Positions 1-45,775 of a DNA stretch of 45,775 nucleotides are shown here, in pieces. Below the pieces are notes generated by a model. That model had not been told where the DNA came from, did not search any database, and worked only from the letters and a program-made list of their open reading frames with translations. Both the position numbers and the translations under genes were made by a program. This DNA comes from Candidatus Binatota bacterium (GTDB lineage: Bacteria; Desulfobacterota; Binatia; UBA1149), in NCBI GenBank assembly GCA_012960245.1, contig DUBO01000004.1, positions 1 to 45,775 on the forward strand, written 5' to 3'. Numbering within the stretch: position 1 is the stretch's first letter; every line of letters begins with the position of its first letter.

Positions 1-188
1 ACACCACAGCACCAGATATGGCCATTTTGAAGCCCCCAGCCATTCACTCCCGGTGTTTACCCGAACCCCAGCCGCGCGTTTGAATGGGGCTGTGTTGCCA
101 GAGGCCGTGTCACTTAGATCAGGAGCACGGTGATTGCTGGCGAGAGACAATCCTCGCCTTGAATCGTCACCGCGGCGACCAGAGATCG
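1..188. other. Left flank, no gene recognised
   Basis: I see no convincing gene here. On the minus strand, just downstream of tmRNA, a 6-bp GC hairpin (GGCGAG with CTCGCC) is present but lacks a following T-run, so I do not call it a terminator. Confidence 0.4.
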
Positions 189-542
189 TGGAGGCGGGGG
201 GAATCGAACCCCCGTCCGAAAGCACTCCACACCAGCGTCTACATGCTTAGCGCGTGTTTTTTATCTCAGACGGTGATCCCGACACGCACGCCGTGTCACC
301 GTCCCAGCCACTCCACAGGTTCGGCTGGGGAGGTCTGCGGCCGACCCCCTTGCCTATCCCGCTAATACCCGCCCCCGACCGACCGCGGGAAATTTCGGCC
401 GGGGACGCTCACGGCAACTTAGGCCGCGAGAGCGTATTCGTAATCGTCCGCAGTTAAATCTGCAGCCTGCCTTTTTAACGAGGGTACAGACCTCGACATG
501 CAACCAGAGCTTCATCACTCCCGTCGAACCCAGTTCGCCCCC
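189..542 (-). ncRNA. ssrA: tmRNA (one-piece), tag ADDYEYALAA
   Basis: Transfer-messenger RNA that rescues stalled ribosomes and tags their product for proteolysis, acting with SmpB. The 5' end reads GGGGGCGAACTGGGTTCGAC and pairs over 7 bp (one G-U) with the 3' CGCCTCC followed by the discriminator A. The T-arm GGGGGTTCGATTCCCCCC is intact. CCA is not encoded; the next bases are CGA. The tag frame lies at 419-451: resume codon GCG, then GAC GAT TAC GAA TAC GCT CTC GCG GCC TAA, giving ADDYEYALAA. The tag ends in the degradation signal ALAA typical of the family. The partner gene smpB is about 7.5 kb away. The ends are set by the acceptor pairing. Confidence 0.96.
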
Positions 543-590
543 AGGATCGTCTAGTGAATCTGCCGGCCGGAAAAACCGGCCAACCCAGTA

Positions 591-619
591 AATATAGGAC
601 CGTACGGGCCACTTGGCAA
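591..619 (-). promoter_or_regulatory. Promoter of ssrA
   Basis: On the minus strand, -35 TTGCCA (614-619) and -10 TATATT (591-596) are separated by exactly 17 bp; each matches the sigma-70 consensus at 5 of 6 positions. Transcription would start near 584, about 40 nt before the mature tmRNA 5' end. The leader would contain a GGCCGG-TTTTT-CCGGCC hairpin (565-581) that would be removed on processing. Confidence 0.7.
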
Positions 620-639
620 GGCCCCCTGTCGAGTTGACG

Positions 640-1758
640 CTAGAGCTTGTAGAGCTCGGCGCAGTTGTCGTGCACCACGCGGGCCAGCTGGGCATCGGTC
701 AGGCCCTCGCCCACGGCAGCGATTGCCCGATCAGACCTGGGCCAGGTGGAGTCGGAGTGGGGAAAATCGTTTGCCCACATGATGCGCTCTATGTTGCACA
801 TGTCGGCCATGTGCCCCACCACCGCGTCGTCCTGAAAGGTGACGTAGATGTTCTCGCGAAAGTACTCGCTGGGCACCTTGGTAATGCCACCGGGCTTGAG
901 CCAGAAGCGGTGGCGGTTGTAGGCGTGGTCCATGCGGTAGAGATAGTGGGGCACCCAGCCGGCGTCGGCCTCCACGCACACGACCTTCAGGCGTGGATGG
1001 CGCTCGAACACGCCGCCGAACACCATCATGCCCATGATGTCCTGGCAGCCGCGGATGATAGACATGAAGCCGTTGATGTTAGGCCCCCTGCCCTCGCGCA
1101 TGTTGGCGAGATCGTCGGCCTTGCTCGTGAGAATGTGAAAGCTGACGGGCAGGTCGAGGTCGACGCAGGCCTGCCAGAACGGGTCCCAGCTGGGCTGGTC
1201 GTAGTCGTCGTCGCCTACCGGGTCACCGGCCAGCATGACACCGCGAAAGCCGAAGTCCTTTATCTGCTGCAGCTCCTCGATGCCCTCGTCTATAGTGCGC
1301 ACCGCCGCCTGGCCTATGCCGATGAGCCTGTCGGGAGCGCCCTCGCAGAAACCCGCCAGCCAGCGGTTGTAGGCGTCGAAGCAGGCCTTGCGGAAGTCCG
1401 CGTCAGGGTGCAGGCAGATGATCATGCCCACCGAGGGATACAGCACCTCGGCCGACACGCCGTCCTGGTCCTGGGCCTCCAGGCGCGGGCCGACCTCCCA
1501 GCCGCCGTGATTAAGATCGTCCCACTTCCGGTTTATGTCGGCCAGTTCCTCGGCCGTGCGGCCGGCGGCGTTGATCATGCTCATGGGCACCGGCATGGGG
1601 AGTCCCTCCACGACGAAGGCCGCGCCCAGGGTCTCGTGCTGTACCAGGGTGGGCTTGCGGTCGCGGAAGACCGGGTCGATGTCGTCAAAAGCCTCCGGTG
1701 GCTCGCAGATGTGCGAGTCCGCGGAAATGGCAATTATATTTTCGGCGCTGGTGGTCAC
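640..1758 (-). CDS. Amidohydrolase family 2 (ACMSD-like) protein
   Basis: A 372-residue metal-dependent hydrolase or decarboxylase of the amidohydrolase-2 family, with a TIM-barrel fold related to aminocarboxymuconate-semialdehyde decarboxylase. Visible motifs are an N-terminal SADSHICEPP (D-x-H in place of the commoner H-x-H metal motif), a mid-protein VSFHILT histidine and a C-terminal IMWANDFPHSDSTWP containing the conserved metal or catalytic aspartate. I chose the GTG at 1758 because GGGAGGATTACC precedes it; the longer frame to 1830 adds low-complexity residues. It is probably the last gene of the operon starting with the aldehyde dehydrogenase at 5681. The substrate is unknown. Proteins of this type are abundant in bacteria that degrade hydrophobic or aromatic compounds. 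Confidence 0.85.
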   Translation of the reverse strand: MTTSAENIIAISADSHICEPPEAFDDIDPVFRDRKPTLVQHETLGAAFVVEGLPMPVPMSMINAAGRTAEELADINRKWDDLNHGGWEVGPRLEAQDQDGVSAEVLYPSVGMIICLHPDADFRKACFDAYNRWLAGFCEGAPDRLIGIGQAAVRTIDEGIEELQQIKDFGFRGVMLAGDPVGDDDYDQPSWDPFWQACVDLDLPVSFHILTSKADDLANMREGRGPNINGFMSIIRGCQDIMGMMVFGGVFERHPRLKVVCVEADAGWVPHYLYRMDHAYNRHRFWLKPGGITKVPSEYFRENIYVTFQDDAVVGHMADMCNIERIMWANDFPHSDSTWPRSDRAIAAVGEGLTDAQLARVVHDNCAELYKL

Positions 1759-1848
1759 GGTAATCCTCCCGATGGGCCCCCGTCGGGACCGCCAAGTGCA
1801 CAGTGAGCCCGCCGTCCACCGCCGTTGCAAACGGGTCGGGGCGGCCCG

Positions 1849-2163
1849 CTACTCTCTTATGACCAGTCGCTTGCCCAGCCTGGTCTCAAGTGACATCGCA
1901 TCGCTGGCCGGATCATCCACGACGTCGATGAGCAGCTTCGCATCGGCATAAAGCTTCTGCCATTCGCGCGGCAGGAAGACCGGTATGTCGGCCACGCGGC
2001 CTATTTCGCCGGCCCCGAAGGGAAGCAGGTAGTCCTCGTACAGGTGCGGTGCGCTGCCCTCGCAGCAGCCCCCATCAACAGTGATGGTGAGCACCCCGTC
2101 GTGCCTGCTGCGCACTGCGCGCAGGACGGCCTCTGCCTCGTCGGTGGCTTTTACCTCGCTCAC
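1849..2163 (-). CDS. DUF779 family protein
   Basis: A 104-residue protein matching DUF779, recognised by the motif GGCCEGSAPHLY at about residues 31-42 and a following acidic, hydrophobic core. The function is unknown. The family is known for lying beside aldehyde dehydrogenase genes, and here an aldehyde dehydrogenase starts the same operon. The vicinal Cys-Cys pair could bind metal or undergo redox chemistry, but that is speculation. The start is GTG with only a weak ribosome-binding site; 25 bp separate it from the hotdog gene upstream, which suggests coupled expression. Confidence 0.85.
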   Translation of the reverse strand: MSEVKATDEAEAVLRAVRSRHDGVLTITVDGGCCEGSAPHLYEDYLLPFGAGEIGRVADIPVFLPREWQKLYADAKLLIDVVDDPASDAMSLETRLGKRLVIRE

Positions 2164-2188
2164 TGCCAGACCACTTATCAGCCCACTA

Positions 2189-3040
2189 CTATGCGCCCAC
2201 TACTATGCGGTAGTTGACGTCGGCCACTGCCACCACCCGTCCGTCGGCGACAGAGGCAACCTCGGCGTGGGTAAAAAAGATCTCGCCGTCACTGTGCGAC
2301 AGGCTGCCGTAGCCCACGAGGTCGGCGGCCGGCAAGGGGGCCAGCACGCGGGCCTGCATGCAGGGGGTCGATGCCTTGTGGGGGCCCGGGCCGGTGGTGG
2401 CCCAGGCGGCCATCGCGCCGGTGGTATCGAGCAGCGCCAGCACCGCGCCCTCGGCTACACCGCCGCCGGCGTCGAGGTTGCCCTGGGCAAGAGGCATTAC
2501 GATACGCGAGCAGCTGTCGACCATGTGTTCGACGTTCATGCCCAGCCTGGCGGCGAAGGGAATCTGGCTTATGAACGGGCCCATGGGCCCCGGGTCTGCA
2601 GCTCCGTTGTCGCCCACGGCCGCGGGCAGCTCGACCCCGGCAGCGCCCATGCGTCCGCGCACACTCACCAGGCCGCGGGCTATGTCCCTGCCGGACTCAC
2701 TGGAGACCGCCACATCGACGAACGCGAGTTCCTTGCCCTTCCTGAGCAAGCGCGCGGTGGCGGTTATCCCCTCTTCCCTTGCCGCCGCCAGCCACGTGAC
2801 CTGCACGGCCGAGGTGTGCCAGGGGCCAGAGTCTTCACCGAGCGCTGTGCGCGCCATGGCTTGCGCCGACAACGCTATCATCGACGCGGCCACCCCTCCG
2901 TGCAGCACGTTGCCGGGGTTGGTATTGCCCTCGTCAAAGGGCAGTTCGAGCACGACCCGCTCGTCTGACAACTCGGCGGCGACTACGCCCAGCGATTTGT
3001 TGAAGGCCGAGTCGGCCAGCCATTGTTCGACGTGGTCCAT
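2189..3040 (-). CDS. Tandem hotdog-fold (PaaI-type) thioesterase
   Basis: A 283-residue protein that appears to hold two hotdog domains. The first (about residues 15-130) contains NPGNVLHGGVAASMIALSAQ, the HGGV helix of PaaI-like acyl-CoA thioesterases, but without the usual aspartate on that helix. The second (about 155-283) contains GGVAEGAVLALLDTTGAM, which keeps the G-x(n)-L-L-D pattern. Such duplicated proteins act as internal dimers with perhaps one functional active site. Its likely role is hydrolysis of an acyl- or aryl-CoA ester in the cytoplasm. It lies 28 bp downstream of the alcohol dehydrogenase, in one operon. The substrate cannot be told from sequence. Confidence 0.8.
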   Translation of the reverse strand: MDHVEQWLADSAFNKSLGVVAAELSDERVVLELPFDEGNTNPGNVLHGGVAASMIALSAQAMARTALGEDSGPWHTSAVQVTWLAAAREEGITATARLLRKGKELAFVDVAVSSESGRDIARGLVSVRGRMGAAGVELPAAVGDNGAADPGPMGPFISQIPFAARLGMNVEHMVDSCSRIVMPLAQGNLDAGGGVAEGAVLALLDTTGAMAAWATTGPGPHKASTPCMQARVLAPLPAADLVGYGSLSHSDGEIFFTHAEVASVADGRVVAVADVNYRIVVGA

Positions 3041-3068
3041 TGTTTACCGCACCCCCCCTACATCCCCT

Positions 3069-4163
3069 CTACGCGCACGGCAGCAGGCAGGAGTGCACTG
3101 ACTCTTCGCCCGGTATCTCGCGCGCCAGCGTGCGTATGGCCAGCTCGGCGTCCTCGAGTGCGAAATTGTGGGTGTGCATCTTCTCGATCGGCACGCTGCC
3201 CGATTCTATCAATCGTATGGCCGAGTCATAGGCCGACCAGGTGACACCCATGGCTCCCTTGATCGTGAGCTCCTTGAGCACTGCCTTGTCGGACACAAAA
3301 CCTGGTACTTCTTTCATGCCCTTCACTCCGGCCAGCACTATGGTGCCGCCCTGCCGGGCGTAGTCGAGGCTGGCGGCCACCGGCTCGGTGGCGTAAGAGG
3401 TCACCTCCACCACCACGTCGGCACCGCGGCCGTTGGTGATTTCGCGCACGCGCTGCGCGGTGTTCTCTTCTTCGGAGTTGATGGTGTGGGTCGCCCCGAA
3501 CTCGCGAGCCAGTTCTAGTTTGTTTTCGTCGGCTCCGAGGCCGGTCACTATTATGTCGCCCGCTCCCACCTGCCGGCAGGCGATCACCGACGCGAGTCCG
3601 CGCTGGCCGGGACCCAGGATCAGTACGGTGTCGCCCGGACGGGTCTGCGGCATTTCTACCGCCCAGCGAAAGCCCGCGCCCAGCGGGTTGAACATGACGG
3701 CGATCTCCGGCGGCAGGCCGGGGTCGACCTTGTGCACCACCGCGTTGGGCGCAATGTACATGTACTGCGAGTACGCACCCCACAAACCCGGCGGCTGATC
3801 GACAGGTATGTACGAATAGATCTGCCGCGTGGAGCACAGGTGGTAGCTGCCCGAGTAACAGTCACGGCAGGACTGGCAGCCGAGCATGGTCTCCACCGCC
3901 ACGCGGTCGCCCACGTCGACGCCCCACCTGCGGGCGGCGCCATCGCCTATGGCCTCGATTATGCCCAGCGGTTCGTGGCCCGGGATGATGGGGTAAGGCA
4001 CGGGCAACACACCGTTAAACTGCTCGTGGTCACTGCCGCAGATGCCGCAGGCCTCGACCCTCAACAGCGCGTCGTTGTCGCTGATGTCGGGCAGCGGAAA
4101 CTCACGTGCCTCCAGCGCCCGCGGACCGGTCTGCACCATTGCCGTTGTTTTCTTTATAGCCAT
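3069..4163 (-). CDS. Zinc-dependent alcohol dehydrogenase (MDR family)
   Basis: A 364-residue medium-chain dehydrogenase oxidising an alcohol with NAD(P), or the reverse. The catalytic zinc site is seen as EACGICGSDHEQ (Cys42) and PGHEPLG (His63, Glu64). The structural zinc lobe is complete: Cys96, Cys99, Cys102 and Cys110. The Rossmann loop reads GPGQRGL, a slightly unusual form of G-x-G-x-x-G. The start follows a purine-rich GGTGGGGATGGG. It lies 33 bp after the aldehyde dehydrogenase, so the two enzymes plausibly convert alcohol to aldehyde to acid in sequence. The exact substrate is unknown; threonine or sorbitol dehydrogenases are more distant alternatives. Confidence 0.88.
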   Translation of the reverse strand: MAIKKTTAMVQTGPRALEAREFPLPDISDNDALLRVEACGICGSDHEQFNGVLPVPYPIIPGHEPLGIIEAIGDGAARRWGVDVGDRVAVETMLGCQSCRDCYSGSYHLCSTRQIYSYIPVDQPPGLWGAYSQYMYIAPNAVVHKVDPGLPPEIAVMFNPLGAGFRWAVEMPQTRPGDTVLILGPGQRGLASVIACRQVGAGDIIVTGLGADENKLELAREFGATHTINSEEENTAQRVREITNGRGADVVVEVTSYATEPVAASLDYARQGGTIVLAGVKGMKEVPGFVSDKAVLKELTIKGAMGVTWSAYDSAIRLIESGSVPIEKMHTHNFALEDAELAIRTLAREIPGEESVHSCLLPCA

Positions 4164-4196
4164 CCCATCCCCACCGGCAAGTCTCCCCGCTTACTG

Positions 4197-5681
4197 TCAG
4201 TTAAACAGGGCGCTGAAGTAGATCTTGTCTGGCGTGTCCTCGCCCACGTGGATGTGCTTGGTTTCCTGGAACGCCGACATACCCCAGGGGCCCAGCTCGC
4301 GGCCCACGCCACTTTGCTTGTAGCCTCCAAAGGGAAAACGGACGTTGATCATGTGGTAGTCGTTGATCCACACGGTGCCGGTTTCGAGTCGCCGGGCCAC
4401 CGACAAAGCGCGCTCGGTATCGCTCGACCACACGGCCCCACCAAGCCCGTACATCGAGTCGTTGGCGATACGCACTGCCTCTTCGTCGTCGGAATAACGT
4501 ATCACCGACACCACGGGGCCGAAGATTTCTTCCTGGGCGATGCGCATGCCGTTGTCCACGCCCGTAAAGATAGTGGGGTTGTAGTAGTAGCCGCTCTCCA
4601 TGTCGGGGCGATCGCCGCCCAGCACGCACTCGGCCCCTGCCTCGCGGCCGAGTCCCACGTACCGCTCCACGGTGTCGAGCTGGTTACTGCTCACCATGGG
4701 GCCCATGGTGGACATCATGTCCATTGGGTCGCCTACCTGTATGCGATCGCAGGCGCTTACCATCTTGTCGACGAGTTCGTCGTGATTATTTTCCGAAACC
4801 AGCACCCGCGTGCCCGACTCGCAGACCTGGCCCTGGTGAAAGAACGTGCCGTAGCAGGCACCCAGCGCGGCGGTGTCGAGATCAGCATCGTCGAGAACGA
4901 TGTTGGGCGACTTGCCGCCCAGCTCGAGGGTCACCTTCTTTATGGTGCCCGACGCCAGCTGCATGATACGACGGCCGACCTCGGTAGAGCCGGTGAACGC
5001 CACCTTACCCACGTCGGGGTGAGAGGCCAGGCGCTCGCCGGCCACGCCGCCGGGGCCACTTACGACGTTGACCACGCCGTCGGGCACGCCCGCGTCCTTG
5101 CAGATCTGCCCCAGTATGAGCGCGGTCACCGGTGTTACCGACGCCGGCTTGATGATGACCGTGTTACCAGCGGCCAGCGCTGGCGCTATCTTCCACGACG
5201 CCATCAGTATGGGGAAGTTCCACGGCACGATACCGGCGCACACGCCGATGGGTTCTCGACGCACGATGTTGCGGCTCGCTACCGGCACCGTCTCCGCGAA
5301 CTCTTCTTCGTCTTTGTAGCCGCGGCATAGCCCGGAGAAATACTGAAAGGTGCCGGCGGCTCCCGGCACGTCGGCAAAACTGGCCTTGCGTATGGTGCCG
5401 CCACCGTCCTGGGCCTCGGCTGCCGCCAGGGCCTCGCCCTGCCCGTTGATGACCTCGGCCACCGCCGCCAGGATGTCGGCTCTCTCCTCGTAGCTCTTGT
5501 TTCGCCACACGCCGGACGCGTGGGCCTTGCGGGCGGCCTCAACGGCGTCGTCTACGTCGGCTTCGCCGGCGCTGGCCACCTCGGCCCAGGGCTGCTCGGT
5601 CGCCGGGTTGATGCTCTTTATGGTCCCGCCAGCCTTCGCGTCTCGATATTCTCCGTCAATAAAAAGCCCGTATTGCTCCAT
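4197..5681 (-). CDS. NAD(P)-dependent aldehyde dehydrogenase
   Basis: A 494-residue aldehyde dehydrogenase of normal family length. The oxyanion Asn155 lies in PWNFPILMA, the cofactor-site Lys178 in IIKPAS, the general base Glu253 in TLELGGKSP and the nucleophile Cys287 in FHQGQVCESGTR. The ATG at 5681 is preceded by an excellent AGGAGGATCTG; the longer frame to 5756 is not needed. It is the first gene of a minus-strand operon continuing through alcohol dehydrogenase, hotdog thioesterase, DUF779 and amidohydrolase. The nearby DUF779 gene repeats a known genomic association of this enzyme family. The substrate is not predictable from sequence. Confidence 0.93.
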   Translation of the reverse strand: MEQYGLFIDGEYRDAKAGGTIKSINPATEQPWAEVASAGEADVDDAVEAARKAHASGVWRNKSYEERADILAAVAEVINGQGEALAAAEAQDGGGTIRKASFADVPGAAGTFQYFSGLCRGYKDEEEFAETVPVASRNIVRREPIGVCAGIVPWNFPILMASWKIAPALAAGNTVIIKPASVTPVTALILGQICKDAGVPDGVVNVVSGPGGVAGERLASHPDVGKVAFTGSTEVGRRIMQLASGTIKKVTLELGGKSPNIVLDDADLDTAALGACYGTFFHQGQVCESGTRVLVSENNHDELVDKMVSACDRIQVGDPMDMMSTMGPMVSSNQLDTVERYVGLGREAGAECVLGGDRPDMESGYYYNPTIFTGVDNGMRIAQEEIFGPVVSVIRYSDDEEAVRIANDSMYGLGGAVWSSDTERALSVARRLETGTVWINDYHMINVRFPFGGYKQSGVGRELGPWGMSAFQETKHIHVGEDTPDKIYFSALFN

Positions 5682-5824
5682 CAGATCCTCCTGCCGCCGG
5701 GGGGCGACGTAGAAAAGTAATGAATGCTCAATATGCTCGCGGCAACCCTCAATCAAGCTTATTCACAGTAGACCTTGACGCGGACGGCCTCCTTGTGAGA
5801 CATTTAAGTTGGTGGTCAAGACGG

Positions 5825-5840
5825 CCGGGGTGTCCCCCGG
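5825..5840. promoter_or_regulatory. Palindrome between divergent genes
   Basis: CCGGGG-TGTC-CCCCGG, extendable by one G-C pair, lies in the 180-bp gap between the aldehyde dehydrogenase (minus) and the phosphatase-like gene (plus), about 20 bp before the latter. It could be an operator or a 5'-UTR hairpin. No convincing promoter was found around it. Confidence 0.3.
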
Positions 5841-5861
5841 CTGTAAACCGGAGCTTCTATT

Positions 5862-6461
5862 ATGCCCCCTTCCCCAGACGCACCTCCTTCCAACACCCCG
5901 CCCTCCAGCACACCGGCCCCTTACAGTGGGGCCTGGTGGGTAGTCCCCGGCCGTTTGCTGGCCGGCCCCTACCCGGCTGGGAGCGACGAGGAATCTACCC
6001 GCGAGATACTGGCCGCGCTGCTCGCGGCCGGCCTGCGCTCGGTGATCAACCTCACCGAAGAAGACGAGGTAAACGGTGACGGCGAGGTGCCGCACATCCC
6101 CGCCTACGAAGACGCGCTCGAAGAAATGGGCGAAGAGTTGGGAGACGTCATCGAGATAGAGCGCTTCTCCATAGAAGAAGGCACCGCGCCCCCGGCCGAC
6201 GAGATGGAGATGATCATCGACGCCATCGACAACGAGATTGACGGCCGCGACAGCCCCACGCTGCTGCACTGCACCAGCGGCAACGGGCGGGCCTGGCTGG
6301 TTGCCGGCTGCTACCTGGCGCGACACGGCATAGCCGTGGGCAAGGACGCCGTGGCCCGGCTCACAGAACTTCGCGCAGGCGATCCCGCCCTGGCGGCTGC
6401 CAAGTGCCCCGAGACCATAGTGCAGGAACGCTTCGTGTCGCGTTGGCGGCAGGACCAGTAA
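5862..6461 (+). CDS. Dual-specificity/tyrosine-phosphatase-like protein
   Basis: A 199-residue protein with a Pro/Ser-rich N-terminus (about residues 1-20) and a small cysteine-phosphatase fold. The P-loop HCTSGNGR (His136, Cys137, Arg143) fits the C-x5-R signature. An earlier segment W-x-V-x-P-G-x-L-L-A-G-P-Y-P (about 26-38) is typical of bacterial dual-specificity-like phosphatases. The region where the general-acid Asp loop is expected reads RFSIEEGTAP, so a Glu may replace the Asp. GGAG lies 8 bp before the ATG. It precedes the acyl-CoA synthetase by 52 bp on the same strand. The substrate (protein, lipid or nucleotide) is unknown. Confidence 0.75.
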   Translation: MPPSPDAPPSNTPPSSTPAPYSGAWWVVPGRLLAGPYPAGSDEESTREILAALLAAGLRSVINLTEEDEVNGDGEVPHIPAYEDALEEMGEELGDVIEIERFSIEEGTAPPADEMEMIIDAIDNEIDGRDSPTLLHCTSGNGRAWLVAGCYLARHGIAVGKDAVARLTELRAGDPALAAAKCPETIVQERFVSRWRQDQ

Positions 6462-6513
6462 CGCCGACATACCTGGGACAGAGCCGCCAGGGCGTTCCCG
6501 AGCGACCACCAAC

Positions 6514-8070
6514 ATGAACCTGGCAAGGCGAATCCTCGACACACTGCAAGCTGACAGCTCGCTGGCCGCTGTCTCCGGTTTGCAGGAGACCGGCTTGGAC
6601 CACGGCGACAACGACACGCCCTTCCTCGCCTGGACACAAAACCGCGAGCAACTGCTCGAGCGAACCGCGCTGTGGTCGTCGCGCCTGCGACAGGAAGGCA
6701 TAGAGCCCGGCCAACGCGTGCTACTCGGCCCCTCGCGCGGTCCTGAGCTGGTAGCCCTGCACCTGGCAGTGCTCTCCAGCGGCGCCGTGGTGGTGCCGCT
6801 CAACAGCTCGCTGTCGACGGCCGAGGTCGAGGAGCTGCTACCGCGCGCCCTGCCCTCGCTGATAGTTACCAGCCCCGGCATCGCCCGGCATCACGCCGCT
6901 GCGGCTGGCAACAGTGGCTGTCGGTGGCTTAGCGAAGACGAACTCTCCCCGCACGAAGACCTGGCCCCAGCACTATCGGTCGAAAGCCGACAACCGGCAG
7001 ACACAGCGCTGCTGCTGTTTACCTCGGGCACCACTGGCCAGCCCAAGGGCGTGCCGTTGTCACACGGCCAACTCCTGGCCAACCTCGCCCAGCTGGCCCT
7101 GGCCTGGCAACGCAATCCAGACGACCGCCTGCTGCACCTGTTGCCGGCCCATCATTTTCACGGCCTCGTGCTGGGACTGTACGGCAGCCTGCTGGCGGGC
7201 AACGAGATCGTGCTGGCGCCGCGTTTTGACGCACGCGCCTGCCTCGACGCGATAGCCGCGCTCGATGCGAAACTGCTTATGGGCGTTCCCACCGTCTACC
7301 GGCGACTGCTGGCGGAAGCCGGCCCCGACGATTCGCTGGCGACTCTCAGGCTGGCTCTTTGTGGCTCAGCACCGCTGGACGCCCAGCTGTGGCAGCAGTT
7401 TTACGAGCGCTTCGGCGTCGAGCTGGTCGAACGCTACGGGTTGACCGAAACCGGCATCATATCGAGCAACCTGCCCGGCGACACGGCGGCCGGCAGCGCC
7501 GGGTTTCCCCTGCCCGGCACCCTCATAGCTCTTTGTGACCACGACGCGGGGACCGGCGATCACCCGATCTACCGCGAGGGAGGACCGGGCTTGCCCGCCA
7601 GTGGGCCGGGTGAAGTATGCGTGCAGGGGCCGACCGTTTTTTCGGGCTACCTGCAAAATGACGGCAGCCCGGACAACAGCGACGACGCAAACAAGGGATG
7701 GTTTCACACCGGCGATATCGGACGCTTTGATGATCGCGGGCGCCTCTACCTCGACGGCCGCATCAAGGACCTGGTCATCAGCGGCGGCTCCAATATTGTG
7801 CCGGCCGAGGTCGAGCGCCTGCTGTCAACCGTGGAGGGCGTTGCCGAAGTGGTGGTGGCTGGCCTGCCCGACGACGACCTCGGCGAGGTGCCCGCCGCCT
7901 GGATCGTGGGCGCAGCCGGTGCCGACCCGGCACTGCTCGAACGAGCCCTCACTCGGGTGGCCGACGAAAAACTTGCTCGCTATAAGAGACCGCGCCGCTA
8001 CCGCTTCGTGGCCGAACTGCCGCGCAACGCCATGGGCAAGCTCGACCGCTCGGCGTTGCCGCGCGGCTGA
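6514..8070 (+). CDS. AMP-forming acyl-CoA synthetase (malonyl-CoA synthetase-like)
   Basis: A 518-residue ANL-superfamily enzyme that activates a carboxylic acid with ATP and CoA. The P-loop TSGTTGQPKG lies at residues 170-179. LLPAHHFHGLVLGLYGSLLAG follows the pattern of malonyl/methylmalonyl-CoA synthetases. Later motifs are ERYGLTETG, GWFHTGDIG, GRIKDLVISGGSNIVPAEVE (hinge) and a C-terminal PRNAMGKLDR with the catalytic lysine. All core motifs are present and the length is normal. No good ribosome-binding site is visible before the ATG. It ends 31 bp from the convergent smpB. Short- or medium-chain acyl substrates are an alternative to malonate. Confidence 0.85.
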   Translation: MNLARRILDTLQADSSLAAVSGLQETGLDHGDNDTPFLAWTQNREQLLERTALWSSRLRQEGIEPGQRVLLGPSRGPELVALHLAVLSSGAVVVPLNSSLSTAEVEELLPRALPSLIVTSPGIARHHAAAAGNSGCRWLSEDELSPHEDLAPALSVESRQPADTALLLFTSGTTGQPKGVPLSHGQLLANLAQLALAWQRNPDDRLLHLLPAHHFHGLVLGLYGSLLAGNEIVLAPRFDARACLDAIAALDAKLLMGVPTVYRRLLAEAGPDDSLATLRLALCGSAPLDAQLWQQFYERFGVELVERYGLTETGIISSNLPGDTAAGSAGFPLPGTLIALCDHDAGTGDHPIYREGGPGLPASGPGEVCVQGPTVFSGYLQNDGSPDNSDDANKGWFHTGDIGRFDDRGRLYLDGRIKDLVISGGSNIVPAEVERLLSTVEGVAEVVVAGLPDDDLGEVPAAWIVGAAGADPALLERALTRVADEKLARYKRPRRYRFVAELPRNAMGKLDRSALPRG

Positions 8071-8085
8071 GGCCTGCAAAGTTCG

Positions 8086-8113
8086 CGTCAGAACCGGAGC
8101 GTCAGAACCGGAG
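8086..8113. repeat. 14-bp perfect tandem duplication at smpB 3' end
   Basis: CGTCAGAACCGGAG occurs twice back to back (8086-8099 and 8100-8113). The unit includes the smpB stop codon, so the duplicate copy lies just past the gene end. It looks like a recent slippage event. Confidence 0.9.
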
Positions 8114-8575
8114 CTTGGTGGCGCGCGCGGCCTCTCGCTGGCGCTCGCGATCCTTGAGCGAGGAGCGCTTGTCGTGTTTTTTCTTGCCCTTCGCGAGCAC
8201 TACCTCCGCCTTGATTTTCCCGCCACTGTCGTAAAGGCGCGTCACGACCAGCGTGTAGCCGCTCTGCCGCACCTTGCCCTCGAGCTTGTCGATTTCGCGG
8301 CGATGCAGGAGCAGCTTGCGGTCGTGCACCGACTCGTGGCCCTGCTCGCCCTGCGAAGAACAGGCCCCCACGTGGCAGCCCTGCAGGTAAGCCTCGCCGC
8401 GGCGCAATCGAACGTAGGAATCGGCGAGGTTGGCGCGGCCCTCGCGTATGGCCTTCACCTCGCTGCCGACCAGTACGATACCGGCCTCCATGGTATCCTC
8501 GACCATGTACTGGTAACGCACGCGGCGGTTCTCGGCCAGAGCCCCCCTTCCCTTGCTGCCCGATCGCTTAGCCAC
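8102..8575 (-). CDS. smpB: SsrA-binding protein SmpB
   Basis: A 157-residue partner of tmRNA that delivers it to stalled ribosomes by mimicking the anticodon stem. Recognised from LAENRRVRYQYMVEDTMEAG, VLVGSEVKAIREGRANLADS and the basic tail GKKKHDKRSSLKDRERQREA, whose family role is to enter the mRNA channel. The start is GTG, with no strong Shine-Dalgarno before it. It sits downstream of panD on the same strand but across 388 bp, so it is probably transcribed separately. Its RNA partner ssrA is encoded in this window at 189-542. Confidence 0.96.
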   Translation of the reverse strand: MAKRSGSKGRGALAENRRVRYQYMVEDTMEAGIVLVGSEVKAIREGRANLADSYVRLRRGEAYLQGCHVGACSSQGEQGHESVHDRKLLLHRREIDKLEGKVRQSGYTLVVTRLYDSGGKIKAEVVLAKGKKKHDKRSSLKDRERQREAARATKLRF

Positions 8576-8963
8576 CGCCGGAGTTTAACACGCCACCCGA
8601 CTGGGCACGAAGCAGGCCCCACCCCCCGCTTGGGGGGGGAGGCTGACTGGCCCCCCGCAAACCGCCTGCCCGCCTATACGGTACATCCTGGCGCTGAAGT
8701 CGAAAAAGCCCTTGACCGACCCCGGCCAGAAGCGCTTCAATAGGTATTGGAGCCGTATGGCCCCAGCGTATTACGCCACCGAGACGGCAGCTTTATCGCC
8801 GGGTCGGTGTCGGGGTGGCAGTTCGAGAGAAGTGGCCCCCCGGGGATGCGGCGGCGTTTCCTGGCGTCTCCATCGGACGCAAGCGTCGCTCGCATCGCGT
8901 GAGCGCTCTTCATTTTTTACCGCAGTATCTACCGCAGTATCGCCCGCAGCCCAGCGAGCCGGC
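8576..8963. other. Intergenic region panD-smpB, no gene seen
   Basis: This 388-bp gap should carry the smpB promoter and the end of the pan transcript. It contains a C6-GCTT-G8 hairpin (8622-8639) without a T-run and a 12-bp tandem repeat (8918-8941). A plus-strand frame from TTG 8712 runs on into panD; it has no ribosome-binding site and its later part is only antisense to panD. I see no supported gene. Confidence 0.5.
8918..8941. repeat. 12-bp perfect tandem repeat
   Basis: TACCGCAGTATC is present twice head-to-tail, immediately after a T6 run. It lies about 25 bp beyond the panD stop. No function is apparent. Confidence 0.85.
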
Positions 8964-9347
8964 TCAGCCGAAGGCCTGGCCGGGTACTTCTTCGCGTCCC
9001 TCGTCGACCGGGTTGTTCGCCTCGTCTACGAACACGCAGCTGGGCTTCCAGCTCAAGGCCTGCGAGTCTTCCATCCAGCCGAAGGCGGCAACTATTACGA
9101 GGTCGCCACGCGAAGCCTTGTGAGCCGCGGCGCCGTTGATGCAGACCACCCGTGAGCCTGCCGCGCCCTCGATGGCGTAGGTCTCAAAACGCTCGCCGTT
9201 GGTCACGTTCCACACGTGTACGGCTTCGCCCGTGATCAGGCCGGCTGCGTCCATGAGCTCGCTGTCTATGGTCACGCTGCCCTCGTAGTCGAGGTCGGCA
9301 CCGGTGACGGTGGCGCGATGGATTTTGCCTCTCAGCATCTTACGCAT
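8964..9347 (-). CDS. panD: Aspartate 1-decarboxylase
   Basis: Makes beta-alanine from aspartate for pantothenate synthesis. It is a pyruvoyl enzyme that self-cleaves at Gly23-Ser24, seen in YEGSVTID. The N-terminus MRKMLRGKIHRATVTGADL and the segment ERFETYAIEGAAGSRVVCIN are characteristic. The length is 127 residues, normal for the family. Its ATG overlaps the panC stop by 8 bp (ATGCGTAA), so translation is likely coupled. It is the last gene of panB-panC-panD. Confidence 0.96.
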   Translation of the reverse strand: MRKMLRGKIHRATVTGADLDYEGSVTIDSELMDAAGLITGEAVHVWNVTNGERFETYAIEGAAGSRVVCINGAAAHKASRGDLVIVAAFGWMEDSQALSWKPSCVFVDEANNPVDEGREEVPGQAFG

Positions 9348-10236
9348 GTGCGGGAGTCTCCTCTTTGTCGGCAGCAGTCACGGCCGAGGCCGTGCGTTGC
9401 AATACCACGTTGTCAATCAAGCGTACCGGCCCCAGCGCGGCGGCCACGGCCAGCACGCAGCCTGCCGTGGCCCGCGGCACGGGTTGCAGCGTGGCACCAT
9501 CGACCAGGCTCACGTACTCGGCCGTCATTCCCTCGGCGGCTTCGATTTCCGAGGCCACGAGGCCGACCAGGGCCTGCGACGAGTCTTCGCCTGTCTGCCA
9601 GGCGTCGCTGGCCAGGCACAGGCCGCGGTAGATGGCGGGGGCCTGCTGCCGTTCTGCGGCCGAGAGGCGTTCGTTGCGCGTGCTCATGGCCACGCCGTCG
9701 GGCTCTCGGCAGGTGGCCACCGAAACAACATCGACGCCAAAGTGAAGGTCGGCGGCCATGCGGCGTATTACCTGCAGTTGCTGGTAGTCCTTCTCGCCGA
9801 AGACCGCGAAGTCGGGCTCGACCATGTTGAACAGCGCACTCACCACCGTGGCCACGCCGTCAAAGTGCCCGGGCCTGCCGGGACCGCAGAGGGTGTCGGC
9901 CAGTCCCGATACTATCACCCGGCTGGCCGATCCCGCCGGGTACACCTGCTCCGCCTCGGGCACGAACATCATGTCGACTCCCTCGGCCTGCAGCATGGCC
10001 TCGTCGGCCGAAGTGTTGCGGGGGTAGTTTTCAAAATCACCCGGGTCGTTGAACTGCGCCGGGTTAACAAAAATCGACACGACCACGACGTCGGCATCGG
10101 CCTTCGCGCGACGCACCAGCTCGAGGTGCCCCTCGTGGAGAAAACCCATGGTCGGCACCAGGCCCACGCGCAGCCCCGCGCCGCGAACCTGTCGCGACAG
10201 CTCACGCATGACTGCTATATCGGTTACAGTTTTCAA
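9340..10236 (-). CDS. panC: Pantothenate synthetase
   Basis: A 298-residue ATP-dependent ligase joining pantoate and beta-alanine. The nucleotide-binding motif VPTMGFLHEGHLELV lies at about residues 27-41. FVNPAQFNDPGDFENYPR and VFGEKDYQQL are family hallmarks, and STRNERLSAAER is the C-terminal ATP-site signature. It lies 53 bp after panB and overlaps panD, giving a complete three-step set for pantothenate except for ketopantoate reductase (panE), which is not in the window. IlvC, also encoded here, can supply ketopantoate reductase activity in some bacteria. Confidence 0.97.
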   Translation of the reverse strand: MKTVTDIAVMRELSRQVRGAGLRVGLVPTMGFLHEGHLELVRRAKADADVVVVSIFVNPAQFNDPGDFENYPRNTSADEAMLQAEGVDMMFVPEAEQVYPAGSASRVIVSGLADTLCGPGRPGHFDGVATVVSALFNMVEPDFAVFGEKDYQQLQVIRRMAADLHFGVDVVSVATCREPDGVAMSTRNERLSAAERQQAPAIYRGLCLASDAWQTGEDSSQALVGLVASEIEAAEGMTAEYVSLVDGATLQPVPRATAGCVLAVAAALGPVRLIDNVVLQRTASAVTAADKEETPAHA

Positions 10237-10289
10237 CTGGTTATTCTGCCGTTATCCGGCCAAGCCTTTCGCTTGGCCCCCGCTCCAGC

Positions 10290-11192
10290 TCAGGAACCGC
10301 CCAGCGCCCTGCGCCGCGAAGGTGGCCTGTTGGCCGAGCGTGGCTTACGCGACGAGAAGCAGTGCTCGGGTGCCGGAAAGCTGCCGTCGCGAACCTCGGC
10401 CACGTAGCTGCCTATGGCCTCGGTGGCCACCGTTCCCAGCTCGGCGTAACGGCGCACAAAGCGTGGGGCTATGCGTTCTTCGAGCCCGAGCACGTCGTGC
10501 ATGACCAGCACCTGCCCGTCGCAGGAGGGGCCGGCACCTATGCCTATGGTGGGCACGTTTACTGATTCGGTGATCTCGCGACCAAGCTCGGAGGGAACGC
10601 CCTCTATCACGATGGCAAAGGCTCCCGCGTCTTCGAGCGCGCGGGCGTCGGCCAGGATCCGTTCGCGGGCCCCCGGTGCGCCACCGCTCTCGCGGCCCTG
10701 CACCTTGTGTCCGCCCATGCGGTGCACCGACTGCGGGGTCAGGCCAATGTGGCCCACCACGGGGATGTCGATGTTGGACAGGCGCGCCACTGTATCGGCG
10801 ATGTTGACTCCGCCCTCGAGCTTGACGGCCTCGGCGCCGGCTTCCTTGATGAAGCGACCGGCGTTTACCAGCGCCTCTTCGGCCGACACCTGGTAAGACA
10901 TGAAGGGCATGTCGGCCACCACCAGGGCACGCTTGCGGCCGCGGGCCACCATGCGCACGTGGTAGACCATCTCGTCCATGGTGACACCCAGGGTGTTGTC
11001 CATGCCCTGTACCACCATGGCCAGCGAGTCTCCCACCAGCAGCATGTCCACGCCCGCCCGGTCGGCCAGGCGCGAGAAGGTAAAGTCGTAGGCGGTGAGC
11101 ATGGTCAAGCGACGCTCGCCCTTGGCGTCGATGACGCCGGGCACGGTCACTTTTTTCTCAGTAAACTTACTGTCAGCTATTCCGGTGGTCAT
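10290..11192 (-). CDS. panB: 3-methyl-2-oxobutanoate hydroxymethyltransferase
   Basis: A 300-residue enzyme adding a hydroxymethyl group from methylene-THF to ketoisovalerate, the first pantothenate-specific step. MLTAYDFTFSRLADRAGVD and LLVGDSLAMVVQG (about residues 51-63) hold the Mg2+ ligands, and HIGLTPQSVHRMGG is conserved. The last 25 or so residues form an Arg/Ser-rich tail. GGGAGG lies 7 bp before the ATG, separated by a T7 run. Ketoisovalerate is the product of the IlvD reaction encoded elsewhere in the window. Confidence 0.97.
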   Translation of the reverse strand: MTTGIADSKFTEKKVTVPGVIDAKGERRLTMLTAYDFTFSRLADRAGVDMLLVGDSLAMVVQGMDNTLGVTMDEMVYHVRMVARGRKRALVVADMPFMSYQVSAEEALVNAGRFIKEAGAEAVKLEGGVNIADTVARLSNIDIPVVGHIGLTPQSVHRMGGHKVQGRESGGAPGARERILADARALEDAGAFAIVIEGVPSELGREITESVNVPTIGIGAGPSCDGQVLVMHDVLGLEERIAPRFVRRYAELGTVATEAIGSYVAEVRDGSFPAPEHCFSSRKPRSANRPPSRRRALGGS

Positions 11193-11299
11193 AAAAAAAC
11201 CTCCCGAACCAGCGGAAGGTCATCGACCACCGGCAGTCGCGAGCCCGTGGTCACGGGTGACGCTACGCCGGAAGACGCTCTGAACTCCCGTCTCGGTCC

Positions 11300-11950
11300 T
11301 TAGTTGGATCCAAGCGGTACGTAATGCTGGACACCCTGTCCCATGCCGTCAATCTCCCGGACGAGGTCGGTGAAATCACCGCCATTCTCGACAAAGTCGA
11401 TGTCCGAACTGTTGACGACCAACAACGGGGCGTCCCGGTATCCATGGAAGAAGCGCCTGTACGCTTCTGCCAGCTTCTCAAGGTACTCGCGTCCGAGCCT
11501 TTTCTCAAAAGATCGGGCGCGCTTCCTCAGTCTCCTTAGCAGGACATCGATGTCCGCGTCAAGGAACACGACCAGGTCAGGTTGCCTGACTCGAGCATCA
11601 AGCAATCCATAAATACGATCGTAAAGGACCAATTCGTCCTCGGAAAGGGTGATTTCAGCAAAAATACGGTCTTTTGCGAACAAATAGTCGGCTACGGTGG
11701 CCTGTTGAAAAAGATCCATCTGCACCAGTTCCTGCTGCTGGCGGTAGCGTTCGATGAGAAACGAGAGCTGGGCGGTAAAGGCGTAGCGCTGCGGTTCCTC
11801 GTAAAAACGGGCCAGGAAGGGGTTGTCTTCCAGCGGCTCGCGCACCAGGCGGGCCCCGTAGTTCTGGGCCAGGGCCTGGGCCAGCGAGCTCTTGCCCACC
11901 GCTATGGGCCCCTCCACTGCGATATAACGCAGGCTGTGTTCGTTCGGCAA
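11300..11950 (-). CDS. Deoxynucleoside kinase family protein
   Basis: A 216-residue P-loop kinase of the deoxyadenosine/deoxyguanosine kinase family, phosphorylating deoxynucleosides for salvage. YIAVEGPIAVGKSSLAQALA carries the P-loop (about residues 14-21). LVREPLEDNPFLARFYEEP is the substrate-site segment, and RIYGLLDARVRQPDLVVFLD plus a basic lid (LRKRARSFEKRL) follow. I chose the TTG at 11950 because GAGGGGAG lies 7 bp upstream and a start there places the first beta strand correctly; the much longer frame runs into nagZ. It lies 107 bp before panB, and this kinase often neighbours panB (commonly with folK) in related bacteria; folK is not present here. Confidence 0.85.
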   Translation of the reverse strand: MPNEHSLRYIAVEGPIAVGKSSLAQALAQNYGARLVREPLEDNPFLARFYEEPQRYAFTAQLSFLIERYRQQQELVQMDLFQQATVADYLFAKDRIFAEITLSEDELVLYDRIYGLLDARVRQPDLVVFLDADIDVLLRRLRKRARSFEKRLGREYLEKLAEAYRRFFHGYRDAPLLVVNSSDIDFVENGGDFTDLVREIDGMGQGVQHYVPLGSN

Positions 11951-11984
11951 CTGAAAACTCCCCTCAACTGAGTCGGTTAGCACG

Positions 11985-12000
11985 CCCCCGAATGGGGGTA
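11985..12000 (+). repeat. 16-nt palindromic repeat, copy 1
   Basis: CCCCCGAATGGGGGTA lies between the divergent deoxynucleoside kinase and nagZ genes. An identical 16-mer is found on the opposite strand at 19645-19660. It could form a 5-bp C/G hairpin with a 4-nt loop. Confidence 0.7.
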
Positions 12001-12028
12001 AAGCGCTGGCTGTGATAAGATTTAATCT

Positions 12029-13111
12029 ATGTCCCCGCGTTCGGCAGCAGGGGTGGTGGAGAAGGCGGAAGTGGAGGCCGGCGGGTTCCTGGTGACAGGT
12101 ATCGAGGAGGCCCGCCTCGGGGACGACGACAGTGGTCGGCTCGAGCGGATCATGCCCTTTGCGGTGATACTTTTTGCCCGCCACATGCCCGATCTCGAAA
12201 GCTTGCTTTCGCTCACGGCCCAGCTGCGTGAGCGCGACGCCGACTGCCTGCTGGCCATAGACCACGAGGGCGGCCGCGTAGACCGCACGCCCGATCCCTT
12301 TACGCACTTTCCTGCCGCTCTCAACATGGCCCGGCACGGCGACCCCGGGGCGGTAAAGCACGCTGGCGCCTGCCAGGGTGCAGAGCTTCGCGCGGCGGGC
12401 TTCGACATCGACTTCGGGCCGGTGCTCGACATCCACACCAACGAGGCCAACCCCATCATCGGGGACCGCGCCTTCGGAACCACGCCTGAAGAAGTGTCAC
12501 ACTTTGCCCTCCCCTGGCTGCAAGGCTTGAGCGAGTCGGGAGTAACCGGCTGCGGTAAACATTTTCCGGGCCACGGCGACACCGACCTCGACTCGCACCT
12601 CGCCCTTCCCACCGTCAGCCACAACATAGACCGACTGCGCAGCGTTGAACTGAGACCATTTGCGCGCGCCATTGCCAGCGGCGTGCCCATGCTCATGACC
12701 GCCCACCTGCTCTGCCGCGCCCTGGACGCCGAGCTGCCCGCGAGTCTGAGCAAGGCGGCGGTCAGCGGCTACCTGCGCGACGAGCTGGGTTACAATGGCG
12801 TGGTGATCGTGGATGACCTCGAGATGAAAGCCGTGGCCAACCAGTACGGTGCCGGTGAAGCCGCCGTCATGGCACTGCAGGCGGGCAACGATCTCGCCAT
12901 GGTGTGCAACGGTGGCCGGGCGATGGACGAAGCCCACGAGGGAATCGCACGCGCCATAGCCGACCGTAGAATCGACGAAGGACAGCTGGCCCGCTCGCGC
13001 TCGCGACTGTCCAGGCTACGCAAGCGGGCGCTCAAGGGACGAAAAAAAACGGGACCAATCTCGGCTATCGGTGCCGAAGAACATCGCCTGCTGGCTGCGC
13101 AACTTGCGTAA
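12029..13111 (+). CDS. nagZ: Beta-N-acetylhexosaminidase NagZ (GH3)
   Basis: A 360-residue glycoside hydrolase family 3 enzyme that removes GlcNAc from muropeptides during cell-wall recycling. LLAIDHEGGRVDR, the signature GKHFPGHGDTDLDSH (about residues 176-190, with the catalytic His loop) and VIVDDLEMKAV (nucleophile Asp at about 262) are all present. There is no signal peptide, as expected for the cytoplasmic enzyme. The ATG at 12029 lacks a ribosome-binding site; GTG codons about 24-30 bp further in are alternatives. A SPOR-domain (peptidoglycan-binding) gene follows after 29 bp, giving a small cell-wall pair. Confidence 0.92.
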   Translation: MSPRSAAGVVEKAEVEAGGFLVTGIEEARLGDDDSGRLERIMPFAVILFARHMPDLESLLSLTAQLRERDADCLLAIDHEGGRVDRTPDPFTHFPAALNMARHGDPGAVKHAGACQGAELRAAGFDIDFGPVLDIHTNEANPIIGDRAFGTTPEEVSHFALPWLQGLSESGVTGCGKHFPGHGDTDLDSHLALPTVSHNIDRLRSVELRPFARAIASGVPMLMTAHLLCRALDAELPASLSKAAVSGYLRDELGYNGVVIVDDLEMKAVANQYGAGEAAVMALQAGNDLAMVCNGGRAMDEAHEGIARAIADRRIDEGQLARSRSRLSRLRKRALKGRKKTGPISAIGAEEHRLLAAQLA

Positions 13112-13140
13112 CGACACGGGCAACGGGATAAGGAAAAGGA

Positions 13141-13947
13141 ATGCAGGTGAAACACTCGATGAAGAAACCAACCGGGCTGGCCTTTGGCGCGGTAACTACA
13201 CTGGGAATAGTGTTGCTGGTACTGGCGGTTGCCAGGCAGGCAGGCGATCTACCGGCCGGGTTGTCCGGCGACCTTGGGTTCGGTAATGCCGGGCTGGCAC
13301 TGGCCGGCCTGGGAGTGGGCACGGTAGCCACCGACGACAGCACCAACGACAGCACCGGCGCCCTGGATGCGCAGCAGCTGGCGGCCTCCACCCTGCGCGA
13401 GCGCTTCCTGCAAGGGACACCGTACGAAGAAACCGTAATCGACGCGCCCGCGGCACCTTCTTACGAACGCGGCTCGTCCTACCAACGGGGATCGAACAAG
13501 GCGGAAGTACTGCCGGCCGACGGCTGGCTGGCTGCGCCCAGCTCGAGCGAAAGCAACGGCGACGCCGACGCCGACGCCGCCAACCTGGCCGTCGATGAAA
13601 TCCGCAAGGAAGTACAGAAGAATACAGCTGCTCCCGCGGCGGCTGTAAAGCCGGTGGCACCAGCTGCACCGGTGGCCCCGCCGCTCGTACAGACCGCCGA
13701 GGCTGCGCCCGGGGCCGTGCCGGCGATGTCGTTGCAAGTGGGAGCCTTCAGGCAGGTCGAGAGCGCGATGTCATTGAAGAACCGCCTGCTGCCTCGTTTC
13801 CCCGATACCTGGATAAGCCTTATAAATTCCGGCGGCGAGCCACTCTACCGCGTACGCGTGGGTCACTTCTTCGGTGTCGAAGAAACGACCTCGCTCAAGG
13901 CCGAGTTGCTGGCGCACGGTTTTCCCTCCTTCCGTACTACGAACTGA
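13141..13947 (+). CDS. Membrane-anchored SPOR-domain protein
   Basis: A 268-residue protein with one N-terminal membrane segment (about residues 10-31), a long Ala/Pro/Ser-rich linker and a C-terminal SPOR domain (about 194-268: MSLQVGAFRQVESAMSLKNR, then PLYRVRVGHFFGVEETTSLK). SPOR domains bind denuded glycan strands at the division septum, so a periplasmic role in division or wall remodelling is inferred. AAGGAAAAGGA precedes the ATG. It follows nagZ closely. Its last 11 bp overlap the convergent mtnA gene. Confidence 0.85.
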   Translation: MQVKHSMKKPTGLAFGAVTTLGIVLLVLAVARQAGDLPAGLSGDLGFGNAGLALAGLGVGTVATDDSTNDSTGALDAQQLAASTLRERFLQGTPYEETVIDAPAAPSYERGSSYQRGSNKAEVLPADGWLAAPSSSESNGDADADAANLAVDEIRKEVQKNTAAPAAAVKPVAPAAPVAPPLVQTAEAAPGAVPAMSLQVGAFRQVESAMSLKNRLLPRFPDTWISLINSGGEPLYRVRVGHFFGVEETTSLKAELLAHGFPSFRTTN

Positions 13948-15022
13948 GGGCTGCCTTGGCGACCGCTGCCCTTGCTGATCGGGCCCGGGATACAACCCGG
14001 CGCAACCCGGTGGCGTAGTTTCCCCGAACAACTCCCTGCTCGGTTATTATCGCCGTCACCAGTTCGGAAGGCGTGACGTCGAAGGCCGGGTTGAACACCT
14101 TGACACCATCGGCCGCCACGCGACGGCCCGCCACGTGCGTGACCTCCGAAGCGTCGCGCTCCTCTATGGGAATGTCGTCGCCATGGGGACAACCAAGATC
14201 AATAGAAGAAGTGGGCGCGGCCACGAAGAACGGCACACCGTGCCTGCGCGCCAATACTGCCAGGGGGTAGGTGCCCACCTTGTTGGCCACGTCACCGTTG
14301 GCTGCCGTACGATCGGTGCCCACCACCACTGCGGCTATGGCACGGCTCTGGAACAGGCGGCCGGCCATGCTGTCGGTCATGAGCGTTACCGGGATCCCCA
14401 ACTTCGTAAGCTCCCAGGCCGTCAGCCGAGCACCCTGCAGGTAGGGGCGTGTTTCGCCGGCATAAACTTCGCGCGAATTGTCCAGTTCCCAGGCCCTTCG
14501 TATGACTCCGACCGCCGTGCCGTAGCCGGCCGTGGCCAGCGCGCCGGCGTTGCAGTGGGTCACCAGCGGCCCGCGCCGCCGTATGAGCCTTGCGCCGTGC
14601 TCGCCGATGGCGCGATTGGCCGCCACGTCGTCGGTGAGCATGCGCCGGGCCTGCCTGACGAGCCTGCTCGATAAGCGCGCCGGCGTCATGCCCGCCTCCG
14701 CCGCGGCCACGGCCAGCGGGCGCAGGCTGCTCAGAGCCCAGGCCAGGTTGACCGCCGTGGGCCGCGAGGCCAGGAGCAGCGACGAGGCCGCGTCGTAGTC
14801 TTCGAGCAGCCGGCTCTTGCGAAACCGCGCGGCTTCAAGAGCGATGCCGAAAGCGGCGGTCACGCCTATGGCCGGCGCGCCGCGCACAACCATGCGGTTT
14901 ATAGCGCGGGCCGTCTCACGCGCGCCGCGACAGCGGATCACCGTCTCCACAAACGGCAGCCGGCGCTGGTCGATGAGCTCGAGCACGCCGCTGCGCAGCG
15001 CTATGGGCCTTATTTCTGCCAT
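13937..15022 (-). CDS. mtnA: S-methyl-5-thioribose-1-phosphate isomerase
   Basis: A 361-residue isomerase of the eIF2B-alpha-like family that converts methylthioribose-1-phosphate to methylthioribulose-1-phosphate in methionine salvage. MVVRGAPAIGVTAAFGIAL, LVTHCNAGALATAGYGTAVG (catalytic Cys) and VVVGTDRTAANGDVANKVGT (catalytic Asp) are clear. I start it at the ATG at 15022, which fits the family N-terminus (MAEIRPIALRSG); the frame extends to 15127 with unrelated residues. No other methionine-salvage gene is visible here. Ribose-1,5-bisphosphate isomerase is a related alternative but less likely. Confidence 0.9.
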   Translation of the reverse strand: MAEIRPIALRSGVLELIDQRRLPFVETVIRCRGARETARAINRMVVRGAPAIGVTAAFGIALEAARFRKSRLLEDYDAASSLLLASRPTAVNLAWALSSLRPLAVAAAEAGMTPARLSSRLVRQARRMLTDDVAANRAIGEHGARLIRRRGPLVTHCNAGALATAGYGTAVGVIRRAWELDNSREVYAGETRPYLQGARLTAWELTKLGIPVTLMTDSMAGRLFQSRAIAAVVVGTDRTAANGDVANKVGTYPLAVLARRHGVPFFVAAPTSSIDLGCPHGDDIPIEERDASEVTHVAGRRVAADGVKVFNPAFDVTPSELVTAIITEQGVVRGNYATGLRRVVSRARSARAAVAKAALSS

Positions 15023-15154
15023 CGTGTTGCTTAGCGGGGAGCCTCGTGACCGGCTGCCATAGGCCCACACACCCCGGCTACCGTCAACCGTGGGGAGGAC
15101 ATGGCCATCCAACCCCCGGTTGACCACCGGTCATTGCCCCAATAGGTTGGCTCA

Positions 15155-15592
15155 ATGGAGAGGCAATCGCACACCGAGACCGTCCAGGCCACGCTGCAGC
15201 GCTGCTTTGAAACCGTCGTTGATTTCGAACGCTACCCCGACTGGTTCAGTGGCCTGGAAAAAGCAGACGTCATCGAGTCTGACCCCGACAAGGGGCTGTG
15301 GACAGTGCGCTACTCGCTCAACATGATAATCCGCACGCTGAGTTACACGCTCAGCTACAGCTCGACGACGCCCGGGCAGCTGCAATGGACGATGCTGGAG
15401 GGCGACGTCAACGACATCGAGGGCAGCTACGACTTCGTTGAGCTTGAGCCCGGTCTCACCGAGGCCACCTGCCGACAAGGAATAGACATCGGCTTCTGGA
15501 TACCCGGGCCGGTGAAGCGCGGCTTCGAAGCGACAGCGCTCATCGCCTCGGTCAAAGAGTTCAAGGCCGCGGCCGAGTCGACCCCGGCTTAG
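15155..15592 (+). CDS. START/SRPBCC-fold protein (COQ10-like)
   Basis: A 145-residue protein of the polyketide cyclase/SRPBCC superfamily. ETVVDFERYPDWFSGLEKAD near residues 19-38 is the typical helix-loop of ligand-binding START-like domains, and a final helix (PVKRGFEATALIASVKEFKA) closes the cavity. Such proteins bind hydrophobic ligands such as quinones, lipids or polyketides. The ligand here is unknown. It is divergent from mtnA (132 bp between starts) and convergent with the large hydrolase, 3 bp apart. The ribosome-binding site is weak (AGG, 8 bp upstream). Confidence 0.75.
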   Translation: MERQSHTETVQATLQRCFETVVDFERYPDWFSGLEKADVIESDPDKGLWTVRYSLNMIIRTLSYTLSYSSTTPGQLQWTMLEGDVNDIEGSYDFVELEPGLTEATCRQGIDIGFWIPGPVKRGFEATALIASVKEFKAAAESTPA

Positions 15593-15595
15593 CCG

Positions 15596-18500
15596 TCAGT
15601 CGGCCTTGCAGCTCAGCTTGCCCGGCTTCTGCTTGCAGTTGCTCGAGGTCTCCATGAAGCAGCGCGTGCCTATCGATATCCCTACCACGCCCTCGGCCGC
15701 ATCGGGGCCCACGGGCAGGTCAATTTTCTTAGCGAGGACGAACAGCGACACGATGTTCTTTTTCGTGTCCATCGTGACCTTGGCCTTGGCCAGGCCGCTG
15801 TTGACACCATCCTTGTCCTTATAAGAAAACTTAACGCCGCCCTTCGCCTTCCACAGGCTCGTCGATACCGGGATGTCAACGTCAAATATGGCCGAGTCAT
15901 CGCCGGCCGTGACCCGCATCGAGTCTAACTTCGGATCCATGCGTATGCGCCTGCACGTGCCCACTACCCCGCAGTCGGAGTTGCTCGTACACGCGGTCTC
16001 GTAGTCGCCACCTACGCACACGCTCAACGGCACGCTCCACTTGGCCACCACCTTGTCCTTACCCGCCTTGCTGGAGTCCTTGATCGACAGCTTCTTGAGC
16101 GTACCGCTCACACACAGGCGATCCTGCGGGGCCACGTCCAGCCCGTCGGGTACGGTGTCGCCGTCGGTGTCGGCCAGCGTGGGATCGCTACCCCAGCGGT
16201 ACTCTGTTGCGAGCGTCGCGCCGTCACCGTCGGTGTCCGAACTGCCATCGTTACTCAAATCGCCGTCGTAGTACCAGGTCTCAAAGCCGTCTATCACGTC
16301 ATCGTTGTCGGTGTCGCCGTCTTCGTCAACGCCGAAGGTGACCGCCTCGCAGACGTGCAGCATGGGGGCAAAGCGCCAGTCGCGCCACAGCGGCTGCAGC
16401 GAGGTGTTGTGGTAAGTCTGCTTGACGTTGTTGCCCGTAAAGCCGGCGGCTGTACCCGCCACCTCGGAACTCTGACCCATGGGGTAGATGAACTCGCCCT
16501 TGACGACGCTGCCCACCTCGATGATCTGCTCCCAGGTGCCGCGGTTGCCGCGCGGCGTGGGGTCAAACTCGATGGGCGTCTCGCAGCCACCCTGGCAAGG
16601 CAGGGCCGCCAGCGGGTGGTCATAATTGCGCATGGAGCGGTTGCTCGTGCCTATCGTCGGGTTGGCCGCGGCGTAGGTGCAGAAGCTGTCGTGCAGCACC
16701 TGTTTCCAGTCGCTGCCGTTGAAGTAGTCGCCGCCGTAAGCAGGAACGTAGGCGTTAACAACATCGCCCTCGGCCGCGTCAATGGCGTGCAGCACCCAGC
16801 CTATGGCCGCGTCACCGGTGGCCAGGCCCACGCCCGCCGCGCCGTACTCGTCGGAATAGATGTCACTGACCAGCTGGTTGGCCCAGCTCTTTATGTAAGT
16901 GGGCGCGTTGGACTGCACCGCGGCCGCCAGCGTGGTGCCGGCGGGCTCCACGACCAGCGGGTTGGTAAAGCGCCGGCCGCGCTCGGGGAAGTCGTTGTTG
17001 CTGCGCAACTCGTCGTCCACCGTGCCGCAGTCGCCGTGGGCCGCCAGGGCGGTGTCGAGCCGTCCGAGCAGGTAGCGGCCCGGCGTACCGGGGTCGATGA
17101 TACCGGCCACGTACTTGTTAAGGCTGCGCAGGTCTTCCCGGTTGATCGACGAATCCAGTGACAGCTGCTCGAGTATGAGCTCCACGCGGTGGTTGCGCCC
17201 GTTCTCTCCCAGCAGCACGTCGTTGGCCACCGACTCCTTGTTGTTCCAGTTGGCCGAGTAGCCCTCGGACGGGTTGATGGCTTCAGGCATGGCCCTGATC
17301 TCGTACACCTCCCAGGTATCGCCCACCGAGGGCACGACCCCCCAGTCGTGTTCCAACGTGAGCGTGTCGTTGTTGTTCGAGGCTATGCGGCGGGTCTGCA
17401 TGTGCCCGTTGCCAGCCGTTATGGACACGATGTACTCAGAGGCTTTGTCATCGGGGTTGTCGTAGGAGAAATTCACCGCCTCGGCCGAAAGGTCCTGGCC
17501 GGTAAAAGCACCGGTATCACTGAGGCTGTTGACGCCCGCCGCCGAGACCACGCCCGACAGCACGGGATAGGGATCGGCCGCCGTGCCGTCTATGGGCAGG
17601 CGGTGGTCGAGCCCACCCTGGCGCACGCGCATGAAACCACTGGTGTGGTAAGAAATATTACCCTGGCCGTGGTCGGTGCCTACGCCGTTCCACGCCTGGT
17701 TGTCGGCCTGGTAGAAGTTGTGGGTGGAAGGAATGAAACGGATCGCAGAACGCATGTCATCCACGCTCACGGCTTCCTGGAAGCGGCTGAAGCCGACCGC
17801 AGTAGTGCCCTCTTCGAGCCAGGTCGAGGCACCCGCCGCGACCATGGTTATGATCTCGCCTACGTCCACGGCCACGTAGTCCGAGCTGTCGTCGGGAATG
17901 GTCGTCCACGCGGTGGTGGTAGTAATGGTGGTGGCCGTACTCGAGTCGATGGCCCGCATCTGGCCGGCGCCGGTGCCGTCGGTTATGGCCACGTAGCCGC
18001 CCGTCAGGTCGGCAAATACAGCGCTGTTGTCGGTCAGGGTATTTGCGCCGGCCGAGTCGACCGTGCCCGCCACGTCGCCCGAGAACGACTGCACGACCCG
18101 GTTGCCGCCGGTGCAGCCGTTGACCGAGCAGACCTTGTTGGTCCTGAACACCGGTATCTGGTTGGTGCCCGACGACGGGCTGTAGACCAGCTCGATGCGC
18201 TTGGACACGGCCTCTTCTACGCCGTGGTGATCGTAGCGCAACAGGTCGAAGTCGCCGTTGACAAGTTGCTCGATATAAAACGACACCACCTGCATGTGGG
18301 CGGTGGTGGTGGTGTAGGCGACGTTGTCGGTCTGGCCGATAAGCGCGTAAGGCGCGGGCGCAAAGAACATACCGCGGCCGTTGATCTCGTCGCCCCTGAG
18401 CTCGGAGTAATGCATCAGCGAGGGCACCTGAATGCCGGTCTGGGGAAAACCACCTATCCAGGGCACGCCGGTCTCAGAGCGGTCAGGCGCTATCATCCAC

Positions 18501-19510
18501 GCGTAGCTGCCCAGTGAGGGCCAGCCGCCCCACTTGCGAGCCGTGGCCTCGCGGTTGGCCATGGCCACGCGCAGTGGCTCAAGGCTGGCCGTGTAGTCTC
18601 TCATGGGATAACCGGGCAGGCGGGTTCGGCCGGTTGCGGCGGCCACTAGTTGGTCGGCCGCGCGTGCGATCTGCATCTTCTCGGCGGGCGTCCGGCCGAC
18701 GGGCTCGGCCTTTGCCAGCGGGCCGCCATAGCCTGGCGTGCGCGAATCGGGCACCGACACCGGCGCCAAGGGGTCGTTGACCCAGTAGCGGTCGTCCCAC
18801 AGCTCGGTTCCAACCGCCACACCGTAAGTGGCCTCGAGCTTGGCCAGCGCTTCGGCCATGCCTATCTCATCCCAGGCCTCAAAACCGAAATCACGCACCT
18901 GCAGTATGGCGAAGGACATGGCCAGCTCGGGCGTGAACTGGCTGCCGCTCGACGTGTAGGTGGCGCCGATACCGGGTGCCTCGTAGTAAGGGTCGAAACC
19001 CTCGCCCTGGGTGAGCACCTTGGCGTTGCCGAAAATATTGAGCGGCCCGGCCACCGCGCCCTGCTTGAAGAACTTGAGCGACATGGGTGCCTTGAGGTCA
19101 CCCAGGGTCTTGTACATCTGGTTGATGGCGGCGTTGACGCCGTCCATGTAGGCGAGCAGCTCCTCCTGGGCCTCGAGCGGCAGCCGCTCGAACATCCCGT
19201 TGAGCTCCAGCCGCGAATAGCCGGTGCGCCGGGCGACGATGTCGTCGTCTATATCAATGCCCATCAGGCCGAGTGCGCCGTGCAGCGTGCCGCGTCCCAC
19301 GTTGGAAAACAGCAGGAACTGCACCATGCGGTCGCCGGCCACCTCGTAGCCCAGCTGCCGCATGGCCTCGACGTCGGTATCGGCGCAGGTGTGGGGAAGC
19401 CCGAATCCCGGTTCGCGTAGCGTGACCGCGGCTGCCCGCGAACTCTCTACCGGCAACAGAACTGAAAACACGCCCACCAACAGGAGGACCGTTACGAGTT
19501 TCTTGACCAT
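15596..19510 (-). CDS. Secreted penicillin-acylase-family hydrolase with calcium repeats
   Basis: A 1304-residue exported Ntn-hydrolase. A signal peptide covers about residues 1-27 (KK, a hydrophobic core, then SSRAA). The alpha-chain part ends near the predicted autocatalytic site SLGSYAWMIAPD, where Ser335 would become the beta-chain N-terminal nucleophile. The oxyanion-region Asn lies in YSANWNNKESV (about 751-761). Two similar beta-rich modules (about 481-550 and 653-737) with ITDGTGAGQMRAI-like and ITAGNGHMQTRRI-like cores are inserted in the beta chain. Near residues 1060-1140 are Asp-rich thrombospondin-type-3 repeats (DTDGDGATLATEYRWGSDPT), then a Cys-containing C-terminal domain. GAGGAG precedes the ATG. 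Family members cleave acyl-amide bonds (beta-lactams, acyl-homoserine lactones); the substrate here is unknown. It is much longer than the usual 750-850 residues. Confidence 0.85.
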   Translation of the reverse strand: MVKKLVTVLLLVGVFSVLLPVESSRAAAVTLREPGFGLPHTCADTDVEAMRQLGYEVAGDRMVQFLLFSNVGRGTLHGALGLMGIDIDDDIVARRTGYSRLELNGMFERLPLEAQEELLAYMDGVNAAINQMYKTLGDLKAPMSLKFFKQGAVAGPLNIFGNAKVLTQGEGFDPYYEAPGIGATYTSSGSQFTPELAMSFAILQVRDFGFEAWDEIGMAEALAKLEATYGVAVGTELWDDRYWVNDPLAPVSVPDSRTPGYGGPLAKAEPVGRTPAEKMQIARAADQLVAAATGRTRLPGYPMRDYTASLEPLRVAMANREATARKWGGWPSLGSYAWMIAPDRSETGVPWIGGFPQTGIQVPSLMHYSELRGDEINGRGMFFAPAPYALIGQTDNVAYTTTTAHMQVVSFYIEQLVNGDFDLLRYDHHGVEEAVSKRIELVYSPSSGTNQIPVFRTNKVCSVNGCTGGNRVVQSFSGDVAGTVDSAGANTLTDNSAVFADLTGGYVAITDGTGAGQMRAIDSSTATTITTTTAWTTIPDDSSDYVAVDVGEIITMVAAGASTWLEEGTTAVGFSRFQEAVSVDDMRSAIRFIPSTHNFYQADNQAWNGVGTDHGQGNISYHTSGFMRVRQGGLDHRLPIDGTAADPYPVLSGVVSAAGVNSLSDTGAFTGQDLSAEAVNFSYDNPDDKASEYIVSITAGNGHMQTRRIASNNNDTLTLEHDWGVVPSVGDTWEVYEIRAMPEAINPSEGYSANWNNKESVANDVLLGENGRNHRVELILEQLSLDSSINREDLRSLNKYVAGIIDPGTPGRYLLGRLDTALAAHGDCGTVDDELRSNNDFPERGRRFTNPLVVEPAGTTLAAAVQSNAPTYIKSWANQLVSDIYSDEYGAAGVGLATGDAAIGWVLHAIDAAEGDVVNAYVPAYGGDYFNGSDWKQVLHDSFCTYAAANPTIGTSNRSMRNYDHPLAALPCQGGCETPIEFDPTPRGNRGTWEQIIEVGSVVKGEFIYPMGQSSEVAGTAAGFTGNNVKQTYHNTSLQPLWRDWRFAPMLHVCEAVTFGVDEDGDTDNDDVIDGFETWYYDGDLSNDGSSDTDGDGATLATEYRWGSDPTLADTDGDTVPDGLDVAPQDRLCVSGTLKKLSIKDSSKAGKDKVVAKWSVPLSVCVGGDYETACTSNSDCGVVGTCRRIRMDPKLDSMRVTAGDDSAIFDVDIPVSTSLWKAKGGVKFSYKDKDGVNSGLAKAKVTMDTKKNIVSLFVLAKKIDLPVGPDAAEGVVGISIGTRCFMETSSNCKQKPGKLSCKAD

Positions 19511-19644
19511 GGTATGACTCCTCGGCGTCGCCCGAAAGACGCCTGACTCGCCGAGTAGAAACCCCTGTCCGCCGTGTGTCAACGGAAAATTGACTTGCTG
19601 CGTGCGGCACCGCGCCCCGGCTGCCTGTTTGCCGCTCGCACGGC

Positions 19645-19660
19645 TACCCCCATTCGGGGG
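19645..19660 (-). repeat. 16-nt palindromic repeat, copy 2
   Basis: The minus strand reads CCCCCGAATGGGGGTA, identical to 11985-12000 on the plus strand. It lies 19 bp downstream of tRNA-Ala in its direction of transcription. There is no T-run, so it is not a standard terminator. Confidence 0.7.
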
Positions 19661-19678
19661 GGGACGGGGGAGAAGAAG

Positions 19679-19751
19679 TGGAGCCGAGCGGGATCGAACC
19701 GCCGACCTCCTGACTGCCAGTCAGGCGCTCTCCCAGCTGAGCTACGGCCCC
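19679..19751 (-). tRNA. tRNA-Ala (anticodon GGC)
   Basis: A complete 73-nt cloverleaf. The acceptor GGGGCCG pairs with CGGCTCC (one G-U), followed by discriminator A. The anticodon stem CCTGA/TCAGG encloses the loop CTGGCAG with GGC, reading GCC and GCU alanine codons. The T-arm carries GGTTCGATCC. The 3' CCA is not encoded (the next bases are CTT), so it must be added by the CCA enzyme. Confidence 0.96.
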
Positions 19752-19765
19752 ATTCAGGAGTGCGG

Positions 19766-19794
19766 ATACTAGGAGTTTTGCCCGGCGCGAACAA
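19766..19794 (-). promoter_or_regulatory. Possible promoter of tRNA-Ala
   Basis: On the minus strand, TTGTTC (19789-19794) and TAGTAT (19766-19771) are 17 bp apart, the latter about 14 bp before the tRNA. The -10 matches 4 of 6 positions; the -35 is weaker. Confidence 0.45.
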
Positions 19795-19868
19795 GTCGCC
19801 CGCGGCCGGCTTCAGTCGCAAGGCGGCTGCTGGATTGCGCGCGCCGGGCTGCTAATCTCGGTCATCGC

Positions 19869-19889
19869 CGCCGCGGGACAACCGCGGCG
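19869..19889 (+). promoter_or_regulatory. Stem-loop in the gpmA 5' region
   Basis: CGCCGCGG-GACAA-CCGCGGCG forms a perfect 8-bp GC stem with a 5-nt loop, 27 bp before the gpmA start. It could act in mRNA stability. It is not followed by a T-run. Confidence 0.35.
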
Positions 19890-19916
19890 AGAAGCGAAAC
19901 CGATCTGGAGCAGAAC

Positions 19917-20540
19917 ATGGGCACCCTCGTACTGGTAAGACACGGACAGTCTCAGTGGAATCTCGAAAACCGCTTCACCGGTTGGGTCGACGTGCCGCTC
20001 AGCGAGCAGGGCCGCGTGGAGGCGGGCCGTGCAGGGCAGGCGCTCAAGCAAACGGGCCTCCGGTTCGACCGGGCCTTCAGCTCCGAGCTCATCCGCGCCT
20101 GCGACACCCTGGACATCATGCTTTCGGTGCTGGGGCAGGAAGACCTCGCCATCACCCGCAACGCGGCTCTCAACGAGCGCCACTACGGTGATCTGCAGGG
20201 CCTGGACAAGGGCGAGACCATCGAGAAGTACGGAGCCGAGCAGGTGCACACCTGGCGGCGCAGCTACGACGTGCCGCCGCCGGGCGACGAGGGCGAAAGT
20301 CTCAAGGACACCGCCGAGCGAACCCTGCCCTGGTTTACCGCCAACATAATTCCCCCCGTCAAGGCGGGCGAGCGTGTGCTCGTGGCCGCGCACGGCAACA
20401 GCCTGCGCTCGGTTGTCATGCAGCTGGACGAACTCAGCCGCGAGCAGGTACTCGATCTCAACATCGCCACCGGCACGCCGTTGGTCTACGAGATCGACGC
20501 TGACGGCAAGGTGCTCTCGAGTGAGGTCCTGTCGCTATGA
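19917..20540 (+). CDS. gpmA: 2,3-bisphosphoglycerate-dependent phosphoglycerate mutase
   Basis: A 207-residue glycolytic enzyme interconverting 3- and 2-phosphoglycerate through a phosphohistidine. [20 protein letters not shown] carries the catalytic RHG (His9). [28 protein letters not shown] and [15 protein letters not shown] complete the site. It is the shorter form of the family, lacking residues found in the roughly 250-residue E. coli enzyme. GGAG lies 6 bp before the ATG. It overlaps the next gene by 4 bp (ATGA). Confidence 0.95.
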
Positions 20541-21541
20541 GCAACAGCCAACGAATCTGGCTGCGTTCGGCCGTGGGCATCGGGCTCGGTGCCGCTTGCC
20601 TGTGGGCGGTAGCAGCGCGGGTTGACCCCGATGAGCTGGCCGCTTCGTTCTCGCGCCTGAGGCCCGGCTGGCTGGTGGTGGCAGTCTTCATCAGCCTGGG
20701 CATACAACTGCTCAGGGCCTGGCGCTGGAAGGTCGAACTGTCGGTGCTGGCCGAGCTGGGCTACTGGACCACCTGGAAGGTAGTGTCGGTGTCTTACATG
20801 ATGATCAACGTGCTGCCCTTCAGGCTGGGCGAGCCCGTGCGACCGCTGCTCATGGCGTGGAAGTCGGGCCTGCGCGTGCCGGCCATCGTGGGCAACTGGG
20901 TTTTCGAAAAGATGATGGATGCCGCCGCCATGGTGTTCTTCGTGCACCTGGCGCTGCTGTCGGCCGACCTGCCCGACTGGGCGGGTGCAGCGTCGCGAGG
21001 CAGCCTGGCCTTGTTCGGCCTGATGGTGGCGCTGGTAGCGGGCTACTGGCTGGGCGGCGACCAACTCATCGACTCGGCGCTCGGCCGCCTGCTGCCCACG
21101 AACGCTTCGCGCAAGGTGAGCGCCGCGCTGTCATCGGCCCGCGAGGGACTGAGCGTGCTGCCCAACACCGGCCTGGTGGCGTTGGTGGCCCTGCTGACGC
21201 TGGCCCTGTGGTCGCTGCCCGTGCTGTCGAGCTGGGTGCTGATACTGGCCTTTGATTTCGACCTTCCCTTTGCCGCCGCACTGGCTGTGTTCGTAGCCAT
21301 CGGTGCAGGCACTGCCCTGCCCAATCCGCCGGGCATGGTGGGCGTATTCCAGGTGGCCACGGTGGTGGCACTCGGGCTGTTCGGGGTGCCGCTGGCCGAC
21401 GCGGTGGCTTACGGGCTGCTGCTCAACGCCATACAACTGCTCACCCTGGTGGCCCAGGGACTGGTGGCGCTGCCCCTGCTGGGGCCGGGTGCCGGCGAGG
21501 CCACCCGCCGCGCACTGTCCGAAGACGCTGTGTCTTCCTGA
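20537..21541 (+). CDS. Flippase-like integral membrane protein (LPG-synthase TM family)
   Basis: A 334-residue polytopic membrane protein with about eight hydrophobic segments. It resembles the transmembrane domain of lysylphosphatidylglycerol synthase/AglD (UPF0104). The conserved [18 protein letters not shown] near residues 95-112 and [20 protein letters not shown] near 256-275 are the family hallmarks. The cytoplasmic aminoacyltransferase domain of MprF is absent, so a lipid flippase or transport-accessory role is inferred. It is translationally coupled to gpmA by a 4-bp overlap, although a functional link is not obvious. It ends 7 bp from the convergent nadK. Confidence 0.8.
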
Positions 21542-21548
21542 GCGCGAC

Positions 21549-22427
21549 TCAGCGGCCGCGCATACCCCAGTTCATCTTTCGCCTGAGCAACGAGAAGAAC
21601 GACTCCTCGCCCAGGCCGAGTATCACCGCGCGGTTGCGCGAGCGCGACAGCTCCACCACGTCGCCGTTGTCCAGGTCCACCGACTGCTGCCCGTCCATGG
21701 TCAGCAGGGCTGGTCCCTCGCCCGCCACCTTGATCTCGATCAACGACCGGTCTGGTACCACCAGCGGCCGGCTGGTCAGCGTGTGTGGCGATATGGGAGT
21801 GAGCACCAGCGCCGCCACCGACGGCTGTACGATCGGCCCGCCCGAAGACAGCGAGTAGGCCGTCGAGCCGGTAGGCGTAGCCACGATAAGTCCGTCGCCC
21901 TGCCAGGTGCAGAGGTAGTCGCCGTCGACGTCGGCCTCGAGCTCGAGCAGGCGCGAGGGTGTGCCACGGGTGATCACCGCGTCGTTTAGCGCCTGGCTGC
22001 GTAGCACGATCCGGCCTCCGCGCCTTACGCGCACCGACAGCATGCTGCGCGGGTCGGGACTGCACTGGCCCGAAAGCACCCGCTCCATGGTGCGGTAGAG
22101 GCTGCCGCGGTCAGAGCCGGCGAGAAATCCGAAGTTGCCGTGATTGATGCCCACCACGGCCGCCGCCGATGGGCCCGACAGGCGCGCGGTACCCAGCAGG
22201 CTGCCGTCGCCACCCAGCACCACAACGAGGTCGGCCTCCCGGAGCATACGCCGGCGGTCCAGCCCCGGCAGGCGATCGCCGGTGGCCCAGGATTCGTGCG
22301 CCAGCACCTCCAGCCCGCGTTTGCCCAGCCAGGCGGCCAGGCGACGGGCGGCCGCCACGGCCTCGTCGGAACCCGGGCGAGCCACGATACCCACCTTGCG
22401 GTAACGCGTTTTTGCCGTATACGACAT
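21549..22427 (-). CDS. nadK: NAD kinase
   Basis: A 292-residue kinase making NADP from NAD. VVVLGGDGSLLGTAR carries the GGDG motif (Asp74). GINHGNFGFLAG, LNDAVITRG and VATPTGSTAYSLSSGGPIV are all conserved, and the C-terminus is basic. The ATG follows GGATAGGGG. It diverges from rarA with about 20-30 bp between the starts, so the two promoters must overlap or lie within coding sequence. Confidence 0.95.
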   Translation of the reverse strand: MSYTAKTRYRKVGIVARPGSDEAVAAARRLAAWLGKRGLEVLAHESWATGDRLPGLDRRRMLREADLVVVLGGDGSLLGTARLSGPSAAAVVGINHGNFGFLAGSDRGSLYRTMERVLSGQCSPDPRSMLSVRVRRGGRIVLRSQALNDAVITRGTPSRLLELEADVDGDYLCTWQGDGLIVATPTGSTAYSLSSGGPIVQPSVAALVLTPISPHTLTSRPLVVPDRSLIEIKVAGEGPALLTMDGQQSVDLDNGDVVELSRSRNRAVILGLGEESFFSLLRRKMNWGMRGR

Positions 22428-22456
22428 AGCCCCTATCCTATGACAGGTTGCGTGGG

Positions 22457-23698
22457 GTGACCAAGCCCCTGCAGTCTTCGCTCTTTGCCTCGGCCGATGA
22501 CGCTGGCCGCGTACCGCTGGCCGAACGCATGCGTCCGCGCTCGGTGGACGAGCTCGTGGGACAGGCCGCAGCCCTCGGCCCGGAATCTTTCCTCGGGCGC
22601 ATTCTCAGGGGCGCGCCGCCGCGCTCGTGCATATTGTGGGGGCCACCGGGCAGCGGCAAGACCACCGTGTCGGGGTTGCTGACGGCCCGCGACGACGTGG
22701 AGCTTGAGACCCTGTCGGCCGTGTTGAGCGGGGTCAAAGACCTGCGCCTGCTGTTCGAACGCGCCCGCCAACGCCGCGAACTCGAGGGCCGCGGCACGCT
22801 GCTGTTCGTTGACGAGATACACCGCTTCAACAAGGCCCAGCAGGATGCATTCCTGCCTCACGTGGAGTCGGGCAACGTGGTGCTGGTGGGCGCCACCACC
22901 GAGAACCCGTCGTTCGAGGTCAACGGTCCGCTGCTGTCACGCTGCCGCGTGGTGGTGCTTGGGCCACTCGACGCCGAGGATATATCACTGCTGGTCGACA
23001 AGGCGTTGGCCGACGAGGACAGGGGCCTGGGCAAGCTCGGCCTCGCGCTGGAAGACGACGCCCGCGAATTCCTCTGCCGGCAGGCAGGCGGCGACGCGAG
23101 GGTGGCCCTGGGAGCCATAGAGGCAGCAGCCGACCAGGCCCTGGCCACCGACACGCGCCTGCTGTCAACCGCGCTCATAGAGCAGGGCCTGCAGAAAAAA
23201 GCTCTGGCTTACGACCGCGCGGGCGAAGAACACTACAACGTCATCTCGGCCTTTATCAAGAGCATGCGGGCCGGCGACGTCGACGCGGCGCTGTACTGGC
23301 TCGCGCGCATGCTCGAAGCCGGCGAGGACGCCATGTTCGTGGCCCGTCGCATGGTCGTGTTTGCCAGCGAAGACGTGGGCCTGGCCGACCCGGCGGCGCT
23401 GTCACTGGCCGTGGCGGTCAAAGACGCGGTGCACTTCGTGGGCCTGCCCGAGGCAGCCATAAACCTGTCTCACGGAGTGGCCTACCTTGCACGCGCGGCC
23501 AAGTCGCGGGCCTCGCACGACGCCATGCTGGCGGCAACCGCCGAGGTGAGCGAGACGGGTAGCCTCGCGGTGCCCAGGCACTTGCGCAACGCGCCCACGC
23601 AGCTGATGAAAGACCTGGGTTATGGCCAGGCGGCCGACGACGCCTCGGGCAACCTGCCCGCGGGCGTGGCTCGTAAAAAATTCTTCAGCGAGGGCTGA
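22457..23698 (+). CDS. rarA: Replication-associated recombination protein A (AAA+ ATPase)
   Basis: A clamp-loader-like AAA+ ATPase (RarA/MgsA/WRNIP1 family) acting at stalled replication forks. PLAERMRPRSVDELVGQ is the family N-terminus; Walker A is ILWGPPGSGKTT (about residues 59-70), Walker B LLFVDEIHRFNKAQQDA and sensor 1 GATTENPSFEVN. The C-terminal MgsA domain contains AFIKSMRAGDVDAALYWLAR and AINLSHGVAYLARAAKS. I favour the GTG at 22457 (AGG 9 bp upstream, 413 residues) over the in-frame TTG at 22448. It is convergent with truA, 3 bp apart. Confidence 0.93.
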   Translation: MTKPLQSSLFASADDAGRVPLAERMRPRSVDELVGQAAALGPESFLGRILRGAPPRSCILWGPPGSGKTTVSGLLTARDDVELETLSAVLSGVKDLRLLFERARQRRELEGRGTLLFVDEIHRFNKAQQDAFLPHVESGNVVLVGATTENPSFEVNGPLLSRCRVVVLGPLDAEDISLLVDKALADEDRGLGKLGLALEDDAREFLCRQAGGDARVALGAIEAAADQALATDTRLLSTALIEQGLQKKALAYDRAGEEHYNVISAFIKSMRAGDVDAALYWLARMLEAGEDAMFVARRMVVFASEDVGLADPAALSLAVAVKDAVHFVGLPEAAINLSHGVAYLARAAKSRASHDAMLAATAEVSETGSLAVPRHLRNAPTQLMKDLGYGQAADDASGNLPAGVARKKFFSEG

Positions 23699-23701
23699 CT
23701 C

Positions 23702-24448
23702 TCAACGCCCGGCCAACTGGTGAATCCGTTGACCGTCGTAGTCCACGGTCACCAGCTCGAGCCCGCGCGAGGGAGCGGTTCTGCCGGCGCGTACGCGATC
23801 TCCGTGCTCGAGCAGGCGCTCGAACTCGGCGACCTCCATATCACCCAACGCGGTGTCGACCATGCTGCCAACCATCACCCTGACCATGTTGCGCAGGAAG
23901 GCGTTGCCCCGCACCTCGTACTTGAACAGCCCCGCCTCTTCGCTCCAACTGCTGCTGAAGATGCGGCGCATGGTGCTCTCGGACCCGCAGTCACTGGAAC
24001 GAAAGGCGGCAAAATCATGCGTACCCTCCAACATCGCGGCCAGCCGCGAGAGCAGCTCAAGGTCCAGCCCCGGCACCACGTGCCAGGCACGGTCGGCCTG
24101 CAGCGGTGAATCGGGGCGGCCGGCCACCAGCGTGTAGCGATACAGCCGTCCGGTGGCCTCGCGCCTGGGGTCAAAGCCGGCGTGGGCATCTCGCAGGTCG
24201 CGCAGCGACATCGCCCTGGGCGTGAGTCCGTTCAACTTGCCCTGCAGGCGGTAAAGATCGGTGTCTGCCGCGACGTCAAAGGCCGCCACCTGGCCGCTGG
24301 CGTGCACGCCGGAATCGGTACGACCGGCACCCTCCACCCGGCAGGGTCTCCCGGTGGCCGTAGCCAGCGCCTGCTCCAAGGCCCCCTGCACGGTGGCCAG
24401 GTCGGGTTGCACCTGCCAGCCGGCGAACGCGCCGCCGTGGTACTCCAC
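23702..24448 (-). CDS. truA: tRNA pseudouridine(38-40) synthase
   Basis: Isomerises uridines 38-40 in tRNA anticodon arms. YHGGAFAGWQVQPDLATVQG, the catalytic GAGRTDSGVHASGQVA (Asp45 from this start), LYRYTL and RNMVRVMVGSMVDTALG are clear. The GTG start given here would remove the first beta strand. The frame stays open upstream and reads RRARCLV just before it, as in other TruA proteins. A CTG at 24518-24520, overlapping the leuA stop and preceded by GAGGGAG at 8 bp, is a good alternative start (272 residues). It is probably translationally coupled to leuA. Confidence 0.93.
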   Translation of the reverse strand: MEYHGGAFAGWQVQPDLATVQGALEQALATATGRPCRVEGAGRTDSGVHASGQVAAFDVAADTDLYRLQGKLNGLTPRAMSLRDLRDAHAGFDPRREATGRLYRYTLVAGRPDSPLQADRAWHVVPGLDLELLSRLAAMLEGTHDFAAFRSSDCGSESTMRRIFSSSWSEEAGLFKYEVRGNAFLRNMVRVMVGSMVDTALGDMEVAEFERLLEHGDRVRAGRTAPSRGLELVTVDYDGQRIHQLAGR

Positions 24449-24516
24449 GAGGCAACGCGCCCGCCTTGAGTCGGCGCCGTTGGATAGTTGCGCTTCGTCG
24501 TTTGAAGCCGAGTCGC

Positions 24517-26067
24517 TCAGGGGCCCGTCTCCCTCGGCCCGGTGCCCACCCGCCTGGCCGCTGCCTGCAAGCGATTGAGCGCGTCAACAAACGCGAGCGC
24601 GGAGGCCATGATGATGTCGGTGTGCGAGCCGTGGCCACGCACCACGAGGTCGTCCTGGCGTACCAGGCAGGTCACTTCGCCAATGGCATCCGTGCCGCCG
24701 GTGATACCCTTGACCTGGTAGCTCTCCAGGCGCGGCGACAAGCCGGTGGCCTTTTTGATCGCAGCAAAGCAAGCGTCAACAGCACCGTCTCCACCCGAAT
24801 CGGCCGAGCGTAACTCGCCGTTGACCAGCACGCGTAGCTGGGCCGAAGGCTCACCACCCAGCGAGGACGACACCGCCAGGTCCTTGAGTTCGAAGGCTCC
24901 CTCCACCTCGGAGTCGTCGGCGACCAGCGTGTAGAGATCCTCGTCGTAGACTTCCTTCTTCTTGTCGGCCAGGGCCTTGAAGCGAACGAACACGTCGCTG
25001 AAGTCGATGTGCTCGAGGTTCACGCCCAGGGTCTTGAGGCGATCAGCCAGCGCGGCGCGGCCCGAGTGCTTGCCCAGCACCAGGGCGGTGCTCACCCGGC
25101 CCACCGACTGCGGTGTCATGATCTCGTAGGTGAGCTTGTTCTTGAGCACGCCGTCCTGGTGTATACCGGCCTCGTGGGCAAAAGCGTTGTCGCCCACGAT
25201 GGGCTTGGTAGGAGAAATCGTCACGCCTATGGTGCGCGCCAGCAGTTGGCTGCAGGGGTAGATCTGCTCGGTGTTTACGCGGGTGTCGACGCCGTAGTGA
25301 TCGGCGCGGGTCTTGAGCACCATCACGACTTCTTCGAGCGAGGTGTTGCCCGCCCTCTCGCCTATGCCGTTCAGCGTGCACTCCACCTGCCTCGCACCGC
25401 CCTCCACGGCAGCCAAGGTGTTGGCCACCGCCATTCCGAGGTCGTTGTGGCAGTGTGCGCTCCACACGACATCGCCGCCTCCCTCGGTGTTGGCCCCCAG
25501 GAAAGTAAACAACTCACGCGTTCGTTCGGGCACCGCGTAGCCGGTGGTGTCGGGCACGTTGCACACAGTGGCGCCCGCGGCTATTGCCGCCGAAAAAACC
25601 TCGCAGAGGTAGTCTCGATCGCTGCGCGAAGCGTCCTCGGCCGAGAACTCCACGTGGTCCACGTACTGCTTCACCCGCTCAACGGCCCAGGCGGCGGCGT
25701 CCACCACCTCTGCGCGGCTCATGCCCAGCTTGTACTCCAGGTGCAGGTCGGATGTGGCGATAAAAATATGTATCCCCGGGCGCGCGGCTCCCTCTACAGA
25801 GCGGAGGGCATCGTCCAGGTCTTTCTCGGCGGGACGGGACAGGCTGAGCACCACGGGCTCTCTCACCGTCGCCGATACTTTTTTTACTGCCTCGAAATCG
25901 CCAGGCGACGCGGCCGCGAAACCGGCCTCGATGACATCGACCCCCAGGGCCTCGAGTTGCAGCGCTATGGCCACCTTTTCCTCGGTGTTCATGGTGCAGC
26001 CGGGCGATTGCTCACCGTCCCTCAGCGTGGTGTCGAATACTCTTACCCAGTCCTTATCTTTTTCCAT
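24517..26067 (-). CDS. leuA: 2-isopropylmalate synthase
   Basis: A 516-residue enzyme condensing acetyl-CoA with 2-ketoisovalerate, the first committed step of leucine synthesis. [14 protein letters not shown] (about residues 10-23) and the metal-binding AHCHNDLG (His205, His207) mark the catalytic TIM barrel; [15 protein letters not shown] follows. The C-terminal third is the leucine-binding regulatory domain ([18 protein letters not shown]). It is therefore probably feedback-inhibited as well as regulated by the attenuator-like leader upstream (26133-26341). The start follows a purine-rich stretch (GAACAGGAAGCAAGACG). Its stop overlaps a possible CTG start of truA. Other leucine genes (leuB, leuC, leuD) are not in the window. 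Confidence 0.96.
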
Positions 26068-26132
26068 CGTCTTGCTTCCTGTTCGTCATCGACGGGATAC
26101 TATCGAGCCGCGGCAGCCTATATACCCGCCAT

Positions 26133-26169
26133 AAACAAAAAGGGCCGCGGGTTATGCCCACGGCCCTTT
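26133..26169 (-). terminator. Intrinsic terminator in the leuA leader
   Basis: On the minus strand AAAGGGCCGTGGG (26169-26157) pairs over 13 bp (one U-G) with CCCGCGGCCCTTT (26151-26139). The loop is CATAA and TTTTTGTTT closes the element. It lies upstream of leuA, not after a gene, and 55 bp after a Leu-rich leader ORF. This is the expected place for an attenuator. Confidence 0.85.
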
Positions 26170-26252
26170 CATTGGCGCCACGAGCGTTACGTCCCGCCCG
26201 TGGCCCGGTCATCGCGGTGTATACCTACACCACCGCCGAACCCACGGACGGG
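26139..26252 (-). promoter_or_regulatory. Attenuator: alternative RNA pairings before leuA
   Basis: Segment 1, CCCGTCCGTGG (26252-26242, inside the leader ORF), pairs over 11 bp with segment 2, CCACGGGCGGG (26203-26193, one G-U). Segment 2 can instead pair with segment 3, the 5' arm of the terminator (CCACGG with CCGTGG at 26163-26158). Segment 2 extended upstream (26206-26197) can also pair with segment 4 (9 of 10 positions). A ribosome stalled on the Leu codons would cover segment 1, free segment 2 and disrupt the terminator. This is inferred from the sequence and not folded computationally. Confidence 0.7.
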
Positions 26253-26302
26253 CTTCTAAGCAGTAGCTCGGCTAGAAACGTATTTTTTACGCTGCTCCAC
26301 AT
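26225..26302 (-). CDS. Putative leucine leader peptide
   Basis: A 25-codon ORF, ATG at 26302 and TAG at 26225-26227. Residues 10-15 are L-A-E-L-L-L with codons CTA, GCC, GAG, CTA, CTG, CTT; three of the four Leu codons are CTA or CTT, which are uncommon in the surrounding genes (mostly CTG and CTC). It ends with Val-Val (GTG GTG). It is followed by an intrinsic terminator and then leuA. No strong Shine-Dalgarno is visible, and the predicted transcription start is only a few bases before the ATG. The role is inferred from position, composition and RNA pairing; there is no homology evidence for so short a peptide. Confidence 0.7.
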   Translation of the reverse strand: MWSSVKNTFLAELLLRSPSVGSAVV

Positions 26303-26311
26303 GACTCACTA

Positions 26312-26341
26312 ACTGTAGCGCCCCCGCGCCAGCACTGTCAA
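26312..26341 (-). promoter_or_regulatory. Promoter of the leuA leader
   Basis: On the minus strand a perfect -35 TTGACA (26336-26341) is followed after 18 bp by TACAGT (26312-26317), which matches the -10 consensus at 4 of 6 positions. The transcript would start near 26305, within about 5 nt of the leader-peptide ATG. Confidence 0.65.
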
Positions 26342-26369
26342 GCAGAAGCACTGCCAGGCGTAGGCACCA

Positions 26370-27182
26370 TCAGCCGCCCTCGCTCGGCCAGGCGGCGTCC
26401 TCGTCGCCAACGTCACGATCTGCGTCATCGTCGTCGTCCACGGCCGGCGGCGGAAGTCCCCTGGCCTTTTTCCACGCCCAGGTGGCAGGCCCCGAGAGCA
26501 CGTAAACCGTCATGAACAGGAATATCACGAGCTCATAGCGCGCGATCACCAACTGCAACGCGAGTATGGTAGCCACCAGCAGCCACAGCGGCTGCCGGCG
26601 GTCAAAGCGCAGTTGCTTGAAACTGGCGTAGGCCACGTTGCTCACCATGAGCAGGGCCAGCATGTAGGTGAGCAGCAACAGGGCAACCTGCTTGTCGGGC
26701 AGACCCGAGCGCCCGAGGTACTTGTACATCAGCACCACCGAGACCAGTGTCAGCGCAGCGGCGGGCACCGGCAGGCCGGTAAAGGCAGCGGGCGACGACT
26801 CGTCGGTGGAGATATTGAAGCGCGCAAGCCTGATGGCCGCGCAGATTATAAAAAGCGCGATGGCCAGCCAGCCCCAGGCCCCCCAGGGCATCAAGGCCCA
26901 GCGGTAGATGAGCAGGCCGGAGGCGACGCCGAAAGACACGAGGTCGCAAAGCGAGTCGTACTCCACGCCGAAACGGCTCGCGGTGTTGGTCAGGCGGGCG
27001 ATGCGCCCGTCGAGTACGTCGAACACCGCAGCCACGACAATGGCCAGGGCCGCGTTCACGTACTGGCCCTCCATGGTCTGTACTATGGAAAATATTCCGC
27101 AGAACAGGCCGGCCGAGGTGGCCAGGTTGGGTAAAAGGTAAACGCCCCGGCGGGGTTCGCCACGGCCCTTGAGCAGCGACAT
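26370..27182 (-). CDS. pssA: CDP-diacylglycerol-serine O-phosphatidyltransferase
   Basis: A 270-residue membrane enzyme making phosphatidylserine from CDP-diacylglycerol and serine. The CDP-alcohol phosphotransferase signature is complete: Asp55, Asp58-Gly59, Ala62-Arg63, Gly72, Asp76 and Asp80 (FDVLDGRIARLTNTASRFGV onward). Several hydrophobic segments follow, and the C-terminus is acidic (DDDDDADRDVGDEDAA). The ATG at 27182 begins the family N-terminus MSLLKGRGEPRRGVYLLPN; the longer frame to 27404 overlaps psd and is rejected. It lies 35 bp after psd, so phosphatidylethanolamine synthesis is encoded as a pair. Confidence 0.94.
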   Translation of the reverse strand: MSLLKGRGEPRRGVYLLPNLATSAGLFCGIFSIVQTMEGQYVNAALAIVVAAVFDVLDGRIARLTNTASRFGVEYDSLCDLVSFGVASGLLIYRWALMPWGAWGWLAIALFIICAAIRLARFNISTDESSPAAFTGLPVPAAALTLVSVVLMYKYLGRSGLPDKQVALLLLTYMLALLMVSNVAYASFKQLRFDRRQPLWLLVATILALQLVIARYELVIFLFMTVYVLSGPATWAWKKARGLPPPAVDDDDDADRDVGDEDAAWPSEGG

Positions 27183-27217
27183 GCGCCCGTCGCCGCGTCC
27201 CCCGGTCTCGCGCCGGC

Positions 27218-27910
27218 TCACGCGCTCAGCCTCGCCAGGGCCGTGGCACCAGCCTGGACTCTCTGTCCTGCGCTCACCAGCACCTCGATCCCGGGCGGAA
27301 GGTAGACGTCGACCCGCGAGCTGAACATGATCAGGCCGTAGCGCTCGCCACGCCCCAGGGTCTCTCCCTCTTTCACGCGGCAGATGATGCGACGCGCCAG
27401 CCAACCGGCCACTTGCACCACGGCTATGCGCAGCCCGCTTTCCCCGGAACCGACAGCCGCGGTTGATGCGGCGCCGGTCGCTGAAGCATCCAGCACGATG
27501 GTGTTGTTTTCGTTGCCGTCGGAAGCGTCTTCGCGAAAAGCGGCCCTGAAACTCCCGGCCTTGTGCTCCACTTCACTAACCGTGCCCGGCATGGGGCTGC
27601 GATTTATGTGGACGTCCAACGGCGACATGAAGATCGAAACGCGGCGGGTGGCCCCGGGCACAAGCCGGTGGCCTCCTTCGACCTCGCCCACAAAAACCAC
27701 GCGACCGTCTGCCGGTGCGAGAAGGGTCGATTCGTCTCCCTCGGGCGTGCGTTCAGGGTCGCGAAAGAAAAGCAGCGTGCCCGTTGCCAATAACAGGAAC
27801 ACCCAGCCCACAGCCTGCCAGGACGGCCAGTACAAAGACAGTCCGAGCAGCGCTAGCCCAGCAGCGGCGGGTACGCCAGCTACCCGGTATCCTTCACTCG
27901 CAAACTTCAC
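27218..27910 (-). CDS. psd: Phosphatidylserine decarboxylase (short PSD-A type)
   Basis: A 230-residue pyruvoyl-dependent decarboxylase forming phosphatidylethanolamine. Two hydrophobic segments lie near residues 12-48. APADGR (Asp68), SPLDVHINRSPMPG (His101) and a C-terminal RVDVYLPPG fit the short form. The self-cleavage site, normally Gly-Ser before R-V-D, here reads MFSSRVDVYLP: Ser197 replaces the usual Gly and Ser198 would be the pyruvoyl precursor. An Ala/Ser/Gly-rich insertion (about residues 142-158) lies before the second half. It is placed between ilvC (24 bp upstream) and pssA. Confidence 0.92.
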   Translation of the reverse strand: MKFASEGYRVAGVPAAAGLALLGLSLYWPSWQAVGWVFLLLATGTLLFFRDPERTPEGDESTLLAPADGRVVFVGEVEGGHRLVPGATRRVSIFMSPLDVHINRSPMPGTVSEVEHKAGSFRAAFREDASDGNENNTIVLDASATGAASTAAVGSGESGLRIAVVQVAGWLARRIICRVKEGETLGRGERYGLIMFSSRVDVYLPPGIEVLVSAGQRVQAGATALARLSA

Positions 27911-27934
27911 GACCCGTGGACGGCTCGACGTCGG

Positions 27935-28951
27935 TCAGTTGACCGACTTGTCCACGAGGCGTTCGTCGGTCAGCCAGGGCATGAGAGACCTCAACTCCTC
28001 GCCAACCTTTTCGACAGGGTGGTTCTCTCCTTCCCGGCGCAGCTCCTTGAAGTGGGGCAGACCGCACTTGTACTCGGTGATCCACTCGTCGGCGAAGTCG
28101 CCCGACTGTATTTCTTCGAGTATCTTCTTCATCGCGGCGCGCGTGCCGTCGCCCACCACGCGGGTGCCGCGGGTGAGATCGCCATACTCAGCCGTATTGC
28201 TGATCGAGTAGCGCATGTTGGCAATGCCGCCTTCGTAGATCAGGTCTACGATGAGCTTGACCTCGTGCACGCACTCGAAGTAGGCCATCTCGGGCGCGTA
28301 ACCCGCTTCTACCAGGGTCTCAAAGCCCGCGCGGATGAGCTCGGTGAGTCCACCGCACAACACCGCCTGCTCGCCGAAGAGATCGGTCTCGGTCTCCTCC
28401 CTGAAGGAGGTGCCGATAACAGCCGCGCGTGTTCCGCCTATGCCGTCGGCGTAGGCCAGGCCCACCGCCTCGGTGTCACCCGACGGGTCCTGGGCCACTG
28501 CCAGCAGGCAGGGCACGCCCATACCCTTGACGTACATGCTTCTCACCAGGTGCCCGGGGCCCTTGGGAGCTACCATGAACACGCCGGTCCCGGCCAACGG
28601 CTTTATCTTGCCGAAGTGAACGTTAAAACCGTGCGCAAAGGCGAGGTAGCTGCCCGGCTTGAGATTGGGTTCGACGTCTTCGTAATAAACTTCGGCAGCC
28701 AGCTCATCGGGCAGCAGCATCATTACCACGTCGGCACGACCAACGGCGTCAGCTATCGAGGCCACCTCGAGGCCCGCTCCCTCGGCCTTGGCCACCGACG
28801 AGCTGCCTTCTCTCAGGCCCACGACGACGTTGACGCCGCTCTCCTTGAGGTTGAGCGCGTGCGCGTGCCCCTGGCTGCCGTAGCCCAGTACGGCCACGGT
28901 CTTGTTTTTCAAAAGGCCAGCGTCGGCCTCTTCGCGGGTGTAAATCTTCAT
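27935..28951 (-). CDS. ilvC: Ketol-acid reductoisomerase
   Basis: A 338-residue class I enzyme catalysing the second common step of valine and isoleucine synthesis, using NADPH and Mg2+. [20 protein letters not shown] (about residues 18-37) is the dinucleotide-binding loop. [27 protein letters not shown] and a C-terminal knotted domain with [15 protein letters not shown] follow. Its ATG overlaps the ilvH stop by 4 bp (ATGA). It belongs to the ilvD-ilvH-ilvC-psd-pssA set. Confidence 0.97.
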
Positions 28952-29496
28952 GCAGCTTTCTCCGTACTCTTATTTTTCTTAGCCTTAGGGGCTCCCACGG
29001 TAAGCAGGCGCCCTCCCCTGAACAGCGCCGCCTTGCCGGTGCGCGCCACTTCCTTGATTCCAAGGGGAGCGAGCATCGTCATGATGGCGGCTATCTTCTC
29101 GTCGTCGCCGGTGACCTCGACCATGCACTCGGTAGGCCCGACGTCCACGATGCGGGCCCTGAATATGTCGGCTATGCCCACCAGTTCCAAGCGCGAGCGG
29201 GCATCGACGGCCACCTTGATCAGCGCGAGCTCGCGTTCAACGTGCTCCGCCTCGCTGTAGTCGACAACCTTGATGACCGACACCAGCTTGTTGAGCTGCT
29301 TGTTGATCTGCTCCACGATCTCGGCGTCGCCGGTGGTGGTGAGCGTAATGCGCGACACCGACGGATCCAACGTTTCGGCCACCGCCAGGCTCGATATGTT
29401 GTAACCACGGCCACTGAACAAGCCCGCCACGCGCGATAACACGCCGAACTCGTTCTCGACCAGTATGGATATTATGTAGCTTCCCTTCGTTGCCAT
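28948..29496 (-). CDS. ilvH: Acetolactate synthase small (regulatory) subunit
   Basis: A 182-residue regulatory subunit that binds valine and activates the large subunit. An N-terminal ACT domain (about residues 5-78) contains [20 protein letters not shown] and [14 protein letters not shown], and the C-terminal domain includes [20 protein letters not shown]. The ATG at 29496 follows AGGAGTGGAGG; the longer frame is not needed. It overlaps ilvC. The catalytic large subunit ilvB, usually directly upstream, is absent: ilvD occupies that place, 17 bp away. Confidence 0.96.
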
Positions 29497-29513
29497 GCTC
29501 ACACCTCCACTCC

Positions 29514-31205
29514 TTAACCTGTGACCGCGCCCCGCGCGGCACTCGAAACCAGCCTCGAGTACTTCCACAGAACGCCGCTCGTGTACTTAGGCGCCGGTTC
29601 CGTCCAGGCGGCCTTTCGCCGTTTGAGCTCGCCGTCGTCCACTGCCAGTTCGAGCAGCAGGCGGTCGGCGTCTATGGTGATAGTATCGCCCTCTTCGACC
29701 AGCGCGATGGGGCCGCCGACCTGGGCCTCGGGCGCCACGTGCCCCACGACCATGCCGTAGGTGCCGCCCGAGAAGCGTCCGTCGGTTATAAAGCCCACGC
29801 TGTCACCCAGCCCCTTACCGATGATGGCGCTGGTGGGCGAGAGCATTTCGCGCATGCCGGGACCGCCGCTGGGGCCCTCGTAGCGAATGACGAGCACGTC
29901 GCCCTCGGCGATGCGGTCGCCCATTATAGCGTCCATGCAGTCCTCTTCGGAGTTGAACACGCGCGCTGGGCCGGTTATCGCGCGATTCTTGAGCCCGCTG
30001 ATCTTGGCCACGCAGCCCTCGGGGGCAAGATTGCCCTTGAGCATAGCGAGGTGGCCCTGCGTGTAGACCGGTGAGTCGAAGGGGCGCACGACTTCCTGCC
30101 CCGCCGGCGGCTGGTCGGCCACGAGCTTGAGGTTGTCGGCCACCGTACCACCGGTGATGGTCATACAGTCTCCGTCTAACAAGCCCTGCACGAGCAGCAT
30201 CTTCATGACCAGGGGTATGCCGCCAACGTCGTGCAGATCGGTGGCAACATAAGGCCCCGACGGCTTCATGTCGGCCAGCACGGGCACGCGCACGCGTATG
30301 TCTTCGAAGTCTTCCATCGTCAGCTCTACCTCGGCCGCGTGGGCGATGGCGAGCAGGTGCAGGACGGCGTTGGTCGAACCGCCCACGGCCATGACAACGG
30401 CGATGGCGTTGTTAAACGCGGCTCGGGTGAGTATGTCGCGGGGCTTCAGGTCGTCGGCGACCAGGCGCATAAGCACCCTGCCGCTTTCGGCGGCACTGTC
30501 GCGCTTCTCGTCGTCCTCGGCTGCCATGGTAGAGGAGCCGGGCAGGCTCATGCCCAGCGCCTCGAAGGCGGAGCTCATCGTGTTGGCCGTGTACATGCCG
30601 CCGCAGGCGCCGCGACCGGGACAGGCGCGCTTCTCGATCTCGCAGAAAGCCTCGCGGCTTATTCGGCCCGCGCCCAGCTCACCCACCGCCTCGAAAGCGC
30701 TCACGATGGTGAGATCCTTGCCGTCGTAGTGGCCGGCCTTGATGGTGCCGCCGTAGACAAAAACCGATGGCAGGTTGAGCCTTGCCATGGCTATCATGGC
30801 GCCGGGCATGTTCTTGTCACAGCCACCCACGGCCAGCAGGCCGTCCATGCTCTGGGCCCGACAAACGGTCTCGATCGAGTCGGCGATGACCTCGCGACTG
30901 ACCAACGAGCACTTCATGCCCTCGGTACCCATGGAAATGCCGTCGCTGACGGTGATGGTGCCAAAGGTCTGGGGCATGCCGCCTTCTTCGCGAACCGCCC
31001 CCGCCGCGGCCAGCGAGAGGTCGCCCAGCCCGGCATTGCAGGGCGTTATGTCGCTCTGGCCGTTGGCGATAGCGACTATGGACTTACTGAAATCGCCGTC
31101 GCCGAAGCCCACCGCCCGCAGCATGGCTCGGTTGGGCGCGCGGTTGTCCCCCTCGGTGACCGCTCGACTGTGCCGGTTGGGGGCCTTTTTGTCGTTGCTT
31201 GTCAT
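29514..31205 (-). CDS. ilvD: Dihydroxy-acid dehydratase
   Basis: A 563-residue iron-sulfur enzyme making the 2-keto acids of valine and isoleucine. The cluster cysteines are visible in [27 protein letters not shown] and [35 protein letters not shown] and [20 protein letters not shown] mark the C-terminal active site. It is the first gene of the ilvD-ilvH-ilvC group, 17 bp before ilvH. Its product ketoisovalerate feeds both LeuA and PanB, which are also encoded in this window. Confidence 0.97.
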
Positions 31206-31262
31206 CGTATTACTTCCGGGTGCAACTCACAGGGGCCTGGGCCCGACCGCTCGCCGCCGGGC

Positions 31263-31292
31263 ATACTAGTCGTTACCTGTCAGGAATACCAA
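31263..31292 (-). promoter_or_regulatory. Possible promoter of ilvD
   Basis: On the minus strand TTGGTA (31287-31292), an 18-bp spacer and TAGTAT (31263-31268), each matching 4 of 6 consensus positions, lie about 58 bp before the ilvD ATG. This is a tentative call. Confidence 0.3.
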
Positions 31293-31382
31293 GGCAGCAC
31301 CACCAAGGGCACGGAGGTGGGGCTGTCGTGCACCCGGGCGACAAGCGCCGCGTGGCTGCGCCCCGGAAAATACGTCTGGACG

Positions 31383-31427
31383 GGGGCTACCGGTCGATGG
31401 GCGCAGTGGCCTCGACCGGTCAGCCCC
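31383..31427 (-). other. Long intergenic hairpin before ilvD
   Basis: GGGGCT-G-ACCGGTCGA pairs with TCGACCGGT-AGCCCC: 15 bp with one bulged G and a 14-nt loop. It begins 12 bp after the DUF465 stop. There is no immediate T-run (TATTTT comes about 10 bp later), so it may be a 3'-end stabiliser or weak terminator rather than a standard terminator. Confidence 0.5.
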
Positions 31428-31438
31428 GCTTCAGGCAG

Positions 31439-31690
31439 TCAGGCCGATTGGCTCTGACCCACTTCGCGTTCGCGCCGGTGGTCGGACAGGATGCGCATGA
31501 CCCTGTCTTTCTCGGCAAGTTTCTTCTTCTTCAGCTCAGCGCATTCCAATTCCTGCAAGTCGCTGAGGTATTCAAGTCTCTCAAGCTCGTCTACCCTGGC
31601 TTTCAAACTCAAGTGCTTTTCGTAAGCACTTTTCAGATCCGCGTCTCCAGGTGTCAGGCTCTCTATGAGCTCCTCGTCTTGTGTTTCCAT
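31439..31690 (-). CDS. DUF465 (YdcH-like) small protein
   Basis: An 83-residue, highly charged, probably all-helical protein. LKSAYEKHLSLKARVDELER and a following Lys-rich segment (ELKKKKLAEKDRVMRIL) match the DUF465/YdcH family of short coiled-coil proteins. The molecular role is unknown. The ATG at 31690 is preceded by GGGAGG; the longer frame overlaps tsaB. It is 59 bp after tsaB on the same strand and ends just before a long hairpin. Confidence 0.8.
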   Translation of the reverse strand: METQDEELIESLTPGDADLKSAYEKHLSLKARVDELERLEYLSDLQELECAELKKKKLAEKDRVMRILSDHRREREVGQSQSA

Positions 31691-31749
31691 CCAAGCCTCC
31701 CTGTGTTGTTTTGTTTCGTCAGTTATCTCTCTCTTACACGCCCGGCGCC

Positions 31750-32511
31750 TTATCTCGCTGGCCCCGGTGCCGCCGACCATGCAGCCGCCACGCGGTTCTT
31801 GTTAGGCCTGGCCCCGGTAGGTCCTATGTAAGTGGGCAGCGCCTGCCCCGGGGTCACCCGGTCACCGGTCGTGCTACTGATTGAATCTAACTCTCTCCCC
31901 GCTGCCTTGGCAAGTGCAACTGCCGGATCAAGCACTTCGCTGGCCAGTCCAGGCACCCGCAGCCCCGCCTCCGAACAGGCCCCGAGTACAGCCAGGGCGG
32001 CGTTTCCGGCAATCCGCAGCCCGGCGGGCAGCGCCCGAATGTCAACAAGCAATTCTTCGGCCGTACAGCGTTTATAATCGAGCAGTTGCTCGCCACCGTC
32101 ACCCGACCAGGCGGCCACGTAAATATTCCCCGAACCCGCGTCCAGCGTTGCCAGGACCGGGCTTCTGTCGCCTTCGGCTGGCTGGTCGCAACAAGCCAAC
32201 TGCAAGCGCAGCGACGACATACCCGTCACCGGTAGTTTATGGGGCAGGACAAGGCCGGCTGCCAGCGCCAGGCCAATACGAACGCCCGTCCATGAACCAG
32301 GGCCGGTAGAAACACCGACCGCCGAAATATCAGCCACCGTCGCCGAGATACCCTTGAGCCCCAGCCGCAGTAAGTCGGCCAGGCCCTCACCCCGCACAGG
32401 GGGTTCGCAGGTTGCAAGCCAGGGATCCCGATCGGGGGCCAGCAGGGCTATCGACGGTACGCGGCCACTGCTGTCTATGCCGAGCAGCAGGCCTGTATCG
32501 CGGGAGCTCAC
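31750..32511 (-). CDS. tsaB: tRNA threonylcarbamoyladenosine biosynthesis protein TsaB
   Basis: A 253-residue ASKHA-fold protein that partners TsaD and TsaE to make the t6A modification at tRNA position 37. LLLGIDSSGRVPSIALLA at the N-terminus and the signature VSTGPGSWTGVRIGLALAAG (about residues 68-87) identify it. The zinc-binding motif of TsaD is absent, as expected for TsaB. Its start overlaps the rseP stop by 4 bp. TsaD and TsaE are not in the window. Confidence 0.92.
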   Translation of the reverse strand: MSSRDTGLLLGIDSSGRVPSIALLAPDRDPWLATCEPPVRGEGLADLLRLGLKGISATVADISAVGVSTGPGSWTGVRIGLALAAGLVLPHKLPVTGMSSLRLQLACCDQPAEGDRSPVLATLDAGSGNIYVAAWSGDGGEQLLDYKRCTAEELLVDIRALPAGLRIAGNAALAVLGACSEAGLRVPGLASEVLDPAVALAKAAGRELDSISSTTGDRVTPGQALPTYIGPTGARPNKNRVAAAWSAAPGPAR

Positions 32512-33578
32512 CCGCCAACTATTCGGGAAATGTCGTTAAAAACGACCAGGACCATGAGCGCCACCAGCACCAGCACACCGAACTGCTGCACGAGGTCGCG
32601 AGCCCTGTCGGGCAACGGACGCCCTCGAATGGCTTCGTAGGAAAAGAAGGCCAGGTGACCACCGTCGAGCCCCGGTATGGGTAGCAGGTTGATGATGCCC
32701 AGGTTAACGCTCAGCAGGGCCATGAAGTGCAGCAGCGGCTCCATACCGCGATTGGCGCGGCGGCCCGCTTCCTGGGCTATGCCTATGGGGCCGGCGAGGT
32801 CCGACATGGAGAGCCGTCCCTGTCCGAGCCGTGAAAGTGTTTCGAGTATCACCACCGACCAGGTCCAGGTGTAGCGGGCGCCCAGTACCACCGACTCCAC
32901 CGGGCCAACGTCCTGGTGCTCAGACGCGCGGTGCACGCCTATAACCCAGGCCGTGCCGATTTCTTCGCCCAGGTAGTCCCTGCGCACCCTCGACTCGGGC
33001 GTTACCGTGAGCACGCGTTCTTCGCCCTGCTCGGAAAGCACCGAGAGCTGTATTTCGCGGCCTTCGCTGGCCGTTACAGCCGCGTGCAGGCCGTCCCAGT
33101 TGCCCAGGGACTGCCCGTCTATGGCCGTCACGAGGTCACCGGCCGCCAGGCCCGCAGCCTGGGCCGGAGAGTCAGCCACGACCCCGCCCACCAGGGCCTT
33201 GTCGCTGGTGACCTGGTTGCCCCAGGTCATCATGATGACCGTGAACAAGAGGAAGGCGAAAACCATGTTTATTGCGGGGCCGGCCACCACGATCATGGCC
33301 CGCTGGTAGAGCGGCCTATCAGGAAACCCCCGGCCCGCCACCTTGGGAGCAAATTCATCGATTTCGCCCGCCATGCGCACGTAACCACCAAGCGGTATCA
33401 GCGAAAAGCGGTACTCGGTTTCCCCTCGCTGTATCGAGAACAGCTTGGGCCCGAAGCCGAAAGAAAACACCTGGACCTCGGTGTTGCACTTGCGTGCGAC
33501 AATGAAGTGGCCCCACTCGTGGACCATGATGACCACCCCGAGAACGGCGATCGCTGCTAAAATTCCAGTCGGTGTCAT
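32508..33578 (-). CDS. rseP: Site-2 intramembrane metalloprotease RseP
   Basis: A 356-residue zinc protease of the inner membrane that cleaves anti-sigma factors and signal-peptide remnants. The zinc motif is HEWGH (His20, Glu21, His24) in the first membrane helix. A single PDZ domain lies at about residues 115-200 (GGVVADSPAQAAGLAAGDLV), and the third zinc ligand region is INLLPIPGLDGGHLAFF. With one recognisable PDZ domain it is shorter than the two-PDZ E. coli protein. It lies 21 bp after cdsA. The gene usually between them, dxr, is absent here. Confidence 0.95.
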   Translation of the reverse strand: MTPTGILAAIAVLGVVIMVHEWGHFIVARKCNTEVQVFSFGFGPKLFSIQRGETEYRFSLIPLGGYVRMAGEIDEFAPKVAGRGFPDRPLYQRAMIVVAGPAINMVFAFLLFTVIMMTWGNQVTSDKALVGGVVADSPAQAAGLAAGDLVTAIDGQSLGNWDGLHAAVTASEGREIQLSVLSEQGEERVLTVTPESRVRRDYLGEEIGTAWVIGVHRASEHQDVGPVESVVLGARYTWTWSVVILETLSRLGQGRLSMSDLAGPIGIAQEAGRRANRGMEPLLHFMALLSVNLGIINLLPIPGLDGGHLAFFSYEAIRGRPLPDRARDLVQQFGVLVLVALMVLVVFNDISRIVGG

Positions 33579-33599
33579 AAAAGGCGGCGTCCGTAACGG

Positions 33600-34418
33600 T
33601 CAGCCAGTGACAAGGATAGCATAGTAATAGACGAAGACTATCGGCAAAACGAGGCTGTCGGTCCTATCGAGTACCCCCCCGTGGCCCGGCAGTATCCAGC
33701 CGGAATCCTTGGTCCGGTAGGCCCTTTTGATCATCGACTCCAGCAGGTCACCGAGCTGGGCCAGCACTGACATGACCCCGGCCACGAACAGTGTTTCGAA
33801 AAGACCCAACCTGTGCAGGATCAGCGAATTGACGAGGATACCGGCCACCAGGCTGCCGCCAAAACTGACCAGCGAGCCTTCGACTGTTTTGTTCGGGCTC
33901 ACACTGGGCCAAAGCTTTCGCGTGCCCAGCATTTTGCCGCCGAAATAGCCGCCCACGTCACCGGCCATGACCACCGCGAAGACAAAGAACACCCAGGAGG
34001 GGCCGTCGCCACCGGGCAGGCCCCTGAGCCAGATCAAGTGCGGAAGCAGGGCACCGCCATAGAGCGCGCCCAGCAGCACCTGGCCGGCGCTGTTGACGCT
34101 CTGGCCCATGTCGCGAGCAGTCGCGAGGGTGGCCACCAGGGTAAGGATAAGGCAGGCCACAATACCGGCCGACAGGGCAGCGCCCCCGGCCAGACCACCT
34201 GGCACCAGCACCATCGAAGCCGCGATCATCATGCCACCGAGGGTCGTCAACGTGGCGGCCCCGGGCACACTCGACAGGGCCATGAGCGAAAACTCTCTCA
34301 ACGCGACCCAGGTGGAAAACAACACCACGCCGTTGAAGATCCAGGCCGGCGCGAGGAAAAACAGCCACGCCAGCAGGGGAATGGCCACCGCGGCCGTAAA
34401 CAGGCGGGATCTCAACAA
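33600..34418 (-). CDS. cdsA: Phosphatidate cytidylyltransferase
   Basis: A 272-residue multi-spanning membrane enzyme making CDP-diacylglycerol from phosphatidate and CTP, the substrate for PssA. The signature near the C-terminus reads LESMIKRAYRTKDSGWILPG then HGGVLDRTDSL. FGGKMLGTRKLWPSVSPNKT precedes it. I start it at a TTG (34418; a second TTG is at 34415), with GGAGG 9 bp upstream inside the end of uppS. The frame open to 34562 reads only uppS antiphase sequence. The start is 4 bp after the uppS stop. Confidence 0.92.
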   Translation of the reverse strand: MLRSRLFTAAVAIPLLAWLFFLAPAWIFNGVVLFSTWVALREFSLMALSSVPGAATLTTLGGMMIAASMVLVPGGLAGGAALSAGIVACLILTLVATLATARDMGQSVNSAGQVLLGALYGGALLPHLIWLRGLPGGDGPSWVFFVFAVVMAGDVGGYFGGKMLGTRKLWPSVSPNKTVEGSLVSFGGSLVAGILVNSLILHRLGLFETLFVAGVMSVLAQLGDLLESMIKRAYRTKDSGWILPGHGGVLDRTDSLVLPIVFVYYYAILVTG

Positions 34419-34422
34419 GCGT

Positions 34423-35181
34423 TCAGGCCTCCACCGCCAACTCGCCCGTGGCACGGCCGAAGCGGCGGTCCCTTTGCGCGTACCAGTTGATGGCCTCAAG
34501 AAACTGGTCGCGCCGGAAGTCCGGCCAGGCGACGTCGGTGAAGTACAGTTCACTGTAGGCACACTGCCACAGCAGGAAGTTAGATATGCGCAGCTCGCCG
34601 CTGGTGCGTATGAGCAGGTCGGGGTCGGGTAGCCCGGCGGTCATCAACGACCCGGCCAGGCGCGACTCGTTTATCTGCTCGGGCTTCAGCTCGCCGTCGC
34701 GCACCTGCCGGGCCAGTTGCCTGGCCGCGCCAACGATGTCCTGCCTGCCCCCGTAGCTCACGGCCAGCACCACGGTCATGCGATCGTTGTCGCGCGTCTC
34801 GGCCTCCACCGAGCGAAGGTCCGAGAGCACCTCGGGCGGAAGTCGGCGCAGGTTACCCACCGCCTTCAGGCGGATACCGTAACGCATCATGCGACTGAGC
34901 TCGGTACGGCAGTAACGCCGCAGCAGTTTCATCAGGGCCTTGACCTCCGACGGAGGGCGGCTCCAGTTCTCGGTAGAGAAAGCGAACAGCGTGAGCACCT
35001 CGACGCCGATCTCGCGCGCGGTTTCGACCACCTCGCGAACCGAGTCCTTCCCCTTGCGGTGACCCTGCAAGCGGCTCAGACCACGCGCGCCTGCCCAGCG
35101 GCCGTTACCGTCCATTATGACGGCGACGTGCCGGGGCACCCGACCTTCCCAATCAGGCGACACCCGCGACAAGACCGTCAA
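34423..35181 (-). CDS. uppS: Undecaprenyl diphosphate synthase
   Basis: A 252-residue cis-prenyltransferase that makes the C55 lipid carrier for peptidoglycan and O-antigen. VAVIMDGNGRWAGARGLSRL holds the catalytic Asp24, LFAFSTENWSRPPSEV follows and LIRTSGELRISNFLLWQCAY is the C-terminal signature. The start is TTG, overlapping the frr stop as TTGA, so it is probably translated by coupling. It is in the conserved rpsB-tsf-pyrH-frr-uppS-cdsA cluster. Confidence 0.96.
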   Translation of the reverse strand: MTVLSRVSPDWEGRVPRHVAVIMDGNGRWAGARGLSRLQGHRKGKDSVREVVETAREIGVEVLTLFAFSTENWSRPPSEVKALMKLLRRYCRTELSRMMRYGIRLKAVGNLRRLPPEVLSDLRSVEAETRDNDRMTVVLAVSYGGRQDIVGAARQLARQVRDGELKPEQINESRLAGSLMTAGLPDPDLLIRTSGELRISNFLLWQCAYSELYFTDVAWPDFRRDQFLEAINWYAQRDRRFGRATGELAVEA

Positions 35182-35735
35182 ACGGCCATTACCTCTTCGT
35201 CTTTCACCTTGGCAATTTCGTCGACCTTCTTGACGAACTTGTCGGTGAGTTCCTGCACCCGGCCCTGGGCCCCGCGCAGCTCGTCGTCGCTTATGTCCTT
35301 GTCCGAGTTGAGCTGCTTGAGCATGTCGTTAGCGTCGCGCCGGTGGTTTCGCAGCGACACGCGGTGCTTCTCGGCCTCGCGGCCCACCTGCTTGACGAGA
35401 TCCCGCCTGCGCTCCTCGGTGAGCTCGGGGATGGAAAGCCTGATGAGCCTGCCATCGTTCGACGGGTTGAGCCCGAGATCAGCGACGGCGATTGCCTTTT
35501 CGATGGCCGGGATCGTGGCCTGGTCAAAGGGTTGAACTACCAGCAGCCGGGACTCGGGGACGTTGATAGATGCCAACTGGTTCAGGTGAGTAGCGGCCCC
35601 GTAGTAGTCAACCATCACGGCGTCGAGCAGAGCCGCGTTGGCCCGTCCCGTGCGAATGCGCGCGAGATCGTGGACAAAAGAGCCCACCGTGGACTCGAGC
35701 TCGGCCTCGAGGGCTTCAATTACTTCGTCGATCAA
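35178..35735 (-). CDS. frr: Ribosome recycling factor
   Basis: A 185-residue factor that splits post-termination ribosomes with [23 protein letters not shown] and [20 protein letters not shown] are typical, as is the C-terminal [20 protein letters not shown]. The two-domain length is normal. The start is TTG overlapping the pyrH stop (TTGA). It overlaps uppS in the same way at its end. Confidence 0.97.
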
Positions 35736-36463
35736 TCCGTTTCCTCCCCTACCAGCGTACCTATCTGCTCGCCCATCACGGCCCTGAGGATATTGCCGGG
35801 AGTAGTCGCGTCAAAGACTATTATAGGCATCTCGTTTTCCATGCACAGGGTCACCGCCGTGGAGTCCATCACGGTCAGCCTGCCGTTGAGAACGTCGAGG
35901 TAAGACAGGCGGTCATAACGCCTGGCGTCCTTGTTTTCTTCGGGGTCGGCGTCGTAGATGCCGTCAACGCGGGTGCCCTTCATGATCACAGCCGCTCCCA
36001 TCTCTATGGCCCGCAGGCTGGCGGCCGTGTCGGTGGTGAAAAAAGGGTTGCCAGTGCCGGCAGCAAAAATAACCACGCGGCCTTTCTCGACGTGGCGCTG
36101 CGCGCGGCGACGGATGTAGGGCTCGGCCACCTGCTGAACGTCGATGGCCGACATCACCCGCGTGGCCACGCCGGCTTTCTCGAGCGCGTCCTGCAAGGCA
36201 AGGCTGTTGAGTATGGTCGCGAGCATGCCCATGTAGTCGGCCGTCGCGCGGTCGATGCCCATCTCGGCAGCCTTCATGCCGCGAAAGATATTGCCGCCAC
36301 CCACCACGATGGCCAGCTCGCAGCCAGCCTCACAGACGTCGCGCACCTCGGCGGCCAACGAAAGAAGAACACGAGGGTCGATGCCGCTGCCGGCTTCACC
36401 GGCCAGCGCTTCTCCGCTCAGTTTGAGCAGCACTCTTGGAAATTGTGGTTTATCGCCCGCCAT
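35732..36463 (-). CDS. pyrH: UMP kinase
   Basis: A 243-residue amino-acid-kinase-fold enzyme phosphorylating UMP to [63 protein letters not shown] and [20 protein letters not shown] cover the ATP and UMP sites. It lies 27 bp downstream of tsf and overlaps frr by 4 bp. Confidence 0.97.
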
Positions 36464-36490
36464 CGTGACCGCACCGGCACTGTCGAACGG

Positions 36491-37414
36491 TCAGGTAGTC
36501 TGGCTGATCTGCTCGGCCACTTCCTGGGCCAGGTTCGCCACCCGACGCTCGATGCCCTCGCCAAGCTGGTAACGCACAAAGCGACTGACCGCAAGGGGTT
36601 CACCAGCCGAGCTTGATTCTTTTTCGAGCAGTTCCGAGATCGTGAGTTCGGTATCGCGCACGTATTCCTGCTCCAGGAGGCAGATCTCGCGGAAGTACTT
36701 GTTGATGCGTCCCTCGGCTATACGGTCGAGAATTTTTTCGGGCTTACCCGAGGCCAGGGCCTCGTTGCGGAAGATTTCTTTCTCGCGCTCAATCTCGTCC
36801 GGATCCACGGAGTCGCGATCCACGTAGCGCGGAGCCGCCGCGGCCACCTGCATGGCCACCGAACGGCACAGCTCCTGCTGCGAATTGCCGGCACCCTCTA
36901 TCTCGACCAGCACACCGATCTTTCCACCCGCGTGCACGTAGGCCCCGACCCTGCCGCCGGCAGATTCGATGCGCGTCCAACGCCGCAGGGAGATCTTTTC
37001 GCCCATCGTCGTTACGGCTTCGGTAACACGGGCAGCCAGGGTAGAGCCGTTGGCCAGGGCCACGTCGTTGACGTCGGCACCCTCGCCCTCGGCAGCGCCT
37101 TCGACCGCGAGCAGGGCCTGCCCCAGCTCGTCGACCAGTGCCGCAAAATCATCTGTCTTGGCCACGAAATCGGTCTCGCAGTTGAGTTCCATGGCCACCG
37201 CACGGCTGCCACAGTCGGACACGAACAGTCCGACCAGCCCCTCGGCCGCCACCCTTCCGCCCTTCTTTGACGCGCTGGCCAGCCCCTGCTCACGCAGGGC
37301 CTTGATGGCCGCTTCCATGTCTCCGTCGACCTCGGCCAGGGCTCGCTTGCAGTCCATCATTCCGGCACCCGTGCGCTCGCGCAGGTCCTTTACCTGGGTG
37401 GCACTGACGCTCAC
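36491..37414 (-). CDS. tsf: Elongation factor Ts
   Basis: A 307-residue guanine-nucleotide exchange factor for EF-Tu. The UBA-like N-terminus [20 protein letters not shown] and the core [20 protein letters not shown] are diagnostic. The full-length C-terminal dimerisation region is present. The start is GTG overlapping the rpsB stop (GTGA). The nearest downstream gene is pyrH. Confidence 0.97.
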
Positions 37415-38349
37415 TCGCTGCTTCCCTGGGGCACCGGGGTGGTGGAAGTAGCCTCCTCGGCGGGTGCGGCATCTGCGGCGGGCGCGACATCTGCTGCGGG
37501 AGCTGCCTCTGCTACCGGGGCTGCCTCTGCTACCGGGGCTGCCTCTGCTACCGGGGCTGTATCGGGCGCAGTGGCTTCTTCGCCGGCCACGCTGGAGAAC
37601 ATTCCCGCGAGATCGCCACCGGGCACGCCCTCACCTTCGCTGGCAGCGGCAAGACGTTCCTGCCGTTCGCGCTCGCCTTCGATCACGGCGTCGGCAATCG
37701 CTCCGCAGAACAACCTGATCGCCCTGATGGCGTCATCGTTGCCCGGAATACACATGGTGATGTTCCCGGGGTCGCAGTTGGAGTCGACCACCGCGACCAC
37801 CGGTATCTCCAGGCGGTTGGCCTCGGCGATAGCAATTTCTTCGCAGTCGGGGTCGATCACGAACATGACGTCCGGCTGCTTCTTCAGGTTCTGCATGCCC
37901 TCAAGGTTGAGCTTGAGCTTCGCCAGCTCGCGGCTCATCATGAGCATCTCTTTCTTCTTCAGGCCCGTGGTCTGGACTTCGTCGCCCAACATCTCTTCGA
38001 GCTTGCGCATGCGATCAATAGACTGCCTGATGGTCGCAAAGTTGGTCAGCGCACCACCCAGCCAGCGGGTGTTAACCCAGTGTTGACCACAACGGCGTGC
38101 CTCGGCCTCTATGACGGCGCGCGCCTGCTTCTTGGTGCCCACGAACAGCACCGACCCACCCTCGGCCGCGGTCTTACGAACGAAATCGCAGGCCTCGGCG
38201 AACAACACAACGGTCTGCTGCAGGTCTATTATGTGAATCCCATTGCGGGCGCCGAAGATGAAAGGCTTCATCTTCGGATTCCAACGGCTGGTCTGGTGCC
38301 CGAAGTGCACCCCCGCCTCGAGTAATTGCTTCATGCTAACCTGGGTCAT
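37411..38349 (-). CDS. rpsB: 30S ribosomal protein S2 with C-terminal Ala/Pro extension
   Basis: A 312-residue S2. The normal S2 core covers about residues 1-235 ([60 protein letters not shown]). The remaining 75 or so residues are an acidic Ala/Pro-rich tail with APVAEA repeats (about 265-282) and related APAAD units. The usual S2 length is near 240-260, so this is an extension. The ATG lacks a close Shine-Dalgarno (GGAGG is about 15 bp upstream). S2 autoregulation is known in other bacteria; no specific leader structure was recognised here. Confidence 0.97.
37502..37555 (-). repeat. Three 18-bp tandem repeats in rpsB
   Basis: The plus-strand unit GCTGCCTCTGCTACCGGG occurs three times without change (37502-37519, 37520-37537, 37538-37555), encoding the APVAEA repeats of the S2 tail. 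Perfect DNA identity suggests recent expansion. Confidence 0.9.
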
Positions 38350-38464
38350 CAGTAACTCAGCTGTCCTCCGCAGGCTGCGCCGGATAACGCCGGGGCGCCT
38401 GCTATTACGGGCAAATCAATCGGTCTGTCTAACAAATCAGGGCAACCCTTGCAAAGGGTCGTCA

Positions 38465-39946
38465 TCAGGAATTCATCGAGGACAGAAAATCCTCGTTGTC
38501 CTTGGTGTCTTTCATCTTGTCGAGCAGGAACTCCATGGCTTCGACTGTATTGAGCTGGCTCAGCAGCTTGCGCAGCACGTACACCTTGTTGATCACCGCG
38601 CGATCGTGCAGCAGGTCTTCCTTCCTGGTGCCCGACTTCATGATGTCTATGGTCGGAAACACCCTGCGGTCCATGAGCCGCCGGTCGAGGTGGATCTCGC
38701 AGTTACCGGTGCCCTTGAACTCTTCGAATATGACCTCGTCCATGCGACTGCCGGTATCGATCAGCGCGGTGGCTATGATGGTGAGGCTGCCCCCGTCCTC
38801 GATATTGCGGGCGGCGCCAAAGAACTTCTTGGGTCCCCTGAGCGCGTTTGAATCCACACCACCCGACAGGATCTTGCCGCTCGACGGAACCGTTGCGTTG
38901 TAGGCACGGGCCAGCCGGGTCAACGAATCGAGCAGTATGACGACGTCTTTGCCGTGCTCGACCAGGCGACGCGCTTTTTCGATCACCATCTCGGCGACCT
39001 GGACGTGGCGTGTGGGCGGCTCGTCAAAGGTCGAGGCAACCACCTCTCCCTTCACCGTGCGCTGCATGTCGGTCACTTCCTCGGGACGCTCGTCGATGAG
39101 CAGCACGATGAGCATCACGTCGGGATTATTTTCGGCTATGCCGTGGGCGATGTTCTGCAACATCACGGTTTTGCCGGTACGCGGCGCGGCCACGATGAGC
39201 GCGCGCTGGCCCTTGCCTATGGGAACGAGAAGGTCGATGACCCGCGAAATGAACTCTTTCGATTCGTGCGACAGCACCATCTGCTCGTCGGGGTAGAGCG
39301 GCGTCAGGTTGTCGAACAACACCCTCTTGCGGGCCATTTCCGGCTCTTCAAAGTTGATGGCCTCAACCTTGAGCAAGGCAAAGTAGCGCTCACCCTCCTT
39401 GGGCGAACGAATGGGGCCGGCCACGACGTCGCCAGTGCGCAAGCCGAACTTGCGCACCTGGCTGGGCGATATGTAGATATCATCGGGCCCAGGAAAATAG
39501 TTGGCGTCGGGAGCCCGCAGGAAACCGAAACCGTCGGGAAGTATTTCCAGCACACCCTCGCCGTACACGTTGCCGGCTTTCTCCGAGCGCGCACCCAGTA
39601 TGGCAAAAACAAGCTCCTGCTTGCGCATGATGGACGGACTTTCAACGCCCATGTTGCGGGCGATGTCGCCCAGCTCCTTGGCCGTTTTTTCTTTGAGGCT
39701 CTTGAGATTGAGGATGGCGCCGTCGACGCCGTTAAAGGGGTCGGTCTCGGGATCGGCCTGGGCCGCCGCTTCGCGCACAGCCTCAACCTGCGCCGCTCTC
39801 GCGCCTTCCCTGAGGTCCGCCTCTTCCTGCCGGGGCTCAGCCCTGTGGCCGCGACCCGACTGGGCACGCGGCCTGCCCGATCCTCGTTTTCCCCTGCCCG
39901 ACCGTGAGGTCGAACCTCCATTGCTGCTGTTCTCTCGTGGACTCAT
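38465..39946 (-). CDS. rho: Transcription termination factor Rho
   Basis: A 493-residue hexameric RNA helicase. A Ser/Gly/Arg-rich N-terminal extension (about residues 1-75) precedes the Rho-N domain ([20 protein letters not shown], about 79-98), the RNA-binding cold-shock-like domain ([20 protein letters not shown]) and the ATPase with Walker [11 protein letters not shown] (about 254-263). [15 protein letters not shown] and the C-terminal [16 protein letters not shown] are present. The ATG at 39946 is preceded by GGAG; the longer frame adds unrelated residues. It lies alone between rluD and rpsB, with a 270-bp upstream gap. Confidence 0.96.
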
Positions 39947-40185
39947 AGACTCCGGTGTTTGTTGAAAAACCGGCGACGTGCAATCGACCTGGCCCAAGTG
40001 CCTGGTCGGAGCGGGCCGCCCCTTACCTGAATATTCCCTGCTACTAAAGATACCGGGGGCCAAGGGGCGCCCTCGAAGAACCAAGGATTCCGACCTGCAA
40101 TTACGACGCTCCCCCCTTCAGGGCTGCGACAGTAAAGTGCCGGTGGACAACTTAAGGCTAGATAATCCCCCGACGACAGTCAAAT

Positions 40186-40200
40186 CCTCCGTCACGGAGG
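40186..40200. other. Short hairpin between rluD and rho
   Basis: CCTCCG-TCA-CGGAGG, a 6-bp stem just after the rluD stop, is followed on the minus strand by ATTTGACTG. The tail is too poor in T for a confident terminator. The rest of the 270-bp gap before rho holds nothing I can assign. Confidence 0.35.
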
Positions 40201-40216
40201 GGCTGCCCTCAAGCAG

Positions 40217-41194
40217 CTACCCGCCGCGCAACCCGCGTAGAAGCGACTCAAAATCGTCGGGCAGCGGCGCCTCGATCGACAGCATAGATCCGGTCAGGGG
40301 ATGGGCAAAGCCTATTTTTGCAGCGTGAAGCGCCTGCCTGGGCATGGCCGAAAGCAATTCGCGGGTGCGGGCCGACAAACAAAGCGAGGCCTGGTCACCC
40401 CGCGATCGCCCCCCGTACAAGGGGTCCCGGACCACCGGCCAGCCACTGGCCGCCATGTGCACCCTTATCTGGTGGGTCCTGCCGGTTTCGGGCATGACCT
40501 TGAGCAGGGTAAGCCCGTCAAAGCTTTCGAGCGGCTCGTAGCGAGTACTGGCCGGCCGCGAGTGCCTGGCTGCCTGGGACATCTTCTTGCGATCGCGCGG
40601 GTGTCGGCCGAGGGCCGCGTCGATGACCCCGGGCGACGTGACCACGCCCCTGACCAGGGCCAGGTACTGCTTACGTACGCTGCGACCACGGAACTGGGCC
40701 GATAAATGTTCATGGGCTTCCACCGTCCTGGCCACCAGCACCACCCCCGAGGTCTCCTTGTCCAGTCGATGCACGATGCCCGGGCGACCCCTGTCACCCG
40801 GCCAGCGCTCGTCGGGGTAACGATGCAACAAGGCGTTGACCAGGGTGCCCTGCCTGTTGCCCGCTCCGGGATGAACGACCATGCCCGCGGCCTTGTCTAC
40901 GGCCAGCATGCACTCGTCTTCGTGGAGGATACGCAGTGGCAGGTCTTCGGCCGTTGGCAGGCCTTCTGCATCTACGGGCTTGCCCGGGGCCACCGTCACC
41001 GTCTCGCCGCCGGCCAGGCGCAACGAGGCGCGGGCGCGACGGCCATCGACATCGACCCGGCCTTCGCGAATGGCTGCTTGCAGCTGGGAGCGACTGCCCA
41101 GCTGACCGGAGGACGCCAGCCAGCGGTCAAGCCGCTCGCCGTTGTGCCGCTCGTGAACCTTCAATACGCGGGGGCCATCGCCGCTTGCGTGCAC
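40217..41194 (-). CDS. rluD: RluD-type 23S rRNA pseudouridine synthase
   Basis: A 325-residue RluA-family enzyme. An N-terminal S4 RNA-binding domain (about residues 18-70: RLDRWLASSGQLGSRSQLQA) precedes the catalytic domain with GIVHRLDKETSGVVLVART (Asp145). RTHQIRVHMAASGWPVVRDP is conserved near the C-terminus. With the S4 domain it best fits RluD, which modifies helix 69 of 23S rRNA, although other RluA members are possible. The start is GTG, 3 bp after ribF. Confidence 0.9.
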   Translation of the reverse strand: MHASGDGPRVLKVHERHNGERLDRWLASSGQLGSRSQLQAAIREGRVDVDGRRARASLRLAGGETVTVAPGKPVDAEGLPTAEDLPLRILHEDECMLAVDKAAGMVVHPGAGNRQGTLVNALLHRYPDERWPGDRGRPGIVHRLDKETSGVVLVARTVEAHEHLSAQFRGRSVRKQYLALVRGVVTSPGVIDAALGRHPRDRKKMSQAARHSRPASTRYEPLESFDGLTLLKVMPETGRTHQIRVHMAASGWPVVRDPLYGGRSRGDQASLCLSARTRELLSAMPRQALHAAKIGFAHPLTGSMLSIEAPLPDDFESLLRGLRGG

Positions 41195-41197
41195 GCT

Positions 41198-42127
41198 TCA
41201 GCCAGCCTCTGCCAGCGCTCGCCGGGCGTCCTCGATGTCCCGGGCGACCTGCTGCTGGAGCTCTTCGGCCGAAGAAAAGCGCACCTGGCCACGCAGGCGC
41301 TCTATGAACTGAACCCCCATGGGCAGATCGTAAAGTTCGCCCTGGGGTTCGAAAAGATGTGATTCGACCACCGTAGCAGAACCGTCAAAGGTGGGCTTGT
41401 TGCCCACCGAGGTCACCCCATCGAGCGTCTGACCCGCGAGCAGCGCGCGGGTGGCATAGACGCCGTCGGCCGGAACAAGGTCGGTAGCCGGCAGAAGGTT
41501 AGCCGTGGCAAAGCCCAGCTCGCCGCCGCGCCCGTCGCCTCTTACTGTGCGACCGCGCAGGGTCCACGGCCTGCCGAGCAGCCCCGCCGCCCTGGCCACG
41601 TCGCCGTCTGCAACCGCCCGGCGCACGACGCTGGAGTGAACCACCTCGCCCCCCACAGCAACCGGCTGTATGACTTCGACCGAAAACCCACAGCTCTCGC
41701 CGGCCTCAAGCAGGGTCTCGGCCGAACCGCTGCGCCCCTTGCCGAAGTTGATGTCATGCCCCACCACCAGCTTGTGTACGTCGAGAGCTCCCACGAGCAG
41801 GTCGCGCACGAAGACCTCGGCCTCTATGTCGGCAAAGGCGGGCGAGAACCGCTGCACCACCACGGCGTCCATGCCGCAGTTGGCCAGGGCACGCAGCCGG
41901 TCACCGAGGGTCATCAACTGCCTGGGTGCGTTGTCCGGTCTCAATACCTGTAGCGGGTGCGGAAAGAACGTGAGTGCCACGGCATCGGTGCCGTGGTGGT
42001 CGGCGTCGGCCCTGACCTGGTCGAGTATGACCTGGTGACCGCGGTGAACGCCGTCAAAATTACCTATAGTCAGGACCGGGCGGCAAAATGATCCCCGGGC
42101 CCGTTCGAGCCCCCTGAAAACCCTCAT
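41198..42127 (-). CDS. ribF: Bifunctional riboflavin kinase/FAD synthetase
   Basis: A 309-residue enzyme converting riboflavin to FMN and FAD. The N-terminal nucleotidyltransferase domain starts with LTIGNFDGVHRGHQVILDQV, and FFPHPLQVLRPDNAP follows. The C-terminal kinase domain contains GELGFATANLLPATDLVPAD and GVYATRALLAGQ, then GNKPTFDG. It lies 15 bp after cpoB and 3 bp before rluD in the same direction. Confidence 0.96.
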   Translation of the reverse strand: MRVFRGLERARGSFCRPVLTIGNFDGVHRGHQVILDQVRADADHHGTDAVALTFFPHPLQVLRPDNAPRQLMTLGDRLRALANCGMDAVVVQRFSPAFADIEAEVFVRDLLVGALDVHKLVVGHDINFGKGRSGSAETLLEAGESCGFSVEVIQPVAVGGEVVHSSVVRRAVADGDVARAAGLLGRPWTLRGRTVRGDGRGGELGFATANLLPATDLVPADGVYATRALLAGQTLDGVTSVGNKPTFDGSATVVESHLFEPQGELYDLPMGVQFIERLRGQVRFSSAEELQQQVARDIEDARRALAEAG

Positions 42128-42142
42128 CGTGAAAAGCCAGGG

Positions 42143-43210
42143 TCAGCTGCCCTGCCCCCTGAGCCTGCGCCACGCCTCGTTGGCCTCGCCTGATCCCGGG
42201 TAGCCATTTACGACTTTCTGGAGGCTGAGCTTGGCGTCTATCTCGTCGCCGATAGCTGCAAACGCGTCGGCCAGGCGCAGCAGGGCTGCCGCCGTGCGAT
42301 CGCCTGAACGGTATGACACGACGACCCGGTTGTACTCGAGTATGGCGCGCGAGTACTGGCCCTGGCGAAGGCAGGCCTCGCCGATCATGAACTGAGCGTC
42401 ATCGCGGTAAGACGAGTCGCTATGGTCGTGGATAAAATTACGAAATGCCTGGATCGCGCCATCGTTGTCGCCAGCCTCGAACAGCTCGACGCCCTTGCCG
42501 TAGTCACTCCCTCGGAGAGACGACGGCACCTTCGGTTTTTCCCAGGAACTCTCCGACATGCCGAAACCAGGCCCACCGGAGTCGGCTTCATCGTCGCCCC
42601 AGGCGCCAGCGGCCGGTGCCCGGGCTTCGCCGGCCGTGCGGTCTGCCGGCGGCGCTGTGGCTTGCGCGGTATCTGCCTCGGCTGCCTCGGCATCAGACGG
42701 GCTGGGAATCCGGCCGAAAGGAACTTCACCGGCTTTCTGTTTATCCGCCCCGACCTCAACCCATCCGTCCGGAGCCGAAAGGCCGGGCCACTCGAGCAAC
42801 CCTTCTCGACCATTACCCGCCGAGGTTGCTGCGCCCGCCGTCGCGGTCGCTCCTACTCCTGCCACGGCAGCAGGCCCTTCTACCACCACGGCACCTTCCT
42901 GCCCCGGCACAGCCTGGCCAGGAAGCAACTCAACTCGGCCGGGACCTTCGACGCCGGGGACCGGCGAAACGACCGGCGCCACGCGATCGGCCGACGACTC
43001 GGCTTGGTAGCCCAGCTCTTCGAGCATGGCCCGCAGGCGCTCCTGCTCAATTCGCAGCTCTTCTATAGCGCGGCGTTGCCGCACCTGTACCCGCTGCAGT
43101 TCACGGGTGCCCCGGTCGCCCGACACGACGCCGTACTGGGGCCCACAGGCCGAAACCAACAGGGTCGCTGTCAGAAAGCAGGGCATCAACAACAAGCGGG
43201 CGTTCTTCAT
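42143..43210 (-). CDS. cpoB: Tol-Pal-associated TPR protein CpoB/YbgF-like, lipoprotein
   Basis: A 355-residue envelope protein. The signal peptide ends in the lipobox LVSAC (Cys22), then comes a coiled coil (about residues 40-75, Arg/Glu/Leu rich), a long Gly/Ala/Pro-rich linker and C-terminal TPR repeats (about 235-350, starting YGKGVELFEAGDNDGAIQAF). In E. coli CpoB is a soluble periplasmic protein that couples Tol to PBP1B; a lipobox form is seen in several other groups. It lies 2 bp after pal, with tolB upstream. Confidence 0.88.
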   Translation of the reverse strand: MKNARLLLMPCFLTATLLVSACGPQYGVVSGDRGTRELQRVQVRQRRAIEELRIEQERLRAMLEELGYQAESSADRVAPVVSPVPGVEGPGRVELLPGQAVPGQEGAVVVEGPAAVAGVGATATAGAATSAGNGREGLLEWPGLSAPDGWVEVGADKQKAGEVPFGRIPSPSDAEAAEADTAQATAPPADRTAGEARAPAAGAWGDDEADSGGPGFGMSESSWEKPKVPSSLRGSDYGKGVELFEAGDNDGAIQAFRNFIHDHSDSSYRDDAQFMIGEACLRQGQYSRAILEYNRVVVSYRSGDRTAAALLRLADAFAAIGDEIDAKLSLQKVVNGYPGSGEANEAWRRLRGQGS

Positions 43211-43212
43211 AT

Positions 43213-43743
43213 TCAGTCTTTTCCCAGGTCAACCAGTCGTGCGCGCCGGTTGCGTCGCCAGCAATCCGGGTTGGCATCCTTGCAAAGGGGGAGCTCTTCT
43301 CCGTAGCTCACAGTCGACAGCCTGTCGGAATCTACCCCGAGGGCGACCAGTCCGTCAACAACGGCTCGCGCTCGGCGAGCGCCCAGCGCCAGGTTGTACT
43401 CCGAGGTGCCGCGCTCGTCGCAGTGCCCTTCAACTTCGATCCTGTTGCCCGGGTGAGTGGCAGCCCAGGCGGCGTTGCGCTCGAGAACTGCCATCGCATC
43501 TTCGCTCAACTGCACAGAATCAAACTCAAAGGATACGTTTTCCAGGGGGCCACCCGAGGCCACGGCGCCCATCTCTTCAAACTGGTTTATGCTTGGCTCG
43601 GCCGCGAGCTCTTCGCTGGCCACGAGCCCCTGGTCGCGGGTTCCGCCGCCCCATCCGCCGAACACGCTTTCGCCCTGGGTCGAACAGCCAGCCATGACCA
43701 GTACGCACAGGGTCGTTACCGCCATCGTAGCTGCTACCCGCAT
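43213..43743 (-). CDS. pal: Peptidoglycan-associated lipoprotein Pal
   Basis: A 176-residue outer-membrane lipoprotein that tethers the membrane to peptidoglycan. The lipobox is VMAGC (Cys20 from this start). The OmpA-like domain holds EVEGHCDERGTSEYNLALGA and RRARAVVDGLVALGVDSDRL, with the peptidoglycan-binding Asp/Arg residues. I prefer the ATG at 43743 because it gives a normal 20-residue lipoprotein signal. A GTG at 43782 with a very good AAAGGAG 7 bp upstream would add 13 residues. It belongs to the tol-pal operon. Confidence 0.94.
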   Translation of the reverse strand: MRVAATMAVTTLCVLVMAGCSTQGESVFGGWGGGTRDQGLVASEELAAEPSINQFEEMGAVASGGPLENVSFEFDSVQLSEDAMAVLERNAAWAATHPGNRIEVEGHCDERGTSEYNLALGARRARAVVDGLVALGVDSDRLSTVSYGEELPLCKDANPDCWRRNRRARLVDLGKD

Positions 43744-43871
43744 ATTTTCTCGCCTCGTTGTTACACCCATCTTCGTCACCACTTTTTCACTCCTTTCAGC
43801 ACAATATCCCTTTCAGAACCGTATCCAGTCCAACACCGTATCGTCGGTTCCCACTCCAGGTGTTTACTATC

Positions 43872-45164
43872 TCATTGCAGGCGGCCAGACCACGTGGGGG
43901 CCGCATCATCTCCGGGGCCCGACGTGAGTCGGGTTATTATGCCACGGGCAGCGTGCACCATGTAGAGGTCGCGATCGCCAGCGCGCTTGCTCGAAAAAAC
44001 GAGGAAGCGTGAGTCGGGCGACCAGGACGGATCTTCGTTTTCACCCTCAAAAGTCAGCTGCCGGGGCTTACCGCCCGCGGCGGGCATTGTCAGGATCTGG
44101 AAATATCGGCCCACGCGGCCCGTCCAGGCCAGGTGACGACCATCGGGGGACCAGGCGGGCGAGCAGTTGTAGCTGCCCTCGAAGGTCACCCGCCTCATGT
44201 CGCTACCGTCCTTCTTCATGACATATACCTGTGGCGTACCCCCTCTCGACGAGCAGAACGCCACCGAGTGGCCGTCGGGAGACCAGGCCGGATCGACGTC
44301 GATGCCCCAGTGCCGGGTGAGCCTGCGCGTGCGCTCGCTGCCAAGATCGAGGAGATAAAGGTCGGAATTGCCCTCGACCTCGCGCGAGAAAAGCAACGAG
44401 AGTCCCTGCGGCGCCCAGGCAGCGCCCACGTTGACGCCGTGGCGGTGGGCAAGGCGACTATCGTTACCGCTCGAGAGGTCGTAGCCGTAGAGTACCGGCT
44501 TGCCGCTCTTGAACGAGGTAAAGGCTATTCGCGTAGCGTCACGGTTCCAGGCCGGCGCCATGGTGATAGACCTGTGCGCCGTCAAGCGCGACACCGCGCC
44601 GTCAAAGCTGTACACGTAAAGCTCCCTGAAGTGTTCCTCTCGGTCGGAGACAAAACCTATCCAGGAATGAAAGGGCCCTTCGCGACCCGTCACGATCTCC
44701 ATGACACCGTCGGCGACCTGGTGCGCCATTGCCGACACCGCGTCCACCGATCCGTTGAGACGACGTCCGCCCAGGCTGCGTCCCGCGGCTACGTCAAAAA
44801 ACCTGACTTCGACAGTGATGCCCCCGGGCGTACCCGTGTAACTACCACCCACGACCCCGAGCACTCCCGCCGTTGACCAGCCTCCATAGCCATCGCTGGA
44901 CGGCAAGCCCAGGCCCCGCGGCGGATCGACTACGTTAAAAATGCCCGACCTGCGAAGATCTTCGGCCAGCAGCTCATTAAAGCGTGCGGCCGCGGCCGGC
45001 CTGGTCTCGCCACCACCCCACTCCAGGCCGGGTACCGACACGGGCACGAGCACCGACCCGGGCCGCGAAATCTCGCCCCTGACCTGGGCCTCGGCCCGCG
45101 CGTTAATAAGCAGCAAGACACTGCAGACCATCAGGATCAGGGCCTTGCCCCGGCAGGTGATCAT
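43872..45164 (-). CDS. tolB: Tol-Pal system beta-propeller protein TolB
   Basis: A 430-residue periplasmic protein. A signal peptide (about residues 1-26, ending RAEAQ) is followed by an N-terminal alpha/beta domain and a six-bladed beta propeller whose blades show repeated P-x-W-S-P-D-G motifs (DPAWSPDGHSVAFCSS, SPAWSPDGRHLAWTG, DPSWSPDSRFLVFSS). It interacts with Pal and TolA during outer-membrane constriction. Its ATG overlaps the tolA stop by 4 bp. A 128-bp gap separates it from pal. Confidence 0.96.
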   Translation of the reverse strand: MITCRGKALILMVCSVLLLINARAEAQVRGEISRPGSVLVPVSVPGLEWGGGETRPAAAARFNELLAEDLRRSGIFNVVDPPRGLGLPSSDGYGGWSTAGVLGVVGGSYTGTPGGITVEVRFFDVAAGRSLGGRRLNGSVDAVSAMAHQVADGVMEIVTGREGPFHSWIGFVSDREEHFRELYVYSFDGAVSRLTAHRSITMAPAWNRDATRIAFTSFKSGKPVLYGYDLSSGNDSRLAHRHGVNVGAAWAPQGLSLLFSREVEGNSDLYLLDLGSERTRRLTRHWGIDVDPAWSPDGHSVAFCSSRGGTPQVYVMKKDGSDMRRVTFEGSYNCSPAWSPDGRHLAWTGRVGRYFQILTMPAAGGKPRQLTFEGENEDPSWSPDSRFLVFSSKRAGDRDLYMVHAARGIITRLTSGPGDDAAPTWSGRLQ

Positions 45165-45775
45165 CTCTTTCGAGCCCCCGCGGCGTTGGCCAGGTCGTCT
45201 GAATTGAACTGTATGATCACCTCGCTGAACTCCTTCCTGTAACGATCCGGGGGAGGCTCTATCATGCCCGCGCTCCTGACCGCGTTCTCGACCGACCTGT
45301 CGAAGCCCGCGTTGCCCGACTCAGACAGCAGTCGGACCGCAGCCAGGCTTCCATCTGGCCTTACGCTGAAACTCACCGATACCGACAACCCGGTACCGGC
45401 ATCTCCGGCCCAGATCCAGTTGCGGCGCAGGGTATCGATGAGCGTGTTGTAGTAGCGAAGAAACTCAACCCCCTGCAGCAAGTCGCCAGTGGCAGGGGCG
45501 TCCCCGGCAGACCCGCTCAAAGTGGCTAGCTTGCTGCCGTCTTCACTCTGTACGGCAGGCGGCGTGGTTTTCGGCGCAGGCTCAGACGCGGGGATGTTCT
45601 CCAGCACAGCTGCCACGGGCGCGGCCTTCTCCACGGGCGCGGCCTTCTCCACGGGCGCTGGCTTCTTGGCCACCGGCTCAGGCTTCTTCACGGGTACCGG
45701 CTTCTTCGCCACCGGCTCAGGTTTCTTCACAGGTACTGGCTTCTTCGCCACCGGCTCAGGTTTCTTCACAGGTAC
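45161..45775 (-). CDS. tolA: TolA/TonB-like protein, C-terminal part (runs off the window)
   Basis: A partial gene open to the right edge; the true start lies outside. The visible 204 residues begin in Lys/Pro/Glu/Val repeats (KKPEPVAKKPVPV, then APVEKA), followed by a linker and a TonB/TolA C-terminal domain (about 90 residues: YYNTLIDTLRRNWIWAGDAG; SVSFSVRPDGSLAAVRLLSE; FDRSVENAVRSAG). The domain contacts Pal/TolB across the periplasm. Adjacent tolB supports TolA rather than TonB. The inner-membrane anchor and tolQ/tolR would lie further right. Confidence 0.88.
   Translation of the reverse strand, partial: VPVKKPEPVAKKPVPVKKPEPVAKKPVPVKKPEPVAKKPAPVEKAAPVEKAAPVAAVLENIPASEPAPKTTPPAVQSEDGSKLATLSGSAGDAPATGDLLQGVEFLRYYNTLIDTLRRNWIWAGDAGTGLSVSVSFSVRPDGSLAAVRLLSESGNAGFDRSVENAVRSAGMIEPPPDRYRKEFSEVIIQFNSDDLANAAGARKR
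45660..45775 (-). repeat. 39-bp tandem repeats in tolA
   Basis: Units at 45660-45698, 45699-45737 and 45738 to the window edge each encode a 13-residue Lys/Pro/Val repeat. The second and third are identical over the visible length. They form the extended periplasmic arm of the protein and continue outside the window. Confidence 0.9.

Follow-up and report, generated by a model that had tools for sequence, protein, structure and literature searches.

The window analysed here, a 45.8-kb stretch of DNA from a genome assembly of 2.82 Mb, carries on its minus strand the gene order ilvD, ilvN, ilvC, psd, pssA, leader, leuA and truA. Profile matches back leuA, pssA, ilvC, ilvD and ilvN in this order, and psd and truA were named from their translations. 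The gene proposed to be controlled, leuA (24517..26067, minus strand), encodes 2-isopropylmalate synthase; it matches TIGR00973 with 632 bits (cut-off 598.7), and its product carries the Pfam domains HMGL-like and LeuA_dimer. The pssA gene, which adjoins the leader upstream (26370..27404, minus strand), matches TIGR00473 with 135.9 bits (cut-off 107), and the Pfam domain CDP-OH_P_transf was found in pssA of the window, L057 and L058. Further upstream, ilvD and ilvN are adjacent and without ilvB (28948-31205), and the acetolactate synthase large subunit has its sole above-cut-off match elsewhere, on a different contig (G000:C36:60232-61914). The leuA product shares 95% identity with its counterpart in bacterium UBP10_UBA1149 (L033), and Candidatus Binatota MAGs are among the named relatives that come next (L034, 69% identity); UBP10 is equated with Binatota in excerpts of PMC8262859. 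Judged by its leuA relatives, the genome appears to belong to Binatia (Candidatus Binatota).

All elements of the leader are found on the minus strand between pssA and leuA. A sigma-70-like promoter (26312..26341) consists of TTGACA at 26341-26336, an 18-nt spacer and TACAGT at 26317-26312; its TTGACA box had already been pointed out in a preliminary description of this DNA. It is followed by a leader open reading frame of 25 codons, MWSSVKNTFLAELLLRSPSVGSAVV (26225..26302, with the ATG at 26302 and the stop codon at 26227-26225), which carries L-A-E-L-L-L at residues 10-15, as that description had stated. When we filtered for Leu-dense short ORFs (ATG or GTG start, a length of 10-45 codons, 4 or more Leu within 7 codons, and a T-run no more than 220 nt away), this ORF was the only match on either strand of the window. 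Its start codon lies 9 nt past the -10 box, and the leader mRNA is therefore probably leaderless or nearly so. The putative control codons, CTA GCC GAG CTA CTG CTT (26258..26275), end with the Leu codon CTT at 26260-26258. The choice of CTA, CTA, CTG and CTT had been remarked on as unusual for this neighbourhood, and rightly so: CTA and CTT together make up 27 of the 327 Leu codons in nine neighbouring ORFs.

Five segments, numbered here in the order of transcription, could pair alternately with their neighbours. Segment 1 (26238..26252) lies within the ORF, 5 nt past the Leu codons, and its partner is segment 2 (26193..26206), which can pair instead with segment 3 (26174..26187). Segment 3 can in turn pair with segment 4 (26155..26169), the 5' arm of an intrinsic terminator located between the leader ORF and leuA, and segment 5 (26133..26153) comprises the 3' arm of this terminator and its U-tract. 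The terminator (26170-26138) has 14 pairs and a folding energy of -26.3 kcal/mol; its presence with a T-run had been noted, with 13 pairs instead of 14. The 1:2 helix, earlier described as joining 26252-26242 to 26203-26193, is confirmed and reaches -25.9 kcal/mol when extended. The folding-energy z-score is -4.8 for 26318-26133 and -5.4 for 26256-26133.

Conservation of the Leu-rich leader in Binatia

We searched 148 genomes of the class for leuA, found a match at 1e-100 in 132 of them, and scanned about 400 nt upstream of each (174 nt in L027, which is limited by a contig end). ORFs with at least 4 Leu in 7 codons were present at 95 of the 132 loci, compared with 189 of 2640 Markov shuffles (7%) and 10 of 132 loci on the reverse strand. 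With a threshold of at least 5 Leu in 7 codons, the corresponding counts were 65/132, 13/2640 and 2/132. Setting aside 13 pssA ends (4 in family f5 and 9 in f14) and L211 (f5), whose ORF spans a terminator, leaves 81 of the 132 loci with a free-standing ORF of at least 4 Leu in 7 codons. By family, a free-standing leader was found in 3/3 loci of f1, 1/1 of f2, 6/6 of f3, 1/2 of f4, 13/13 of f7, 3/11 of f8, 6/7 of f11, 36/39 of f12, 5/5 of f13, 1/2 of f15 and 6/6 of f16. The second f4 locus has LLL, the single f10 locus has LLL only, and the seventh f11 locus is L027.

In the order to which the window belongs, 12 of the 13 genomes gave a leuA locus (G008 gave none), and all 12 loci carry both a Leu-rich leader ORF and a terminator. 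The last Leu codon is CTT at all 12, three consecutive Leu codons precede segment 1 at 11, and the leader peptide ends in VV at 11. The first two codons of the Leu run vary synonymously, which favours selection on the peptide. Of the 29 loci marked by hand across the class, 26 have CTT as their last Leu codon. Upstream of the ORF, 27 of 51 class representatives have a TTGAC-type promoter, and at 21 of these 27 the start codon lies 6-12 nt past the -10 box, with some -10 matches being poor; such leader mRNAs probably have little or no 5' untranslated region.

Since the relatives keep both the Leu-rich ORF and the stop signal, leuA is probably switched on under leucine shortage. The comparison of upstream regions, which the preliminary description had proposed as a check, thus bears out its central suggestion of attenuation before leuA: Leu-rich ORF, terminator and alternative pairings are all conserved in relatives. 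It also bears on an alternative, namely that a plain pssA terminator stands beside an unrelated short ORF, leuA is transcribed from a promoter further downstream and no attenuation occurs. A terminator after pssA is expected anyway, and a single promoter-like match in 6 kb is close to chance (0.6 expected within 24000-30000). However, that match is the only one in the interval and precedes the ORF, and an unrelated ORF does not sit well with the conservation of the Leu run and of the alternative pairings. We regard this explanation as very improbable.

A covariance model built from an alignment described below (A2) was used to search 21 genomes. One strong copy (E below 1e-6), each upstream of leuA, was found in 14 of them, and 5 of the 21 gave no match at E 0.1. 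Four of the weak matches (L225-L228) were inspected, and these have no Leu-run ORF. One of these, L225:1120-1219 on the minus strand, has two tandem terminators resembling 2:3 and 4:5, again without a Leu-run ORF, upstream of an ORF that is acetyltransferase-like by its translation. Outside Binatia, Leu-rich short ORFs followed by terminator-like hairpins and T-runs were seen upstream of leuA in L065 (a Candidatus Uhrbacteria MAG), L091 and L101 (Planctomycetota MAGs) and L093 (a Candidatus Brocadiaceae MAG).

Pairing of the five segments

The segments were marked by hand in 29 of the 51 representatives (f1-f4, f7, f13, f15, f16 and one f11 locus), all of which have two hairpins 3' of the stop codon, 2:3 and 4:5. 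The other 22 representatives (14 of f12, 4 of f11, 1 of f10, 2 of f8, and L214) were left out. In a swap test, we compared the duplex energy of segments from the same genome with that of segments combined from different genomes, using one locus for each of 21 genera. Own pairing exceeded cross pairing for 1:2 in 17 of 21 genera (p 1.8e-4), for 2:3 in 15 (p 9e-4), for 3:4 in 16 (p 2.4e-3) and for 4:5 in 21 (p 5e-7), the results for 2:3 and 4:5 being partly circular because these hairpins defined the arms, which is not the case for 1:2 and 3:4. The control combinations 2:5, 2:4, 1:4 and 1:5 gave p values of 0.24-0.46 in the same 21 genera. Twenty random draws of genus representatives agreed with the test, the worst p for 3:4 being 0.016. 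Against shuffles, p was 0.05 or less for 1:2 in 23 of 29 loci and for 3:4 in 26 of 29. Within the order alone (9 genera) the test gave p 0.08 for 1:2, 0.027 for 2:3 and 0.29 for 3:4, and within clades p 0.07 for 1:2 and 0.10 for 3:4. The covariation therefore mostly reflects differences between families.

We also counted pairs in alignment A2, which holds 16 sequences (12 of the order, 3 of f16 and 1 of f15, leaving out L114, L115 and L117); its structures were drawn from the window sequence and are for that reason favoured over slid versions. For 2:3 and 4:5 together, 10 pairs had changed on both sides, a number reached in 0 of 500 shuffles. For 1:2 and 3:4 together, the number of paired cells was reached in 0 of 500 shuffles and the covariation score in 4 of 500; 4 pairs had changed on both sides, as in 55 of 500 shuffles. 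The control 2:5 did not stand above shuffles (86/500 for paired cells, 100/500 for the covariation score), nor did the count of further pair types for 2:3 and 4:5 (447/500) or for 1:2 and 3:4 (231/500). The comparison supports a chain of helices 1:2, 2:3, 3:4 and 4:5, with 3:4 supported least. The putative terminator-preventing pairing 3:4 is nevertheless kept class-wide, although it does not reach significance in the order alone.

The number of terminators differs between families. In the window's order, only 4:5 carries a U-tract. Among the 14 representatives of f7, f15 and f16, 2:3 was itself scored as a terminator in 11, and 9 were scored as having two terminators. Loci of f12 have a single terminator, whose 5' arm and loop can pair with the part of the ORF past the Leu codons. 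This pairing was seen in 36 of 36 f12 loci scored (-25 to -41 kcal/mol), with p 0.05 or less against shuffles in 24 of 36, and the swap test among 15 f12 genera was not significant (p 0.13).

We then folded partial transcripts of the window with a ribosome placed on them, its shadow ending 13 nt past the first base of the A-site codon. With no ribosome, or with a stall at CTA or CTG, 9-11 expected pairs of 1:2 and more than 10 of 3:4 were obtained just before segment 5 appears; a stall at CTT gave 4.4 and 8.0. With the ribosome at the stop codon, 2:3 had 10.9 expected pairs and 3:4 had 1.4. With another transcript end, the values for 3:4 in the window were 8.1 at the penultimate Leu codon, 1.1 at CTT and 0.7 at the stop codon; the two transcript ends disagree at CTT, and the CTT result thus depends on details. 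More generally, the effect of ribosome position in silico varies with the footprint, the stalled codon and the transcript end. Among the 29 loci, 3:4 was higher with a stall at the penultimate Leu codon than at the stop codon in 22 and lower in 2; with a stall at the last Leu codon and a 13-nt footprint, 3:4 was gained in 9 and lost in 2. The conserved CTT is left unexplained by the folding model; our guess is that its tRNA, or the RNA itself, may have favoured this codon. At equilibrium, 4:5 prevails in all ribosome states as soon as segment 5 has been made in full, and an antiterminator 3:4 must therefore act kinetically.

These data bear on the manner in which termination would be prevented. 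The preliminary description, which had missed segment 3, identified 1:2 and the terminator correctly; its proposed antiterminator, a pairing of segment 2 with one of the terminator arms (26163-26158 or 26151-26142), found little support, the swap test giving p 0.34 for 2:4 and p 0.24 for 2:5. Such a pairing is what a classical four-segment attenuator would use, in which a stalled ribosome masks segment 1 and either 2:4 or 2:5 then blocks termination. Either pairing can be drawn on paper, and for 2:5 a permutation test is marginal (p 0.028); in the folding, 2:5 also forms transiently (3.2-3.4 expected pairs) with half of segment 5 transcribed and the ribosome at CTG or CTT. However, the swap test indicates no coevolution of segment 2 with 4 or 5, the pair counts give none for 2:5, and of the 16 rows of A2, 15 pair column 82 with segment 3 and 10 with segment 5. 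Moreover, when segment 1 is masked in the folding, segment 2 turns to segment 3, leaving the terminator free to form, and in f7, f15 and f16 it is 2:3 that tends to be a terminator itself. The classical scheme is therefore unlikely in our judgement.

The likely explanation, which we favour instead, is ribosome-mediated transcription attenuation, through which a shortage of leucyl-tRNA would allow leuA to be expressed. Transcription would begin at the promoter at 26341-26312, and the leader ORF would be translated from a start codon a few bases past the 5' end of the RNA. With leucine short, the ribosome would stall on the Leu codons that precede segment 1; segment 1 would stay free and 1:2 would form, releasing segment 3, which would capture segment 4 before segment 5 is made and allow the polymerase to enter leuA. 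With leucine ample, the ribosome would cover segment 1 up to the stop codon, 2:3 and 4:5 would form, and transcription would end. That the Leu codons lie shortly 5' of segment 1 agrees with a stall that leaves this segment free. In most f7, f15 and f16 loci the same switch would govern two successive terminators, because there 2:3 has its own U-tract. We infer both the leucine response and the kinetic capture by 3:4.

It is also conceivable that the element responds to leucine and depends on translation, with the decisive event being something other than 3:4, such as a pause at 1:2, ribosome release or Rho. This would accommodate the swap tests, in which 3:4 is the helix with the least support, and the loss of 3:4 to 4:5 at equilibrium; however, 3:4 exceeds shuffles at most loci, as given above, and is kept across families that differ in sequence, and we think such an event improbable as the decisive one. 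Taken together with the conservation in relatives, the region upstream of leuA is probably a conserved, leucine-responsive attenuator.

pssA ends as candidate leaders

In families f5, f9, f14 and f17, the scan upstream of leuA found no free-standing leader. In these families pssA ends shortly upstream of leuA, with a hairpin and a T-run. The hairpin is of the type CTCCCGYTGGC..GCCGCGGGAG and ends 31-73 nt upstream of the leuA match in 16 genera, a distance from which leuA is probably read through the hairpin.

We counted Leu codons around the conserved SGP motif at the pssA end and compared them with the rest of the gene seen, parsing 34 of 36 loci (L188 and L195 were left out). In f5, TTA and CTA made up 57 of 114 Leu codons in the pssA end and 28 of 355 in the gene body (p 4e-21), or 29/64 and 17/206 when one locus per genus was taken (p 2e-10). 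The counts in f14 were 38/67 and 0/172, which are not independent because they come from 9 genomes of one genus; those in f17 were 3/5 and 2/21, and those in f9 were 4/19 and 3/82. Such rare-codon ends (f5, f14 and f17, and more weakly f9) occur among others at L179, L182, L184, L193, L194, L198, L200-L202, L204, L206 and L208. No enrichment was seen in 30 leader-bearing loci with a pssA-like ORF (11/123 and 23/255), and outside Binatia the sole Rokubacteria-type locus parsed, L082, had no TTA or CTA in its pssA-end block. We considered whether the pssA end is AT-rich from housing a leuA promoter and rejected this, as the third positions of the other codons are unshifted between tail and body (0.35 and 0.33 in f5; 0.14 and 0.12 in f14).

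The complementarity of the pssA tail to the terminator arm reached p 0.05 or less against synonymous shuffles in 3 of 16 genera, and the swap test gave p 0.047. In folding, the tail formed 4.5-11.6 pairs with the arm as long as the 3' arm had yet to be transcribed, and retained at least 4 pairs afterwards in 3 of 16 genera; with the ribosome at the stop codon, the terminator arm of several genera pairs with the spacer as well. The weak complementarity between tail and arm, its retention in few genera and the pairing of the arm with the spacer count against a leader in the pssA tail, and so does the model in PMC1183508, according to which UUA should work poorly as a control codon in E. coli. 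We give about even chances to the wider proposal that attenuation controls leuA throughout Binatia, the leader being either a Leu-rich ORF of its own or, in families lacking such an ORF, the 3' end of pssA, the latter being clearest in f5 and f14. If true, the C-terminal tail of the membrane enzyme PssA would also serve as amino-acid sensor for the gene that follows, and gene ends elsewhere may conceal leader peptides that are invisible to scans for short ORFs.

Relation to known attenuators

At the gathering threshold, Rfam matched only tmRNA and tRNA in the window and nothing in ten leader loci. When E values up to 10 were allowed, ten matches to the leader appeared, all scoring well under their cut-offs, the best being ar35 (24.1 bits, cut-off 45, E 0.011), and Thr_leader scored 13.4 bits (cut-off 55). 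Neither the Rfam family of the enteric leu leader nor the T-box riboswitch gave a covariance-model match in the window, in the leader at E up to 10 or in the ten loci.

Like the leu attenuator of Salmonella and E. coli, the layout has a terminator upstream of leuA and a Leu-rich leader peptide that uses rare Leu codons. In the enteric leader, the control codons lie within segment 1, and stalling masks this segment. The window differs in placing its control codons ahead of segment 1, in having a fifth segment and in its reversed parity. The five-segment layout therefore makes a prediction opposite to that for enteric leu, namely that leuA would be read through when the leader is untranslated. 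The his operon attenuator has six segments forming a long chain of mutually exclusive helices, of which alternate helices form together. The window shares such a chain, with Leu instead of His codons, and its chain begins with the segment that a stalled ribosome would leave free. For the enteric case, PMC1183508 describes how CUA control codons affect leu attenuation.

Two further systems can be compared. The ilv-leu attenuator of Staphylococcus aureus (PMC5794164) shares a Leu-codon leader peptide and a terminator, and its reporter activity is reported to rise when Leu and Ile are limited. It differs in preceding ilvD, in its 26-aa peptide with both Ile and Leu codons, and in a proposed antiterminator that pairs with the poly-U tail. 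The actinobacterial LEU element (PMC1262725) shares an ORF with a run of Leu codons upstream of leuA; it differs in forming a pseudoknot in which the Leu codons pair with the Shine-Dalgarno box, and classical attenuation was judged unlikely for it. Unlike the LEU element, the window has an intrinsic terminator.

Among the literature matches listed, mostly open-access and represented by titles and abstract beginnings, there was no report of attenuation in Binatota, and the main text of PMC8262859, on Binatota, contains no terms for attenuation, leader peptide, leucine or riboswitch. Judged by this literature, the element would be a known principle in a new lineage, with a segment parity that differs from the textbook one. 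Our results would extend amino-acid attenuation to a phylum described as yet uncultured in the title of PMC8262859. The families would represent stages of one switch, with one terminator, with two terminators, with a lost U-tract and, possibly, with the leader inside pssA, so that the evolution of an attenuator may be traceable within Binatia.
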